In this document: positions 1-64,000 of the stretch, piece by piece
Position numbering within the stretch: the first letter of the stretch is position 1
How the letters are laid out: each line of letters begins with the position of its first letter
Assembly (NCBI GenBank): GCA_038380435.1
Contig: JAWZYU010000010.1
Span: forward strand, 45,790,135 to 45,854,134
DNA length: 64,000 nucleotides
Origin: Ryuthela nishihirai
Taxonomy: Eukaryota; Arthropoda; Arachnida; Araneae; Heptathelidae
Direction of reading: 5' to 3'
Made by a program: the position numbers and the translations under genes
Notes under the pieces: model-generated
Told to the model about the DNA's origin: nothing
Databases searched by the model: none
What the model saw: the letters and a program-made list of their open reading frames with translations, nothing else

Positions 1-976
1 TTCGTAATTTTTGTTTACTTATGTTTAAAATCGCGCTTTCAATGTTAGCCTTCAAGTCGTCAAGTGTATGAGGATTGTTTTGAAATACTACGCATTTGAG
101 ATATCCCCAAAGGAAAAAAATTCTGGAGTAGTAAGATCAGGGGATCTTGGGGGCCACATTTTTTTTTAAATCAAATGATCATCAAAAACACCCTCGTTCA
201 TTCACATCTAATAGTGCAATAAACTGTTGGATGAGGTCACGATAAACTTCACCAGTTACAGTTGAGTCAAAAAATAAAGGCCCTATCACACGACGACGGG
301 AAATTGCACACCAGTTTTCCGTGCGTATAATGGTCATTCGTGAAAAGTGTGAAGTTTTTCACTGCTCCATATTCGACTATTTTGACTGTTCACATACCCA
401 TCGAAGTGAAACCAAGCCTCTTCACTGAAATAAACGCTGTCCACCAGCCAAACCTCAATTCCATTTTCATCAAAAAAAAGAGCGAAACCAACGACAGTAC
501 CGTAAACGTTTTTCATGGTCTGGTTCTTTCAGTTCATGAACGACACCAATGCGGTAGGCATGAAATTTTAACTTCTCTGAATACCATGAAAACAGTAGCG
601 GATGACAGTCCAACCTGTGAAGATAACTTTCTAAGAGATTTTCTGGTTGAGAGAGTTCAACACTGAGACATATTACCAGGAACTTCGGCAGTTAACGGTG
701 ATGGCCGGCCTGGGCTCTTTCGATCCTGTACAGACCCAGTGTCACGAAATTTATCAGTCAAACGAGATATTGTCAACTTGTTGGGAACTGCAGACTGAGG
801 AAACTTCAACTCATACTACTCTCTCATACGTTTGTAAGATTTGTACGAACAACAAGTCTCAATAATAAATACACGTTCGTTTTTGGAAAACGACATAGCT
901 GACACAACACAAAGGAATGAATGCTTGAGTGAGACTAGCACGTGACAAGGTCATTTCAACTGCTAAAGGCTGTTAA
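1..976 (-). mobile_element. DUF4817-type (mariner-like) DNA transposon, decayed partial copy
   Basis: Read on the minus strand, this matches the better preserved element at 50177-52452 base for base over long stretches: the 5' leader (880-976), the helix-turn-helix coding part (about 647-865), the DDE catalytic core (about 334-516, with FFDENGIEV and YVNSQNSRIW) and the C-terminal part near 1-100. The family encodes a transposase with an N-terminal HTH and a DD(E/D) core acting on short terminal inverted repeats. Frameshifts and stops break the frame, so it is a relic. The terminal repeat next to 976 is missing because a SINE begins there, and the other end lies off the window. Unlike the copy at 50 kb, it has no LINE insertion in its C-terminal part. 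Confidence 0.85.
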
Positions 977-1316
977 ATCTTGTCCCTGCTTTCCCAGGTT
1001 CCAGTCCCAGCTGGGTCAGCGTTGAGATTTGTCTCCGCAAACCTCCGCCCACAGTCAATAGCGGACACACCGATGGGCTTGGAACGACCGCTGTCCACCG
1101 GATGGGACGTTAAGCTGAGCCCCCGTTTGCGGGAGAGCCACACCCTGTGCACGTTAAAGAACATGCTGGATGTCTTGACGGGAGTCTACCATCTGTCTCC
1201 CAACAGCTGTTCCAGTAGGTCCCCTCCCCCAACCTTCTCTGAGCCTTCTGGGTCTTGTGACCTGCCCTTTATCCCATTGTGTGCAAAAAAGTGCCGTTCA
1301 GAGGTAAAACTCTGAG
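977..1316 (+). mobile_element. SINE A copy, 5'-truncated
   Basis: It shares with the complete copy at 20325-20712 the end of the tRNA-like head (CAGGTTCCAGTCCCAGCTG), the body with the conserved core GTGCACGTTAAAGAACA, and the 3' end GTGCCGTTCAGAGGTAAAAC. The box A part of the tRNA-like head is absent. It abuts the broken end of the DUF4817 element. Confidence 0.85.
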
Positions 1317-1497
1317 CGGCACTCTTTTGCACAAGATGGACTAAATGGGCAGGTCAGTAGGGCTCAGAAAAGTTTGCACAGCGTATGGCTCTCCCGCACA
1401 CGGAGCCACGGCTTAACGTCCCATCCGGCGGACTGCGACCTTTCCAAGCCGATCGGTGTCCCCTACTAACCGTGGACAACGTGGGGAGTTTTGTGGC
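1313..1497 (-). mobile_element. SINE A copy, internally deleted, tail-to-tail with the previous copy
   Basis: On the minus strand this is the same SINE family, but the central core between the CTGTGCA motif and the TCTGAGCC motif is missing. The 3' end faces the 3' end of the preceding copy, so 977-1497 can fold into a long hairpin. The SINE 3' end CTCAGAGGTAAAAC recurs on the plus strand at about 1498-1512, suggesting this copy landed in the tail of the first one. Confidence 0.8.
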
Positions 1498-1814
1498 TCA
1501 GAGGTAAAACAATCAACCCAACTCTTTCATAATGAGCAGCGGGTTGGTCATGCCTGATTTACAGTTTACTGCATTTTAAAAGAAATGAAATTTCCTTACG
1601 TAATGAAGAAAAACGTCTGCACAGCAAAAAAAACCATTAATTATGATTTCAAAAGCCTTTTCTTTTCCCATTCTCCTAATATTGTTAAGTCCACCTGTAA
1701 TGAAACAAATTCACTTTATTGTTACCGATGTTAATGTGCATAATATTGAATTGAATTACTTATTACCATTATTTTACAGATATACAATTAAATTTTTACC
1801 ACCAAATATTAGTA

Positions 1815-2305
1815 AAACAATTTATTTATTTATACACCTAACAACCATGGTGATATTAGGGACAGGTTCATACACCCAGGTTCATTTAAACACAATACAA
1901 AAGTATAAAGAAAAACAAGAGAATATTTTAAATATTATACATATCAAATATATAAATTCTCATTATTCAATGAAGTGTCATAGTTATAAAATTTAATAGT
2001 TTTATGTTTAATAGTTTATTAGTTTAATAGTAAAATAAATTAATAATAGTTTAAGGTTTGAAAATAAATATTTGAATAATAATGATATATTTAATATGTA
2101 AATACATGTTATTTATCAAACTATATATATATATAAAGATATAAGTAATAAACATATATTTCATATATGAATGCATATTACATATTCACTATCAAAATCA
2201 GGCTGTGAAGGAACAAATTTCCGTTGCAGAACAGTTACAGAACTTTAAAGTAGAAAGATTGAATTTAATAAGTGTAACCATAAAAGCTGAAATCTGATTG
2301 GTCCA
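1815..2305 (-). repeat. Dispersed repeat family, copy 1 (LINE 3'-end-like)
   Basis: The stretch from TTTATTTATTTATACACC to about GAAACTGAAATCTGA is repeated with moderate divergence at 12005-12405. Read on the minus strand it ends in a (TAAA)n tail, as 3' ends of many non-LTR retrotransposons do. No coding sequence is visible. A LINE 3' UTR is an inference; a MITE is possible. The 300 bases before it (1512-1814) show nothing recognisable. Confidence 0.55.
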
Positions 2306-2485
2306 TTGTTGCAGAAGAAATCCGGTTTGATTGATTGTCTTTCAAATCACAAATGAATATTTCCTACATAGTACTTTAGTCTTCTTATGCAGACTAATTC
2401 AGACACATTTTTTGAATGATTAATAACACATTTTTTAATAATTAATATCAACTGTGTACTGTAATATTAATACACAAAATAATTT

Positions 2486-2960
2486 TCATATTTCAAGACA
2501 GACATGCGGTACCCGTATTTGCATACACAGTACTGTTGCATTATAATGTACACCCCCTTTCCAATTATTATTAATATCCATAATGTCAGAGTCTTTTTCT
2601 TCCCGCATTTGCCACGATTGGCAGAAGATCTCCATTGCGGATGATCCTTTCAAGTCAGTCAGATCAACCTTTTTGGCCCATGTCACACAATTTTGCTTTC
2701 CACGATGTCTTTATGACTTTCATAGGACTTCATAGTGACGAAGGATGCTAATGTCAGTTAGAAATTTTGCATATATTGCCATGTTTCGTGGTACTTCGCG
2801 CACGATGCAGTGTTCATAATAATATGGGCAGGCAGTGTACTTAATCATCATATTTCATTGCCTTTCATCATTTCTTTTAATACTATTCCTCTTTAACAGT
2901 TTACACCTTAACTTTTTATTGCTGAATTCAGATTGAAAAGTTGTGAGACGAAGAAGTATT
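2486..2960 (-). other. Decayed protein-like stretch, family not recognised
   Basis: Minus-strand translation gives a segment of about 66 codons with protein-like composition (CVTWAKKVDLTDLKG, IMDINNNWKGGVHYN). It is preceded, with stops, by another readable stretch (ACPYYYEHCIVREVPRN). The pattern suggests an old transposon protein or retrogene, but I do not recognise the family. It lies in the last intron of the window. Confidence 0.25.
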
Positions 2961-2984
2961 GGTTTAGCTTTTAACTTTCCATAG

Positions 2985-4610
2985 ATCATCATCATCATCC
3001 TCAAGCAGCCATGGGCTACGGAGGTCCAACCAGACCATGCAGTTTAATTCTCCAAACATATCTGACTTGAGCTACATCTGCTGCATCTGGCCCCTGCACA
3101 CCAATTCTAATAAGGTCCTGTTTGACATTGTCTGCCCACCGCATCCTAGGTCTCCCCCTCCTCCTGAGGCCTCTAAGCACACTGTTCATAACCCTATTCG
3201 CCAATCTATAATTATCCATACGGGCAACATGGCCAAACCAGCGGAGTCTCTCTCTGCACAATATGCTACTTAAAGGAGGTTGCAGACTCTTTTGCCTAAC
3301 CTCATCATTAGTTACAAAGTTAAACCACCTAATACCCAAGATACCACGTAAGCATATAGAATCAAAAGCATCTAGTTTCCTGTTATCTTGTTTACACAGC
3401 GTCCAAGTTTCACTACCATAACTAACCCTAGAAAGAACCAAACTATTATACAGTCTAATTTTAGTCTCTAGGTACATACGCCTATTTCTCCACAATCTCC
3501 ATAGATTCTTAAAAGTCCCGGCAGCAATCCCTATTCGTCTGTTAATCTCATGCCGCACATCATCAGTATACGTTACATAACTCCCAAGGTAATTAAACTG
3601 TGACACCTGCTCAAGACTGCAACCATTCAGATGAACTGAATCACAACCTGCCTGACCAATTTTCATCACTTTAGTTTTCTCTCTGTTTATAACCAAACCT
3701 ACTCTACTACCAGTCTCATCAACATCAACATCATTTGCCAAAAGGGCTAAATCATCAGCATAATCTAAATCAGAAATTTTCGTATATCTAGCCCATTTAA
3801 AGCCAAAATCTTTCCCTTGAAGTGAATTTCGCATAACATAATCAATAACCAAACTAAAGAGAAAAGGAGACAAAATGCACCCTTGTCTAACACCAGAAGA
3901 AATGCTAAACCAATTGCTACAAACCTTACCAACTCTCACACACGATTCAGTGTTATTATAGAGAGCTTTCATTATGTTAACTAACTTGTCTGGTATACCA
4001 TATGATCTCACAATCAACCACAAATTATGACGATCAGCACAGTCGAAAGCCTTTTTGAAATCAACAAAGCTAGCAACCAAAGGTTTCTGAAACTCTAAAC
4101 ATTTCTCAAGAATCTGCCTAAGTGAAAATATCTGATCCACACATCCCCTACCACTTCTGAATCCACATTGCTCATCACGCAATTGACTGTCAACCAGATT
4201 CTTAATTCTATTAAGCACAATCATGGAAAGAACTTTCCCTGGAACAGAGAGTAGGCTGATACCCCTATAGTTATCACAAGAACTCGATCACCTTTTTTGA
4301 AAATAGGGATAATAATAGCTCCGGTAAAATCTTTAGGAACCATGCCTTTATCATAAAAGTTATTCAAAATTTCAGTCATCCAAATGGTAACCGAAACATT
4401 CCCAGCTCTGAGCATTTCTGTAGTAATTTCATTTACCCCTGGGTATTTATGAAGTTTAAGTTTAGAAATAGCCAAAATAACTCAGATTGTGTTATATAGT
4501 CAACATTAAAGCCCCCAATACATTTGTCATCATTACAAACAATGGGAGTAGAACTAACCACATTGTTTAGAACATCACTGAAATGCTCAGCCCACCTAGC
4601 TATGACAGAA
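2985..4610 (-). mobile_element. RTE-like non-LTR retrotransposon, 5'-truncated
   Basis: A reverse-transcriptase LINE read on the minus strand. Its 3' end at about 2985 is a run of GAT/ATG triplets after CCATGGCTGCTTGAG; short simple-repeat tails instead of poly(A) are typical of RTE elements. The 5' end near 4610 is truncated inside the RT domain (RWAEHFSDVLN). Two other fragments of the same family lie at 10275-10985 and 15972-16010. It sits in the intron after the exon at 4898-4725, reading in the same direction as the host gene. Confidence 0.85.
3016..4475 (-). pseudogene. Reverse transcriptase of the RTE-like LINE
   Basis: This encodes the RT palm, thumb and C-terminal region. Visible in order: LHKYPGVNEITTEMLR, FVDFKKAFDCADR (block A), GVRQGCILSPFLFSLVIDY (block B), SDLDYADDLALLA (catalytic YADD), then NYLGSYVT and the C-terminal RWFGHVARM and RGRPRMRWADN motifs seen in RTE and related LINEs. 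The 402-codon 3' part is open. A one-base frameshift near 4280 separates it from the upstream 84 codons, and a residue stretch after YADD is shortened (NDVDVDETGSRVG). There is no endonuclease domain because the copy is truncated. Probably inactive. Confidence 0.88.
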
Positions 4611-4724
4611 AATATGGATTACCAGAGAGTATGAGATTATATATAGTATATATTTGAAAAGAATATGAGAAAAAAAAATTCGCTGTAAGATAAAAAAAAA
4701 CGCAGTATTTCTTTCAATGCTTAC

Positions 4725-4898
4725 CAAAAGTATGGAAATTAATGTATGCGTAGCTGTGAACCAGAATCACCCACAGCATCGTAATAACCTTCATTCCGTG
4801 AAAAATCTTGATTGAATCTGGAGAGTCATCTTTCTTCAAAAGTCGCTTTGTGTTGGAATAAGCAGAGAAACTGAGCAGTAGACGAACAGGGAAGCTTA
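4725..4898 (-). CDS. nrf-6-like: NRF-6-like membrane acyltransferase, exon entering the acyltransferase-3 domain
   Basis: A 174-bp exon between acceptor ATTCATAG and donor GTAAGC. It encodes 57 whole codons: a lead with LLLSFSAYSNTKRLL, an acidic/basic loop (KKDDSPDSIK), then FHGMKVITMLWVILVHSYAY, which begins the first membrane helix of the acyltransferase-3 domain. The NRF-6 family consensus here is 'SFS-x-Y-x-N-x-K-x-L' followed by 'hGi(r/k)-x-(l/i)-(s/t)-M-x-W-V-I-L-x-H', so the match is strong. The protein is expected to be a multi-pass membrane acyltransferase; nematode NRF-6 acts in lipid transport and drug sensitivity. Phase: the exon starts with two bases that complete the single base left by the exon ending at 15284, and it ends with one base. 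The next exon lies beyond the recognisable part of the window. Confidence 0.93.
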
Positions 4899-4925
4899 CT
4901 ATGAATAAAATAAACGTGCCATTAA

Positions 4926-5965
4926 TACAGATAGGTTACTAGATTTTAAGATTATGAGAATGAAAAATGATGATTTAATTTAAAAAGTTTCGATTAAAAT
5001 TTAATAATTATAGTAAAATACTGGAGCTCACAAACATTTCGTTATAATCATAAAATATTAATATGTAAATACGATAATATAATAACATTATGATTTATCT
5101 TAAACATAATGAAGTTAAGAAGCCAAAAGTTTATCTGTAGGTCAAGATTTACAGTGACATAAAATATACATGTAACGCTCGACTTATGCTCCATTTCAGA
5201 TAAAGAATGGAGCGGAAAATCTGAAGATCAAAGAAGGCAAACAACCAACGAAAAGATGCCACACCCACATGAGTTGTCGCAAGAACAATTGTAGATGTAA
5301 TTTCGCCACAGCAAATGGTTTCACCCCTTAGGCGAGAAATAAATATTTCTTCTAATATATAATGTTTTATTATTATGTATAGGTTATGGAAGTCAATAAT
5401 TAAAAATGCTGTTTTTTTTTTATTCTGGAATATTTAAACTGCACAATGAAGCATATTTTTTTTTACACCTGTGTTAGAAGAATTGACAGGCATTATTCAG
5501 GTCGTTGCTGACGTCAGTGAGTGCTCTCACAGCCGTCGATTCGTTTGTACGTAAATTATCGAAAGTTTCATTTCTGTTTCGACATATTTTGGTCCTCTGT
5601 AATTTCCGAGATACTTGACCCAGTGCTGGGTGAAAAAAAATCGAGTTCATATCTACAATAATAATGAGTACCTGTCTTACTATAATAACGCTTTTGCGGA
5701 TGAGAGGGATCAGGAAATGGTTTGGTGGCTTTCTCGATTTAGAATTTGCGAAGGAAACTACGAATGGAGAACAGTGGAAAAAGCCGTTTCATCCAAAATA
5801 CTGATTTCTAGACCATCAACAGAAACTATGGAGTTTATATGTTACACTGCGCATTTTCATGCTATTTTTAATTTTTTGTCAAAATTCTAGGTTCGTAGCC
5901 CTTTATGTGAAGAGTTTTCGTTAACACAGACATAATTTATGTGTAAACACTTGCCCAGGGAGGTA
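4926..5965. other. Intronic sequence, nothing recognised
   Basis: AT-rich sequence inside the host-gene intron. A 91-codon plus-strand ORF at 5615-5890 has no family I recognise and no splice context, so I do not call it. Confidence 0.5.
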
Positions 5966-5969
5966 GCTA

Positions 5970-6430
5970 TGAGGGATGGTGGGAGGCTCCCCCTGTAGGG
6001 ACTCGGCAGAGAATAGAAGGAGTGAGGGTCAGGGTCGCCATTTTGGCGGAGCGCCTTTCTCATCTAGCGATAGAATGCCGCCGGCAGGTCCAGTTTTGGT
6101 AGCCGATGAAGAAAGGCGACAAGAGTCGTCCTGGCACGGCGAGCGTGTTCGTACCTCATTGGCCGAGACACCCTAACGTCTCCCGAAGGACCAATGACAT
6201 CATCTGGCGGATGGTTCAAACTGAACTTGCGCGCGGACCACGAGGCGGTCCGGATGTTAGACTGTTCGTTTGCAGCTCGTTTAAGCTTTGTCGGTATCTA
6301 GCGGTGGTACCGCTGAGGCTCGTTATAACCTGTGTTGAATTTGGCCAGTGACTGTACCGGGTGGGCAATCACTGTATGTATATGATTAAATGTAAATAAA
6401 TGTACATAGTTGAAATACATGAGTTTGTGT
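5970..6430. other. GC- and CpG-rich island: possible solo LTR or cryptic promoter
   Basis: This 460-bp block stands out from its AT-rich surroundings. It contains CpG-rich runs, GCCATTTTGGCGG, inverted and direct CCAAT boxes (CTCATTGGCC, GACCAATGAC), a possible start region (CAGCTCGTTTAAGC) and, 100 bp on, ATGTAAATAAATG with an AATAAA signal. The order promoter-like block, then poly(A) signal, within a few hundred bases fits a solo LTR, but I found no clear TG...CA ends or target duplication. Confidence 0.35.
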
Positions 6431-6544
6431 GTTCGGCCATTTAAGTCAACATCCTGACGAGGTAGTACCCTTCTGCAAAAGCTCTCACACACAGAATTAG
6501 AAAAAGAACTCAACCCAGACAGGCAGAGTAAGAGTGCTGTGTAC

Positions 6545-7165
6545 ACCCCCAAAAGATAATCAGAGTTGACAAAATTCGAAGTGACTTGATAAAATCCAGG
6601 TGAGTTGTGAAAATTTGGATTTTTTTGTACAATAAAGGGGACAAAAACGAGGTAACTTCGCAAAATCTAAGACAGTTGCCAAAATTGGAAGTGACTTGGT
6701 AAAATTGAAGTGAGATGTAAAAATTCAAATTTGTTTCTGTAAAATTAAGGAGAGTTGGCAAAGTCTAGTGGAATTAGCAAAATTGAGACAAATTGGCAAA
6801 GCCAGGGCAGTTGGCAAAATTCGAAGGCACTTGGTAAAATACAGATGAGTTGCGAAAATTGGGATTGCTTTTGTGAAATTAAGGAGAGTTGGCAAAATCT
6901 AGGGAAGTTGACAAAATTGGAAGTGACGATAAAAATTGAGGTGAAATATAAAAATTGAGAATTATTCTATAAAATTATTGCGAGTTGGCAAATTCGAGGC
7001 AACTGAGCAAAATCTAGGGCAGTTGGCAAAATTCGAAGCAAAATTCACTTGGTAAAATACAGGTGAGTCATGAAAGAATTGTGAAAATCGAACCATCTTG
7101 ACAAAATCTTGGAGAATTGGCAAAATCTAGACAACTTACAAAAATTTTGGAGAGTTCACAAAATT
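6545..7165. repeat. Diverged array of short AGTTGGCAAAAT-type repeats
   Basis: Variants of AGTTGGCAAAATCTAGG and GACTTGGTAAAATACAGG recur every 17 to 25 bases for about 600 bp, with a hint of a higher-order period near 160 bp (CACTTGGTAAAATACAGRTGAG recurs at about 6828 and 7048). It leads directly into the 293-bp satellite that follows. Confidence 0.7.
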
Positions 7166-7655
7166 GCAAAATTTCCTCTAGCGGTGGAAAAAGCTGAAAT
7201 TTCCAAAATTTTAAAAGAATATTGCAGGTGATGTATTTATAACAGAAATTTGAAATTTTGGTGGTGAAATGTGAAAGTCATTAGGTTTCCACTGCCATCA
7301 ATGAGTTGATCTCACACCCAGAGGGAGTGAGAAATCACATCTTTTTAGTTTCAGCACATAATTGCTTGCTTTTTGAAATAAACGAAAAATTATTTTTGGG
7401 TTAGGTAGGAATAGATAAAATATTATGATTCATATTTTTTAAATTTTCCAAAAACTAAAATTGCGCCCTCTAACGGTGGAAAGGTTTGCAAATTCCAAAA
7501 TTTGAAACAAATATTTCATACGGTGTATTTATTCTAAAAATTTTTAAATTTTGGTGGTGGAATGTGAATGTCATGATGTTGCCATTGCCAACAATGAATT
7601 GACCTCTTAGACCCAGGGGGAGATGAAACATGTTTTGTTTGTTTTCAGTTGGAAA
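7166..7655 (+). repeat. Satellite of about 293 bp, locus 1
   Basis: Two successive units begin CCTCTAGCGGTGGAAAAA (about 7173) and CCCTCTAACGGTGGAAAG (about 7466), each followed by TTTTGGTGGTGRAATGTGAA and CAATGAGTTGA. The second unit is cut short by the cytochrome b fragment. The same satellite reappears at 40505-41350. Confidence 0.8.
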
Positions 7656-7657
7656 TC

Positions 7658-7905
7658 TCAGTTAGAAATCCTACTCTTACATGGTTTTTTTGCCTTACAC
7701 TTTCGCTTATCATTTATTATAGAAATATTGGTAGTTACACATTTAATATTCCTTCATCAAGAAGGATCAAACAATCCCTTAAGGGTAGTTAGAAATCTTC
7801 ATAAGTCCCCATTCCACCCCTACTTTATTAGTAAAGATATTCTAGGAATATTGATAATACTCTTTATATTAATTCCATTTTCTCTCTATTTCCCATTCCG
7901 TCTCA
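7658..7905 (+). pseudogene. cob: NUMT: nuclear fragment of mitochondrial cytochrome b
   Basis: Translation gives S-V-x-N-P-T-L-T-W-F-F, then FALHFRLSFIIEILVVTHL, FLHQEGSNNPL, and FHPYFISKDILGILIILFI. These are the hallmark residues of arthropod cytochrome b around the fifth to seventh helices (SV-x-NPTLTRFF, FLHQTGSNNPLG, KIPFHPYFTIKDILG). A single-base change in the T run near 7687 shifts the frame. AGA and AGG codons fall where Ser is expected, as in the invertebrate mitochondrial code, so this is a transferred mitochondrial fragment, not a nuclear gene. It begins abruptly at the end of a satellite unit. Similarity fades after about 7905, although the frame stays open to 7985. Confidence 0.88.
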
Positions 7906-8477
7906 TATCTAGGGCAAATATGTTTAAAAACGTAGGCAGTTTGGAAGCTATGTATCACCGCCAACGATGCTTTAGTAAGATTTAATTGCTTATACATAAA
8001 TTGCATTAGATGTTTAGCAACTTTGTAACTTCAGATATCGCTTTTCTTACCTCAAAATTCAGAAATCGTTGATTTTTTCAAGCAAATAAAAAATATAATT
8101 TCTGATATCAAAAACTCAACCTTAGTAACAAGTTGAAAATTCCGTGTTCAAACTAAGCATGCGTTTGGATATTTTTTGCTGTACTTGTTCTGCTGTGCCA
8201 AGAAAATGTTTTATTCACCCATCGAATATTTCGGACTACTTTTAGTGGACTGATGAGCAAGCTAAGCTTCGAGGCAGTGGCGAATCACCGTACAGGCACA
8301 AGAAGTGCGTGCACGCTTGGGGCCTCAATATCTCAGGGGCCTCAAAAAGAAAACTAGATATTTTTTTTTATTTTTTAACGTTTTGTTAATGGATAAAAAT
8401 ATAAAATAATAATAACGATAATAAAGGCTTTTTTTTTTTCAATTCATGTATTTTAGTTTATAAATAATAAAAATAAA

Positions 8478-8668
8478 TACCCCCTCAAGCAGCTGCTTGC
8501 CACAGAGGTCTGACAGGAGCCTGTCAGTTTATATGCCACAGTAGAAGATCTGAGAGGATGGCAGGACCTCAGCAGAAAACAACACGAACATCCAAGCCTT
8601 ACCCGGGGCTCGAACCCAGGTCCCGTAGATCAGTAGCCAAGCGCGCTAACCACTCGGCCACGGGACGG
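8478..8668 (-). mobile_element. SINE B copy (tRNA-derived)
   Basis: Minus-strand reading starts with a tRNA-like head containing box A GTGGCCGAGTGGTTAGCGCG and box B GGTTCGAGCCC, followed by the family body (CTGCTGAGGTCCTGCCATCC, AACTGACAGGCTCCTGTCAG) and the 3' end CAGCTGCTTGAGGGGG. This is the best preserved head in the family. Other copies: 14229, 16515, 19421, 33725, 53271 and 57331. Confidence 0.9.
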
Positions 8669-9713
8669 CTATTTTTGTAGTTTAGCATCCTTAAAAGCGT
8701 TTTAAATCTTTACAGGGGACCTCAAATTTATGTTACGCTTGGGGCCTCCAAGTGCCTTAATCCTCCTGCTGCTTCGAGGGTACGAAAATTTTTATATTTA
8801 AATAAATAAACGAAATGCACGAAGACAATTTATTGTTAAGCAATCCACTGCTGAAATATCTTAGGTTTCGTTTTGAAAATCTGGAGGATGCGCGTGTTCT
8901 AATTTGCAATCTTGTCAGACGTGTTCATCTTATCTGGGATTCCCTTTGCTTCTGCGTTTTACCCATTAACTTTGAAGATTTCCTGGTAAGTTACTTAATG
9001 CAACAATTGGTTCCAACGGAAACAATTTTTGTACCTTAGAATGGTCACCTGTACGATAAAAAATATTCCTCAAACAGAATTGTGGAATCGACCACTTAAA
9101 GTATACGCATTCCGTACGGTGTAATACGGATTACTTGTTCTTTCAAAGAAAAATATAAAGAGCTTTACGTGTGTGGGTTTTTTTTTCACTTTTTCATAGA
9201 ACATAGGAAATATTTCGATTATTTTTTTTTCAAAGTATTGGCAACCTAGTAGACATATTATGATTACTTTGCTTCCTATTGCTACTACATTTTAAGTAAT
9301 TTGTATTGTTTTACAGAAATGTACCCAAGAAAAAAATTTGATAGGTTTCGTTTTGCATGAGTAATGAAAAAAAAATTAAAAGCATTAATATTTTAAAGGA
9401 AATAAAAATATTATTTACGATGCTCAGAGCTGATGTAGCAATTAAATAAACCTAGGGCATGGTGAAGAGGTGTTCAATTTCGGGATGATATCTATATGTT
9501 ATATTTAGATATTTTGTAATATTTCTAACTCATATTTAAATAAGGAATAACAGGTCAGCACTATAAGTTTCTATCACCTTTCTGACCCTTCCATCTCCTC
9601 TCAAAGACGCATCATTAGCACATAAAGATGCCGAGCCTTGTAATATTGAGAATGCCAGCCAATTCTCTCATTCTCTAAATATTTGTGGTGAAAATATTGT
9701 CCAGAACTGAGCC

Positions 9714-9943
9714 TCTGAGCGGCTTTAACTATATGAGCGAAAATGAGCCCAAAGAGTTCATTAAATTTGCCTATGAGCGACTTCAACTGTATGAGCGAAA
9801 ATGACCCCAAAGAGGTCATTAAATTTGTCTCTGAGCGGCTTTAACTGTATGAGCGAAAATAAACCCAAATAGGTCATTAAATTTGCCTCTGAGCGGCTTC
9901 AACTGTATGAGAGAAAATGAGCCCAAAGAGGTCATTAAATTTG
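9714..9943. repeat. 58-bp minisatellite, four units
   Basis: The motif TGAGCGGCTTYAACTGTATG recurs at 9716, 9774, 9832 and 9890, an exact 58-bp spacing, each with AAAATGAGCCCAAAGAGG and TCATTAAATTTG. Divergence between units is a few bases. Confidence 0.92.
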
Positions 9944-10274
9944 AGTGATATTATATCCTATGAAAAAGTAATGTTCCACTCTTTGAGTCACGGCTGTATT
10001 ATGGTATTTAGCAGTAAAAACGAGGCAGCGAAACCTATACGAATTCGGCAAATGATAATTACTAATCCACGTGCCATTCTAAATACTAATTATCGGCGAC
10101 TCTTGAATGGTTTTCCCACTTTGCCCACCCCTCTCGGCTCAACATAGAACAGAGGTACATATATCAGGAGGAACTATTAGCCTTGAAATAGTGCCTAAAC
10201 TCTTCGTTCTTTCCATTTTTCGTTTGAGAGAGAGGTACCAAATCAGAAAAGACTGACGTTCGCTATATAAGAAC

Positions 10275-10985
10275 TGTAGTGATGAAAAATGGTCAGGCAG
10301 ATGGTGCTTCAGTTGCTTTGAATGACTGCACTCTTGAGCAAGTGTTTCAGTTTAATTATCTTGGGAGCTATGTAACAGATACTATGGATGTGCGGCATGA
10401 GATAAATAGAAGAATAGGGATTGCCGCTGGACTTTTAAGAATCTATGAGAATGTAGAAATATTGGCGAGTACACTTAAAGACTAAAATTAGTCTGCATAA
10501 TAGTTTGATTCTTTCTAAGTTAGTTATGGTAGCGAAACATGGACCTTTTATAATCAGGATAACAAGAAACTTGGTGCCTTTGATTCTAAATGCTTACAAA
10601 GGCATTAGGTGGGCATTAGGTGGTTTGACTTTATAAGTAATGATGAGGTTTGGAGAAGGAGCCATCAGCCTCCTTTGAGCAGCATATTGTGCAACGAGAA
10701 ACTGTTGGATTGGCCATGTTGCCCATATACATAGCTACAGATTAGCAAACAGGATTATAAACAGTGTGCCTAAAGGTTTAAGAAAAAGGGGGAGACCTAG
10801 GAAGCGATGGGCAGACAATGTCAAACAGAACCTTGCTAGAATTGGCCTAGAGTGGCCAAATGCAGCAGCTCAGAACAGACACGTCTGGAGAAGAAAATTA
10901 CACAGTCTGATTGAACCTCCGTAGTCCATGGTTACATGAAGATTTTGTATGTGTGTATGTATGTATGTATGCATGTAATTAGATG
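10275..10985 (+). mobile_element. RTE-like LINE, 3' fragment
   Basis: Homologous to the 3' half of the LINE at 2985-4610, on the plus strand. Translation gives CTLEQVFQFNYLGSYVTDT and RHEINRRIGIAAG, then frameshifted remains of the C-terminal region (KGLRKRGRPRKRWADNVKQ). It ends at CCTCCGTAGTCCATGG followed by a TATGTATG run. It starts inside the RT domain, after the YADD motif, and is a dead 5'-truncated copy. Confidence 0.85.
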
Positions 10986-11312
10986 CAAAACAACATTGTG
11001 GTAAGTTTTTTTTATTTGGTGCCAAATAATTCTGAAGAACTTCACGTTTTATTAATCTACTATGTATTTGGGGGAGAATGTCTTTCACTCAGTATAATAC
11101 ACAACGCATATATATATAACATTCTAATATAAAGGCTTCTAAACACAAATTATGTCTGTAAGATAAGGTTAATATGCAGCTGGATGAAACAAACAGAAGA
11201 AAAATCAACATACCCATATAACAATTGAAAAATCAATTAGTAATTGAAAGCAGCTGATTATCTTTTATAATAATTTGGATTGGTTGGATGTTTTAAATCT
11301 GAGCAACACTGT

Positions 11313-11562
11313 TTTGCACACCATAATCTAAAGGCCAGGTTACAAGGACCCTGAGAGCTCAGAGAAGGTTTCACTGGACAACTATTGGGAGACAGATGTA
11401 GCCCCCGCCAAGGCTATCCAGTGTGTCTTTAACTTTCACAGAATATGGCTCCCCGACACGTGGGGCCACGACTTAACGTCCTATCCTATGGACAGCGTTC
11501 TTTCCAAACCCATCGGTGTCCCCTACTGACCGACGGCAGTGTGGGGAATTTTGTGAGATAAA
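11313..11562 (-). mobile_element. SINE A copy, head missing
   Basis: The minus strand matches the family body and 3' end; the tRNA-like head is absent, and the copy stops at the GATTTATCTC-equivalent position. It is more diverged than the copies at 20.3, 31.8 and 48.3 kb. Confidence 0.8.
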
Positions 11563-12004
11563 TGATAGTTTGGAACTTGAACGTTAACGTCAGTAGCGGA
11601 TTTAGAGGTTTAGTGGCCCCAAGCTGAACAACATTTAGGTGGCACAGTGGATTTTTAAGAAACAAATAGTTATAAATTCACAAAACGATTTGAGTGCCCT
11701 TCAGTAGTCGGGGCCCTAAGCTGCCGCTTAGTCAGCTTATCGATAAATCCTCCCCTGGTAAGTGTGCAGTTAAATGAAGTATTCTGACAAATTTCTGCTT
11801 CACAGTGACGGATACGATCTCCATACATATCAAAGTAGTTCACGTAAGAAGAAAAGCAGTAAAAAAATTACAGTCAAATACGAAACCGCAAAGCAACGAA
11901 TGGCAGCAAAGCCACATGTCCACACACTTTGAACGTTGGAGGAAAAATGAAAATTACCTCCTGTTACTATAGGTGACGCGCAAGCAGTGGTTCTCAGTCC
12001 TTTA

Positions 12005-12405
12005 TTTATGTTAGCTATTTATTTATTTATACACCTAACAAACATGGTGATGTTAGGGCCAGGCCCTTCTACACCAGGTTCAGTTAAAAACAATACAAAA
12101 AGTATAAAGAAAAACAAGAGATATTTTAAATATTATACATATCAAATATGTAAATTGTCATTATTCAATGAAGTGTCATAGTTATAAAATTTAATAGTTT
12201 TATGCTTAATAGTAAATTAATAAATAATAGTTTAAAGTTTGAAAATAAAGATCTGAGTAATAATGATATATTTAATATGTTCATACATATTACCCGTATT
12301 CAATACCAAAGTCAGGCTGTGATAGTACAAATTTCCGTTACAGAACGTTAGAGTAGAAAGATTGAATTTAATAACTATAACCATAGAAACTGAAATCTGA
12401 GTTTA
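12005..12405 (-). repeat. Dispersed repeat family, copy 2 (LINE 3'-end-like)
   Basis: Second copy of the repeat at 1815-2305, same orientation, sharing the (TAAA)n-like end and the body. It is shorter because the segment around 2150-2190 of copy 1 is missing here. Confidence 0.6.
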
Positions 12406-13234
12406 ATCTGTTACTTTAGCAATACTAAAAGAGTTTGGGGACAATGTTCTCAAATCCCAGACACATTCCAGGAAACTCTCTACTAAAAAAATATCAAGTC
12501 CAGAGAAGAGAAATCAGGAGAATTACGCACACTCAGCCTTCCTGCATTGAACGTTGATGCCCAGGATTATGCATAATCAATTGAACGAAACTGAATAGCC
12601 TCTGACGGCAAACAAGTTTTATCAAGAACTACAAGAAATATTGAGATGTGACGTAACACACAAAACGAAAAGAAGGAACTTTCTAATGTCACCCTCGTGC
12701 TGTCGACAGTAAGTCAAGATTGTGACGAATGCGGCGCGGAAATATGAGAAGATATAAAGAGAAACTGTTCTATCCGTCGGAAACTGAGGACATCGAAACT
12801 AATGCCTTCATACGACTATAAAAGAAAGTATTTATCGGAATGACCCAGAAGGAAATAAGCCATAAATAGTCCATGATACTGAATGAGCAGAACCCGCTAC
12901 GCGTCCACCTTCCTTTGTCGAGTTCCGATGATTATAGAAGATATAAAAAAAAAGCATTTTGTAAGTATGCAAGGCTAGTAGTAAGGCAAAATATGCTAAA
13001 TAACCACTGTTTGTCGTTTGAATGGAAAAAAAAATATCGAATCAAATGAAAAGCTTCATTAAAAAAAGGCGCAAATATGTTATCGCGTCATATGTTAGAG
13101 TAAGGCTAGAAATGTCATTTTTTCTTATATTGAATTCCTCATAGCGCAAAAAGTTGATTATGAAGAAATATTGATTGCATAAAAGTCATTAGTCATTTGT
13201 ATGTATACAATAAGTCTGAAAAGTAAAGAGAATT

Positions 13235-13655
13235 TTTTTTATTTTTTCGATTCAAGAAGAATCGTTTACAAGGAGTTTGCTCCAGAAGGAAGAACCTTAG
13301 ATGCCTAATTTTAGTTAGAAATGATAGAACGATTGGTGTAAAAAATTCGACTGGCTAGACTTAATGAAAACAAGAACTGGTTTTCTTTGTTGGCCAATTC
13401 ACCTCCGCATTCCGTTTTAATTTCTTTCGCAAAAAGGGGTTATAATTGCTGAAATTATCCACTCTCCGCTCCTCCCACACCTATTTGTTAGATTTATCTC
13501 CTTCTAACTTCTTTTTCTTTTAGAAATTAAAAATGGAGAAGAAAAGAATACGATTTCTTACCATCCAAAACAAATGAATGTGAATCGGCCATCTCAATGA
13601 GAAACTTTTCTAGGAATTTTAGAAGCGCTTTTAACGATTAAAAGATGAAACAAGA
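13235..13655 (+). pseudogene. Mariner transposase relic (catalytic and C-terminal part)
   Basis: Plus-strand translation across several frameshifts reads IVYKEFAPEGRTLDA, LARLNENKNWFSLLANSPPHS, SFAKRGYNC and KLKMEKKRIRF. The mariner family has 'GIVHKEFVPEGQTVNA', the third catalytic region 'LLHDNAPSH', 'FLAKHGV' and 'KLKMALKGKRF' in the same order and spacing. The catalytic Asp of the DNAPSH block is lost. Stops are numerous and terminal repeats were not found. Confidence 0.82.
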
Positions 13656-14228
13656 TTGTAGGGTCAGATGCTGACTATTTTGAATTATTTTTTTTACAAA
13701 AATTCTTTTTTCTGAACATATGCTTTTGTTTTAGAATTCTTCATACGCATTGTGTATGTTGAAGGTATTTGCAACAAGTTTTTGTATCGTGAGATCTCAG
13801 AAAATATTACTGATGTGATGATTATTGGACCAATTATTTTATAATTTTGGATGGAATGAACCGTTTGCAATGCAGTGTATAACAATAAGAAACAACAATT
13901 CTGTTTCCATGCGAAGATATGTTAGAAAGGAAAAGAAGTACTTCTAAAAATTCGAATTTATTTTCATATATTCAATTTTTTTGTTTAGTTATATAGTTTT
14001 CGTTTAAAACGCTGCTACTTTTATAAACCGTATTATCCCTCCCGGCCTTAAACAATCCATCTGAATTCTAACAGCTATGCAATGTATCCACAGCACAACT
14101 ATTTTTCAGCTATGTTAGCCTATTGTATGCAAATAAATGCCACTCAGAATTCAAACATTAGGATTGTGAAATTTAGTTTCTTCACACGCAAACTTAATTT
14201 TTTCAACCAAATAAAATTAAATAATATA

Positions 14229-14413
14229 TCCCTCAAACAGTTGCTTTCAATAGAGATCTGACAGGAGCTGTCAGTTTAAAAGTATAGAGAAGATCTTTGA
14301 GGAAGATGAGACCTCTGAGGGAGACAACACAAGCATACGTGTTTAACCCAGGGCTCGAACTCAGGTACCTTTGATCAGTAGCCAAGCGCGCTGACTACTC
14401 GGCCACCGACGGT
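14229..14413 (-). mobile_element. SINE B copy, diverged
   Basis: The minus strand shows box A GTGGCCGAGTAGTCAGCGCG and box B GAGTTCGAGCCC, then the family body, and the 3' end CAACTGTTTGAGGG next to an AT run. Confidence 0.85.
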
Positions 14414-14647
14414 AAAAATAAGAAACTGTAAAAGAAAACGACGGTAAAAATAAGAACCACATGATATGTCCTGTGGTTCTTTACTAATGAATTATTGATT
14501 TAATGCCATGAGCGTGAGTGACAAATACTAAATTCCATCTCTATGTGACAATACAGTTGTCCACTTCCGGAAAGAGGGCGCCACTGTACATATCAAATAA
14601 AAAAAAATCCGGAAAGTTTGTAAGTCACACCAGCTGAAAAAAAACGT

Positions 14648-14715
14648 TAGCAGATGATGGTGTAGTGGTTAGCATAACTGGCATATTTCTATGCCACATG
14701 GATTCGAAACCGACT
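14648..14715 (+). other. tRNA-like sequence (probable SINE head), not a functional tRNA
   Basis: GATGGTGTAGTGGTTAGCAT resembles a box A and ATGGATTCGAAACCG a box B, spaced as in tRNA. The acceptor stem does not pair well. A SINE A copy begins about 100 bases downstream, so this looks like the head of another, unclassified tRNA-derived SINE. Confidence 0.45.
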
Positions 14716-14811
14716 TACTTCAAAATCGATTTTTTTCCAGCTTATTATTTCATGAGTTTCATTTTCTTTTTTTTTTTTCAATATCGATGCTTGCTTTCTC
14801 TCCACCACAGG

Positions 14812-15172
14812 ATCGTTGGATGGCTCCTTCGACAGCTAGCCAGGCTCGTAATTTGCAGTTCCCAGGATCAGCTCTCTGTCAGTGTTGAGATTTATCTCCG
14901 CTAACTTTCATTTTGCCCTCAGTCAGCAAGAAGACACCGGTGGACGTGTAGAAGACAACGTTAGTTGAATGGGATATTAGGCCTACCCCACTCCCTGTAT
15001 GGTAGAGTGCATGTTAAAAACACGCTAGACGGCCTTGATTGGAGACTTCTTTTTTATAACAGCTGTCCAGTAGACTCCCGTCCCAATCTTCTCTGAGTCC
15101 TCAGGGTCTTTGTGATCTGGGCATTTAGCCCATGGTGAGAAAAAAGTGCTGCTCAAAGGTAAAACAATACAA
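14812..15172 (+). mobile_element. SINE A copy
   Basis: A near-complete but diverged copy: the head is partly altered (GCCAGGCTCGTAATTTGCAG remains), the body includes GTGTTGAGATTTATCTCCGC, and the 3' end is CTCAAAGGTAAAACAATAC. It lies just downstream (gene sense) of the exon at 15284-15384. Confidence 0.85.
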
Positions 15173-15283
15173 CAATACAAATCCCACCACAAACATACAA
15201 TCGTGATTTGTTAACTTAGCCGACAAAAAGGCCCTACTCTCAGATTAATTGTTTTGTCTGAATATGCTTTTTTTTGTTCTTAC

Positions 15284-15384
15284 CTTCACTTATGGATTTT
15301 TCTCCTTTTCTAGATTTCAATAGAAGGACGACTTCCACCGTTGTTGCCAACAGAAGCAAAGCCACAAAGACACTCAAGATGCAG
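15284..15384 (-). CDS. nrf-6-like: NRF-6-like membrane acyltransferase, exon with first membrane segment
   Basis: A 101-bp exon between acceptor TTTCTCCTTTTAG and donor GTAAGAAC. It encodes CILSVFVALLLLATTVEVVL, a hydrophobic helix, followed by a charged loop (KSRKGEKSISE). In NRF-6 relatives the ectodomain is followed by exactly such a helix ending in a '(G/A)T-x-(Y/V)-(D/E)' motif before the 'SFS' block, which here is supplied by the exon at 4898-4725. It takes one base from the upstream exon's split Val codon and leaves one base for the next, so phases match on both sides. The intron upstream is only 173 bp, whereas the one downstream is about 10.4 kb. Confidence 0.9.
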
Positions 15385-15557
15385 CTAAAAGGAGAAAATA
15401 AAATAAATTTCTTATTCTTAAAAAACGTTTTCACTAGTGAATACAGTGTCTATTTGACACACATCGTTTCTTAGATGAAAAGCTTAGAATGGTATTTGTT
15501 AAAAATAAAATTCATTATTTTCACTATCATGAGTAACAAAATTTCCAAAACACTTAC

Positions 15558-15651
15558 ACTACAACAATTTGATGTGTTTCCAAGGCGAAAGGTTCTTTTA
15601 CTTCACATCCTGCAACTTGGACACCCCAATTAATTCCACTCTGCTTCATCA
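15558..15651 (-). CDS. nrf-6-like: NRF-6-like membrane acyltransferase, end of the NRF ectodomain
   Basis: A 94-bp exon between acceptor TTCATTAG and donor GTAAGTG. Two leading bases join the single base from the exon at 27416-27355 (giving Leu), then 30 codons read MKQSGINWGVQVAGC and EVKEPFALETHQIVVV, and two bases remain for the next exon (giving Val). The conserved Cys followed by a short polar stretch running into the first membrane helix is the normal end of the NRF domain in this family. It is short and less conserved than its neighbours; the perfect phase agreement with both neighbouring exons is the strongest support. Confidence 0.87.
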
Positions 15652-15971
15652 CTAATGAACACAATCCAAAATGTAATTATTTTACTCATGAATAATATTA
15701 TACAGATTCAGCGTTTGTTTAAGAATGAGATTATAACTTTGCGAAGAATTTAAATTAGCATAAAACTCGTAGTACATTATTAACATGAATAGAAGTCAGT
15801 GTTCTTATTAAGTAGTTTTATATGCATATGCAAGAGATAAGAAACAAATATTCAACGATTTTATCGTAAAATACAGATAAGAAAATTTTGGGAGCTAATG
15901 TAGTACCTATGGAAGTAAAATCTAATTAATATGCGAAAGTAAAATAAAGATCATACATATACAATAGTCAA

Positions 15972-16010
15972 TCAGCCATAGGCAACGGAGGTCCAATCTG
16001 ACTACACAAC
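15972..16010 (-). mobile_element. RTE-like LINE, 3'-terminal scrap
   Basis: The minus strand GATTGGACCTCCGTTGCC matches the 3' end of the LINE copies at 2985 and 10985. Only about 40 bases survive. Confidence 0.6.
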
Positions 16011-16279
16011 TTACCAGTGGCGTCACGTGACCCAACATTTAAAGGGCAAATGCTTTTTATATGCTATTTTAGGTCCTTCCAACGAGCATAATAACCTGGT
16101 ACGATAATTGTGTTAAGCAAGTAGCGCAAGTAACTTAAACTATGTCCCGGCAACAAAAATAAATATCATTGGGGTTTAAAACACTTAAAAGTTTGCTATT
16201 GTTTTCCTGCACAGGATATGATTCTCCTGCATACATAAGGCTTAACATCTTTTCTTAATGTTCATGTCCCTTCCAACAG

Positions 16280-16407
16280 ACGGTAGCATTTGCAAGCTCA
16301 TTTGCGTTCTTCTTCCCACCGATAACATAGTGATGGTTAAAGGAGAAAATCTCTACACAGTGCAGTTGGACTCGAAAGTGGTAACATTACATTACGATCC
16401 TGTATGA
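16280..16407 (+). other. Coding-like stretch on the plus strand, unrecognised
   Basis: After a splice-acceptor-like TTCCAACAG, an open frame reads GSICKLICVLLPTDNIVMV, then KGENLYTVQLDSKVV and a stop at 16405. Composition looks protein-like and it is not part of a repeat I recognise. It could be a terminal exon of an antisense gene, a TE scrap, or chance. Confidence 0.2.
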
Positions 16408-16514
16408 GCCACCTAAGTCATCTCCCACTGTATCTTTTTAACTGACAAGAACATTAAGTTAGACAAGGTTGAACCACATCATTATTTACACAAAATCTTC
16501 ATGCAAAATAATAT

Positions 16515-16715
16515 ATATATATATACCCCCTCAAGCAGCTGCTTGCCACAGATGTCTGACAGGAGCCTATCAGTTTATATGCCATAGTAGAAGGTCTGTG
16601 AGGATGGTAGGACCTCAGCAGAAAAACAACACGAACATCCATGCCTTACTCAGGGCTCGAATCCAGGTCATTTAGATCAGTAGACAAGTGTGCTAACCAC
16701 TCAGCCATGGGTCAG
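16515..16715 (-). mobile_element. SINE B copy with (TA)n tail
   Basis: The minus strand shows box A GTGGTTAGCAC and box B GATTCGAGCCC, the full body, and the 3' end CAGCTGCTTGAGGGGG followed by a TATATATA run that looks like the tail. Confidence 0.88.
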
Positions 16716-17047
16716 AAATCTTCATAATATATGCAAATAAATATTGACAACTACAAGATAATTGTCAACAACACAATTGAGTGTCGTATTGTGGTAGACC
16801 AAAGCAATAATTATACAGGTTTAGCGGCAGGTGCTTAACGATGTTAGGATTGTGAAATCATGGGACAATACAAAATTATCACCACTCCCCTCTAGGCACC
16901 ACTTAGTCTCCAAAAGAAACTCTAAACCTTTTTTTTTACATATGTAAATATAAAGTAACAATTGAGCCCTCTCCAAAAACTCAGAAAACTACCGAAGCAC
17001 CCCCTTCACTTGATTAATTATAACAATAAACAACAGTAGCAAGGTTT

Positions 17048-17205
17048 AGTAGTCACGAAGCAATTTACAAAATATATAGTAGTCACGAAGTAATTTGCAA
17101 AATATATAGTAGTCACGAAGCAATTTACAAAACATGTATTAGTCACGAAGAAATTTATAAAATATAAGCACAAGAAATTTACCAAATATAATCACAAGCA
17201 TCATT
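17048..17205. repeat. 30-bp minisatellite
   Basis: AGTCACGAAG recurs at 17051, 17081, 17111 and 17141, each followed by YAATTTACAAAATATATAGT. Two further degraded units follow (AAGAAATTTACCAAATATAATCACAAG). The units abut, with no unique spacers between them. Confidence 0.92.
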
Positions 17206-17998
17206 TTATTTTAATTTTCAATTTAATGCAACTTATACACATGGTACTCTATGCCCATGTCAGAGCAGATCATGGAAATTAGTTCCTACTGTTGCCGTAA
17301 GTTTTAGCTCATTTAACAAAACTCGGGGGGATTAGGTAGTCCGTCAAGCTCCATCTCCCCATGCACACTCTTTGAAAATGCTAGTAAGAAGTGATGGAGG
17401 TAAAAAATTATTAAATTTCTGCGTATTTCATTCATCTTTTCTATAAATCGTTTAGATATTTCTGATACGGAGTGGATAATGTTAGATTGCAATGCAAACT
17501 CACAATCCGAATTGTTGCCTTCCCTCTTTACTTTTTTCGGCTTGATTGCATCACTTGTCCCCCCCCCCCCCCGTTTATGCTTTTTTAGATCGAGGCCTAA
17601 AATGATTAAAAGATAAAAAAATCTAATTCATGTAAATTTAATATTCTTGAGTAGCATAATTATACGAGCTAAAGGTAATTTATTAATGAAAGAAGAGAAT
17701 ACTTAAAAAAAAACGCAAATTTAATGGTGATTATTTATTTTAATTTCTAAATACTGATTAAAAAGCTGATATCATAATCAAAACGAAATATTTCTGTCAC
17801 TTTTTTATTTCTTTTTTTCACACCTGTAATCAAATTTAGAAATATAAATCAATGGCCCAAACCAGTGCTACTAAATCCATCCTGGGCGTCAACTTAAGCT
17901 CTATTCCGCATTATTCCGTGTTGATGATTTCATGGGGTAAAAAAAACTGACCCACAGTGCGTTAACTTGACATTCAACAAGTAGCTCTCAACTGATCA
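17206..17998. other. Intronic sequence, nothing recognised apart from a poly(C) run
   Basis: AT-rich sequence with a homopolymer of C at about 17559-17572. No coding stretch or repeat family was recognised. Confidence 0.5.
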
Positions 17999-18385
17999 TG
18001 AGGGACGTAGTTGGCTTAGTCGGTAACTCATAATCAGCAGTTCCCAGTAATCTGTAGAGACCTACCTATGTCAGCGTTGAGATTTATCTCCACTAAACTC
18101 CGCCCTGCCTCGGTTAGAAAGTGGGACACTGATGGGCTTGGAAAGGCAGCCATCCTTCGGATGCGATGCTAAGCAATGGCTCCTTTTGAGGGAAGGCCAT
18201 ACCCTGTGCAAGTAAAAGAACATGCTGGATGGCCTTGACGGGTGGTTGCCATCTGTCTCCTAATAGCTGCGCAGTGGGTCGCCTTCTCCCAACCTTCTCT
18301 GAGCTTTTGGGTGGAATCCTAGGGATCTGACATTTTAAATTATTGTATGTAAAAAAAATGTTCCTCAGGTGTAAACAACCCAACT
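17999..18385 (+). mobile_element. SINE A copy, diverged
   Basis: The head has TTGGCTTAGTCGGTAACTC (altered box A); box B is damaged. The body (GTCAGCGTTGAGATTTATCT) and the AACCC-type tail after GTAAACAACCCAACTC are clear. Confidence 0.85.
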
Positions 18386-19420
18386 CTGGTCATGAAGACA
18401 TAAGCAATCGAACTATAGTGTTTTGATTCTAACAACGAAGCGCCATATGCGAATGCTTCTTCCATCGCAAATATAAAACATGTGACCCGTAAACAGTGAA
18501 TCCGTTGATTTTAGATTAAATTAGCCAATCACAATGCCTTAACTTTTTCCTGTTTGGAAAGGTCTCAGTTCTTGAACTATAGCCTTGGAAGAATTCAAAG
18601 TCAAATCGTTTACTACTCATTGTCAGGTAAAGTACCTATTTGCTGTGAAAACGGAAATTACTGTATTGCTGTGATAACTTCCTGATGGCTTCTCACACAT
18701 CTATTCATCACATGTAATACAAGGTACCCATTAGTTCTACATCAATAAAATGTTTGTACATGTACAAAATCAAATAAGTCAAATACAGGACTGTTGTGCT
18801 ATTCTGTCGAGCTTTAATATAATAATTACATTACGGAATTACATTCTTTTCAGCGTCAAGACCATGAAAAACATAAATTAAAAAAATTTACCTTCCTCGC
18901 CCTGAAAAGCAAAAAATAATACTAACTCATATCGATGGTGAAATCACTCGATGAATTTGTATTCACTTCAAAGTAAGATAGGAATCCCTTGAAAATTTCA
19001 GGAAGTTATTTCATCAAGAGTAAATTTTAGTTTCATTTTTTTTTTCTTTTCAGGACGACGAAAATAGGCATTTTTTAAAAATTTATATTAGTTAAATTCT
19101 GCCAAATGTTCGGCGCGAAACGTATGTTCTTTGGTAACTCTTCCCACCGTTAACGCATTACTCTATTCATAAGGTAGGCAACAGAAGCTCCCCAAGAAAT
19201 TTCGAACTCTTTTAGAGACATATTCCCAACTCACTGTCAGCTAAGAACTTGATCTATTAACCCAACACAACTAGAATTAAGTGGGCCATCACACCATATT
19301 TGGGAGCGATCACTCAAGCAGCCGTAGAACCACAGGGCAACCGACAATTTCTGCCATCGATGACGTCACACATTTTCTCCCATCCATCTTCACAGGAATT
19401 ATTGTAACAAATAATAAATC

Positions 19421-19602
19421 CCCGCTCAAGCAGCTGCTTGCCACAGAGGTCTGACAGGAACCTGTCAGTTTATATGCCATAGTAGAAGGTCTGAGAGGAT
19501 AGCAGGCCCTCAGCAGAAAAACGACACAAACAGCCATGCCTTACCCGGGGCTCGAACCCAGGTCCCTTAGATCAGTAGCCAAGCGCGCTAACCACTCGGC
19601 AC
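19421..19602 (-). mobile_element. SINE B copy
   Basis: The minus strand has box B GGTTCGAGCCCC and box A GAGTGGTTAGCGCGC, then the full body. It is well preserved. The 5' end is lost at the AT-rich junction near 19602. Confidence 0.9.
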
Positions 19603-19699
19603 ATAATATTATATAATAAATTTAATAAATATCATATTATATATTAGCCGTAATTCCGGGCGGGCAGGCACGTGGGACATCATCGGTGGCCGAAATTGG

Positions 19700-21030
19700 T
19701 AGTTTTGCCGTGGTTCTGCGACTACCTGAGCAATCAGTCTCGAATTTGGTGGGTGGTCCCGCTTAGTTCTGACCCTTTTGGTGTGACAGATGAGGTCCCT
19801 AGCTGCCGTGGGTCGGGAGTGATCCATCGAAAAGCGTCCGAGATTTCTGGGGTGCTGTCGTCGCCTGCCTTGTGAATGAAGTTACCGAACAGGGATCCGT
19901 ACCTGACAAACGTTAGCAGGGCTAGATAGGTGCATTGTTCGACATGCTCGTTCGTCACCACACAGCACTGCAGGCGATATTCGACGGACTGTGTCAGCAG
20001 CCATAGATGTCCCCATAACGACCGGATATGGCGACAACCGGACGAAAGGATTGATCCAGCTTTTGTTCGTGACCCATAACACCGCCTTTCAGTCAGGCAT
20101 AAAGGTACGGGGTGTTATTGGATGTGACAGCAGATCACTTCTCATCTGCATCATGGGAATACTGATAGCTGCATGATACGTTAGCGCGGTTCTGCAGCCC
20201 GTTTCGTTACCACTCCTGTGAGGCATGCAGTAGCCCGTTTTGTTACCATTCCTGTGAGCATGCAGTAGCCCATTTTCCAGAATGACAACGCCTGTGTACA
20301 CACTGCTAGGGTCTCCAGACAATGGGGGCGGGGGGTGGCTCAGTCGGTAGCGCGCCAGGCTCGTAATCTGTAGTTCCCAGGTTCGAGTCCCAGCTGGGTC
20401 AGCGTTGAGATTTATCTCCGCAAAATTCCCCGCCCTGCCCACGGTCAGTAGGGGACACCGATGGGCTTGGAAAGGCCGCCGTTCGTCGGATGGGTCGTTA
20501 AGCCGTGGCCCCGTGTGCGGGAGAGCCATATCCTGTGCACGTTAAAGAACACGCTGGATGGCCTTGACGGGAGGCTACCATCTGTCTCCCAACAGCTGTT
20601 CCAGTGGGTCCCCTCCCCCAACATTCCTGAGCTTTCGGGGTCCATGTGACCTGGCCATTTAGCCCATGATGTGCAAAAAAGTGCCGCTCAGAGGTAAAAC
20701 AACCCAACCCAACTCCAGACAATGTTTGCAACATGTTCAAGTATTGCCATGGCCAGCACGATCTCCAGATTTATCCCCAATAGAAAATCTGTGGGACCAC
20801 ATTGGACGACGTGTACAAACCTCTCACCGGTCGGCGCGGAATCTCGATGAATTATGGAGCAAGTTGTGCAATTCCTCAGGACCATATCCCTCGACTGTAT
20901 GACTCCATGCCATGTCGTATTTCTGCCTGTATTGCCGCTCACGGTGTGCAACCACTTTCTGAAGCAGTTATATTTGCTGCATTATGTCATCTTCTAACAG
21001 ATGTAAGTGGTGGCAAATTAAATCATGGTA
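19700..21030 (+). pseudogene. Tc1-like transposase, decayed and split by a SINE
   Basis: Plus-strand reading over several frames follows a Tc1-family transposase: HTH remnants (ASEISGVLSS, 19820-19860), STAGDIRRTVSAAIDVPITT (about 19960-20030), a central block with VIGCDSRSLLICIMG (20115-20160), then after the SINE LPWPARSPDLSPIENLWDHI (20740-20805) and YDSMPCRISACIAAHG (20895-20945). The block 'PWPARSPDLSPIE' is the last catalytic motif region of Tc1 DD34E/D enzymes. Frameshifts and stops show it is inactive. Terminal repeats were not identified with confidence. Confidence 0.88.
20325..20712 (+). mobile_element. SINE A, complete copy with 12-bp target-site duplication
   Basis: This is the reference copy. 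The head GGTGGCTCAGTCGGTAGCGC (box A) and CCAGGTTCGAGTCCCAGC (box B) is followed by a body of about 300 bp with GTGCACGTTAAAGAACACGC, and ends GAGGTAAAACAACCCAACCC. It is flanked by identical CTCCAGACAATG at 20313-20324 and 20713-20724, so integration was by target-primed reverse transcription with a duplication. It interrupts a Tc1 transposase. RNA polymerase III transcription from the head is expected from the box A/B arrangement. Confidence 0.95.
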
Positions 21031-21349
21031 TGAAAATATGTATTGCTATGTGTGTATTGCATTTCATCCCTATCCCTCACTCCTTCTGGGTGGGGCAATT
21101 TCAATGTCCTGCAGCGTATGTTGAAAACACACAAGCCGATAAACGACGCGCGAAAAGCAATAGGAAGATAGGTAAAAATCAGTACCTTTTATTGTGAGAT
21201 TTTTTTATGTATCTTGAGCGTTGTTCCCAGTAAGAAATATCACCATTTCATTGTAATAGATTTATCAACGTGTAAAGAAATCTTTAATGCTGACTTATAA
21301 CTTAAAACATTTCAACCCATGATGTTTTAAGCCAATCATACTTTATTAT

Positions 21350-21422
21350 ATACACAAATTCAGGTAAATTTTCCAGTGCGTCAAATTTATATACACAAAT
21401 TCAGGTAAAATTCCAGTGCGTC
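21350..21422. repeat. Short tandem duplication
   Basis: The motif TATACACAAATTCAGGTAAA followed by TTCCAGTGCGTCA occurs twice in succession. Confidence 0.85.
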
Positions 21423-21529
21423 AGTTGACAGGCAGAGGCATTACAAGAAAACAAAAAGGAATTACTTAATAGGGCAGATTTTTTGATTGTAGAAATGATA
21501 ACTGTAATTTGTTATGGTAGTATGCTATA

Positions 21530-21700
21530 TTTCCAAATTGAAACTAATTTTTAAAGAAGACATCACTGTGAAGTTAACGTCGATCAATTTTAGAGAAAAA
21601 ATTGCCTTGAGCCTAGTGGGATACGAATCAACGACTCTTGATAATATGTCAGGTGCTCTGGACCACTGAGTTACCGGCCGCCGACCAAGATCTCCTCTCA
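21530..21700 (-). mobile_element. SINE C copy (tRNA-derived)
   Basis: The minus strand: GGTAACTCAGTGGTCCAGAG (box A-like), CCTGACATATTATC, GATTCGTATCCCACTAGG (box B-like), then the 3' part ATTGATCGACGTTAACTTC. It forms an inverted pair with the copy at 21970-22150. Confidence 0.82.
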
Positions 21701-21752
21701 TTGATTCTATGAACTTTCTACCAACAATATACAATTCTCCGTGTCTCATGAA

Positions 21753-21837
21753 AGTATACTGCTCTCAAAAAATTAGGGGATATTTCATCGCTTCATATTC
21801 ATTTTGAAATATCCCCTAATTTTTGTGAGCAGTATAT
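21753..21837. mobile_element. Palindromic MITE of Tc1/mariner type
   Basis: Two arms of about 32 bases (TATACTGCTCTCAAAAAATT ... and its reverse complement AATTTTTGTGAGCAGTATA) surround a loop of about 17 bases. TA dinucleotides flank both ends, as expected of Tc1/mariner target duplications. Confidence 0.82.
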
Positions 21838-21969
21838 TTGTCCCACCTGCTCTCAGCTTCAAGAAACAATAACAAGTATGCCATGAAGAAGATAAGTACA
21901 TTCTGAGTGGACACGGAGAATTGAGTATTGCTGGTAGAAATTTCATTACATTAACTAGAGATCTAAATC

Positions 21970-22150
21970 GGCGCCGGTAGCCCAGTGGTCCAGAGCACCT
22001 AACATGTTACCAGGAGGTCACGAGTTCTTATCCCACTCAGATCAATAAAATTTTTTTTTCCTCTAAAATTAATCGACGTCAACTTCACAGTGTTATCTTC
22101 CTTAATATTCATTAAATACGACGAAAAATATATCTTCAATTGGAACTAAT
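21970..22150 (+). mobile_element. SINE C copy
   Basis: Head GCGCCGGTAGCCCAGTGGTC with AGAGCACCTAACATGTTACC, box B-like CACGAGTTCTTATCCCACTC, and 3' part AAATTAATCGACGTCAACTTC. It is the inverted partner of the copy at 21530-21700. Confidence 0.82.
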
Positions 22151-22713
22151 TACTGAATATTTTACTTATATGATGAAGAAAAATAGTTTAAGAAATCAGC
22201 AACTACAAATATTGTTTTCGTGGAAAAAGGAACAATATATGTTTAAGTGAAAAATGTATGACATCATGAACAGTGTGGAGTAGCTATATTTTTTAATACT
22301 GAGTTGTTATATCTTAAAATGTTCTTAACATGAAGTTATGAGTGTTTTAAAAAATATTCTAATTTAAGCTTTGAATATGTTTGAATATAACATTTAAACC
22401 AAGGCGATCACAAAGGGGTGATTTATTCAGTTTTCACCATAATATTTATTTAAAATTGTTTATAAATTTAGTATTCGAATTAGTTATAATTCCTTTCCTG
22501 ATAAACTTTTAGCTTTTTTGTAAATTTTTAGGTAGTTTAAAGAAGTTTGATGATACAGTAAGAGTAGTGAATATGAAAAAAAAAACTATTAATGAAAAAT
22601 TAATATCTACTTGAAATATTTCTGAGATATTTCCATATCACGTAAAATTAAGAGACCGTACTCTAGAAACAAGTTTTTGCTGGCTGAGAATAAGCCAAAT
22701 ATCATGTTTAAGT

Positions 22714-25561
22714 CAGGGATCTCAACCAGTGGGCATGATGAATTCCTCGGTCACTCTCAGAAAAATCGAGTTTAATTTATTATTAATAACTTAAAAAATA
22801 TTAGATAAAATAAAGTGTAAAACACAAATTTCTTAAATTTAGCTCTATGTTTTCTATCGGTTGAATTTGTCGAAATATTTTTCTTCTGTTTTTTTAGTGT
22901 TCCATAACAAAAATTGAACGATTATATATGAGTCGTACTGATTAAGATTGTCCCAATTAAGGGCGATAATTAAGGCTACTATAAAATGGCAATATTTGCC
23001 ATATTTATTTTTATTGTTGATTAGGTTTAGTGCAGTGATTCCTGATCGTTTTGGGAGACTATTACCAAATATTACTTAACTAAAGCACCCCTTCATGGAA
23101 AGCTGTGATTACACTAGACAACAAATTAAAATTTCTTTTTATAACATTGTTTAAATAAGACGCTTTTAACTAATCTTGGGGTGCTAAATTCAAATATGAC
23201 TGTGAAAAAATCTGAAGCACGTACAGTTTTTTTTAATTACGGATTATTGTATTTCAAATTTCAATAAATACGCATATATGGGAATTAAAATATATGTGAC
23301 TATTTTATTAAATTGCAACTTAAAACTCATTAATTAATTACATAATTACAGTGAAAAACATTATAAACATCATAGTTATAGACCACTGAATAAAAAGTAA
23401 CAAAAGAAATAATGTTGAAATGCAAAATAAGAAAACACGAAAAAGTCTTTTATACTTACAAGAAGTTCATTTTTGTCTTTTATGTGCTGAGGTATCTTCC
23501 TTCTGAAAGAACAAACAGTGGTCACTCATCATTGCTGAGTGCCACCTGCCTTGTTATCCCTCCTCCATTTTTCGGATATCCTGGTGAAATCTTTCCCCTT
23601 GCTCATCACCGACAACTCTTAAGTTCTTGGAAAAGAAGTCGTGATTCGAGTGCAAGAAATGGTTCTTCAAAGAGATTCAGCAGCCAAGATTTGTATAGGT
23701 TTTGAGAAGATCTTGATTATACTGATGGTAGTTTTCCTCTTTGTGATTCCCGGAAAACCTGGACCACAAACGTAACGGATTTCCATGTAGCGCGTTCCTT
23801 CATATTCAGTTTTTCTTCGAAGACAGTGTCATTCAGTAGCTTCCTGTTCTGAGGACCAACAGAGATCCCTTCTTTGAGTTTGACATCACCTAGTTTTGTA
23901 ATTTTTTCCTTCAAGTGCAAAAAAAAAAACCTTTACCAGTTTTGTCCATAGCCTTTACAAGGTTTTCCATAAGTCCCAGATTGATGTGTAGTGGTGGGAG
24001 CAGAACATCGGAGGGGTCAACTAGAGGCTTATACCTCACATTACTCTTTCCAGGAAAAAAAAATCTCTCTCTTTTGGGCCAGTCTTTTGTTTTGCAGTGT
24101 TCTTTTCTGGTCCCTACTGTTCCAGAAACACAGAAAAGAGCAAAATTTTGTGAAGCCTCCTTGAAGCCACAGCAAGAGAGATATGACTTTTAAGTCACCA
24201 CATATTGTCCACTTAAACTGATCATATTTCATAGCAGTGAGTATTTTTTCCATGTTTTCATAAGTTTGCTTCATTCCCACAGCGTATATCACTGGAATGT
24301 AAGATTTTTGGTTTCCTTTGTGCAAAAGGACAGCTTTTAAGCTGAATTGTGAAGAATCTATAAATAGACGCCATTTCTTAAGGTTATCAGATGTTCCAAT
24401 TTCTTCCATCAGCCCTGAAATATCTATGCAGAAACAGAAACCATCCTGCATCTCGTAATAAGCAGATAAAGACAAATTTCTCTTTCTGAACAGAGAAGCT
24501 ATGGTACCCTTGACCAGAAGATTCCCCTCTTGAAGTCTTGAACCCAAAACCTCAGCTTTATTTTTGGAAAGTCCTAGGTCTCGAACAAGATCATTTAGTT
24601 CATTTTGATGAATCAGATGAGGCTCGTCTAACTTTTTAGGGGTGTATGTAGGATCAGAATCTGTATGGTCCTCAAAGTCTTCCTCTGACGAATGTGAATC
24701 CATCTCCTCCCAGTTGGTTGGAGGTGTTGATATAAGATCTTCTCCATGAGGAACTGGCATTATGGCTGAAGACACATTTGGATATTGTAATTTGCTGTTG
24801 TTCGTCTTTAAAAAGCCCGACACTTTAGTTAAACGAAAGTAGCAATCATGCAAGTGACTAGTTGGCTCACGCCAAACCATTGGAACTGCAAAGGGCATGG
24901 ATTTTACCTTACCTTTCAACCATTCACTCAGGCCAACAAAGCACGAAATGCAGCACACATGTGGAGCACATGTTTTGTCCTAATCTCCAACATGACATCC
25001 AAAATACAAGTTATAGGCTTTGTTCTCAATCTTCGTCAATGAACGACCCTGGGATTTTAAAATATAATTTCCACACACATAACAAAATTTATCTGGCACA
25101 GTAACATCCGTGACGCTTCCTTTGTGTCATTTAAACCTCAAAATTCACTCTTCAACATATAGTACATGTTCCTCCTACAGTGAAAAAAAAAAACAAGAAT
25201 GGCGGTCTGAGGTTAGGTTACTGGTTACATGTTTTCTCCCATTTGGAAATCAATGTTGCCAGCCACAAAAAGTAAGATATCTAATATCCTCCCAGTTGCC
25301 TGGAGATGTTGGTATAGGAAGATCTTAATAGGAGTCAAAATGACCAATAACAAAAACATGACGTGCTAGCCATTTTTTAAGGCCAGATCTGAAATCAGCA
25401 CTTGAAAAATAGTTGAAGGCACCTATAATTGTTCATGTTTTCAAAACTTTGTAAACCAGTCATATCTAATAAGTATTCGATATTCTATTTAGTTTGTTTC
25501 TACAGAAATACACAGAAAATATCCCCACAAATTTATAAAACGCCCCGATTGGGAACCACTG
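22714..25561 (-). mobile_element. hAT-like DNA transposon with imperfect 8-bp target duplication
   Basis: The left end CAGGGATCTCAACCAGTGGG and right end GATTGGGAACCACTG form short inverted ends of the 'CAGTGGTTCTCAACC' type common in hAT elements. Flanking octamers are GTTTAAGT (22706-22713) and GTTTAGTT (25562-25569), six of eight identical. The interior holds the DEQGERFHQD-family pseudogene. A partial second copy of its N-terminal coding region lies near 25285-25330, so the element has an internal duplication. Assignment to hAT rests on ends and TSD size, not on a transposase I can classify. Confidence 0.65.
23440..24958 (-). pseudogene. DEQGERFHQD-family protein gene, degraded
   Basis: The 5' part (24958-24041) is open for 305 codons: KSMPFAVPMVWREPTSH, PNVSSAIMPVPHGEDL, an acidic linker (EEDFEDHTDSDPTY), LVRDLGLSKNKAEVLGSRLQ, KKWRLFIDSSQFSLKAVLL and QFKWTICGDLKVISLLL. 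Downstream, across frameshifts: LLPPLHINLGLMENLVKAMD (about 23990-23930), KLKEGISVGPQNRKL and GDEQGERFHQDIRKMEE (about 23605-23555). I recognise this as a protein family present in many copies in arthropod genomes and usually unannotated. Its function is not known to me; a mobile-element protein is likely from copy number and from the hAT-like ends around it. This copy is frameshifted at the poly(T) near 23920 and elsewhere. Confidence 0.75.
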
Positions 25562-25599
25562 GTTTAGTTGATAATGCAATTAAGCAGCGTTATATTATA

Positions 25600-27340
25600 C
25601 GACGACAAGGCTTACGATACATATCAGAAAAACTGCACCAGGAAGATTATCAATTCAAGATCTTCATTTAGAAGAAAAGTATCTAATGCACGGCTCACAG
25701 AAGGTGAAGGCATCTCGTTTAAAATATTCTCGAAATGAAACAATTTTACTAACTCGTTTTTTGTGTGTAGCAATGATCCCCACTCTTTTTTTTTTGTTTC
25801 CAACTGATGTTTTGAACCTGCTCACGTGCTTATTCAAGGACCGGTTGCAATGGCCTGCGGAAAGTGATCCATTATAGGCGGAAGGACAGTTTTTTATAGT
25901 AAAAAATAAGCTTTTTTTAAACTCGGGCGTTTGCTTACTAAGATATTGAGATAACTGATCTGCTGTTAAGTGTGATTGGATCTTTGATAAATTACATAAC
26001 GCTGTTTTATCAAAATTTTAACCCTCACGTAGGGCCGGATTTTCCCGTAATCGCGTTAGGCACTCGCCTAAAGGCGCCAGCTTAATAAAGCGTCAGATTT
26101 CTAATTTTACATCTTATTTATTCGAGTGAAATAAACTACACCCTTTTCAGCTTTTAGAAGAGTAAACGATCTCTTACAAGGAAACGTGTTTCAAGAGTCT
26201 TGATGTGCAATCCCCATATTGATAATTGAAGTGAACATTTAAAAGATATGGAATGTGAAAATATACTTTGTTCATCTACAAATCAAAAACGAGGTATAAA
26301 AATGTTTTAGCTTAAAAATTAACAATTCGATTTATGCATTTTACTTTATACTGAATATTTTAAATTATATATTATATTAATTTATTACATACATTTTTTG
26401 GGGGATTTAACAATGAAATTTATTATTAATTTTTCATTTAAAATCCTCATCCATTTCGATAACATTTTCCCCTCTATTTATGATTACAAAATAAGTGATG
26501 AAAATTTAAAATATGCTTTTTTAAGAAAGTTGAAAAGAAAGGACTTGCGGACAAGGAGGAGCGCCTGAATTGTAAATACTGTCTCTAATTATCTCTCCTC
26601 ACTTGGTGTTAATAATACTTTTTTTTTGCAAGAGTCTTCACTTTTTGTACGGCAGTCAGCATACCAAATGAGTGTTTCTGTAATAGTTACTGGTAATTGA
26701 TAATATAATAAATTAGTTTGCTTTTGTCATCAGAAAAATAGGAAAACGATTAATAATCGCAAAAATAAATACAGGTAGTAACTGCTATAACGAAGTAATT
26801 GGATCCATAGTACCATTCTTTAAAGAAAAATTCGTTAAATGAGAATAAAGTCTCATACTAATGTAAGAGACATTAGTTTATCTGTTCTTGGCATACTCAT
26901 TAATAGCAATATATATATAAAAATATCAGTGCTAGAAAATATTTATTGATATTAAAATATCATTTATACATGAATATATGTCGTGGATTCAAAATAATTA
27001 AACGGAAGAGTTTGCAAATATTGAAATAAGATGGAGTCGGGGTCAATAATTTGATCTCGAGTCGATCTTTAGTGACTGATTTCGATATACAGTAAGCTAA
27101 CGTTGGTGAACTATTACGTGAAATTTTCGATAAGTACTGTATTACGGAATGTATCGAAAAACCGTCATTGGAAAACCCTGGAGCAGATCGTTAATCAAAG
27201 CAAAATGCATTCCTTTAAAATCCAGATCTCATTGAACTGTGACTAAATTTAACTCTTTCCCAACATTTATAAGCACTAACCAGATTATCTAAATAACACA
27301 GAATAATGTGATCTATTACATTACGAATTTCATTTTTTTT
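25600..27340. other. Intronic sequence, nothing recognised
   Basis: AT-rich. GGGCCGGATTTTCCCG near 26033 resembles a decayed hAT end, but no partner was found. Confidence 0.5.
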
Positions 27341-27354
27341 TTGTTTTTACTTAC

Positions 27355-27416
27355 GTAGTTGGGCCATGTTTTGTACGTCATTTTGTGAGCACAGGGATGG
27401 AAGGCAAACCGATGTT
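27355..27416 (-). CDS. nrf-6-like: NRF-6-like membrane acyltransferase, VCLPSLCS exon
   Basis: A 62-bp exon between acceptor TTAATTTCAG and donor GTAAGT. One leading base, then 20 codons reading TSVCLPSLCSQNDVQNMAQL, and one trailing base. The NRF domain has a near-invariant '(I/V)-(G/x)-(V/L)-C-(V/L)-P-S-x-C-S-x-x-D' signature, matched here by VCLPSLCSQND, with both Cys present. The trailing base joins two bases of the exon starting at 15651. The upstream exon must end with two bases; the located upstream exon (35887) ends in phase 0, so at least one exon between them is missing from this annotation. Confidence 0.92.
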
Positions 27417-27429
27417 CTGAAATTAATGT

Positions 27430-28925
27430 AATAAAAATGCTGGACATTCTTCAAAATTTCCTCCATTACCTACGAGATCAATGAAATGAGTGATTATTAT
27501 TTATTTTAATATAAGGTTTTTATTACTTTAATAGTTTTCTTTTTTTCAATATTATCTGAAATTTAAACTGTAAATACAGAATCATTATAAAAGATTACGT
27601 TTAATGCTATATTTTGTTACATAATTAAATAACAAAAGTAATTATGCATCAAAATGTCAAAAAACTCAAAAATTACTTGGTACGACGCTGTGGAGTTAGT
27701 ATCATATAATGTATAATGTAGTTGTTATCCAAAGTTCCAAATCGCTGGAGCAAAGATCACCATCCACAGGTGCCAATTAGCAACGGCTATTTGCTGTCGG
27801 TGAACTTTCACCCGTGTTCTTTAATCACGAGGTTCTATCTAGAGTCAGGAAATTAACACTTATGTGGTGGTTCACGATATAAGACAACGATTATGTATCA
27901 CATCATATTACCCATATGGGTTAAGTTTTCACATATATATATATAAACAATAATTCGATCAGTATTGTGGTCTCGCACCTCACTCGGTTGCCTATTCCGG
28001 CAAATGGAACCCGGCCTCTCAGCGAGACTTAACTTCGCTGATTCAACAAAAGAATGGATTAGAACAGTCCGTAATATGACTGCTTTCGAGATGATCTAAG
28101 AATGCAGAGCGAGAGATATCCTTGCTCAAAGTTCCATGTCGGCAGCCAGCATATTACACATTGGGTGATTTCTGGTGGACCATTCAAATCATCTTCACCC
28201 CCCCCCCCCCCCCACTGTCCAGTTAAACACAGATCAGTTCCTTTCGCCACCAGACATCCTCCCACTTGGGCAAACTATTCCCAATCGTAACAGGAACGGC
28301 CATGCTAAGAATCATTCTTACTTCCTCCATTGGTATGAAAGTGGGGAAGAATCCGTCCCTTACAGTTTCTCCTTAACCTGGAATTAAGGACCGAAGTCAC
28401 CTGTCCATACTCCTGGCATAACTTCATAACTCCTACAATTCAAGTCATTCGCGAAAGTTGGCAATAAAATTTGGAAAGTTGCAAAAGCAATCCACAAAGG
28501 CCTGCAATTTTTTTCTTTTTTTTTTATGCAAGCGAACACTTATGTTTCCACAGTTATATCACTTGTGAAAGTCTGTAAATTAATCTCAAGAAAGTTTGCA
28601 ATTTTTTTACCCAGAATACTAGTGAGCCTTACAAAGTCTTCACTCAGAATATGAAGCAGCATAGTATTCGGTCACTTGTGCATCTCACTGCAGCTAATGA
28701 TGGGTATAAAAACTATCACGAGCAGAAACCTTCGCGGCGTCCGCTCAGCATTCTTCGTTGCACTATGCACCGTGATGACGTGTATATGTCCACTGTCCCT
28801 GGTGTTCCCCACTGGTTTCGCCTGTCATAATATCAACTCTTGAGAGCGTCGGCATTATTGTCAATGTCTAGCTCTGTAACATACCGTTCGTTAATGTGTC
28901 TGCCGTAAGGCAACTGAAAAATCAT
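27430..28925. other. Intronic sequence with a poly(C) run
   Basis: No family recognised. A run of C lies near 28198-28213. The minus strand around 28060-28265 is open for 68 codons with a glycine run derived from that homopolymer, and I do not believe it is a gene. Confidence 0.45.
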
Positions 28926-28928
28926 ATA

Positions 28929-29019
28929 TACCACCCATATAACCGCGTCTCCCCATATATACCCACCCATATAACCGCGTCTCCCCATATATACCCACCC
29001 ATATAACCGCGTCTCCCCA
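28929..29019. repeat. 32-bp minisatellite, three units
   Basis: AACCGCGTCTCCCCA recurs at 28941, 28973 and 29005; units are essentially identical (CACCCATATAACCGCGTCTC ...). Confidence 0.95.
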
Positions 29020-29210
29020 GGGCCCAACTGCGTAAGACTCACTTTCAAAATCGTCGTTCATCGCCGGTATCTAGCATTTAGTTTCTGAGACAGATGGAAA
29101 TGCAATGGGTCTTTCCAGTCTTTGCCATCCACCTGAGCTAACCAGACGCTGACCATGGAAGAAGGGATAAGAGGAGACGCCCTATTCTCTTAAACGTGAT
29201 GCGACAGCTT

Positions 29211-29276
29211 TTGCGTGGCAACCATTTTGAGACATCCAAAATGGTTGCGTGGCAACCATTTTGAGACATCCAAAAT
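29211..29276. repeat. 34-bp tandem duplication
   Basis: TTGCGTGGCAACCATTTTGA followed by GACATCCAAAAT occurs twice head to tail, starting at 29211 and 29245. Each unit contains the inverted pair CCATTTTG / CAAAATGG. Confidence 0.92.
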
Positions 29277-29357
29277 ACATTCAGCTAATGTTCTGTTCAA
29301 TGCTGTTACTGTTCTCTAGAAAGTTGCAATATGATAATTTTTATACTGCCGTCATGT

Positions 29358-29698
29358 TTCGAGTAAGTAAGTAGGTAGGTAGGTCGATAAGTAAATAAGT
29401 AAATAGGTAGGTAGGTAGGAAGGTATGTATGTAAGTACGTAAGTAGGTAGGTAGGTAGGTAATTGAGTACGTAAGTACATAGGCGAGTAAGTGAGTAAGT
29501 AAGTAGGTAGGAAGGTAAGTAATTAGGTAAATAAGTATATAGGTAGTTAAGAATATAAGTAAGTAGGTAAGTAAGAATATGAGTAAGTAACTAGGTAAGT
29601 AAGTAAGTAAGTAGGCAGGCAGACAAGTAAGTTGGTAGGTAAGCAAGTAGGTAAGTAAGTAAGTAAGTAAGTAGATAAGCAAGTAAGTAAGTAAGCAA
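29358..29698. repeat. Tetranucleotide microsatellite (GTAA/GTAG)n
   Basis: About 340 bp of GTAA, GTAG and GTAT units, impure throughout. Confidence 0.97.
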
Positions 29699-29699
29699 A

Positions 29700-30526
29700 C
29701 TATGTAATATTTTACTAATTATTCTACATATTGCTAAAACTGAATGAAACGAGAAGGAATGAAGTTTAGAAAAATAATAAGAAATTTGTTTTCAGAGAAT
29801 GAAAAATTGTAGTTCGTAAGTATTCATGCATGAAGACGGCGCACAGAAGAATAGCATTGCAGGGATATATCATGTTGAAAAGCACTCAAGAAAAGGGAGA
29901 CAGCTCAGCTACCTGGTTGCAGTATTTTCACGGGTTAGCTTAGGTTAAACTCATTTGGTCCTTCCTCCATGGATCACCCTTGTAGACGCACCAGTGCACG
30001 ATAGAAAGTCTGCTGGGATCTGTCAACGCTCCAGCCTGCTCTCCAGCGAAATCGCTGCCATCTTCCTCTGAAGAACCGGTTCCTCCCGCTGGACCGCTCA
30101 AGGACATCAGTGTGCTCTAATTCACAGAGTCAGCTTGTGACGTCAGGTTGTGTGTCTCGGCTTGCTCGGATGGAGTCAAAGCTTTCCAACTATCAGTGTA
30201 TACGAACGCAGATTTATTAGGTCGTCGCCACAGTTGTGTCAGCGCCAGAGTTCAGGATGACATTTCCCTATCGGAACTGCTATAAAAGGTCGTAAAATCA
30301 CATTAATCGTGGGCCTCGACCTTGGATCCCAAAGCCCCTTTCAGCATGATTCTGGCCTAAAGCTTTAAAAACTGCACTGACACATGCTCTTCCAAAAACA
30401 AAAATGGAAATCTCCGATACTGAATCTTGTGCAATTGCTGCTAGCAAGACTGATGTCTACCATCTGTAAGTTACTTATTCATGGCATTGCGCTTCCCATT
30501 GCCCGCCAAACCTCGCTAGAGATTTT
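29700..30526. other. Intronic sequence, no family recognised
   Basis: The part from about 29950 to 30500 is less AT-rich than its surroundings and may be a decayed transposon, but no coding motif is convincing on either strand. Confidence 0.4.
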
Positions 30527-30915
30527 TGGTTGTTTTCTCTCTGAGCGGAACTTTTTCGCACACAGTGGGTTAAATTAAAATAAATCACAAGGATCCCGAG
30601 GGCTCAGATGAAGTTGGAGGAAGGGGACCCACTGAAACTGTTGTTGGGAGATAGATAGTAGCCTCCCGTCAAGGCCATCCAGCAGTGCTCTTTAACATGT
30701 TCAGGACATGGCTCTCCTGCACACGGGGTCATGGCCTATGACCCCATCCGACGCACGGCAGCTTTTCCAAGCCTATCGGGTGTCCCCTACTGACCTTGGG
30801 CAGGGTGGAGAATTTAACGGAGATCAATCTCAACGCTGGCTCAGGTGGAACTCAAACCTGGGAACTGTATATTATGAGCCTAGAGAGCGACCAACTGAAC
30901 CACACCGCCCCTCCT
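30527..30915 (-). mobile_element. SINE A copy, complete but diverged
   Basis: The minus strand starts with a head containing GGTTCAGTTGGTCGCTCTC, then GGTTTGAGTTCCACCTGAG (box B region), the body with the GATTGATCTCCGTTAAATT equivalent, and the 3' end near 30527 (TCAGAGAGAAAACAACC). Confidence 0.85.
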
Positions 30916-31149
30916 CGCTTGGTGTCTGCGGAATAACGCTATTTGACACTCTTGCACATAGCACATGATCTCGTCAGGGGTATAAGACTGTAGGGAGACA
31001 TTTAGGGATGTATGAAAGATTTTGTAGTCTTTTGTAATCTATGAGATTTGTTTGGTAGAAACAACTTGTTGAGAAAGGACAGTGATCGCACGTGTGAAGC
31101 GATTCAATGTTTACGCTACCTTTTAACGATTATTACATTTTACAGAACG

Positions 31150-32600
31150 CACATTTTAATAAGGTGTTGAACTTCCTCGAGCATCAATGCAATATTCCAA
31201 TCTGGCATGCAATCTTGATGGTAGCCTCCCGTCAAGGTCAAATGCTGGATATCTCGCTGAGGGATACCATTCCCTGCGCTTTCAGCGTAATTCAGTGATG
31301 GTTGTTGCCTGCCGCGGTCCGCGGAAGTGTCTCATGTCCGATCCAATCCCAGACATGCCCGATCGGAGACAACTCTGAGGAGCGTGCTAGGCAAGGGAAT
31401 TGATGCACTACCTGAAGAGCATGTTGAGTTGCCCGGGAGCAGTGTGGGCGGGGCATAATCCTACTAGAATATCGCATTTGGGATATACTCAAATATGGCA
31501 GGAGACCGATTGACGATGCCGCTGACGTACATATTTATATTCAGTGTACCCTGTACAAACACCAGATACGTATGAGAGCGACAGCTAATCGTTGCCCAGA
31601 CCATGATGCCATGACCAGCGTGGTCCCTGTATGTTTCTGGCGAATGCACGATGGATGAAGCCGCTCACCTTGTCGCCTTCGGACGTGTAAACGACCATCA
31701 GACGCTCCTAAGCAGAATTGGTTTTCATCACTGAAGACCACAGACTACCATTCTTCCTTCCAATGAACTCGTTCTTGACACCACTGCAAACGTGCTCGAC
31801 AGTGACGAGTTGGGTTGGGTTGTTTTACCTCTGAGCAGCACTTTTTGCACACCATAGGCTAAATGGCCAGGTCACATGGACCCCGAAGGCTTAGAGAAGG
31901 TTGGGGGAGGGGACCCACTGGAACTGCTGTTGGGAGACAGATGGTAGCCTCCCGTCAAGGCCATCCAGCGTGTTCTTTAACGTACACAGGGAATGGCTCT
32001 CCCACACAAGGGGCCACGGCTTAACGTCCCATCCGACGGACGGCGGCCTTTCCAAGCCCATCGGTGTCCCCTACTGACCGTGGGCATGGCGGGGAATTTT
32101 GCGGAGATAAATCTCAACGCTGACGCAGCTGGGACTCGAACCTGGGAACTATAGATTACGAGCCTGTCGCGCTACCGACTAAGCCACCCCCGCCCCTTGT
32201 GACGAGTTAACAGTGATAACCATGCCAGCGGCACGAGTGCCCGTAGTCCTGCTTCCAAAAGACGATTGTGTATCGTTCTTGTAGACACCATTTTTACGAC
32301 AGAGGATCGAATTTGTGACGCTGTATCCATCCACTCTGCCACCACCGCCCTCCTGATACGCCGATCTTCTCGTGCGTCCGTAACTCTGTTTTGCCCGGAA
32401 CCACGTCTGCGAGTATGTGACTGCTCTTCTGACCATCGACGCCACCATCGTACCACTGCCGATACCTCTCGTCCAACGCGGTGTGCAATTTGACGAAAAG
32501 CTAACCTGCTTCACGAAGACCCATTATACGACCTCGCTCAAACTCCACTAACTGAATAAAGGTTGCGCGTCTGCGTCGTCCACCATGGTAGCTTCTTCAA
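31150..32600 (-). pseudogene. Tc1-like transposase, split by a SINE
   Basis: Minus-strand reading. N-terminal half (32590-32215): an HTH region with VEFERGRIMGLREAG, then AREDRRIRRAVVAEW and STRTIHNRLLEAGLRA. After the SINE: MVFSDENQFCLGASDGR (31741 down), GIMVWATISCRSHTYLVF, FPCLARSSELSPIGHVWDWI (about 31385) and a degenerate C-terminus near 31200. These are the Tc1 blocks 'ifSDEsrF', 'GvMVWgaIs' and 'PWPArSPDLsPIEhvWD' in order. Internal frameshifts show inactivity. Confidence 0.88.
31812..32198 (-). mobile_element. SINE A, complete copy with 10-bp target-site duplication
   Basis: Full-length family member in reverse: the 3' tail GGGTTGGGTTGTTTTACC at the left, the head with CGACAGGCTCGTAATCTATA and GGTTCGAGTCCCAGC at the right. 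GTGACGAGTT flanks it at 31802-31811 and 32199-32208. It lies in the Tc1 transposase coding region. Confidence 0.94.
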
Positions 32601-33724
32601 AGAGCACTGAACAATATGACACAAGACGAATAACTTCTTTCTTCACGCCATAATCCTTAAATACGCGCGGCGTACATTTGCATGTTGTCGTTCTCAGTGA
32701 CGTCATTATTTCATCCAATGACTGTCAATCTTGGATCACTGTTTCTGCTGCTCTTAACTATAAACATATTAAAATATGACGTTCCTAAAGGAAATCCTTC
32801 TGGGTGTTTTCTTTTTCAACTTCTGCCAGTGTATTAATATTTTGCTAAATTGTAATTTGAGCTTTAATTCGCATCGGTTTAAAGAGTGCCTGGTGTTCCC
32901 CAACACCTTGAGCTAACTAAATGGTGGTAGTGATCCTTTCTATCATCATCTCATTTAATCAGGGGTGAATAGACTTATTTACTCAACTGATAGAGAAAGT
33001 GGCATAACCGTGAGGAGGATTAGTGGTTTTTTTCACACTTGTAAAGTAAAATATGTAAAATATCTGGTCAAGTCCATGGTTCCCCCATCGAAATGTAAAT
33101 GACACGACAATGCTCTTTTCGTACTCGGTTTACCTTTGTACAGTTTTTATTAAATGTTCTGAGGAACCATATTATAATTAAAACTCAAATTAAATAGGTT
33201 CTTAAAAATTAATTAGAAAATTAAAATTAACACTTACTAACAAATCGTGTAATGCGGAAGGTGAATATAAATATTCCAATGTTATTGCGAAATATTCGAA
33301 GTGAAAAGAAAGAAGTCAAAATTTAATAAAGAGAGCAAATTATTTGCCAAATTAAAATTAGTTTTATGTAACTTTAGCTATTCTATGAAAATTATCACAC
33401 TGGCAATAAAAAAGTATATGACATTTTATTTCCGGTTCTATTATAATGAGATACTTGATTTTCGAAAACAATACGGATGACCCGAGAGACACCCGTAGAA
33501 AAAGTTGAGACTGATCGGATGATGCAAATCTCTTTGGTTTTGAAGTTATTTTTTCTTTGAAATAAGAAAATTGGAAAATTGAAATCCAAAATAAGTTTGC
33601 AGTTTGTTCGAGTAAATTTAAAAGCGCATCGAAAACGAAGTTTCATTTTTTCATCAAATTATCATGAATCGTCGATACACTAGTGAGTTCAGTGTACATT
33701 CGGATGAAGAAATACCAAATGAAA

Positions 33725-33903
33725 CCCCCTCAAGCAGCTGTTTACCACAGAGGTCTGATAAGAGCCTGTCAGTTTAATATGCCATTGTGATAGAAGGTCT
33801 GTGAGAATTGGGGGGGTCCTCAGCAGAAAAACAACACAGATCCATGCACAGGTCCCTTAGATTAGTAGCCAAGCATGCTAATCAGTCAATCACGGGATGG
33901 CTG
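33725..33903 (-). mobile_element. SINE B copy, box B damaged
   Basis: Body and 3' end (CAGCTGCTTGAGGGGG equivalent) are clear on the minus strand; part of the tRNA-like head around box B is deleted. Confidence 0.8.
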
Positions 33904-33966
33904 CTAAACAATTGCAGTATAATCTTTTCAACAAACTACATAAGTGAACATTAAATCTAGAGCTAC

Positions 33967-34036
33967 TGTGCAAAGAGGATATGACTTTTTCTCCCAGTTT
34001 AACGCTCTGAACAGATATTTAATATTTGAATTAAAC
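33967..34036 (-). other. Candidate exon of the NRF-6-like gene, phases do not fit
   Basis: A strong acceptor (GTGTTTTTTTCAG) is followed by an open frame containing NSNIKYLFRALNWEKKSYPL and then CT, before GTAGCT. A Pro five residues before the VCLPS motif would suit relatives of this family. However, the frame needs two bases from the previous exon and leaves none for the next, which disagrees with the phases of the exons at 35887 and 27416. Either the splice sites are misjudged or this is coincidence. Confidence 0.25.
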
Positions 34037-34859
34037 CTGAAAAAAACACAGATAAAACTAAATGCATTTCTAAAAACTTGTTGCTTTTCTCATAAAAAAA
34101 AGATTAATTAGTACACTGTCGATTCGTTTGCGTTTGGCAACACTACATAGGTACAGGTAACTGTGAGACCAAGATTTTATTATTCGTTTCAGTTTGTCAT
34201 TTGCCAGCACTGCGTAGGCATAGGTTACCAAATGCCAGCGTTCTAAAAAGAGGACAGAAAAGGTAGAAATGGTGGACAAAGGAGGACATGCTTTCAATTT
34301 GTGAAATAAAATATGTTTTTTTCTACCAAGTTTTACTTCAAGTACCAAGAGAGCCGGATTTAAACTCTATGGGCCCTAGGCACACGTTAAATTCGAGGCC
34401 CCCTTGCTAAACGTTGTGAGGCCCTATGCGCACATTAGTTCGAGGCCTCCTTTTTGAGGCCCTAAGCACACATTAGATTCGAGGCCCCTTACTTAGGTTT
34501 TTTGCAATATTTGGTGTTTGGTTCAAGCAAAATGTTTAAAAAAATTTATTTATAGAACTGTAGAAAAATAATCACAAAAATATAACACAATCCCAGTAAA
34601 CAAAAGTATAGACATTACTAAGATTCATTAAAATATATTTGGCATGAATTGCAGTTTACTACCAAATTACAATATTGAACATTTCTTGATAATTATTTAA
34701 CTAAAAACTTTACGATCAAAAATCATCAAGGTGTTTTATTGTGAGCTTTCTCTATCTGGCCGACAGTTCCATCCCATGAATATCTTCACTTTCAAATAAA
34801 TCATCTCCTATTAGCCCTTTGGGGGACGGATTATCGTTCATAAAGATTAAATAGGGACC

Positions 34860-35440
34860 AAGAAACGATGACTCTCTTGAGGCTAGTTATCACGATATCA
34901 ACATAGACCCTCACACTACTACTACGAAAGTGGTCCCTTCTCTGCTGTTACAGCAGTTGTGACCTTGTTCTCTCTAAATGAACACACTTCATGAATCAGT
35001 GTTTAAGCTGAAATTCATCTGTGAAGAGCACATGTGCCCACTGATCTTGCCTCCAAAGACAATGCTGTCTCCACCAAGTTAAACGAGTTCGTCTGTTGAG
35101 GAAATGAGAGACACCAAAACCATTGGTCCTTGTGCATGAGCGTCAGCCGATACAACCTCTCATACATAACATATCTTTAAATTAGACTGAGACAGTACAG
35201 AGTCAGCTGTCATTTTCCTATGATTTGCTGTTAAAACAAGATAACAATCTGCTTGAACAGTTTGGCCTTGGAATGACCTCATCCTGGTCTACGATGAACA
35301 TTTTCCTCCCAATTTTGGAATTGTTTCTGAAGTCTTGAGATGATATTATGTGATTTTGCAGTACATTTAGGGCCTGGAATAGCTTTGTTTGGACTGACCC
35401 TCAGCCGTCCTATCAACATCAACTATTGAGCAAGATAAAA
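34860..35440 (-). pseudogene. Tc1-like transposase relic
   Basis: The minus strand shows HRKMTADSVLSQ (an HTH-linker motif of the Tc1 type, 'RRMTA'), VLVSLISSTDELVNLVE and WRQDQWAHVLFTDEFQL, where 'W-x-x-V-L-F-T-D-E' holds the second catalytic Asp. About 190 codons with many stops; the C-terminal catalytic block is missing. Confidence 0.75.
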
Positions 35441-35550
35441 AAAATCTGGCCGAAAATCAAGACCAGCGTCTTCAATTAAAGTCAATTACATTTCCAATGA
35501 CTATCCTATGGTATAATGCTTAAAGCCACTAAAGGAGGTTGATTGTTTGG

Positions 35551-35650
35551 AGGCCGGTAGCTCAGTGGTCAGAGCACCTGACATGTTATCAGGAGGTCGT
35601 GGTTTCAGATCCCACCCGGCTAATGACAATTTGCGTCTGTATGTATCTAA
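35551..35650 (+). mobile_element. SINE C copy
   Basis: GGCCGGTAGCTCAGTGGTCA and GAGCACCTGACATGTTATC form the head with box A; GTGGTTTCAGATCCCACCCG is the box B region. It ends soon after CTAATGACAATTTGCG. Confidence 0.85.
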
Positions 35651-35886
35651 TAAATCACTACTAGGTTGTATCTGAGAAATTCTAATATTTTTAAAAAACT
35701 TCCTGAATAATTGGTACTGGTCAATTATATGTAAAATAATCACTATCTGTAAAAACAGTAATAGCTACTATCTATAAAAGCCAGATTAAGTAATAGATGA
35801 TTCACTGAAAGATAACGTCTATTATGAATTTTGAAAAAAGAAAACCGTATAATGATAGAGTAAAGTGGAAAATGATCAATATTTAC

Positions 35887-36110
35887 CGTTGACGATTCAG
35901 TGAGATTGATAAGTTCCGGAGGTAAATGATCAGCAATGTAGAATGGTCTTCTTTGAGGTAGAGGTGGAAGAAGGTTTATAGAACAGAATTGTCCAACAAA
36001 ATGAGTTCTACTCTCGTTTACGATAATATTCAAACATTCGTCGTAGTCTCCAAAGGATGTTAAGGTTCCACTGAGGATTCCATTCGGTATTTTCCCCCAG
36101 GAATCTAACA
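35887..36110 (-). CDS. nrf-6-like: NRF-6-like membrane acyltransferase, core of the NRF ectodomain
   Basis: A 224-bp exon between acceptor CTTTTATGTAG and donor GTAAAT. Two leading bases complete the Met codon begun at 46433, then LDSWGKIPNGILSGTLTSFG, DYDECLNI, THFVGQFCSINLLPPLP and IADHLPPELINLTESST. The NRF domain signature '(M/L)-x-(D/A)-(S/A)-x-GK-x-P-x-G-(I/L)-L-x-G ... G-x-(Y/F)-(D/x)-EC ... GQ(Y/F)C' is complete, including three conserved Cys-context blocks. Acidic and N-glycosylation-compatible positions (NES, NLT) suit an extracellular domain. It ends in phase 0. Confidence 0.95.
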
Positions 36111-36222
36111 CTACATAAAAGAATATTTTAAAATGCAGAATGTGACATACTTTGCAATGATAAGTTGATAAAATACTCAGAAAGAGAAATAAAAAAAAAG
36201 TATTCTCGTTCTGGATTAAGTG

Positions 36223-36602
36223 TAGGAGTGCTTAGTCGGTAGCACACCAGGCTCGTGATCTGCATTTCTCAGTTGCGAGTACCACCTGGATCAGCTTTGA
36301 AATTTACCTTCGCAAAAATCATTGCTCTACTCTCCGTTAATAGGGGACACCAATGGGCTTTAAAAGGTCACCATCCGTCGAATTGGACGCTAAGCCGTGG
36401 CTCCGTGTTCGGGAGCCCATACTCTGTGAATATTAAAGAACACGCTGGATGAACTTGACTGGAGACGTTATAAATCTCTCCTAATAGCTGTCCAATGGGT
36501 CCCCTTCCTCCAACCTTCTTTGAGCTCTCGGGGTCCATGTGGCCTGGCCATTTAGCCCATTGTTTGCAAAAAAATATTGCTCATAGGCAAAACAACCTAA
36601 CC
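36223..36602 (+). mobile_element. SINE A copy, diverged
   Basis: Head GCTTAGTCGGTAGCACACCA, damaged box B, body with GGGGACACCAATGGGCTTTA and core AATATTAAAGAACACGC, 3' end CATAGGCAAAACAACCTAAC. Confidence 0.87.
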
Positions 36603-37447
36603 TTTTCTTAACTAAATATTATGAATTCTCTGTAAGAACCACTGTAAGAGACTTTATGTTTAAGAACCATAGTTCAGTTAAACAAAGATGTAACATAAAA
36701 AACAAAATACATCTCTGTAAATCTCCTTTTTCTAATATTTGTTTTTGTATTCAAAGAGTTATGGATACCTAAATATTTAACTCTAACTCTTGCTAGTCAT
36801 GGAAATTTGCGTTAAAAAGTTAAGACACAATTTTGAACAGTAGATAGTCACAGGTAAGCACCTGCATATTATAGATAATTATAAAGTTAAAATAATTATA
36901 CACTAAATAATTATAGATATATATTAAATTGAAACTGGGACAAATGTCAGATATTTAGAACAGTAGTTTCCAAAGTGGGGTGCCGCACACTTCGAAGTAC
37001 GCGCGTCGATCCATGGGAATGTGCGAAGGAAGTTTAATGATTATAATTTACCATTTTTGTTTTAGAAATGTTTTAAATTTCCAGAAAATAAAAACATGAA
37101 AGAAAAAACAATTTCCTACATATATTTAAATTTTGGGGTCATTTTAGGTACGCGAGATGCTGTTTAGTTTCACGAAGGGTTCTCGTTTGTTTGTCATAAA
37201 GATACCTTCGAATCGTTGTATCAGATTTTCTGAAATGATGAAACATCTTAGTCACACTGTTTTCCTTAAATTATATCTTTTTGTTTATTTTCATCTTATC
37301 TTATTTCAGCTCTATACTTCTAAATAAATATGTGGAAAAATATATATTACATGTAGTTTCATACATATTGGGGGTGCGTGCTGTTTTCTTTTTGTTTTTT
37401 ATTTTTGCTGATATAAGGGTGAGTGCTATTTTCTTATTTTGTTTTAC
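36603..37447. other. Intronic sequence, nothing firmly recognised
   Basis: AGAACAGTAGTTTCCAAAGT near 36957 resembles a hAT-type end, but no partner with a matching octamer was found. Confidence 0.45.
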
Positions 37448-37550
37448 TGATATATTGGTGCGTGACCAGAAAAAGCACCTGACTTCCTATCGGAGATCGT
37501 GGATTCGGATCCCACTCGATTAATGATGATTTTTCCTCTATAATTATTTC
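37448..37550 (+). mobile_element. SINE C fragment
   Basis: AAGCACCTGACTTCCTATCG, GATTCGGATCCCACTCGATT and TTTTTCCTCTATAATTATT match the head end and the 3' part of SINE C; box A is degraded. Confidence 0.65.
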
Positions 37551-38025
37551 ACGCCATTCAACATTTTAGGGGTAAAATTCCTTTGGACAAAGCCGCAGGA
37601 TATCTGTAACTCTGTAGAACAGTAGTACTTCCCCACTATGGAGGAGAAAGGGTGGAACCCAAGCACTGATAACAAATTGATCACTAACATAAATATTCGA
37701 AGATTTTGTAATGAATTTTTAAGTTTTCATCAGTTCGGTGGCAAATTGTTTAGAAAAAGTGTGATAGCAGGGTCTGCTGTTAAATATTGCAGCTTTAATA
37801 ACATCTTCAATGTTAATTAAATAGTCTAGAAAGCTGACAATAATTAGATATTCAATTTATGTCTACTGACATTTTCTCATAAAAGTTAATTTTCAAAGTT
37901 AATTTGCTTTAAATGTGGCTTTTCATTTACATAACGGAAGTGAACTAAATATTATAGATGTGGTATTTTTATATTTCAAACTACTCTCGTATAAAAATAT
38001 AGATAAAATTTTAAAAAACCTATCG

Positions 38026-38244
38026 TCCTATACATGCCCTAAAACGTAGAAAATAAACCTGAAGCATATAAATGGTGCAATCAGTTACTGAGTTCGTATT
38101 CATTTCAAAGGAAGATAGCTCGGCAATCTTTTTGTGTAGGTAAATTGGCGCCCTATCTTCCTTTGAAATGAATACGAATTCAGTGACTGATTGCACCATC
38201 AATATGCTTCAGGTTTATTTTCTGCATTTTAGGCCCATACAGGA
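38026..38244. mobile_element. Fold-back MITE
   Basis: Inverted arms of about 95 bases: the left arm ends TTCATTTCAAAGGAAGATAG and the right arm starts CTATCTTCCTTTGAAATGAA, with a loop of about 28 bases. The outer parts (CCTATACATGCCCTAAAACG) pair with TTTTAGGCCCATACAGG with a few mismatches. No coding capacity. A diverged single-arm relative lies near 18940-19005. Confidence 0.85.
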
Positions 38245-38299
38245 AGATGAATATTTTTTAAAATTTTTAATTTATTTTTTGTCACTAAAAACATCTACC

Positions 38300-38860
38300 T
38301 TTAAAAACTTTCATTTGATATATGATTCATAAACATCAACTCATCCTCTCCTTTTGGAGTTATGTTTGAGGTAGCCCATGTCTTTGGAGACGTCACTTAA
38401 TTTGAGATATGACTCGTTGAAGTCGAACCCCCGAGAATCAGCCTTTCCCTTTTATCAGGGGGAATATTGGGAGTAAAATTCGAAATAGTTTACGACGAGC
38501 ATTATATGAGTTTCCATTTGACATCTAATCATAACTGTAGGCCCTCGTGTTAGGAAGATATAGTAGATCGACTTTCATATTTCACATTTTGAGGGGGAAG
38601 AAAGCATGATGGGTCGATTTTTTATTACCTATGACACTCCCCGCGTCACAAGCTTTGATTTGACACATAGCTAGTTACTTTCTACACTCGCGTTCAACAG
38701 ATATAGGGGAACAATCGTTTTCATATTTCCCCCCTTTTAGGAGGTAGAATGCATGGGGGGGTCAAATGTTTTATATCTTATGACACTCACAGCGTCACAA
38801 GCTTTCATTTAACATATAAATCATTAAGTTTCACCATCGCGTTCGAAAGATATGGTGGAA
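38300..38860. repeat. Diverged tandem array, period about 145 bp
   Basis: ATGACACTCCCCGCGTCACAAG (from 38631) and ATGACACTCACAGCGTCACAAG (from 38778) head related blocks that include CTTTSATTTRACAYAT and end TCGCGTTCRAMAGATATRG; a weaker earlier unit ends GGAAGATATAG near 38564. Divergence is high, so the array is old. Confidence 0.65.
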
Positions 38861-38997
38861 CATTGTTTTGTCAAATCCAAAACCGACAAACGGCAATTGT
38901 CAAAGCCAAAAGAAGATAAGTAAAAATATGTTTAGTAATGTACCACTTTCAATAAAAGCTCTCTAGCATTTCTTTCAAATGTTTTTCGCCGTCTCGG

Positions 38998-39120
38998 AGG
39001 CTCAGTAGTATTGCGTTGGTTCGCAGTGATACTGCGACTGCCGAGGTCCGGGTTCGAGTCCCGGTATGGTCTGTTATTCTGTCCTATCATTGTTATTGTC
39101 CCTCAGTATCGAAAAGTGTT
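38998..39120 (+). mobile_element. tRNA-derived SINE, family D
   Basis: A GGAGGCTCAGTAGTATTGCG head and a perfect box B (GTCCGGGTTCGAGTCCCGG) followed by TATGGTCTGTTATTCTGTCC. The box B stem pairs, but the acceptor arm does not. It is unlike SINE A, B or C past the head. Confidence 0.6.
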
Positions 39121-39767
39121 CACTTATCGATATATCATAAAATTCTATCATATATCGATATATCATATATTCCAGCATCCAAATTGAAATAATAAATAAC
39201 AAATGTTTTAGAATATTTTAATTGTTTTCTAATAAAGGTATGAAAAAAATTTCAACCCAGGGTCATCTTCAAATATTTATTAAATGACCTTCATTCAATG
39301 AATTTTTTTTTTACATTTCATACATTTATTATATTATTTTAATATATTAATTCATTTTTTTTTAATTTCAGGAGGGCAGCAAAATTTTGACTCCTACACT
39401 AGTATAAGGCAGAATCGGGCCTAATGATTAATCCAGTTCTGCACTCACTATTTTATCCTATTAACAAATTTTGTCACTCAAAGTAACATTTCACGATAAT
39501 ATCCTTTTAATATTCTATACCATGATGATTCTTCTTGGGAAACATTGTTCTACTAAATGATTATACCGGTGTGGGAACCACTCTTCCTAGTCAGCGTTTT
39601 CCGAGTTTGGAAGCCATTTTTATAATCCCCAATTAACCAATTTTGTAATTACCTTTCGTTTTTATTTTTTACGTAGAGATAATTTCTTGCGAAACCGAGT
39701 TTTGCGTATGACTGTGTAAGATCATATATAAAATGTTACAATATACAAATAATGGCACAAATGCGTA

Positions 39768-39880
39768 ATGTTGCGATGTGCATAGTTAGCTACGAAAACA
39801 ACATTTCGATGTGCATAACTAACCACGCAAATAACTTTGTGATGTGCATAACTAGCCACACAAATAACGTTGCAGTGTGA
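39768..39880. repeat. 33-bp minisatellite
   Basis: GATGTGCATA recurs at 39775, 39808 and 39841 (33-bp period), each followed by ACTARCCACRCAAATAAC. Confidence 0.9.
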
Positions 39881-40504
39881 AAGCTTATCTTTATGATACA
39901 TTTTAATGATTTAGATCAGGGATGCATAAGCTCCGGTCCTTTTAACAATTTTATGTGATTAGCGGGAAAATTTTAAAACATAAAATAAATCTTTTAAATT
40001 TGGCTCTACTGAAGTTGTTTTATAAAGATGAGAGACGACAATTTGAAAAATATCATGCAACTAATTGCAATGTTCAGCAGATTATTTGTGGGATCCAGTC
40101 CATTCTTACGATAATGGTTCTAAACCGAATTTAGTTTTGACTTTAAAAGAACCTTTAAAATAATATAAATTTAATATAATTAATAATTATTAATAAGTAA
40201 ACCAACAAGTAAAATGTAATAAATAAATTCAAACTCTTTTGTATTACACAAATTATTTTTCTATTCGGCTAATTGTCAAAAATATTTGTGCGCCCCTGAT
40301 ATTTATTAAACTACACATGAAATTATGCTTCACTGATTCAATTCATTTCCGCCAATTTTCAGTGAATAATAACAACGTTTAACACTTTTTAAACTTTTTA
40401 AAATAAAGAACTCTTTTGTTTACAGAGATAAATTAAAAATTCATTTTGTGTTGGATAGGTATTGAAGAATTATTACGATATGCACTTTCAGAATCTCTCT
40501 AAAG

Positions 40505-41350
40505 CTATAATTACGTTCTCTAGCGGTGGAAAAAGGCGAAAATTCAAAAATTTCAAAAGAATATTGCAAGCGATGTATTTACAATAGAAATTTGACATTT
40601 TGGTGGTGGAATGTGAAGGTCAGGAAGTTTTCATTGTCATCAATGAGTTGACCCCTTAGACCAAGAGGAGGTGGGAAAACACACCTTTTTAGTTTTAGCA
40701 GATAATTGTTTGTTTTTTGAGATAAATGGTAATTTTTTGGGGGTTAGATAGGAATTGATAAAATATTATGATTGACACTTTTAAAATCTTCCGAAAATTA
40801 TAATTGCGCCCCTCTAACGGTGGAAAAATTGCAAATTCTGAAATTTGAAACAAATATTACAAACGACGTATTTAGTCTAGACATTTCAAATTTTGGTCGT
40901 GGAATGTGACTGCCATGATGCTTCCATTGGCAACAATGAATTAATCTCTTAGACCCATGGTGGGTGGGAAAACCACATTTTTTGTTTTATCAGATAACTG
41001 TTTTTATTTAGAGATAAATGAGAAATTCTTTTTAGGGTTAGATAGGAATTGAAAAAATATTATGATTCGCACTTTCGAAAACTTTCGAAAACCATAATTG
41101 TGTCATCTAACGGTGAAAATGGTTTGAAAATTCCAATATTTCAAGCGAATATTGCCAACAATGATAGAAATATTAAATTTTGATAGTGGAATGTGAACGT
41201 TATGAACTTTCGATTGGAAACTAAAGAAAATGATAATAGGAAACTATTTTCCAGTTTGATTGGTACTAATGAAATATTATAATTCACATTTTTCAAATAC
41301 TTAGCGGTTTTAATATATATATATCTTTGCAGATCAGTGAAATGATGAAA
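40505..41350 (+). repeat. Satellite of about 293 bp, locus 2 (three units)
   Basis: Units start TCTCTAGCGGTGGAAAAAG (about 40517), CCCTCTAACGGTGGAAAAAT (about 40807) and CATCTAACGGTGAAAATGG (about 41102). Each contains TTTTGGTGGTGGAATGTGAA or a close variant, CAATGARTTRA and GGGTTAGATAGGAATTGA. Same family and orientation as 7166-7655. Confidence 0.85.
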
Positions 41351-41738
41351 CGACAGAGATGTTTTCGAGTTTTATAAATAATATATATACGGAAGAGAAA
41401 TTTGAAAAGTTGGTGGTGATTTTATCAGATATTCTACTGACAGCAATAATCTACCCACTTTTCTGAGAGAGATAAGGAAAATGCAGATTTTTTTATTTAA
41501 AAATTAAAAGACGAATACTTTTATGTTGTATAATTACTAATAAAATATTATTTGCATCATCCGCTGGCTCAAAATAAAACTTTTAAGTAATAAAACAGTA
41601 GGTAAAGGAAAAACTTCTTTCTCTTTGAAAACGAGTTTCTCATGTGCGCCAGAGGCGATATGCCTACTTTTTGTTTCATTTCTTTTATCTTCAAAACAAC
41701 CAATTTTGGTAAAAGGTTTTATTTTGCAATGAATATAT

Positions 41739-42379
41739 TGTTGCGGATCACAAAAATGGATAGCCACTGAGCGTGAGTATTAAAAGCTATATTTCAAAAC
41801 CAAATTCAATACAAGGTAAATTGTTACAAAGGAAATATGGATGAAGTATCTTATTAACAAATCAACTATTAACATGCACAAGTCATCAATCTTCCTGCGT
41901 AGAGCACACAATATCAGCTCTGTGTATTTTACTAAATACTACCTTTTACTTGATTTACCAGGTCACCCGAAGATCTTCACTCGTAAACCAATTCTCGTCC
42001 TGTGCTAATAACTGTTCACACACTAGCCGAACAAAAAGACAGTCCGTGTAGACATTCGAAGTTAGCCATAAAAGTTCCCACTTTTATACTTCCGCGTATA
42101 CACAACACATCAAGTTACTTCTTGATACTTAACGATAAAAGATCCCACTTTTATCCTTCCGCGTATACACAACACATCAAGTTACTTCTTGATACTTACG
42201 CGCACTGTCTCAGAACAGCTCACCGTCCATTTTCGAACTCACCGACCGTTACAACACACAACGACCGTTCCAATACAAAACGACCGTTAACGCTCCACTC
42301 TTCTTCTCCAAATTCTCCCAAAGTTCTTATTCGTTGGCTGAAACTTTGCTTTCGGTTGCCAGATTCTTCTGTCGTAACA
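41739..42379 (-). repeat. 3' LTR of the thymidine phosphorylase retrotransposon
   Basis: 641 bp, apparently identical to the 5' LTR. It contains an internal direct duplication (CTTCCGCGTATACACAACAC twice, about 68 bp apart) and encodes the last 30 residues and the stop of the internal ORF. Confidence 0.95.
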
Positions 42380-44311
42380 CTGCCCCCTTCCTAGGTCTTG
42401 TTCGTCCCGAACAATTCTGGATTCCAAAGCTTCTTCAGTTCTTCGATGAAACATGTTACGAAACTTGTTCAAAGCATTGCCGTTATGCAGAACCTTACGG
42501 ACACGTGATGCTTCATCTACCCTATTATCCACAATGTTCACAAAACGCAGAAGTTCTCCTAACTCTTCGACGAGCTCTTGCAGTTCTAAGGATCCGTTAC
42601 CAAGGAAACACTGAACAGCTTCCATCACTTCCAGAGAGTTGTCAACAGAGTTTTCAAGAGGTGAATCCATGTTGCTGATAACAGCTGAACTCTTCATTCC
42701 ACGAGTTTGTGATGCTGCAACCATTTTCTTAACTAAATCAACAGCAACATCTTCTGTACTGATGAGATCAATAGCTCCTTTTCCGAATTCAACATCATAA
42801 ACCAAAGCGCACACTCCTTCAGCCAGCTCCACTGTCTGTCCTACGATGCAGCATCCGACGTCTTCCATCATCTGCTCGATTTTATCTTTAGTGCAGTCGA
42901 CTGTGAAGCTAGGGATGGATTCCAATTTGTCCAGAGTATCTCCCGTCAATTGGAGAGCACGACCGGAGATCATAGGGACCTTGAGACCTAAAGCAGCAAG
43001 TGCAGGAGCCAAGACAAGACTCACTTTGTTGCCGACACCTCCTGTGCTGTTTTTATCTACCATCCGATGGCGCCACTCGGGTCTCCAGCAAAACACATGA
43101 CCCGAGGAGGTCATATTTGCTGTTTCTTCCGAATTCACTTTCTTGGAGCTCTCATTGTACTTAGCCAGGGAAATATCAGTCATGATTGCCAAATTGTTCA
43201 TTCTGGAGATCAGCGACGAGTTCTGTAACATGATATTGTCCACTTTAGAGCTCTTGTAGTCGTGATAAAACTTTTCTATATCCTTATAATCTAAATGGTT
43301 ATAATGTCCAAATCTGCACATTGACTGTTCAGAAAAGAAATTCAGTATGGTTTCGTTGAGATTGTCTGAGGGCTTTACTTCTCTCTGATCGTAACTCTGA
43401 GGCTTAGTTTCATCCAGAAAGTTAGTCTTTGAAGTACTGTCTCTGCCTGAAGCTCTTTTACTAGCATCACCTGTTATGCTTCTAAGCCATCCTTCGGAAT
43501 TCCTCTTCCTTAAATCCCCACTTTCTATAAACGATTCGAGTGTGGCTATATGCTTCGGAAAAATCTCTCCGACTTCCGCGGTAAAGTCGAATGGCACTTT
43601 GTATCTATGATGAATGGACGCCTCTTCTTTACTCGGACCACTCTGCGAAACGTAAACTCTGTTTCGTTCCCCTTCATTACCACTCGTTACTCTGCCTTTG
43701 CGATAATTGTCCATGACGCATTTTGCTGAGAGCGAGGAATAGAATACCTTTCGTGTGGATCTCTCTTCAGATCGTGCCAGACTTGTATACCTAGGTATTT
43801 TGAAGTGCAAAGCGTACTGTATAGTCTCACAGCTCTCTGATCTGTGTGATTGTTCTTCACAGTTCCTAGACATGTCACCAGCGACATAGACACTCTGCCA
43901 TGCATTACCAGTAGTTGCGTGATCAAAGGCATTTTCTGCGCTATCTCTACGATTCTTGATTTCCAGTAGCAGATCCACATTTTTATATGCGTTGCCTTTC
44001 TCTTTTTCTTTTCCATGTTTACAATCTAACTTAACACTATCAAGATCATCTTTTTCACTGACAAATTCAACATTTAAACTATTGCATTGTCTATTGAGTT
44101 CGGTTTTATGATCCTTGAAGTGATCAATAAACTTACCAACTTGAGAAGCCACTTCAGCTCTCATCTCAGTATTTTGTGCGGCCATTTCGGCTTTCAAGTC
44201 ATCTTTTTGAGAAACTATCTCAGTTCTCAACTCATTATATTGTGCGGCCATATCGGCTTTCATATCAGTCATCAGCTTTATTAACTCATCCATACTTCTA
44301 GTGAAAGGCAT
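42287..44311 (-). CDS. Retrotransposon ORF: gag-like coiled coil fused to a thymidine phosphorylase fragment
   Basis: 674 codons, uninterrupted, ATG 12 bases past the primer-binding site. Residues 1-90: heptad-like, with repeats such as QKDDLKAEMAAQ and a MPFTRS start, like Gypsy gag leaders. Residues 100-395: not recognised. Residues about 402-633 follow thymidine phosphorylase: SGHVFCWRPEWRHRMVDKNS, TGGVGNKVSLVLAPALAALG, KVPMISGRALQLTGDTLDKL, EDVGCCIVGQ, EGVCALVYDVEFG and MDSPLENSVDNSLEVMEAVQ. Compared with the family, about 35 residues after CCIVGQ (holding the base-binding Arg, Ser and Lys) are missing; the catalytic His of K-H-S is Asn (421); the signature T-G-G-T is T-G-D-T; and the C-terminal domain is cut. 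Phosphate-loop Lys420 and Ser422 remain. Phosphorolysis of thymidine is therefore unlikely. The ORF crosses the polypurine tract and ends in the LTR. No introns remain, which suggests capture from mRNA. Confidence 0.92.
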   Translation of the reverse strand: MPFTRSMDELIKLMTDMKADMAAQYNELRTEIVSQKDDLKAEMAAQNTEMRAEVASQVGKFIDHFKDHKTELNRQCNSLNVEFVSEKDDLDSVKLDCKHGKEKEKGNAYKNVDLLLEIKNRRDSAENAFDHATTGNAWQSVYVAGDMSRNCEEQSHRSESCETIQYALHFKIPRYTSLARSEERSTRKVFYSSLSAKCVMDNYRKGRVTSGNEGERNRVYVSQSGPSKEEASIHHRYKVPFDFTAEVGEIFPKHIATLESFIESGDLRKRNSEGWLRSITGDASKRASGRDSTSKTNFLDETKPQSYDQREVKPSDNLNETILNFFSEQSMCRFGHYNHLDYKDIEKFYHDYKSSKVDNIMLQNSSLISRMNNLAIMTDISLAKYNESSKKVNSEETANMTSSGHVFCWRPEWRHRMVDKNSTGGVGNKVSLVLAPALAALGLKVPMISGRALQLTGDTLDKLESIPSFTVDCTKDKIEQMMEDVGCCIVGQTVELAEGVCALVYDVEFGKGAIDLISTEDVAVDLVKKMVAASQTRGMKSSAVISNMDSPLENSVDNSLEVMEAVQCFLGNGSLELQELVEELGELLRFVNIVDNRVDEASRVRKVLHNGNALNKFRNMFHRRTEEALESRIVRDEQDLGRGQCYDRRIWQPKAKFQPTNKNFGRIWRRRVER
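42380..42392 (-). other. Polypurine tract of the LTR retrotransposon
   Basis: AGGAAGGGGGCAG lies immediately before the 3' LTR in element sense, in the position of the plus-strand primer. It is translated as part of the ORF (residues ending LGRGQ). Confidence 0.9.
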
Positions 44312-44322
44312 TCAATTAAATT

Positions 44323-44341
44323 AATCCCACTTCTGACACCA
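44323..44341 (-). other. Primer-binding site, tRNA-Leu type
   Basis: TGGTGTCAGAAGTGGGATT starts two bases after the 5' LTR. It is complementary to the 3' end of an animal tRNA-Leu whose 3' sequence is AATCCCACTTCTGACA plus CCA. All 19 bases fit. Confidence 0.92.
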
Positions 44342-44343
44342 AA

Positions 44344-44984
44344 TGTTGCGGATCACAAAAATGGATAGCCACTGAGCGTGAGTATTAAAAGCTATATTTC
44401 AAAACCAAATTCAATACAAGGTAAATTGTTACAAAGGAAATATGGATGAAGTATCTTATTAACAAATCAACTATTAACATGCACAAGTCATCAATCTTCC
44501 TGCGTAGAGCACACAATATCAGCTCTGTGTATTTTACTAAATACTACCTTTTACTTGATTTACCAGGTCACCCGAAGATCTTCACTCGTAAACCAATTCT
44601 CGTCCTGTGCTAATAACTGTTCACACACTAGCCGAACAAAAAGACAGTCCGTGTAGACATTCGAAGTTAGCCATAAAAGTTCCCACTTTTATACTTCCGC
44701 GTATACACAACACATCAAGTTACTTCTTGATACTTAACGATAAAAGATCCCACTTTTATCCTTCCGCGTATACACAACACATCAAGTTACTTCTTGATAC
44801 TTACGCGCACTGTCTCAGAACAGCTCACCGTCCATTTTCGAACTCACCGACCGTTACAACACACAACGACCGTTCCAATACAAAACGACCGTTAACGCTC
44901 CACTCTTCTTCTCCAAATTCTCCCAAAGTTCTTATTCGTTGGCTGAAACTTTGCTTTCGGTTGCCAGATTCTTCTGTCGTAACA
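44344..44984 (-). promoter_or_regulatory. 5' LTR (promoter) of the thymidine phosphorylase retrotransposon
   Basis: Same 641 bp as the 3' LTR. In element sense GGAAGTATAAAAGTGGGAAC (TATAAAA at 44693-44687) is a good TATA box, about 345 bases before the primer-binding site. The TATA-containing segment is partly duplicated in the LTR, the second version reading GGATAAAAGTGGG. Confidence 0.85.
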
Positions 44985-44989
44985 ATATT

Positions 44990-45545
44990 AATAAAAAAAA
45001 ATCCTTATTCAACAATTAATCCATTTTATGAGCAAGTGTTCTACACCACGTTTTTTTCAGCTTTAGTGTCTTTTTTATAATAAATCCAGTTCAGGTGTTG
45101 CTGTTCAATTTTAAGATTAATATAGTTTTGTTTCCATATTCTCTTATTAATTATACAACAACAATTATACTATATAATCATGTTCAGTTCGGTTCGGTTC
45201 TATGATTAACACCAATATTAGAACCTCTATATGATAAAGGGAAGTTTTAAAGTGACTGATTAATCCAATTTAAAAACTTTTTTGATCTTTTATTAACCCA
45301 GTTTAAAAACCACTGTTCTATTTTATAAAGCATGTAGCCAAGGGGTAACCCATGGTGACTTCCCTCAAAAGCCTAAGATTATAAGAAAGACATAAAATCA
45401 AAAGTAAAGAAGCAAATTTTTGCTTATATATAGTTCTTTAAACCTATTAACTAATGCATTACGTGTAATAATGGCGTATCCAGGTTACGGCATGGGAGCC
45501 ATGTCCACCCCACAGAATTAGCATCCTTGTGAACGGCATAACTTG
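44990..45545. other. Intronic sequence, nothing firmly recognised
   Basis: GTTTAAAAACCACTG near 45300 looks like a hAT-type right end, but no left end was paired with it. Confidence 0.4.
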
Positions 45546-45550
45546 TGTGT

Positions 45551-45920
45551 GAGCGTCACTTTCTTGCACAAAATGGGCTCAGGTCAAAAGGTCCCCAAGG
45601 GCTCAGAGAAGGTTAGGAGAAGGGGACAAACTGGACAGCCATTGGGAGACAGATGGAAGACTCTTTCAAGGCCATCCATGGTGTTCTTTAACGTGCACAA
45701 GGTACGACTCTCTTCTGCACAAGGAACCATGTCTTCAGGTCCATCCGACGGATGTCATCGGTGTCCCCTTTCTGATAGAGGGCAGGTTGGGGGGGGGGGG
45801 TTCATCGCAGATGAAATCTAATGTTGACTCGTAGGTTGATCTAATGTTGACAGGTAGGACTCGAACCTGGTAGTATTTGATTACGAGCCTGGTGCAGTAC
45901 CGACTGAGTCAACCACAATC
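45551..45920 (-). mobile_element. SINE A copy, diverged
   Basis: The minus strand has head CCAGGCTCGTAATCAAATAC with box B GGTTCGAGTCCTACC and the body with GTGCACGTTAAAGAACACC; a G homopolymer (45789-45799) interrupts the head-body junction, and a short segment TAATGTTGACWSGTAGG is duplicated there. Confidence 0.85.
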
Positions 45921-46432
45921 CCTGAGAATGCTACTAATCGGAATAGCGGACTTAAAAATTATTAAGCATAAATATTTATTATATACATAAATTATTATTA
46001 CACATAATTTTCAAGAACACTTTTAAATTGCTAAAACGTAGGCAAAAGTTTTTTTAACTACAACAGCGTTCCGGTTCTGTCTTACCCCCCCCCCCTCCCT
46101 CAACCTTCTACTCGGATCACTTGGCAGCTCTCCGTTATTTTTTTTAGATACGGCAAGAAAAAAAAGTACACACTTTACCAGCAGTTATTACCAGTAGAAA
46201 TTATATCGCATTGATATCGGACTTTTATTTCATATCTTTTTTTTTTTCATTTTGGTTCCTTCCCCCGAAATTTTGTTATCCTCCCCTCCCTAAAATAATT
46301 TTGCGCAAACGATTGGCAGAGATGCGTGCATTCTATGATTAATTAAACTTTCATCGAATAATACAATTTACACATGTTTCGTATTAATATTTCTTCTCCT
46401 TTTTAGCAAAAAGAGCTGAAAATAAAACTTAC

Positions 46433-46778
46433 TTTTAAATGCCCACGTTTTTAGTTTACGAAGTGCGGTCATCATCTTTATAAGGCTCGTTGAACATTCT
46501 GGCGAGATGTCCGCATCAGTCGCTCCATTTACCATAAGAGGCAGCATCCTTTTTACCACGTTCGCCATGATTTCCTTCAGAGCTTTTTCCATATTCTTCC
46601 ATGCTACTCTCGTCATCTCAGCTTCCGTTTCATTCATCTTCATCAGATTCATATCTTCGACAGTAACATTTTTCAATTCAGTTATTACCGTAACCTTTTC
46701 CTGTGCAACAGAATAACTATTGACCACGACTAGAAAGAAAAAAATCAAATCTACCATTAAAATAAAATTATTTGCCAT
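46433..46778 (-). CDS. nrf-6-like: NRF-6-like membrane acyltransferase, first coding exon
   Basis: Starts at the ATG at 46778 and runs 115 codons plus one base to donor GTAAGT. The N-terminus MANNFILMVDLIFFFLVVVN is a signal peptide. An acidic helical stretch with N-glycosylation sequons (NVT, NET) follows, then SPECSTSLIKMMTALRKLKT and WAFK. In the family, 'S-x-(E/x)-C-x-x-x-(L/x)' followed by 'W-A-(L/F)-(K/R)-M-(L/F)-D-(S/A)-x-GK' bridges the first NRF Cys to the core; here the Met is split and completed by the exon at 36110. This start is chosen because the signal peptide begins there. The remaining protein is spread over exons down to 4725 and beyond. Confidence 0.93.
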
Positions 46779-46954
46779 TTCTATTCTTAATCCACTTATT
46801 CAGCTGGCTGGAATAACGGTTCTTTCACCAAGAAGCTTCCCTCGACAACATCTGTTCGAGTTCTGATGAGCAGTATTATCTTCTACCCATTTATTTTGCA
46901 CGATAGTTCAAAATAAGTCTTGTGGATGACCTTCAGGAGCAAGCAAGCGTTTGA

Positions 46955-46962
46955 TGACGTCA
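46955..46962. promoter_or_regulatory. CRE-like palindrome upstream of the NRF-6-like start
   Basis: TGACGTCA lies about 180 bases upstream of the ATG in a locally less AT-rich stretch. A promoter element is plausible by position; the transcription start is not identified. Confidence 0.3.
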
Positions 46963-46969
46963 CGAACGC

Positions 46970-48315
46970 GTAAAGGAACCCAATATATTGCTTCTCTTCA
47001 CTGAAACGAAATCAAGGTGGCTCGATGGTTTGGGAAAGATTTCACTTGCTGCTTGCTATCAGCAGAACATGATATCGGGGAAACTGGTTCTCGTTGACCT
47101 AAAATAAAAATAGAAGAGAATTATAAAGGACGTTTTAACGTTTTTTTTTTTGAAGGTGAAGGAGAAAGTTATTCAATGATTATCAAGAAACAAGTTGGCT
47201 TTGTTTATTTTGTTCATTGATTGGCTAATCATTTGCTCCTTCAGTGATAACAGTCTAAAGTTTTTTCAGAACAACTTCATCTTGCCCAAAAGGTATCAGG
47301 AATGTCTTATTTTGAACAGACATATAAAAAGGAAACGAACTCGAATCATTTTTGTCTGAGTCTTTATCACAAAATACCGAATTAATATTTTCCCAAACCT
47401 TCTAGCTTCGATATCATCTGAAAAGAAAAATAAAAAACCTGACGTTGAATGCATTAAGTCATGAACCCCACAGTCTCATATGCGGCAAAGTTTTTTTCGT
47501 TATTGAGAGTGACCTATTTTTAACTTCTATTTGTATGTCGCCTCAAGTACGCCTTTAAAGAGAATCACCTGTAATGTAAAATTTGACGCAACGAAGGTTA
47601 ATTGAATGGAAAGGTTTTGCAACACGAAGAAGCTATGAATGGTAGAAAGAAAGTTCAAGAGTTTTCAGGTGCATAAGAATAAAGAAAAAGGTGCTAAAAA
47701 TTATTCTGAATGTTATAAGAATATGCAATCAAATTATATAAACTCCTGGTTATGAAATACTCAAGCATCCGGAATGTTCATGCAACCGGAATAAATTTTA
47801 AATTGAATATTTTTACTTAGTGCGGCAAATTTCATTGCAATTGGTAGTTCTCCCGGATGCCACAGGCGCCGGCGTCTTCTTTCAAACATTGTTATGTTCA
47901 CGATATGCACATTATCCATTTACGTCTTAGCTGTTTCAGTAACAGGTAGTTTAAATTATGATCGTTAATTCTGTTTATCCCTATCTTTAATCCCTAAATT
48001 TCTCATCGAAAGAAATCTTTCATCCCTAAATTTCTAATGATGTCAAAGAAAAATATCTATCAAGGACTAAAAATATCTATAAAAAGACAATTACATTTTA
48101 GATTTTTAAACTTATATTAAGGGCATTATATTTCATTATCACTGTTTTAACTGCCTTTTATTTTAATTACTATTGTATCTATTGTACTTGGTTTCTATAA
48201 AAATATTTTTATGCAACCGACATATTCATCTAACCGGCAAACTGCAGTCTCCATAAATGATAAAATAGTTTGTTTGTCTGCCTGTTTATTCTGAACCTCC
48301 TCCTAGACGGGTAGA
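46970..48315. other. 5' flank of the NRF-6-like gene, no repeat or gene recognised
   Basis: About 1.3 kb without a recognisable TE, unusual for this window; it may include the promoter and any 5' untranslated exon. Confidence 0.4.
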
Positions 48316-48320
48316 GTTAG

Positions 48321-48705
48321 GGTTGGGTTGTTTTACCTCTGAGCGGCACTTTTTTGCACACCATGGGCTAAATGGCCAGGCCACATGGACCCCGAAGGCT
48401 CAGAGAAGGTTGGGGGAGGGGACCCACTGGAACAGCTGTTGGGAGACAGATGGTAGCCTCCCGTCAAGGCCATCCAGCGTGTTCTTTAACGTGCACAGGG
48501 TATGGCTCTCCCGCACACGGGGACACGGCTTAACGTCCCATCCGACGGACGGCGGCCTTTCCAAGCCCATCGGTGTCCCCTACTGACCGTGGGCAGGGAA
48601 GTTTTGCGGAGATAAATCTCAACGCTGACCCAGCTGGGACTCGAACCTGGGAACTACAGATTACGAGCCTGGCGCGCTACCGACTGAGCCACCCCCGCCC
48701 CAGGC
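48321..48705 (-). mobile_element. SINE A, complete copy with 8-bp target-site duplication
   Basis: GGTTGGGTTGTTTTACCTCT at the left, head ending GACTGAGCCACCCCCGCCCC at the right; AGAGTTAG flanks it (48313-48320, 48706-48713). Well preserved, so probably one of the younger copies. Confidence 0.93.
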
Positions 48706-48832
48706 AGAGTTAGGAACACCAAACTTCTTCTACAGCTTCATCTTACCGTAACTTGGTGCACTGTAAGGTTTGTGACCCCAGGAAATTAGGCATCCCCAGA
48801 AACTTGGCAGCAGAACGTCTGCCCATTGATAA

Positions 48833-49564
48833 TGTTATAAAGTTAACGAATGGCAACAGAGCGTGAGTTAAAAAATGATAATATTTAGCAACAATAATTC
48901 TAAAAAAATGTAATTTATTACAATAGTATGAATAAAAACATTGAAATAAACTAAATCCAACCAACACAAATCTTCATCTTCATCAGTATAAAAATAAATC
49001 TTCAAATAATATAGCACCTAATCACTAATTCTACAAATAATGATTTCTCTATAATTCTTACAATCTCTACTCAAAGCTAAAATCAGGCTTTTTACAAAAC
49101 TCAATAAGTGGCATAAACGTATTTGAGAATAAACCTGTAATCTATCAAAAATAACCTTACTAATTCCTTAAACAAACTAAATACAACTATACACCAAATG
49201 ACTTCTTTCCGTGATTCTACTCATCAAGTACTCTAAAACTCAAGCTAAATATACTAGTCTCTCAGAACCAATTCTTTTCAGACATTGATCACTACACATC
49301 AGACGATGAATTTTTCCCTTTTCTTACTAATTTACTAAAAAGATCCGTACTAATAAACTTATTTATCCTGCCGCGCATACACCAAATAAAAACTTTTCTT
49401 CTTTTCTCACTAATTATTCCTAATTGCAACTCTCTTTTTCGTTACCTTTTTATAAGTTATTGTTGGAGTTGGTTAGTGACGTAATTCTCACGCTGTAGTA
49501 GAGCAAGCATGAAGACGATACAGGACATTACGGTTTCATTGTTCCTCGTTTATCTGTCGTAATA
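48833..49564 (-). mobile_element. Solo LTR, related to the thymidine phosphorylase element
   Basis: Starts TGTTATAAAG, then AATGGCAACAGAGCGTGAGT (compare ATGGATAGCCACTGAGCGTGAG in the 641-bp LTR), contains CCTGCCGCGCATACACCAAA (compare CCTTCCGCGTATACACAAC) and ends CTGTCGTAATA (compare CTGTCGTAACA). A 4-bp duplication ATAA flanks it (48829-48832 and 49565-49568). No internal region remains, so it formed by LTR-LTR recombination. 732 bp, a related but not identical family, same orientation. Confidence 0.82.
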
Positions 49565-49639
49565 ATAACTTAGCGAATCAATAACATACTAATTCATCCA
49601 CAACTTTCGATTCTCCATTCACGACGTAGGCAACGGTAG

Positions 49640-50077
49640 ATCCCTTAAAGAGTATGGATACTTGCGGCGAGTTCAAACCAGACCCACCGGAGCCAGGAGA
49701 CAGATCTCTAAACCCTGAATGGCAAGAACTAAGCGGGACCAGCAAGCCAATTTCGGACTGTGCGGTCCAATATTTGCAGAATACGGGCAGCCGAAAACTT
49801 CTGTCACCGGTGACATCACCCTGTATATTAATGAGTATGCGCGGACCTATTACGAATATGCCTGCGTTGAGTCAGCGAATATGACACTGCCCGCCTAGCA
49901 TATAGGCACACTTCATGAAGACTTTGGAGTACAGTGGTAGCAGATATTGCCATTCCACTAGCTGCTGCGAGATTCGATCGCAGTTTATGGGGTGTTGACA
50001 TAATGTTGTTCCGATCGCATAACACTAGATGGAGATCACCCTTGGGGTTGTTACCCTTCGTCATCAACTACTGAATC
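49640..50077 (-). pseudogene. Tc1-like transposase, N-terminal fragment
   Basis: The minus strand reads KLRSNLAAASGMAISATTVL, then LHEVCLYARRAVSYSLTQRR and HIRNRSAH. Tc1 enzymes have '(i/v)-S-x-x-T-V-x-x-R-L-x-E-x-GL-Y-A-R-R-P' followed by 'L-T-x-x-H-R-x-x-R' in the same order. It is cut at 50078 by a hAT MITE. The segment at 49710-49830 is also found at about 19655-19790. Confidence 0.72.
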
Positions 50078-50176
50078 ATCTAGATCAGTAATTCTCAACC
50101 TTTTATGCTTCACGTACCCCCTGGAAATGTGTATGTAACTGGCATACCCCTTGAATAGATAGATAAAACTGGAATT

Positions 50177-52452
50177 ATACAGAGTGTTTCAAAAAGGACG
50201 CAACCCTAAATATAAGAGACTTACGCACATGTACCTTTTATGCCATAATGTCAGTCAGTTAAATTAGTCAATTGGCATTACTGTACTCAAGGTTAACAGT
50301 CTTTAGCAGTTGAAATGACCTTGTCACGCGCTAGTCTCACTCAAGCATTCATTCCTTTGTGTTGTGTCAGCTATGTCGTTTTCCAAAAACGAACGTGTGT
50401 TTATTGTTGAGACTTATTGTGTGTACAAATCTTACAAATGTGTGAGAGAAGAGTTTGAGTTGAAGTTTTCTCAGTGTGCAGTTCCCAACAAGTCGACAAT
50501 TTCTCGTTTGATTGATAAATTTCGTGACACTGGGTCTGTACAGGATCGAAAGAGCCCACGCTGGCCATCACTGTTAACTGCCGAAGTTCTTGATGATGTG
50601 TCTCAGCGTTTAACTCGCTCACCCAGAAAATCTCTTAAAAAGTTATCTTCACAGGTTGGACTGTCACCGGCTACTGATTTCAGGGCTACAGAGAAGTTAA
50701 AATTTCATGCATACCACATTGGTGTCGTTTATGAACTGAAAGAACCAAACCATGAAAAAACATTTACGGTACTGTCATTGGTTTCGTTCTTTTGTTGATG
50801 AAAATGGAATTGAGGTGTTGGACCGTATTTATTTCAGTGAGAGGCTTGGTTTCAATTGGATGAGTATGTGAACAGTCAAAACAGTCAAATATGGAACAGT
50901 GAAAATCCTCACACTTTTCATGAATGACCATTACACGCACGGAAAATTGATGTTTGGTGTGCAATTTCCCGTCGTCGTGTGATAGACCTTTATTTTTTTA
51001 CTCAACTCTAACTGGTGAAGTTTATCATGACCTCATCCAATAGTTTATTGCGCTATTGGATGTGAATGAACGAGAGTGTTGATTTCAACAAGATGGTGCG
51101 ACCGTCCATACTGCAAATGACATAATGGTCACGTGGAAGAAATTTTTGGTGATCATTTGATTTCAAAGAATTTGTGGCCCCCAAGATCCCCAGATCTCAC
51201 TCCTCCACATTTTTTCCTTTGGGGATATCTTAAATGTGTAGTGTTTCAAAACAATCCTCATGCTTTTGAAGATTTGGAGGCTATCGTAGATCGTATAATC
51301 ATATTCGATGTACCGGGTAATAATTGTATCCCTAACCATCTCCATCATAAAGATATGCCTATTTGGTATGAGTAAGAACAAAATGTATAAGTAAACCACC
51401 CTTAGGTGGGCCCCTAAGGGCAAACATAAGAAAAGCTAAAAATAGCAGTAAAATTGTATAAGAAACCTAAAACGGGTAGGTCTACTTAGAGAATGCTACC
51501 GTTTAAGACCTCTTGTACTTGTTCAAAACAGTATGATCGTAAAGAATAAGAGAAGAAATAATCTCATTGGGATTATTGCTTGCAGCCTCAAAAAACTTTG
51601 TATATTATGGTCAATGCCCCGGTCTTTTGAAGTTGTCTGTTAGTGACAAACCAGGGGGCATCGACCGCAGTTCTCAAAATCTTTTTTTGTAAGACCTGAA
51701 TCTTACGAATATTGGTGGGTCTAGTATTCGCCCATATGGGTGAAGCATAGAGAATCACCGGTCTGATGATCATATCATAGAGTAAAAGCTTATGATCAAT
51801 CATTAAAACGGAATTTCTCCTAAGGAGTGGGCCTAGCTGGCCTGTCAATGAATTGACTTTGGAAACTATATTATTTATGTGATAGTTCCACTTTAACCTC
51901 TTACGTATAATAACCCCAAGATATTTGACTGAATCACTCCAATCAATGGGAATATCTTGTAAATGGAAGCAAGTGGGATTCATAATACGCTTTCCAGTAA
52001 AAAAGATGGCAGAACTCTTGTCAGAGTTAATCTTTATCTTCCATTTTTCGTACCATGTGAACAGCTCGGTCAAACTATGCTGCAGCCTCTTCACAGCGAT
52101 AGCAGGGCCGAGGGAGGGAGATAGTAAGACAAGTGCAAGATGAATACTATCAAAGGAAGGTAAATCGTATAAGTATAAAGAGAAGAGTGTAGAACCCAAA
52201 AGGGAGCCCTGAGGCAACTTGAAGGCTAACATTGAAAGAGAGATTTTAAACATAAGAAAACAAACATTACGAAAGGTGGCTGCAAATGTCATGAAACGGG
52301 TACGAACCTGCATTCAGGTTGCAGGAAATCACTTTCAACATCTGTTGTAAAGGTAGATATATGTCTAATTTGCAGCTTCTGAAATGTGTGTCTTTTGCAC
52401 GATTAAATAGAAAAATACAATAGAGGGTTGCGTCCTTTTTGAAACACCCTGT
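50177..52452 (+). mobile_element. DUF4817-type DNA transposon, full length with terminal inverted repeats
   Basis: Terminal inverted repeats of 28 bp start CAGRGTGTTTCAAAAAGGAC and differ at one base; TA lies on both sides. The plus-strand coding region starts at ATG 50373: MSFSKNERVFIVETYCVYKS and STISRLIDKFRDTGSVQDRK form the HTH, and LTRSPRKSLKKLSSQVGLS the linker. Further on, frameshifted, are YFSERLGFNW, YVNSQNSQIW and LWPPRSPDLTPPHFFLWGYL, the last catalytic block. A LINE fragment is inserted at about 51285-52215. Frameshifts near 50670, 50800 and 50990 show it is inactive. 'WPPRSPDLTPxDFFLWGYLK' is the family hallmark. Confidence 0.9.
51285..52215 (-). mobile_element. 5'-truncated non-LTR retrotransposon (Jockey/CR1-like RT)
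   Basis: The minus strand reads LPQGSLLGSTLFSLYLYDLP (the block B region of RT), then, after a deleted catalytic YADD region, WYEKWKIKINSDKSSAIFFT, VKYLGVIIRKRLKWNYHI and YDMIIRPVILYASPIWANT. These are typical of Jockey-type RT C-termini. It lies inside the DUF4817 transposase; TTTGGAGGCTA at the left and CTTGAAGGCTA at the right may be the target duplication. Confidence 0.82.
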
Positions 52453-52778
52453 AGTATAAGAATGGGAATAAAACATATTTATATACACATTAAATTTTGT
52501 ATTCATAAATTACATACATAGATAAACACTAAAAATGACAAACAATTTAACAAATCTTATAAAATTATAAACATTTTACTGGGTAATCAGTGAAACAGCT
52601 CTCACGGCCTACCCCAAAAAATTTTTACCGCGTACCCCCACGTTGAGAATCCCTAATCTGGATGCATTATGCTGTGTTGGAATTTCTGTCAAAGTCTATA
52701 CACCACTTAACTACTCATATTAAGCCATTTGATATCTACTTTACTTTGACTTGCTACGAGCAGACCTATACTATAAGC

Positions 52779-52988
52779 TAGGGTTTCTCAACGTGGGGCA
52801 CGCAGTAAAATTTTTTGGGGTACGCATGAGAGCTCAAAAGTCGCTAGATATATGTTATATATATATATGTTTTATTTCATTCCCATTGTTATACTATAAC
52901 TATAGTTTTATCTATCCATACAAGGGTACGTCAGCTATATACACATTTCCAGGGGGTACGTGAAGCATAAATGGTGGAGAACCACTGC
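52779..52988. mobile_element. hAT-type MITE with perfect 8-bp target duplication
   Basis: 210 bp starting TAGGGTTTCTCAACGTGGGG and ending GGTGGAGAACCACTG, with CTATAAGC on both sides (52771-52778, 52989-52996). Non-coding. Confidence 0.9.
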
Positions 52989-53270
52989 TATAAGCTATCC
53001 ATCGCGCTTCTTCAATAAATGATGGCTGGTAGACATAGTCAACAACTCTGTTATCTTGAAAATCTCACCGCCCACTTTGCTGGAGAATGGGAAAACAGCT
53101 TAGAAGCGCCCGTTTTAAACGCTGTACGTATTTGCATATATCACTGCAAGGGCCATTCATTTGCGTACCGTACCACAATTCTGCGTCGTATTTTACATAC
53201 TACTAGAGATCACTTTCGTACATTTCCATCGTTGAAGTTTTACGATATCGCATTTTTTATTTGTTACTTT

Positions 53271-53456
53271 CGATGGTCGAGTGGTTAGCGCGCTTGTCTA
53301 CTGATCTAAGGAACCAGGGTTCGAGCCCCGTTTAAAGCATGGATGTCTGTGTTGTTTTCCTGCTGAGGTCCTGCCATCCTCACAGACCTTGTACTATGAT
53401 GTATAAACTGACAGGCTCCTGTCAGCTCTGTGGCAAACAGCTGCTTGAGGTGGAAT
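53271..53456 (+). mobile_element. SINE B copy
   Basis: Head TGGTCGAGTGGTTAGCGCGC and box B AGGGTTCGAGCCCC, body GCTGAGGTCCTGCCATCC, 3' end CAGCTGCTTGAGGTGG, then a T-rich tail. The only plus-strand copy of the family in the window. Confidence 0.9.
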
Positions 53457-53629
53457 TTTTTTTTAATTTAATTGATGAAAACAAGTGGAATTTTCTGTTT
53501 TTATTATGTTTGCAATTCCGTATTATTACTTTAGAAATGTCGAATATATTGAAGACTGTTCTAAAGCTTATGTTATAAATTTTATTGTTATTGACGTTAA
53601 TAAATTCATGAAAAAAATTGAGTTTGCTT

Positions 53630-53705
53630 CGAATGAAATACGAACCACCAACTTCTGGATAACATGCCAGGTGCTCTCTGACTACTGAGCTATCGAGAGC
53701 TAGTT
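53630..53705 (-). mobile_element. SINE C fragment
   Basis: The minus strand: ATAGCTCAGTAGTCAGAGAG, ACCTGGCATGTTATCC and GTATTTCATTCGAAGC correspond to the head of SINE C. Confidence 0.65.
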
Positions 53706-54553
53706 CCATTTTCAGCAAACATTACCAGTGATTTTCTCCACTACTAAAATCAATTTAGATTGCAAAAATCAAAGAATCAAAATCACAATGTGCACAAAGG
53801 CAGTTTCTATCTCAAAAATATTTTCTTTAATTCTATTGGTGAATCAATTATTATAACATCATTCGGATATTATTAGTTGAAATTTCATTTCACCAGAAGT
53901 CTGCAACCTTTCCGGTAACTGCTGTACTTTGCCGTAGATTTTAGATCAGTCTGAGCATGGGCGAATCCAGGTACCGGCCTATCAGATCTTGCCCTCCTAC
54001 TTCTTCTCTGAGAACCTGTTAATGAAATGCATATAATATTTTAAGTAAATAAGGGCAAAAGCATATAGACGAATAAGTAACGAATACATCGTGTCCGTAT
54101 CCAGGTACGTGCCCCCATGTCCGACCTTCACCTTCCCCAAGAACCCGACAAATGTATGTAGATGAATAGGTAACCTGAAATATCCCAGAAGAATACCTAA
54201 CAGGACTGCTCTACTAAAAGTGTTACCTGATAGGGGTTTCACCCACAAACCTGTCTTTTTTCATTCTTAGTGGAATCAAAGAGACTATTATTTTTAGTGT
54301 TTTTGCAGTTCTTGCAGCGAAATAAAGTAATACTAATTATAGTGTCAAAAATTAAACATACAAATAGACCATGGATCAGTTGTGATTCTGAAACAATGCA
54401 TAAATTCAGGGGTGGAAATAGGTTTCAGAACTAGGTGGACGCTCCAGAATCAGTTAAAAAACGTAACTCTCATGGCAACGTTTAGCAATACATAAATAAT
54501 CTGTTTAAAAGTCCAGGGATTATGACCACAAATATTATAAAGCAGTGAATATA

Positions 54554-56134
54554 CACTGAGATATCAGTTTATTAGGTACAACTCCTCTTTTTAAAAAATT
54601 GGTTTATTCCAATATGTAATATAAATGGTTCATTCCAACACATAATAAGTCATATGACTGCAATGTGCCGAAGGTGTGCGGCGCTAAGGGCAGGCAGACT
54701 AGCTTTTAGAGCATCAGTTAGAGGTCGATTGAGCGTCAGAATTAGCAAAACGAACGACCTGGGCAACTTTGAACGTGGCATTATAGTTGGTGCTAGTTGT
54801 GCCGGTTCTAACATCTCCTAAAAGGCCGTCTCCCTGGACTTTTAACTCAAACTATTCCAAGGGTTTGCCGAGAATGGTGCGAAAAGCAAAAACCTACCAG
54901 TGATCGACAATCCTGTGGACGAAAATAGCTTGTGGATCAACGGGGTTGGGTTGGGTTGTTTCACCTCTGAGCGGTACTTTTTTGCACACTATGGCCAGGT
55001 CACATGGACCCCGAAGGCTCAGAGAAAGTTTGGGGAGGGGACCCACTAGAACAGCTGTTGCGAGACAGATGGTAGCCTCCTGTCAAGGCTATTCAGCGTG
55101 TTTTTAACGTGCACAGGGTATGGCCCTCCTGCACACAGGACATGGCTTAACGTCCCATCCGACGGACGGCGGCCTTTCCAAGCCCATCGGTGTCCCCTAC
55201 TGACCGTGGGCAGGGCGGGGAGTTTTCTGGAGATGCCAATGCTGACCCAGCTGCGACTCGAATCTGGAAACTGCAGATTACATTCTGGCCCGCTACCGAC
55301 TGAGTCACCCCCGCCCCAACGATCAGCGTGGTCACAGCAGACAGGCGAGAAACGTGCAAGCTAACAGACGGGACACAACCAGACAAATCACAGCAGAATT
55401 AAATACTGATGTACAGAAGGTCATCTCCGAATGCACCACGCATCGGATCTTGGAATGGGAATGGGCCGACCATGTCGAGTATCGATATTGTCAGCAAAGA
55501 ACACGAAAATGCATCTCCAGTGACGCAGGAGCATTGACACTGGTCCACTGAGGATTGGAAAAAGACAGCCTCTTCGGACGAATCCAGGTTTCTTTCGCAT
55601 CATACTGATGGAATAATCTGATTTGGTACAAGCAGCATGAGGTCATGTAGCCATCTCATCGGGTGCGAGCATTACAGGCCAGTGTTGGCGGTGTGATGTT
55701 GTGGGGAATGTTTTCGAGCATTCATTAGGCCCCTTATACCCTTTGAAGGATATTTGAATGCCACGGCATATTTCAATATCTTTGGTGACCATGTTCATCC
55801 TTTCACGGCTGCAGTTTATCCTCAGTCGAATAGGCAAGCTCAGCATAATAACAACCTGCTCGCAAGACACATATCATCACTGAATAGTTCCAAGAACATG
55901 CCAACGAGTTTTCCTTGCTGCATTGGCCTGCACAGTCCCCAAATCCTTATCGATCATCTTTAGGATGAGGTGGAAAGAGCTGTTCATAGCGAGACTGTGC
56001 CGCTGTCCAATTCTCGCGCAACGCATCCAGCATCTTGTACGTTCCATGCCTTGAAGAATTCGGGCTGTTCTGAAGTCCAAAGGGGACGCAACATGTTACT
56101 AGGTAGGTGTACCTAATAAACTGGCATCTCAGTG
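54554..56134 (+). mobile_element. Tc1-like transposon with terminal inverted repeats, SINE inserted
   Basis: Ends CACTGAGATATCAGTTTATT (left) and its complement at the right (AATAAACTGGCATCTCAGTG) with TA on both sides. Plus-strand coding remains: NFERGIIVGASCAGSNIS (HTH), RQARNVQANRRDTTRQITAE after the SINE, ASVGGVMLWGMFSS (about 55680), and LLHWPAQSPNP (about 55915). Frameshifts and stops throughout. Without the SINE it is about 1.2 kb, normal for Tc1. Confidence 0.88.
54944..55317 (-). mobile_element. SINE A copy inside the Tc1 element
   Basis: Left end GGGTTGGGTTGGGTTGTTTC, right end GAGTCACCCCCGCCCC. The junctions share only CAACG, so the target duplication is short or eroded. The core has the usual GTGCACGTTAAA on the minus strand. 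Confidence 0.9.
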
Positions 56135-56139
56135 TACAT

Positions 56140-56655
56140 GCAAAGGATTTATTTCCTGTCGTTAAATCATAAAATATACGGTAAAAAAAATCCTTTTGGA
56201 ATTTGGAGATTGGCTTTCAACAGCCCTTCCCCCATTTCCAGTCCTCACGTATTTTCATTTGGATTAAATCAGATGAATATCGAAACAATCAATAATTGGA
56301 TATCAAATCTATCTATGGTATTCGACAATCTAACGTACAGTTGAAGTTGCTTGAAGCTGCGAAAATCTCATCAGAAACATTAAAAAATGGGAAAACGAAA
56401 AATATTTTTCGGACTTCTGATAGTTATTGATTCTGAGAACAAAATTCAGTTAAAAATGTTTCGGGGAGCACGAGATGAATGCTGAAAATTTTTGGGAATA
56501 AAAGACCATAAAAGATTGGTAAGAAACTCAAAGTGGAGTGATAAGGAAACCCTTGTAGGTTTTCATGCAGTAGTAGTAATCTTCTCTATCAGGTGCATTT
56601 TGTAGAGGTGGATCCTTAAAGGAGTAGGAATGTAAGACTTTGCTTCATGTATTTT
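56140..56655. other. No gene or repeat recognised
   Basis: AT-rich sequence between the Tc1 element and the next SINE. Confidence 0.45.
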
Positions 56656-56659
56656 TGTG

Positions 56660-57030
56660 GTAGAGATGACTCACTCGGTAGCCCACTAGGCTCGTAATCT
56701 ACAGTTCCCAGGTTCGAATCCCAATTGGCCAGTATTGAAATTTATCTCCTCCAAACATCTACCTTTCCTTGGTCAGTAGGGACACCGATGGATCTTGGAA
56801 AGGCTGTCGCCCATCAGATGAGACGTAAAGCCATGGCCCCATATATGGGAGAGCCATACACTGTGCACGATAAAGAGCACACTGGATGGCCTTGACGAGA
56901 AGCTACCATATGTATTCTTAACAGCTGTTTAGCGGTCCCCTTCCACCCCAGCCTTCTGTGACAGTTTAGGGTCCTTGTGACCTGCCCATTGTGCAAAAAA
57001 AAAGCCTTTCAGAGGTAAAACAACTCATAT
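56660..57030 (+). mobile_element. SINE A copy
   Basis: GACTCACTCGGTAGCCCACT, CCCAGGTTCGAATCCCAATT and GTATTGAAATTTATCTCC mark the head; the 3' end is CAGAGGTAAAACAACTC. Confidence 0.88.
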
Positions 57031-57097
57031 TATGTCTTTTTATATCTTTAGAAGCTTGATTTAGAAGTATTTGTTTACTTGGGATATTTTTTATATT

Positions 57098-57180
57098 GCA
57101 GACCCTGTGGCCGAGAGTCTTAGCGTACTTGGTTACAGTTCAACGGTACCTGGATTCCAGCCGTGGATAAGGAATGATGT
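57098..57180 (+). other. tRNA-like sequence (possible SINE head)
   Basis: CCTGTGGCCGAGAGTCTTAG resembles a box A, and CCTGGATTCCAGCCG a degraded box B. The stems are poor, so it is not a working tRNA. Confidence 0.4.
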
Positions 57181-57330
57181 TTCTTTACACGTATTTTTCT
57201 TTGCTATCCTGAGGTTTCGCCTTCTGAACAAATTCTTATGACGTATTATAGTAACCTATGATTTAATGTAGAAATATTTGTCTTAGTTTCGAAACGAAAT
57301 GTTCGCTGTGTTAATTCCAATTAATATACT

Positions 57331-57523
57331 CTTCCCTCAGCAGCTGCTTGCCACAGAAGTCTGACAGGATACTGTACGTTTATTCGCCATAATAGAAGGT
57401 CTGTGAGAATGGCGGAACTTCAACAGAAAACCAACGCAAAAATCCATGCCTTACTGAGGCTCGAACCCAGGTCCCTTTTAATGAATAGACAAACATGCTA
57501 ATCACTCGGCCAGGACGGCAACT
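57331..57523 (-). mobile_element. SINE B copy, diverged
   Basis: The minus strand: GGCCGAGTGATTAGCATGTT, GGGTTCGAGCCTCAG (box B), and the 3' end CAGCTGCTGAGGGAAG. Confidence 0.85.
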
Positions 57524-57524
57524 A

Positions 57525-58835
57525 GATACATACATATATATAGCATAAAATATATTGCATATGATGACTTAAATTTTCTTTAGATGGCGCTGGCTATTGT
57601 CTCTTCAGATAGTATTTATTTTTTGTTGCAAACGTTAGATTTATCAATTTTGCTTTTAGTAATGGTAAAATGGTCTTCTGATTCTGGGAACTATGAAACT
57701 TCTCTCCCCAGCGCTTGAACTAGGTATTAAAATTTATCCCTGAAGAATATCTGTATGAATTACAAAGTGTGTATTCTTAAATCTCTCACATATTTCACCT
57801 TTTTTTGAGTTAAAAAAATTTTTATTTAAAAAAAAATAATATTTCCACAGAGTCAGTTTTCCTGTGAAAGTGGTTGGGGTGAACTCACCCTGTACTCTGT
57901 AAATGTCATATATCATCTCAGATCTTTTCCAACATAGGCTGTACTCAATATGGTTCTTCCCATGCGTAGCAAGAATACTTTGACGGTATCGGATGTGATT
58001 GAATAGTGTAAAAAAATATTTTTTAAGTTTAAAGAGAAGTATCGAAATTTTTATTGAAATTGTTTAGAATTATCATTTCCTGTTGCGTTAAATAAGAGGA
58101 ATTAATAAAAACTTTAAACTACCTGTATGGAAATTAGTATTAAAATATATATTAATTTTAGAATAATATTTACCCAGTGTAATTGGTGTCCAGTTAAAAA
58201 TAATTTCTTGTCCGGGTGAAATAATTTTTTCGCCTTTAAATTTTGTTGAAAGAAGGGAACTAGTGATGCGAACTATCAATGTTTTTGAAAAAAATAAAAA
58301 ACATTTTACAGTTTGTTTAGTGTTGCCAACTTAAAAATAGAACCTTTTTAGTTTTATGGTTTAAATGGATATGAATTTTAATTTTCAACTTTTGAGAGCA
58401 AAAAATTTGGAAAGCAAAACAAATACAGAGTTTCGTCTAGAAACTTCCTATTCAGGTGATAAAGTTGGGAAGATGGAGTGAACTTTCTTAATGGTGCTAC
58501 AATAAGAAAAAAAAAATTTTTTTCCTATTTTTGACCTTGGATAGACTGGCCACACCAAGCATCTAACTCACAAGTGTTGCGAGTTCAAAAATTATCAAAT
58601 TGGTTCTGCCGAATTTGAGCCCAAATTATCTTTATTTATCAACAAAATCTTGCACTATTTTGGGATAAGAGAACAATAATTGTGTTTCATAAGTAAAGGT
58701 CTTTCAAATTTTTTTTGGAATATGTGGTCAATTTAACCGAAATTCAATTGCAATAAATTCTCCACTTACAATTACTCCATATAATTATCAATTTCGCCAA
58801 TAGATGGCGACACCTATTTCAACCCACCTGTATAG
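57525..58835. other. No gene firmly recognised
   Basis: AT-rich. A minus-strand stretch at about 58160-58275 reads STKFKGEKIISPGQEIIFNW and is followed by GTAAAT, which looks exon-like, but I do not recognise the protein. Confidence 0.35.
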
Positions 58836-58839
58836 GGTA

Positions 58840-59240
58840 TCTCAAAAATATAGGTACAAACTATTAGGGGAGGTAGATAACATCTAAAAGAATGAGGATT
58901 GCATAGGAACCCATAACCGGAAACGTCATGGGAAAATGGTAGCAGAGGGACAAGATCTGAAAGGACACAAGATAGTGATTAATGGGAAAACATTTATTGA
59001 ACATAATTATTACAAATGGCGTACTAGATAATACATTTCATAATGTTACAGCAGATGCTCGAGTTTCCACCATGAGACGCGATGCATGCGTGACACCGAC
59101 GGTCGAACACACCTGGAGTTTCTTTGATAGTAGCAGCAGCGCAGACGAGCCTTGCCACGAGATCCATGTCAGACTCCATAGGCGATTCATACACGGTAAC
59201 TTTGAGGGCCCATAGAGAAAGAAATCAACGCTCATTAAAT
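58840..59240 (-). mobile_element. DUF4817-type transposon, 3' end of a second family
   Basis: In minus sense, after correcting frameshifts by eye, it follows the C-terminus of a DUF4817-type transposase: SVDFFLYGPSK, then YESPMESDMDLVARLVCAAA and DRRCHACIASHGGNS. The end TATAGGGTATCTCAAAAATA near 58838 is a likely terminal repeat. The N-terminal part is absent; a different family from the copies at 1-976 and 50177-52452. Confidence 0.75.
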
Positions 59241-60089
59241 CGGCATGGATGTTTTTCGCATCTATACCCTAGTCAAAATTTTGTGGTTCCCCATCCTGAG
59301 CAACAAGCACGGATTTTGCAGACCGAAATTTACACGCTGCCAGCGAAGAGAGAACTGATGATATCACCTTTGTTTTTAACACGTAATGACAAGTTTAGAT
59401 AAGCTTTCAAACAAGTAGGAACTCGTTAACTTCGTAGAAACGAGTGCAAATCTACAGACCCGTGACAAGAATTTTTGAACGACATCCGTATTTTAATAAA
59501 TATTAAGAGTGATAATTCAAAACCGTGTTTTAGAAGTTTGTGTAAAGATTTCTTTCACTATTTATCAGTTTTGTATCAGTTTCTTAAGACTGGCATTGCT
59601 GTTCTTAAATATTGAAATTTTCATAACTCATTAAATTCTGATGGAATATTGTTGAAAATCGAGATTTTGATATATTAAGATATTTATCTGTTATTTCATT
59701 TTTCAAAATAAAATAACTTTTCAGATGTCATAGAGCTTCGACTCTAACTCCCCACTGAGATAAAATAGGTTGTTCTTTAATTTATGGGAACTAGTGTATT
59801 ATGTATTCTTCTTTACACTTTAATCAAATTGCCTAGATTTGTCAGTAGAAAAAGTAAGTTTTATTCATCATTCATAGGATAGAATTACTGTCACGGTTAG
59901 AACTAACTGTTAGTAAATGTGTCTTCTTATCAAATACCTTATAAACGACTCCATTGAAAGTTGATTCGTTGAAAGCTCTCTTTTTCAGGATTGTTTCTTG
60001 ATCGTTCAACGAATATTACTGCATCAAATCATTGCTTGTCCATTCTGCACATCCACTGGCTATAACTAGTTGAAACACAAACTGAGATA

Positions 60090-61592
60090 TGAATTATCTG
60101 ATCCAAAGTATCCGGACACCCTTTCTGAGTAGTGAATTCGCCCATAACCTCATAGAGCAGGCATGTCAAAGATAAGGCTCGAGGACCATGAGAGGTCCCC
60201 GGGGCATTTAGATGCGGCCCTCGACCTCAATTAATAATACTCGAATTTCATGAATAGTTGTAAATACATTGAACACATAGGTACAGATTACAGAAAAGAA
60301 GCTGAAAAGATGTCAAGTATCTGGATCTTCGAAATAATGCGCTGTTTTTTTAACCGTTTTGACTTAATGCCATTTTAATTTTGATGTATGCTTTAAATTT
60401 AATAAAAGATATTTTTATATAAAATTAGTGTTTACTTGAATCCCGGCCCACTGATATATATTTTGAAAGAAAAATTGGCATTTTACAAGATTGAGTTTGA
60501 CACCCCTCTCATAGACACTCATGAACAAGAGAATAGGCCGTACGGCAGAGTTCAGTGACTTTCAATGTGGCACGGTCATAGGATGCCACCTTAGCAACAA
60601 GTCAGTTCAAGACATTTCAGCCCTGCTGCAGCTGCTCCGATCAACAGTAAGTGATGTTATTGGGAAGGGGAAACGCCTAGGGGCAACAACAGCGCAATGA
60701 CACCCTAAATGATAGAGCGGTACCGCCGATTGCTGAAGCGGGTGGTGCGAGAAAGACGCCTGTCCTAGGTTACAAAATGCCTCTGAAAGCAACGCCAGCA
60801 CCATAACAGTCGTCGCAAGCTGCAGGAAATGTGTTTCCATGGCTGAGCAGACGCACACAAGCTTAACATTAACAAGATCAGCGCCAAGTGTCGGTTGGAG
60901 TGGTATAAAGAATGGCACCACTGGACTCTTGAGCAGTGGAACCGCATTCTCTGTAGTGATGAATCACGCTTCACCATCTGGCAGTCCGAAGGACGAGTCT
61001 GGAAGCGGAAGATGCTAGGAGAACGCTACCTCCCTCACTGTGTTGTACTAACTGTAAAGTTTGGTGGTTGAGTCATCATGGTCTGGGGCTGTTTTCCATG
61101 GATCGGACTGAGTTCCTTAATCCCGGTGAATTGACTCTGAACGCCGCAGCCTATAATGATATTCCCGACAATTCTGTGCTCAAAACTTTATGGCAACAGT
61201 TCAGTGAATTCTCTTTCCTGTACCAACATGATGCAAAGTCCCCGTCCACAAAACGAGGAGCGTGTAGGAATGGTTTGATAAGATGGGTGTGGAAGAACTT
61301 GACTGGCCTGCACAGAGCTTTGATCTCACCCCATGGAACACCTTTGGGATGAATTGGAACGCCGACTGCAAGCCAGGCCGAACCGCGCGACATCAGTGAC
61401 CGGCCTCACTAATGCTCGCGGCAGAATGTCAGGCAGTTCCCGCAGCAACGTACCAAAATCTAATGGAATACTTTCCTCGGAGAGTGGAGGCTGAAATAGC
61501 AGCCAAAGGTGGACTAACGAATATTAATTCTTTTCCTATTACCGGCAGATTGTAGATGAGCGAGTGTCCGTACACTTTTGAATCAGATAGTG
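60090..61592 (+). mobile_element. Tc1-like transposon with terminal inverted repeats, MITE inserted
   Basis: The left end TATCTGATCCAAAGTATCCG and right end (complement) TATCTGATTCAAAAGTGTAC match imperfectly. The plus-strand transposase is readable across frames from 60531: RTAEFSDFQCGTVIGCHLSN (HTH), LDSEQWNRILCSDESRF (second catalytic region), GRVWKRKMLGERYLPHC, VIMVWGCFPWI, AAYNDIPDNSVLKTLWQQF, LDWPAQSFDLTPWNTFGMNW and PRRVEAEIAAKGGLTN. Several stops and frameshifts make it inactive, yet it is the best preserved Tc1 of the window. Confidence 0.9.
60158..60508. mobile_element. hAT-type MITE
   Basis: Starts CAGGCATGTCAAAGATAAGG and ends GAGTTTGACACCCCTC, the 'CAGGCATGTCAAACTC' type of hAT ends. 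Flanked by TCATAGAG and TCATAGAC (seven of eight identical). Inserted between the left end and the coding region of the Tc1 element. Confidence 0.85.
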
Positions 61593-61599
61593 TATTAAC

Positions 61600-63095
61600 C
61601 AATCTTTAGGTTCATATCTAACCTTTCGGAATATGTATGAAGGGGTTGAGTCTAATTTCCTTGGCTACTAAAGTTTTGAGTTTTTGCTTTCTGAAAAGCA
61701 AAAATAAAAAGAAAGCATTATAGAATTTTGACTCCGAATTTTATATTCAGCAAAAAAATGAAATAAAATAGCAGGTGATGCAATATAATTTTTTATTAAT
61801 ATGCAAAGTAGATTGTAAAAGTAGCCCCTTCGAACATTTTCTGTCCCAAAGAGATATTTTGCTAAAACTCTTAGTACAATCTGATGAGATGAATTTGTTG
61901 CAAAGTAGACTATGCGAAGAATATGTCTTCTTCTTTTCCTGAGAAATGTTATTTTGCTACACTATCTAGGACAGTGATATTCTGATTATTGCCTTTTAGG
62001 AATTGGGGAAATTAATCGTCATATGGAATAAAAGGAAGATGAGATTTTAAAGTCAGGAGTCTGAGTTTTATTGTCTTCATATCCTCTTTTTATATGATGT
62101 CATTTGCGCGATCCCTATACCTACACTTTCGGTCTGGAGCATTCACTGAACTTTCATCTCTTGAGTTTAACATTCTCGCACATCACACTATTGAAATGTA
62201 TTGGTCTTGTGACCTTGCTATTTAAAACATTGTGGAGCAAGGAAAGTGTCGCTCAGACACATTTTTTGCAAACAACAACATTGGCCTAAGGCATATACAC
62301 AGTTCATGTGGTCCTGGTGTTGTCATTGAAATGCGGAAGAACAAACATCCAGGTCAAAAACTACACCACGAACTGAGACTACTATACGATTAAAATATGT
62401 ATTAGGCTACATACCATCCTTTCGTGATGAATTTATGCTATGAATTTGGTTCTCTGGACATATAAGTTTTTCGTAAAGAATAAACGTCAGTTTATTAAAT
62501 CTTGGATTCATAATGTCGTAAACGGCAAACTTGGAAAGAAATCAGAAATTTGTCTTCATAAAAACAGAAAGCTACCGGCTGGAAATGAAATTTCACTTTT
62601 GTCAATTTCACCCGTTACCGACGTGCTACGAATCGACTTAAAATTACACCACTGCCAAGTATAAAGAGGATTAATCACACCGCCGTGAAATCATCAACAA
62701 TGTATATCTATGTCGCTCCCATGGTGCCACTGGACCTGTCAATCACAACACAGACGCCGAAGACATCGTGTCCGATTTCAGAAAGTTTTAATATTTTTTT
62801 TATTTTACATTAGAGGAAAAGCCCCAAAAGAATAGGACAATTAGTTGTGTCGATAGATCATATGCTAAAGAAATTAAATGTGTGAAACGCAGATACTACT
62901 GGTTGAAACACAGATATGAAATTTCACGATGACCGCGCGACAAACCAGTATAGATTATGCGTAATCTATCCTATGTTTTTGACCTCCCTGTCTATACGTA
63001 GCCTAAAACGTTGCTGGATCTTTTATGCAAATGTGACAGTATAAATTCATGTGGTCAGGCCTATATCTAGAGAAAAATCGAGAAGGAAGGGAGGG
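61600..63095. other. No gene or repeat recognised
   Basis: A plus-strand frame at 62440-62664 (74 codons) has a protein-like composition but no family I recognise and no splice context. Confidence 0.35.
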
Positions 63096-63100
63096 AAACG

Positions 63101-63220
63101 GCAAGAAACACGATCGATCCGGTGAAATGTAAAAGGGATAATAACAAAATGAATTCCTACTGTACTGTAATATTTCCCCCTCCTTTTAACAGGTCTGAAA
63201 TTTTTATGAAAAATGAATGA
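63101..63220. repeat. Long direct repeat flanking a Tc1 fragment, left copy
   Basis: GCAAGAAACACGATCGATCC through TTTTAACAGGTCTGAAATTT recurs at 63880-64000 in the same orientation with few differences. Too long for a target duplication; probably part of a tandemly arranged or duplicated element that continues past the window. Confidence 0.9.
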
Positions 63221-63224
63221 TATA

Positions 63225-63878
63225 TACACTGTTGTATCAGAATAATATGATAACCTACCAAAAACGGGAAATAACCACCCTTGGCCTGGATGACAGTGGC
63301 GAGACGGCATGGCATGGACGCAATGAGGCCCTGGAAGTTTGCCAGAGGCACACGTGACAATTCACACTCCAGCAGAGCATGGTGGCTCCGGAGATGACGT
63401 GGTTGTTGGTCGTGCACGCCGAACCTGTCGATCCAAATAGTCCCACAAGAGCTCTATGGGATTCAGGTCGGGAGATTTCGCCGGCCAAGGGAGAACAGAG
63501 ACATCGCTGTCGTGTTCCTGGAACCAGTCACGCACCACTTTAGTGACATGGCAGGGCACATTGTCCTGTTGGTAGACACCATCATCAACAGGGTATACTC
63601 CAACATGAAGGGATGCATGTGGTCAGCGAGGATGGACAGGTAGCCATTGGTGTTCAAGGACCTATCCAGTGGTACCAGCGGTCCCAGGTCATACTAGGTA
63701 AACATCCTCCAGACATGCACACTGCCACCGCCGGCCTATACTTGATTGACAAGCGTGTCCGGGTGTTGTTTCACATGTGTCTGACGCCATATCCGCCACC
63801 GCCCGTCACTTATGTGGAATAGAAATCTCAATTCTTCAGAGAAGCCAACCTTTTTCCACTCTTCCACTGTCCAATGAC
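63225..63878 (-). pseudogene. Tc1-like transposase, catalytic and C-terminal part
   Basis: The minus strand reads FLFHISDGRWRIWRQTHV (frame changes), YDLGPLVPLDRSLNTNGYLS, ILADHMHPFM, then APCHVTKVVRDWFQEH and VLPWPAKSPDLNPIELLWDY, ending with a C-terminal MPSRHCHP segment. All are Tc1 blocks in order. The N-terminal DNA-binding part is missing; the frame breaks at the right-hand direct repeat. Confidence 0.88.
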
Positions 63879-63879
63879 A

Positions 63880-64000
63880 GCAAGAAACACGATAGAGCCG
63901 GTAAAATGTAATAGGGATAATAACAAAACGAATTCCTACTGTACTGTAATATTTCCCCCTCCTTTTAACAGGTCTGTAAATTTTTAAAAAAAATTAATGA
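63880..64000. repeat. Long direct repeat flanking a Tc1 fragment, right copy
   Basis: Second copy of 63101-63220, running to the window edge. It differs by a handful of substitutions (for example ATAGAGCC for ATCGATCC). Confidence 0.9.

Follow-up and report, generated by a model that had tools for sequence, protein, structure and literature searches.

Plants and retroviruses provide the best-known cases of host genes captured by LTR elements. In maize, the LTR element Bs1 carries segments of three host genes, which form a hybrid chimeric gene (PMC13317346, PMC7264820). Among animals, crocodilian endogenous retroviruses have captured and multiplied the host coding sequences of KIT-ligand and nectin3 (PMC4299795), and LTR-mediated retroposition, by template switching between an LTR element and an mRNA, has been reported (PMC5408686, citing Tan and coworkers).

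The element described here lies in a 64,000-nt stretch of the genome of the spider Ryuthela nishihirai (the window, meaning the whole of the DNA that was analysed) and belongs to a large family of that genome, of which it is a shortened member. As far as Bs1 is described in the passages cited above, the family resembles it in being an LTR element with a chimeric gene built from host segments, but differs in that it resides in an animal genome, carries thymidine phosphorylase (TP) and zinc-finger-like cargo, is large and young, and has an ORF that runs from the start of Gag to the end of Pol; the search for donor genes was negative here. With the crocodilian elements, again within the cited portions of that account, it shares the multiplication of captured host coding sequence by animal LTR elements. 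The crocodilian captured ORFs are, however, reported to be under purifying selection and to accompany viral domains or substitute for env, whereas the TP of the present family drifts at a neutral level, its captured sequence replaces most of gag/pol, and its copies outnumber the six named nectin3 insertions (PMC4299795). The proposed capture mechanism is that of LTR-mediated retroposition, although the products of the latter are described, in the source consulted, as retrocopies, while the chimera studied here became a propagating family. It offers an example from an animal, with numerous young copies, in which several stages of capture and recombination are preserved side by side. We consider it, with a probability of about 0.85, to be a family of non-autonomous LTR retrotransposons of Ty3/Gypsy type whose gag/pol has for the most part given way to host-derived sequence.

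Structure of the element

The element is read on the minus strand. Its 5' LTR (44344..44984), which has sister copies genome-wide, and its 3' LTR (41739..42379) are both 641 nt long and show zero differences, and the target-site duplication (TSD) ATAT is present on both flanks (41735..41738 and 44985..44988); a 4-bp TSD is also found in family elements. The primer-binding site (PBS) TGGTGTCAGAAGTGGGATT (44323..44341, minus strand) is located two bases past the 5' LTR and is the same or similar across 20 elements compared, the window element included, while the polypurine tract (PPT) AAGGGGGCAG (42380..42389, minus strand) adjoins the 3' LTR. A sequence-only reading of this DNA had claimed an LTR retrotransposon with a 641-bp LTR pair, a 4-bp target duplication, a 19-base PBS and a PPT, and each of these features was located; copies at other loci support the same reading. 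The tRNA-Leu type that it gave for the PBS is a candidate assignment. The insertion is recent, as that reading had also proposed, the window copy being young and its LTR pair identical.

The element contains one long ORF, the lone 674-codon frame claimed earlier (674 aa plus stop; 42287..44311, minus strand), which runs from the Gag start to a stop on the Pol side and has its last 90 nt within the 3' LTR. Approximately residues 1–99 (44016..44311, minus strand) are a remnant of the N-terminal coiled coil of Gag; up to this boundary the DNA is shared, in pieces of 84–95 % identity, with L042, a relative that lacks TP. Alignment and relative searches assign approximately residues 99–391 (43139..44015, minus strand) to a region of unmatched origin followed by a degenerate TP-like N-terminus. 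The captured TP occupies residues 392–621 (42449..43138, minus strand), according to profile, structure and copy alignments, and residues 622–674 (42290..42448, minus strand) form a Pol tail that originates downstream of the integrase p58 C-terminal domain and is 98 % identical to residues 941–994 of the full-length member L031.

Two deletions, both in-frame, have shortened the TP of the window copy. One removed 96 nt encoding the catalytic loop, at approximately residue 495 (near 42829), so that VGQT and LAEG are no longer separated by it; the other removed the C-terminal part of TP, leaving a junction with the Pol tail that bears a 3-nt microhomology (GTT). Exon skipping was rejected as a likely origin of the loop deletion because the missing 96 nt sit between direct repeats of AGCTGG. 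Each deletion occurs separately in other copies. Thirteen other scored copies align with the window copy through the site of the loop deletion without a gap, which marks them as copies without the loop, and all five copies of that kind that were fetched (L073–L077) have the deletion; the C-terminal junction is common to L078 and L079, both of which keep the loop. The window copy thus appears to combine, by recombination, two deletions otherwise found apart. Another mosaic, L045, has TP joined directly, with a 14-nt overlap, to a 1394-nt segment with 98.9 % identity to the 3' part of L042.

The family and its relative

Searches of the genome with the LTR and the interior, which the sequence-only reading had suggested, revealed the same LTR and ORF at many other loci. 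The LTR search scored 40 of 1369 candidates, every one at 99–100 % identity, and 66 of 12,362 candidates scored in the ORF search, giving 126 matched stretches; all but one of these stretches lack stops, and many have open frames of 900–1000 aa. Among 20 elements inspected (the window element and 19 others; L047, which has no simple LTR pair, was left out of the counts), LTR pairs are identical in 14 and differ by one mismatch or 1–3 gap positions in the remaining six, and 19 of the 20 have a 4-bp TSD. These observations bear on the idea that an ordinary host TP gene or retropseudogene lies between LTRs by chance, or that the assembler duplicated an LTR. Since the same LTR and ORF recur at many loci, assembly duplication is ruled out, and the recurrence of the order LTR-gag-TP-pol-LTR with TSDs rules out a host gene between unrelated repeats, so we give this explanation a negligible probability.

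Counted from the start codon of Gag to the end of Pol, most of the fetched full-length members encode 897–1121 aa, in the order Gag coiled coil, unmatched region, most of TP, C2H2 zinc-finger-like sequence and integrase C-terminal tail. In L031, zinc-finger similarity at approximately residues 856–914 precedes Integrase_p58_C (917–940), which scores 26.9 against a cut-off of 27; all Pfam zinc-finger scores fall under the curated cut-offs. A single ORF joins host gene segments, in sense orientation, to remnants of gag and pol, firmly so for TP and, by weak scores, for the zinc-finger part. Because remnants of Gag and Pol are present in the chimera and full copies also have the C2H2 zinc-finger-like sequence, more than one capture event is likely.

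The LTR of L042 is 99.2 % identical to that of the family, and its PBS and PPT are the same. Profile searches identified in it a Gypsy-type zf-CCHC Gag, RNase H and integrase, with RNase H preceding integrase as in Gypsy-type gag/pol; its two long ORFs gave no protease and no RT match, and the Gypsy-type assignment was consequently made without RT-based classification. Only 494 nt of L042, mostly a nested piece of LTR, are neither LTR nor ORF, and the element is itself defective. The best-scoring named relatives of its Gag are Gypsy-type Gag proteins of the spiders Araneus and Nephila (32–42 % identity), followed by those of a leech and a coral; a TP fusion like that of the present family was not seen in the spider proteins. 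The earlier claim of non-autonomous mobility by means of a related Gypsy-type element therefore stands in part: the family has no pol enzymes of its own and has a relative in L042, but the relative is defective.

The best reading is a Bs1-like, multiply transducing non-autonomous Gypsy element that is moved by a relative and carries TP as a passenger. Gypsy particles would have packaged host mRNA, and template switching would have joined it into the element. The family keeps its LTRs, PBS and PPT and, of gag and pol, the 5' part of the former and the 3' end of the latter; the insert between them consists of the unmatched region, most of TP and the C2H2 zinc-finger-like sequence. A relative whose LTR is nearly the same could then supply the enzymes that package and copy the chimera, which may recombine with co-packaged copies. 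Both the capture from mRNA, which the sequence-only reading had proposed in spliced form, and the trans-mobilization are inferred.

Identity, origin and state of the thymidine phosphorylase

The window ORF matches PF00591 (E 3.4e-22), the NCBIfam thymidine phosphorylase model (7.6e-55, yet below that model's whole-protein cut-off) and the human TP structure 2j0f (1.8e-49). The profile search proposed with the sequence-only reading thus recovers the enzyme family, and the match spans residues 392–621 where approximately 402–633 had been given. The best 120 matches of the window ORF are proteins of at most 566 aa with TP domains only and no TP fusion among them. In L031, TP is uninterrupted over approximately 356 codons, residues 464–819 aligning with human TP 91–451 (E 1.3e-77), and intact copies are 46–49 % identical to spider TP across approximately 350 residues. 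In a tree of 123 tips the element TPs fall in one clade (0.975) with horseshoe-crab and spider TPs, and Gag and TP alike hint at a chelicerate host; the printed root is meaningless because the L040 entry, a faulty fragment, fell outside the clade of 122.

A spider N-terminal query of the genome gave one match (E 4.4), and the DNA at that position (L080) yielded TP matches of E 0.27 at best. A search with PF02885, which lacked an animal positive control because its 14 control genomes are all bacteria and archaea, hit a single locus twice, and that locus is of bacterial type. The TP core query yielded 150 scored matches of 77–80 % identity, none standing out as a host gene. For the region before TP, residues 100–470 of L031 found zero relatives at E≤0.001 among 3067 candidates and the best PDB match had an E value of 0.26; neither a host TP gene nor donors of the other captured segments were found in these relative, PDB and genome searches.

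The claim of a captured TP holds for the phosphorylase sequence itself, but the window copy is without the catalytic loop and the C-terminal part. Moreover, in seven other copies aligned with five animal TPs, R is replaced by K in the R-(D/E)-x-TAT segment and GGT by GDT, positions that we take to belong to conserved catalytic or active-site segments. The intact catalytic segments required of a functional enzyme were found neither in the window copy nor in these seven. Because conserved active-site segments are altered and the loop deletion has itself multiplied, the TP of these elements is, judging from the alignments, very probably not a working enzyme; the enzyme part of the family is decaying while the elements spread in large numbers.

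Selection on the open reading frame

The copy number is large enough to ask which selection acts on the captured gene. In 35 copies, which are not a random sample (L066, 15 % divergent, was omitted and 15 multi-nucleotide variants were set aside), 130 shared variants comprise 94 missense, 36 synonymous and 0 nonsense changes, against approximately 5.7 nonsense expected (the chance of zero being approximately 0.003 if variants are independent). At all frequencies there are seven nonsense variants against 12.7 expected, all of them singletons in three decayed copies. Missense change among the 35 copies is at the neutral level, with missense/synonymous ratios of 2.52 (neutral 2.73) in the region before TP and 2.67 (neutral 2.65) in TP. 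The NG86 dN/dS for TP is 0.77 (0.46–1.29), and purifying selection on this part was not detected by either approach, both of limited power. Elsewhere in the ORF dN/dS and its upper bounds lie below 1 (coil, 0.64; pre-TP region, 0.57; zinc-finger part, 0.51; tail, 0.55), although out-of-frame rows are included for the last two.

These data were weighed against the proposal that the fusion protein is functional cargo, TP or a TP-containing particle protein benefiting element or host, e.g. via nucleotide pools. The recognizable TP, the long frame retained in most scored copies, the lack of shared stops and the low dN/dS of the flanking parts speak for it, but the neutral ratios, the departure of the active-site segments from host TPs and the multiplication of copies without the loop led us to reject TP as likely working cargo, and we regard the proposal as very improbable.

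A second possibility is that the ORF is kept open while its amino acids are free to change, either since an RNA that is translated and has a short 3'UTR avoids nonsense-mediated decay or since translation is needed in cis. In Rous sarcoma virus RNA, as far as the cited sections report, stop placement and long 3'UTRs matter (PMC2925335, PMC5580461). In the lineage of the window copy, the ORF takes up the element interior, 14 of 19 TP-bearing elements stop at the same codon, 90 nt into the 3' LTR, and, outside the repeat-rich coil, each frameshift among these 19 is a singleton (14 gap runs in the coil whose length is not divisible by three, which probably reflect splitting of the alignment within repeats, were not used). 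These features and the missing shared stops favour the possibility, but recency and few master copies could account for part of the signal, and the nonrandom sample and excluded variants also weigh against it; we consider it less likely than not. A fuller version, which we consider doubtful and offer as speculation, is that the young lineage inherits an open frame rather than a protein, stops being barred since translated short-3'UTR RNA would escape quality control, with host gene capture then favoured because it supplies non-autonomous elements with filler that keeps the frame, and the element perhaps holding the only remaining TP of the genome.

The conclusion that an open frame is required is weakened by a second lineage (L082, L083, L052 and L053), which multiplied with a tandem repeat that breaks the frame within TP. 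Missense change is neutral yet shared stops are missing, and another lineage spread with broken frames; this contrast makes the question testable. Among the 150 matches of the TP core query, open frames of 361 or 363 aa occur in at least 16 and one of 325 aa in 11, sizes that include the lengths of L082 and L083.

Structure of the element and of its full-length relatives

The element at window positions 41739–44984 (minus strand) was confirmed to have the structure proposed by the sequence-only reading, with two identical LTRs of 641 nt each, a 4-bp target-site duplication (TSD; ATAT), a primer-binding site (PBS), a polypurine tract (PPT) and one 674-codon ORF that begins just past the PBS and stops 90 nt within the 3′ LTR. 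The thymidine phosphorylase (TP) sequence proposed in this ORF was likewise recovered by profile searches, at residues 392–621, with matches to Pfam PF00591 (3.4e-22), to the NCBIfam TP model (7.6e-55, under that model's whole-protein cut-off) and to human TP (1.8e-49). The human enzyme aligns in two stretches, which overlap on the ORF because 32 residues (96 nt) are absent between them.

In a full-length copy from the same genome (L031), the ORF encodes 994 aa. Residues 1 to ~157 contain a coiled coil that also occurs in Gag of L042, a TP-less Gypsy-type element. No relative of residues ~158–450 was detected (3067 candidates, none at E ≤ 0.001 across residues 100–470), and the best PDB match reached only E 0.26. 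TP follows at residues 464–819 (aligned to human TP 91–451, E 1.3e-77), then similarity to C2H2 zinc fingers at ~856–914 (PF13465, 2.7e-4, below cut-off, with many C2H2 structures matching), Integrase_p58_C at 917–940 (5e-6, just under cut-off) and, past residue 940, a pol tail that continues into the LTR.

Family size and age

Searches of the same assembly (3.11 Gb, with the window at C10:45790135–45854134) with the LTR and the interior, as the sequence-only reading had suggested, revealed many other copies of the fusion. The LTR retrieved at least 40 scored matches of 99–100 % identity among 1369 candidates. For the window ORF, at least 66 of 12,362 candidates were scored, and many of these have open frames of 900–1000 aa. 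Three TP-part queries each gave at least 150 scored matches (from 2191, 2304 and 2256 candidates). All these counts are minima from score-ranked lists, and the lists for the TP queries overlap one another. Among 20 places fetched for their LTR similarity, 19 contain an LTR pair, giving 20 elements with the window copy, L042 being the one without TP. The LTRs are identical in 14 of the 20 and differ by one mismatch or 1–3 gap positions in the other six, and a 4-bp TSD flanks all but one (L038). The LTR-paired elements are young insertions, which selection by LTR similarity favours.

A gag/pol relative and exchange between copies

The suggested autonomous partner with the same LTR and PBS was found only in part. 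The LTRs of L042 are 99.2 % identical to that of the window copy, its PBS and PPT are the same, and it encodes a zinc-knuckle Gag as well as RNase H, H2C2 and an integrase core, with no TP. Beside these ORFs and a nested LTR piece (L042:2308–2854), which separates the Gag ORF from the pol ORF and is oriented against the element's own LTRs, little else is left, and L042 is therefore itself defective. Among relatives of its Gag (47 matches), the best-scoring named ones come from Araneus, with leech and other sequences ranking next; two of the relatives (63 % and 44 % identity) are filed under Salmonella enterica and are probably animal DNA within bacterial assemblies.

Both deletion and recombination shaped the window copy. 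The 96 nt missing from its catalytic loop are flanked by two copies of AGCTGG; 13 other copies from the ORF search align across this site in one stretch, and all five of these that were fetched contain the exact junction. A second deletion fused the pol tail to TP at NKFRNM, with 3 nt of homology; this junction is common to the window copy, L078 and L079, the latter two being without the loop deletion. In another family copy, L045, a 1394-nt stretch directly abuts TP in place of the zinc-finger part; it matches the integrase end and LTR of L042 at 98.9 % identity, and the junction has a 14-nt overlap. Such shared and mosaic junctions therefore indicate that the copies and their gag/pol relative swapped parts, as might occur between co-packaged RNAs.

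Selection on TP and on the open frame

Alignment of seven other copies with five animal TPs covered three conserved active-site segments. In the seven copies, the R of the R-(D/E)-x-TAT segment is K, GGT within the glycine-rich loop reads GDT, and variation (H, N or Y) is seen in the VDKHST motif. Single-nucleotide variants were counted in 35 copies (19 chosen by LTR and 16 of 17 drawn from approximately every ninth TP-search row, L066 being excluded), with 15 multi-nucleotide variants set aside. The missense/synonymous ratio was 2.52 versus a neutral 2.73 before TP and 2.67 versus 2.65 within TP. Variants in at least two copies comprised 94 missense and 36 synonymous changes. NG86 dN/dS among 17 copies was 0.77 (0.46–1.29) for TP, 0.57 (0.36–0.95) for the region before it, 0.64 (0.48–0.86) for the coil, and 0.51 (0.36–0.73) and 0.55 (0.39–0.79) for the zinc-finger part and tail, the last two including rows out of frame there, whose removal leaves few variants. 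Neither measure gave any sign of enzyme-level selection on TP among the copies; judging by the dN/dS intervals, constraint on the parts outside TP is possible.

Stops are absent among the 130 shared variants, with ~5.7 expected (chance ~0.003 if variants are independent), a line of reasoning that follows an idea excerpted from PMC9073684. At all frequencies, seven nonsense variants were seen versus 12.7 expected; each occurs in a single copy, and all fall within three decayed ones (L059, L062 and L072). Across codons 175–843, 13 of the 17 drawn copies are open and four decayed. The common stop is reached in 14 of the 19 TP-bearing LTR-paired elements and missed by L037, L038, L041, L043 and L045, each via its own separate change.

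A second TP-bearing lineage (L082, at C1:119655000–119659300, L083, L052 and L053) has a frame-breaking tandem repeat in TP at codon 555. Past the zinc-finger part, L082 and L083 differ in sequence from the lineage of the window copy, and the L082 LTR is only 80 % alike over 199 nt. Among the 150 rows listed for a conserved-TP-core query, open frames of 361 or 363 aa recur in at least 16 and of 325 aa in 11, lengths that include those of L082 (363 aa) and L083 (325 aa); this recurrence suggests shared breaks that multiplied. An open frame is thus dispensable for spread in general. An open frame may yet matter in the young lineage of the window copy, for example through RNA quality control, although we regard this as rather unlikely; Rous sarcoma virus RNA offers a known parallel for such sensitivity (excerpts of PMC2925335 and PMC5580461).

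Origin of TP and the host gene

In a FastTree phylogeny (123 tips, 364 columns; one tip, L040, is a faulty fragment), the element TPs group in one clade (0.975) with those of horseshoe crabs (Limulus, Tachypleus) and of a spider (Stegodyphus), together with four unnamed TPs; their pairing with the horseshoe-crab sequences received 0.70, on a long stem (0.67). A standalone TP gene was not found in the assembly with a spider N-terminal query, nor did one appear among the 150 scored matches to the conserved TP core, and PF02885 matched only at a bacterial-type locus. A host gene could escape notice if introns split its exons, if element copies swamp it or if the assembly is incomplete, so that loss of TP from the host, with the retroelement holding the assembly's only TP sequence, is only a possibility. 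Bacterial-type genes stand in a row at L081 (C16:11093500–11098900), on a contig of 75 Mb in the same assembly. By eye, we take them to be trpD/trpC-like, moeA-like and a LysR-like regulator; contamination, misassembly or transferred DNA may account for them.

Relation to known gene capture

Host-gene capture by LTR elements is already known as a kind. Of the systems described in the excerpts available, maize Bs1 comes nearest, its LTR element carrying segments of three host genes (PMC13317346, PMC7264820); crocodilian ERVs took KIT-ligand and nectin3, with purifying selection reported (PMC4299795), and LTR-mediated retroposition through template switching is described in animals (PMC5408686). 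A literature query combining TP with captured and retrotransposon matched only a human ERV promoter study, and no arthropod gene-capture case was evident by title or abstract opening among the 12 papers listed of 1281. Against this limited search, what is new is the combination of TP cargo, a large young family, a Gag-to-Pol ORF and neutral drift.

Surroundings of the insertion

Shortly beside the insertion, window positions 40424–41144 contain a ~293-bp tandem repeat in 2.5 copies. Long ORFs at 3016–4287 and 51588–52313 (minus strand) resemble non-LTR reverse transcriptases, as judged by eye from motifs, and an ORF at 46368–46799 (minus strand) appears by eye to resemble the beginning of arthropod nrf-6-type proteins.
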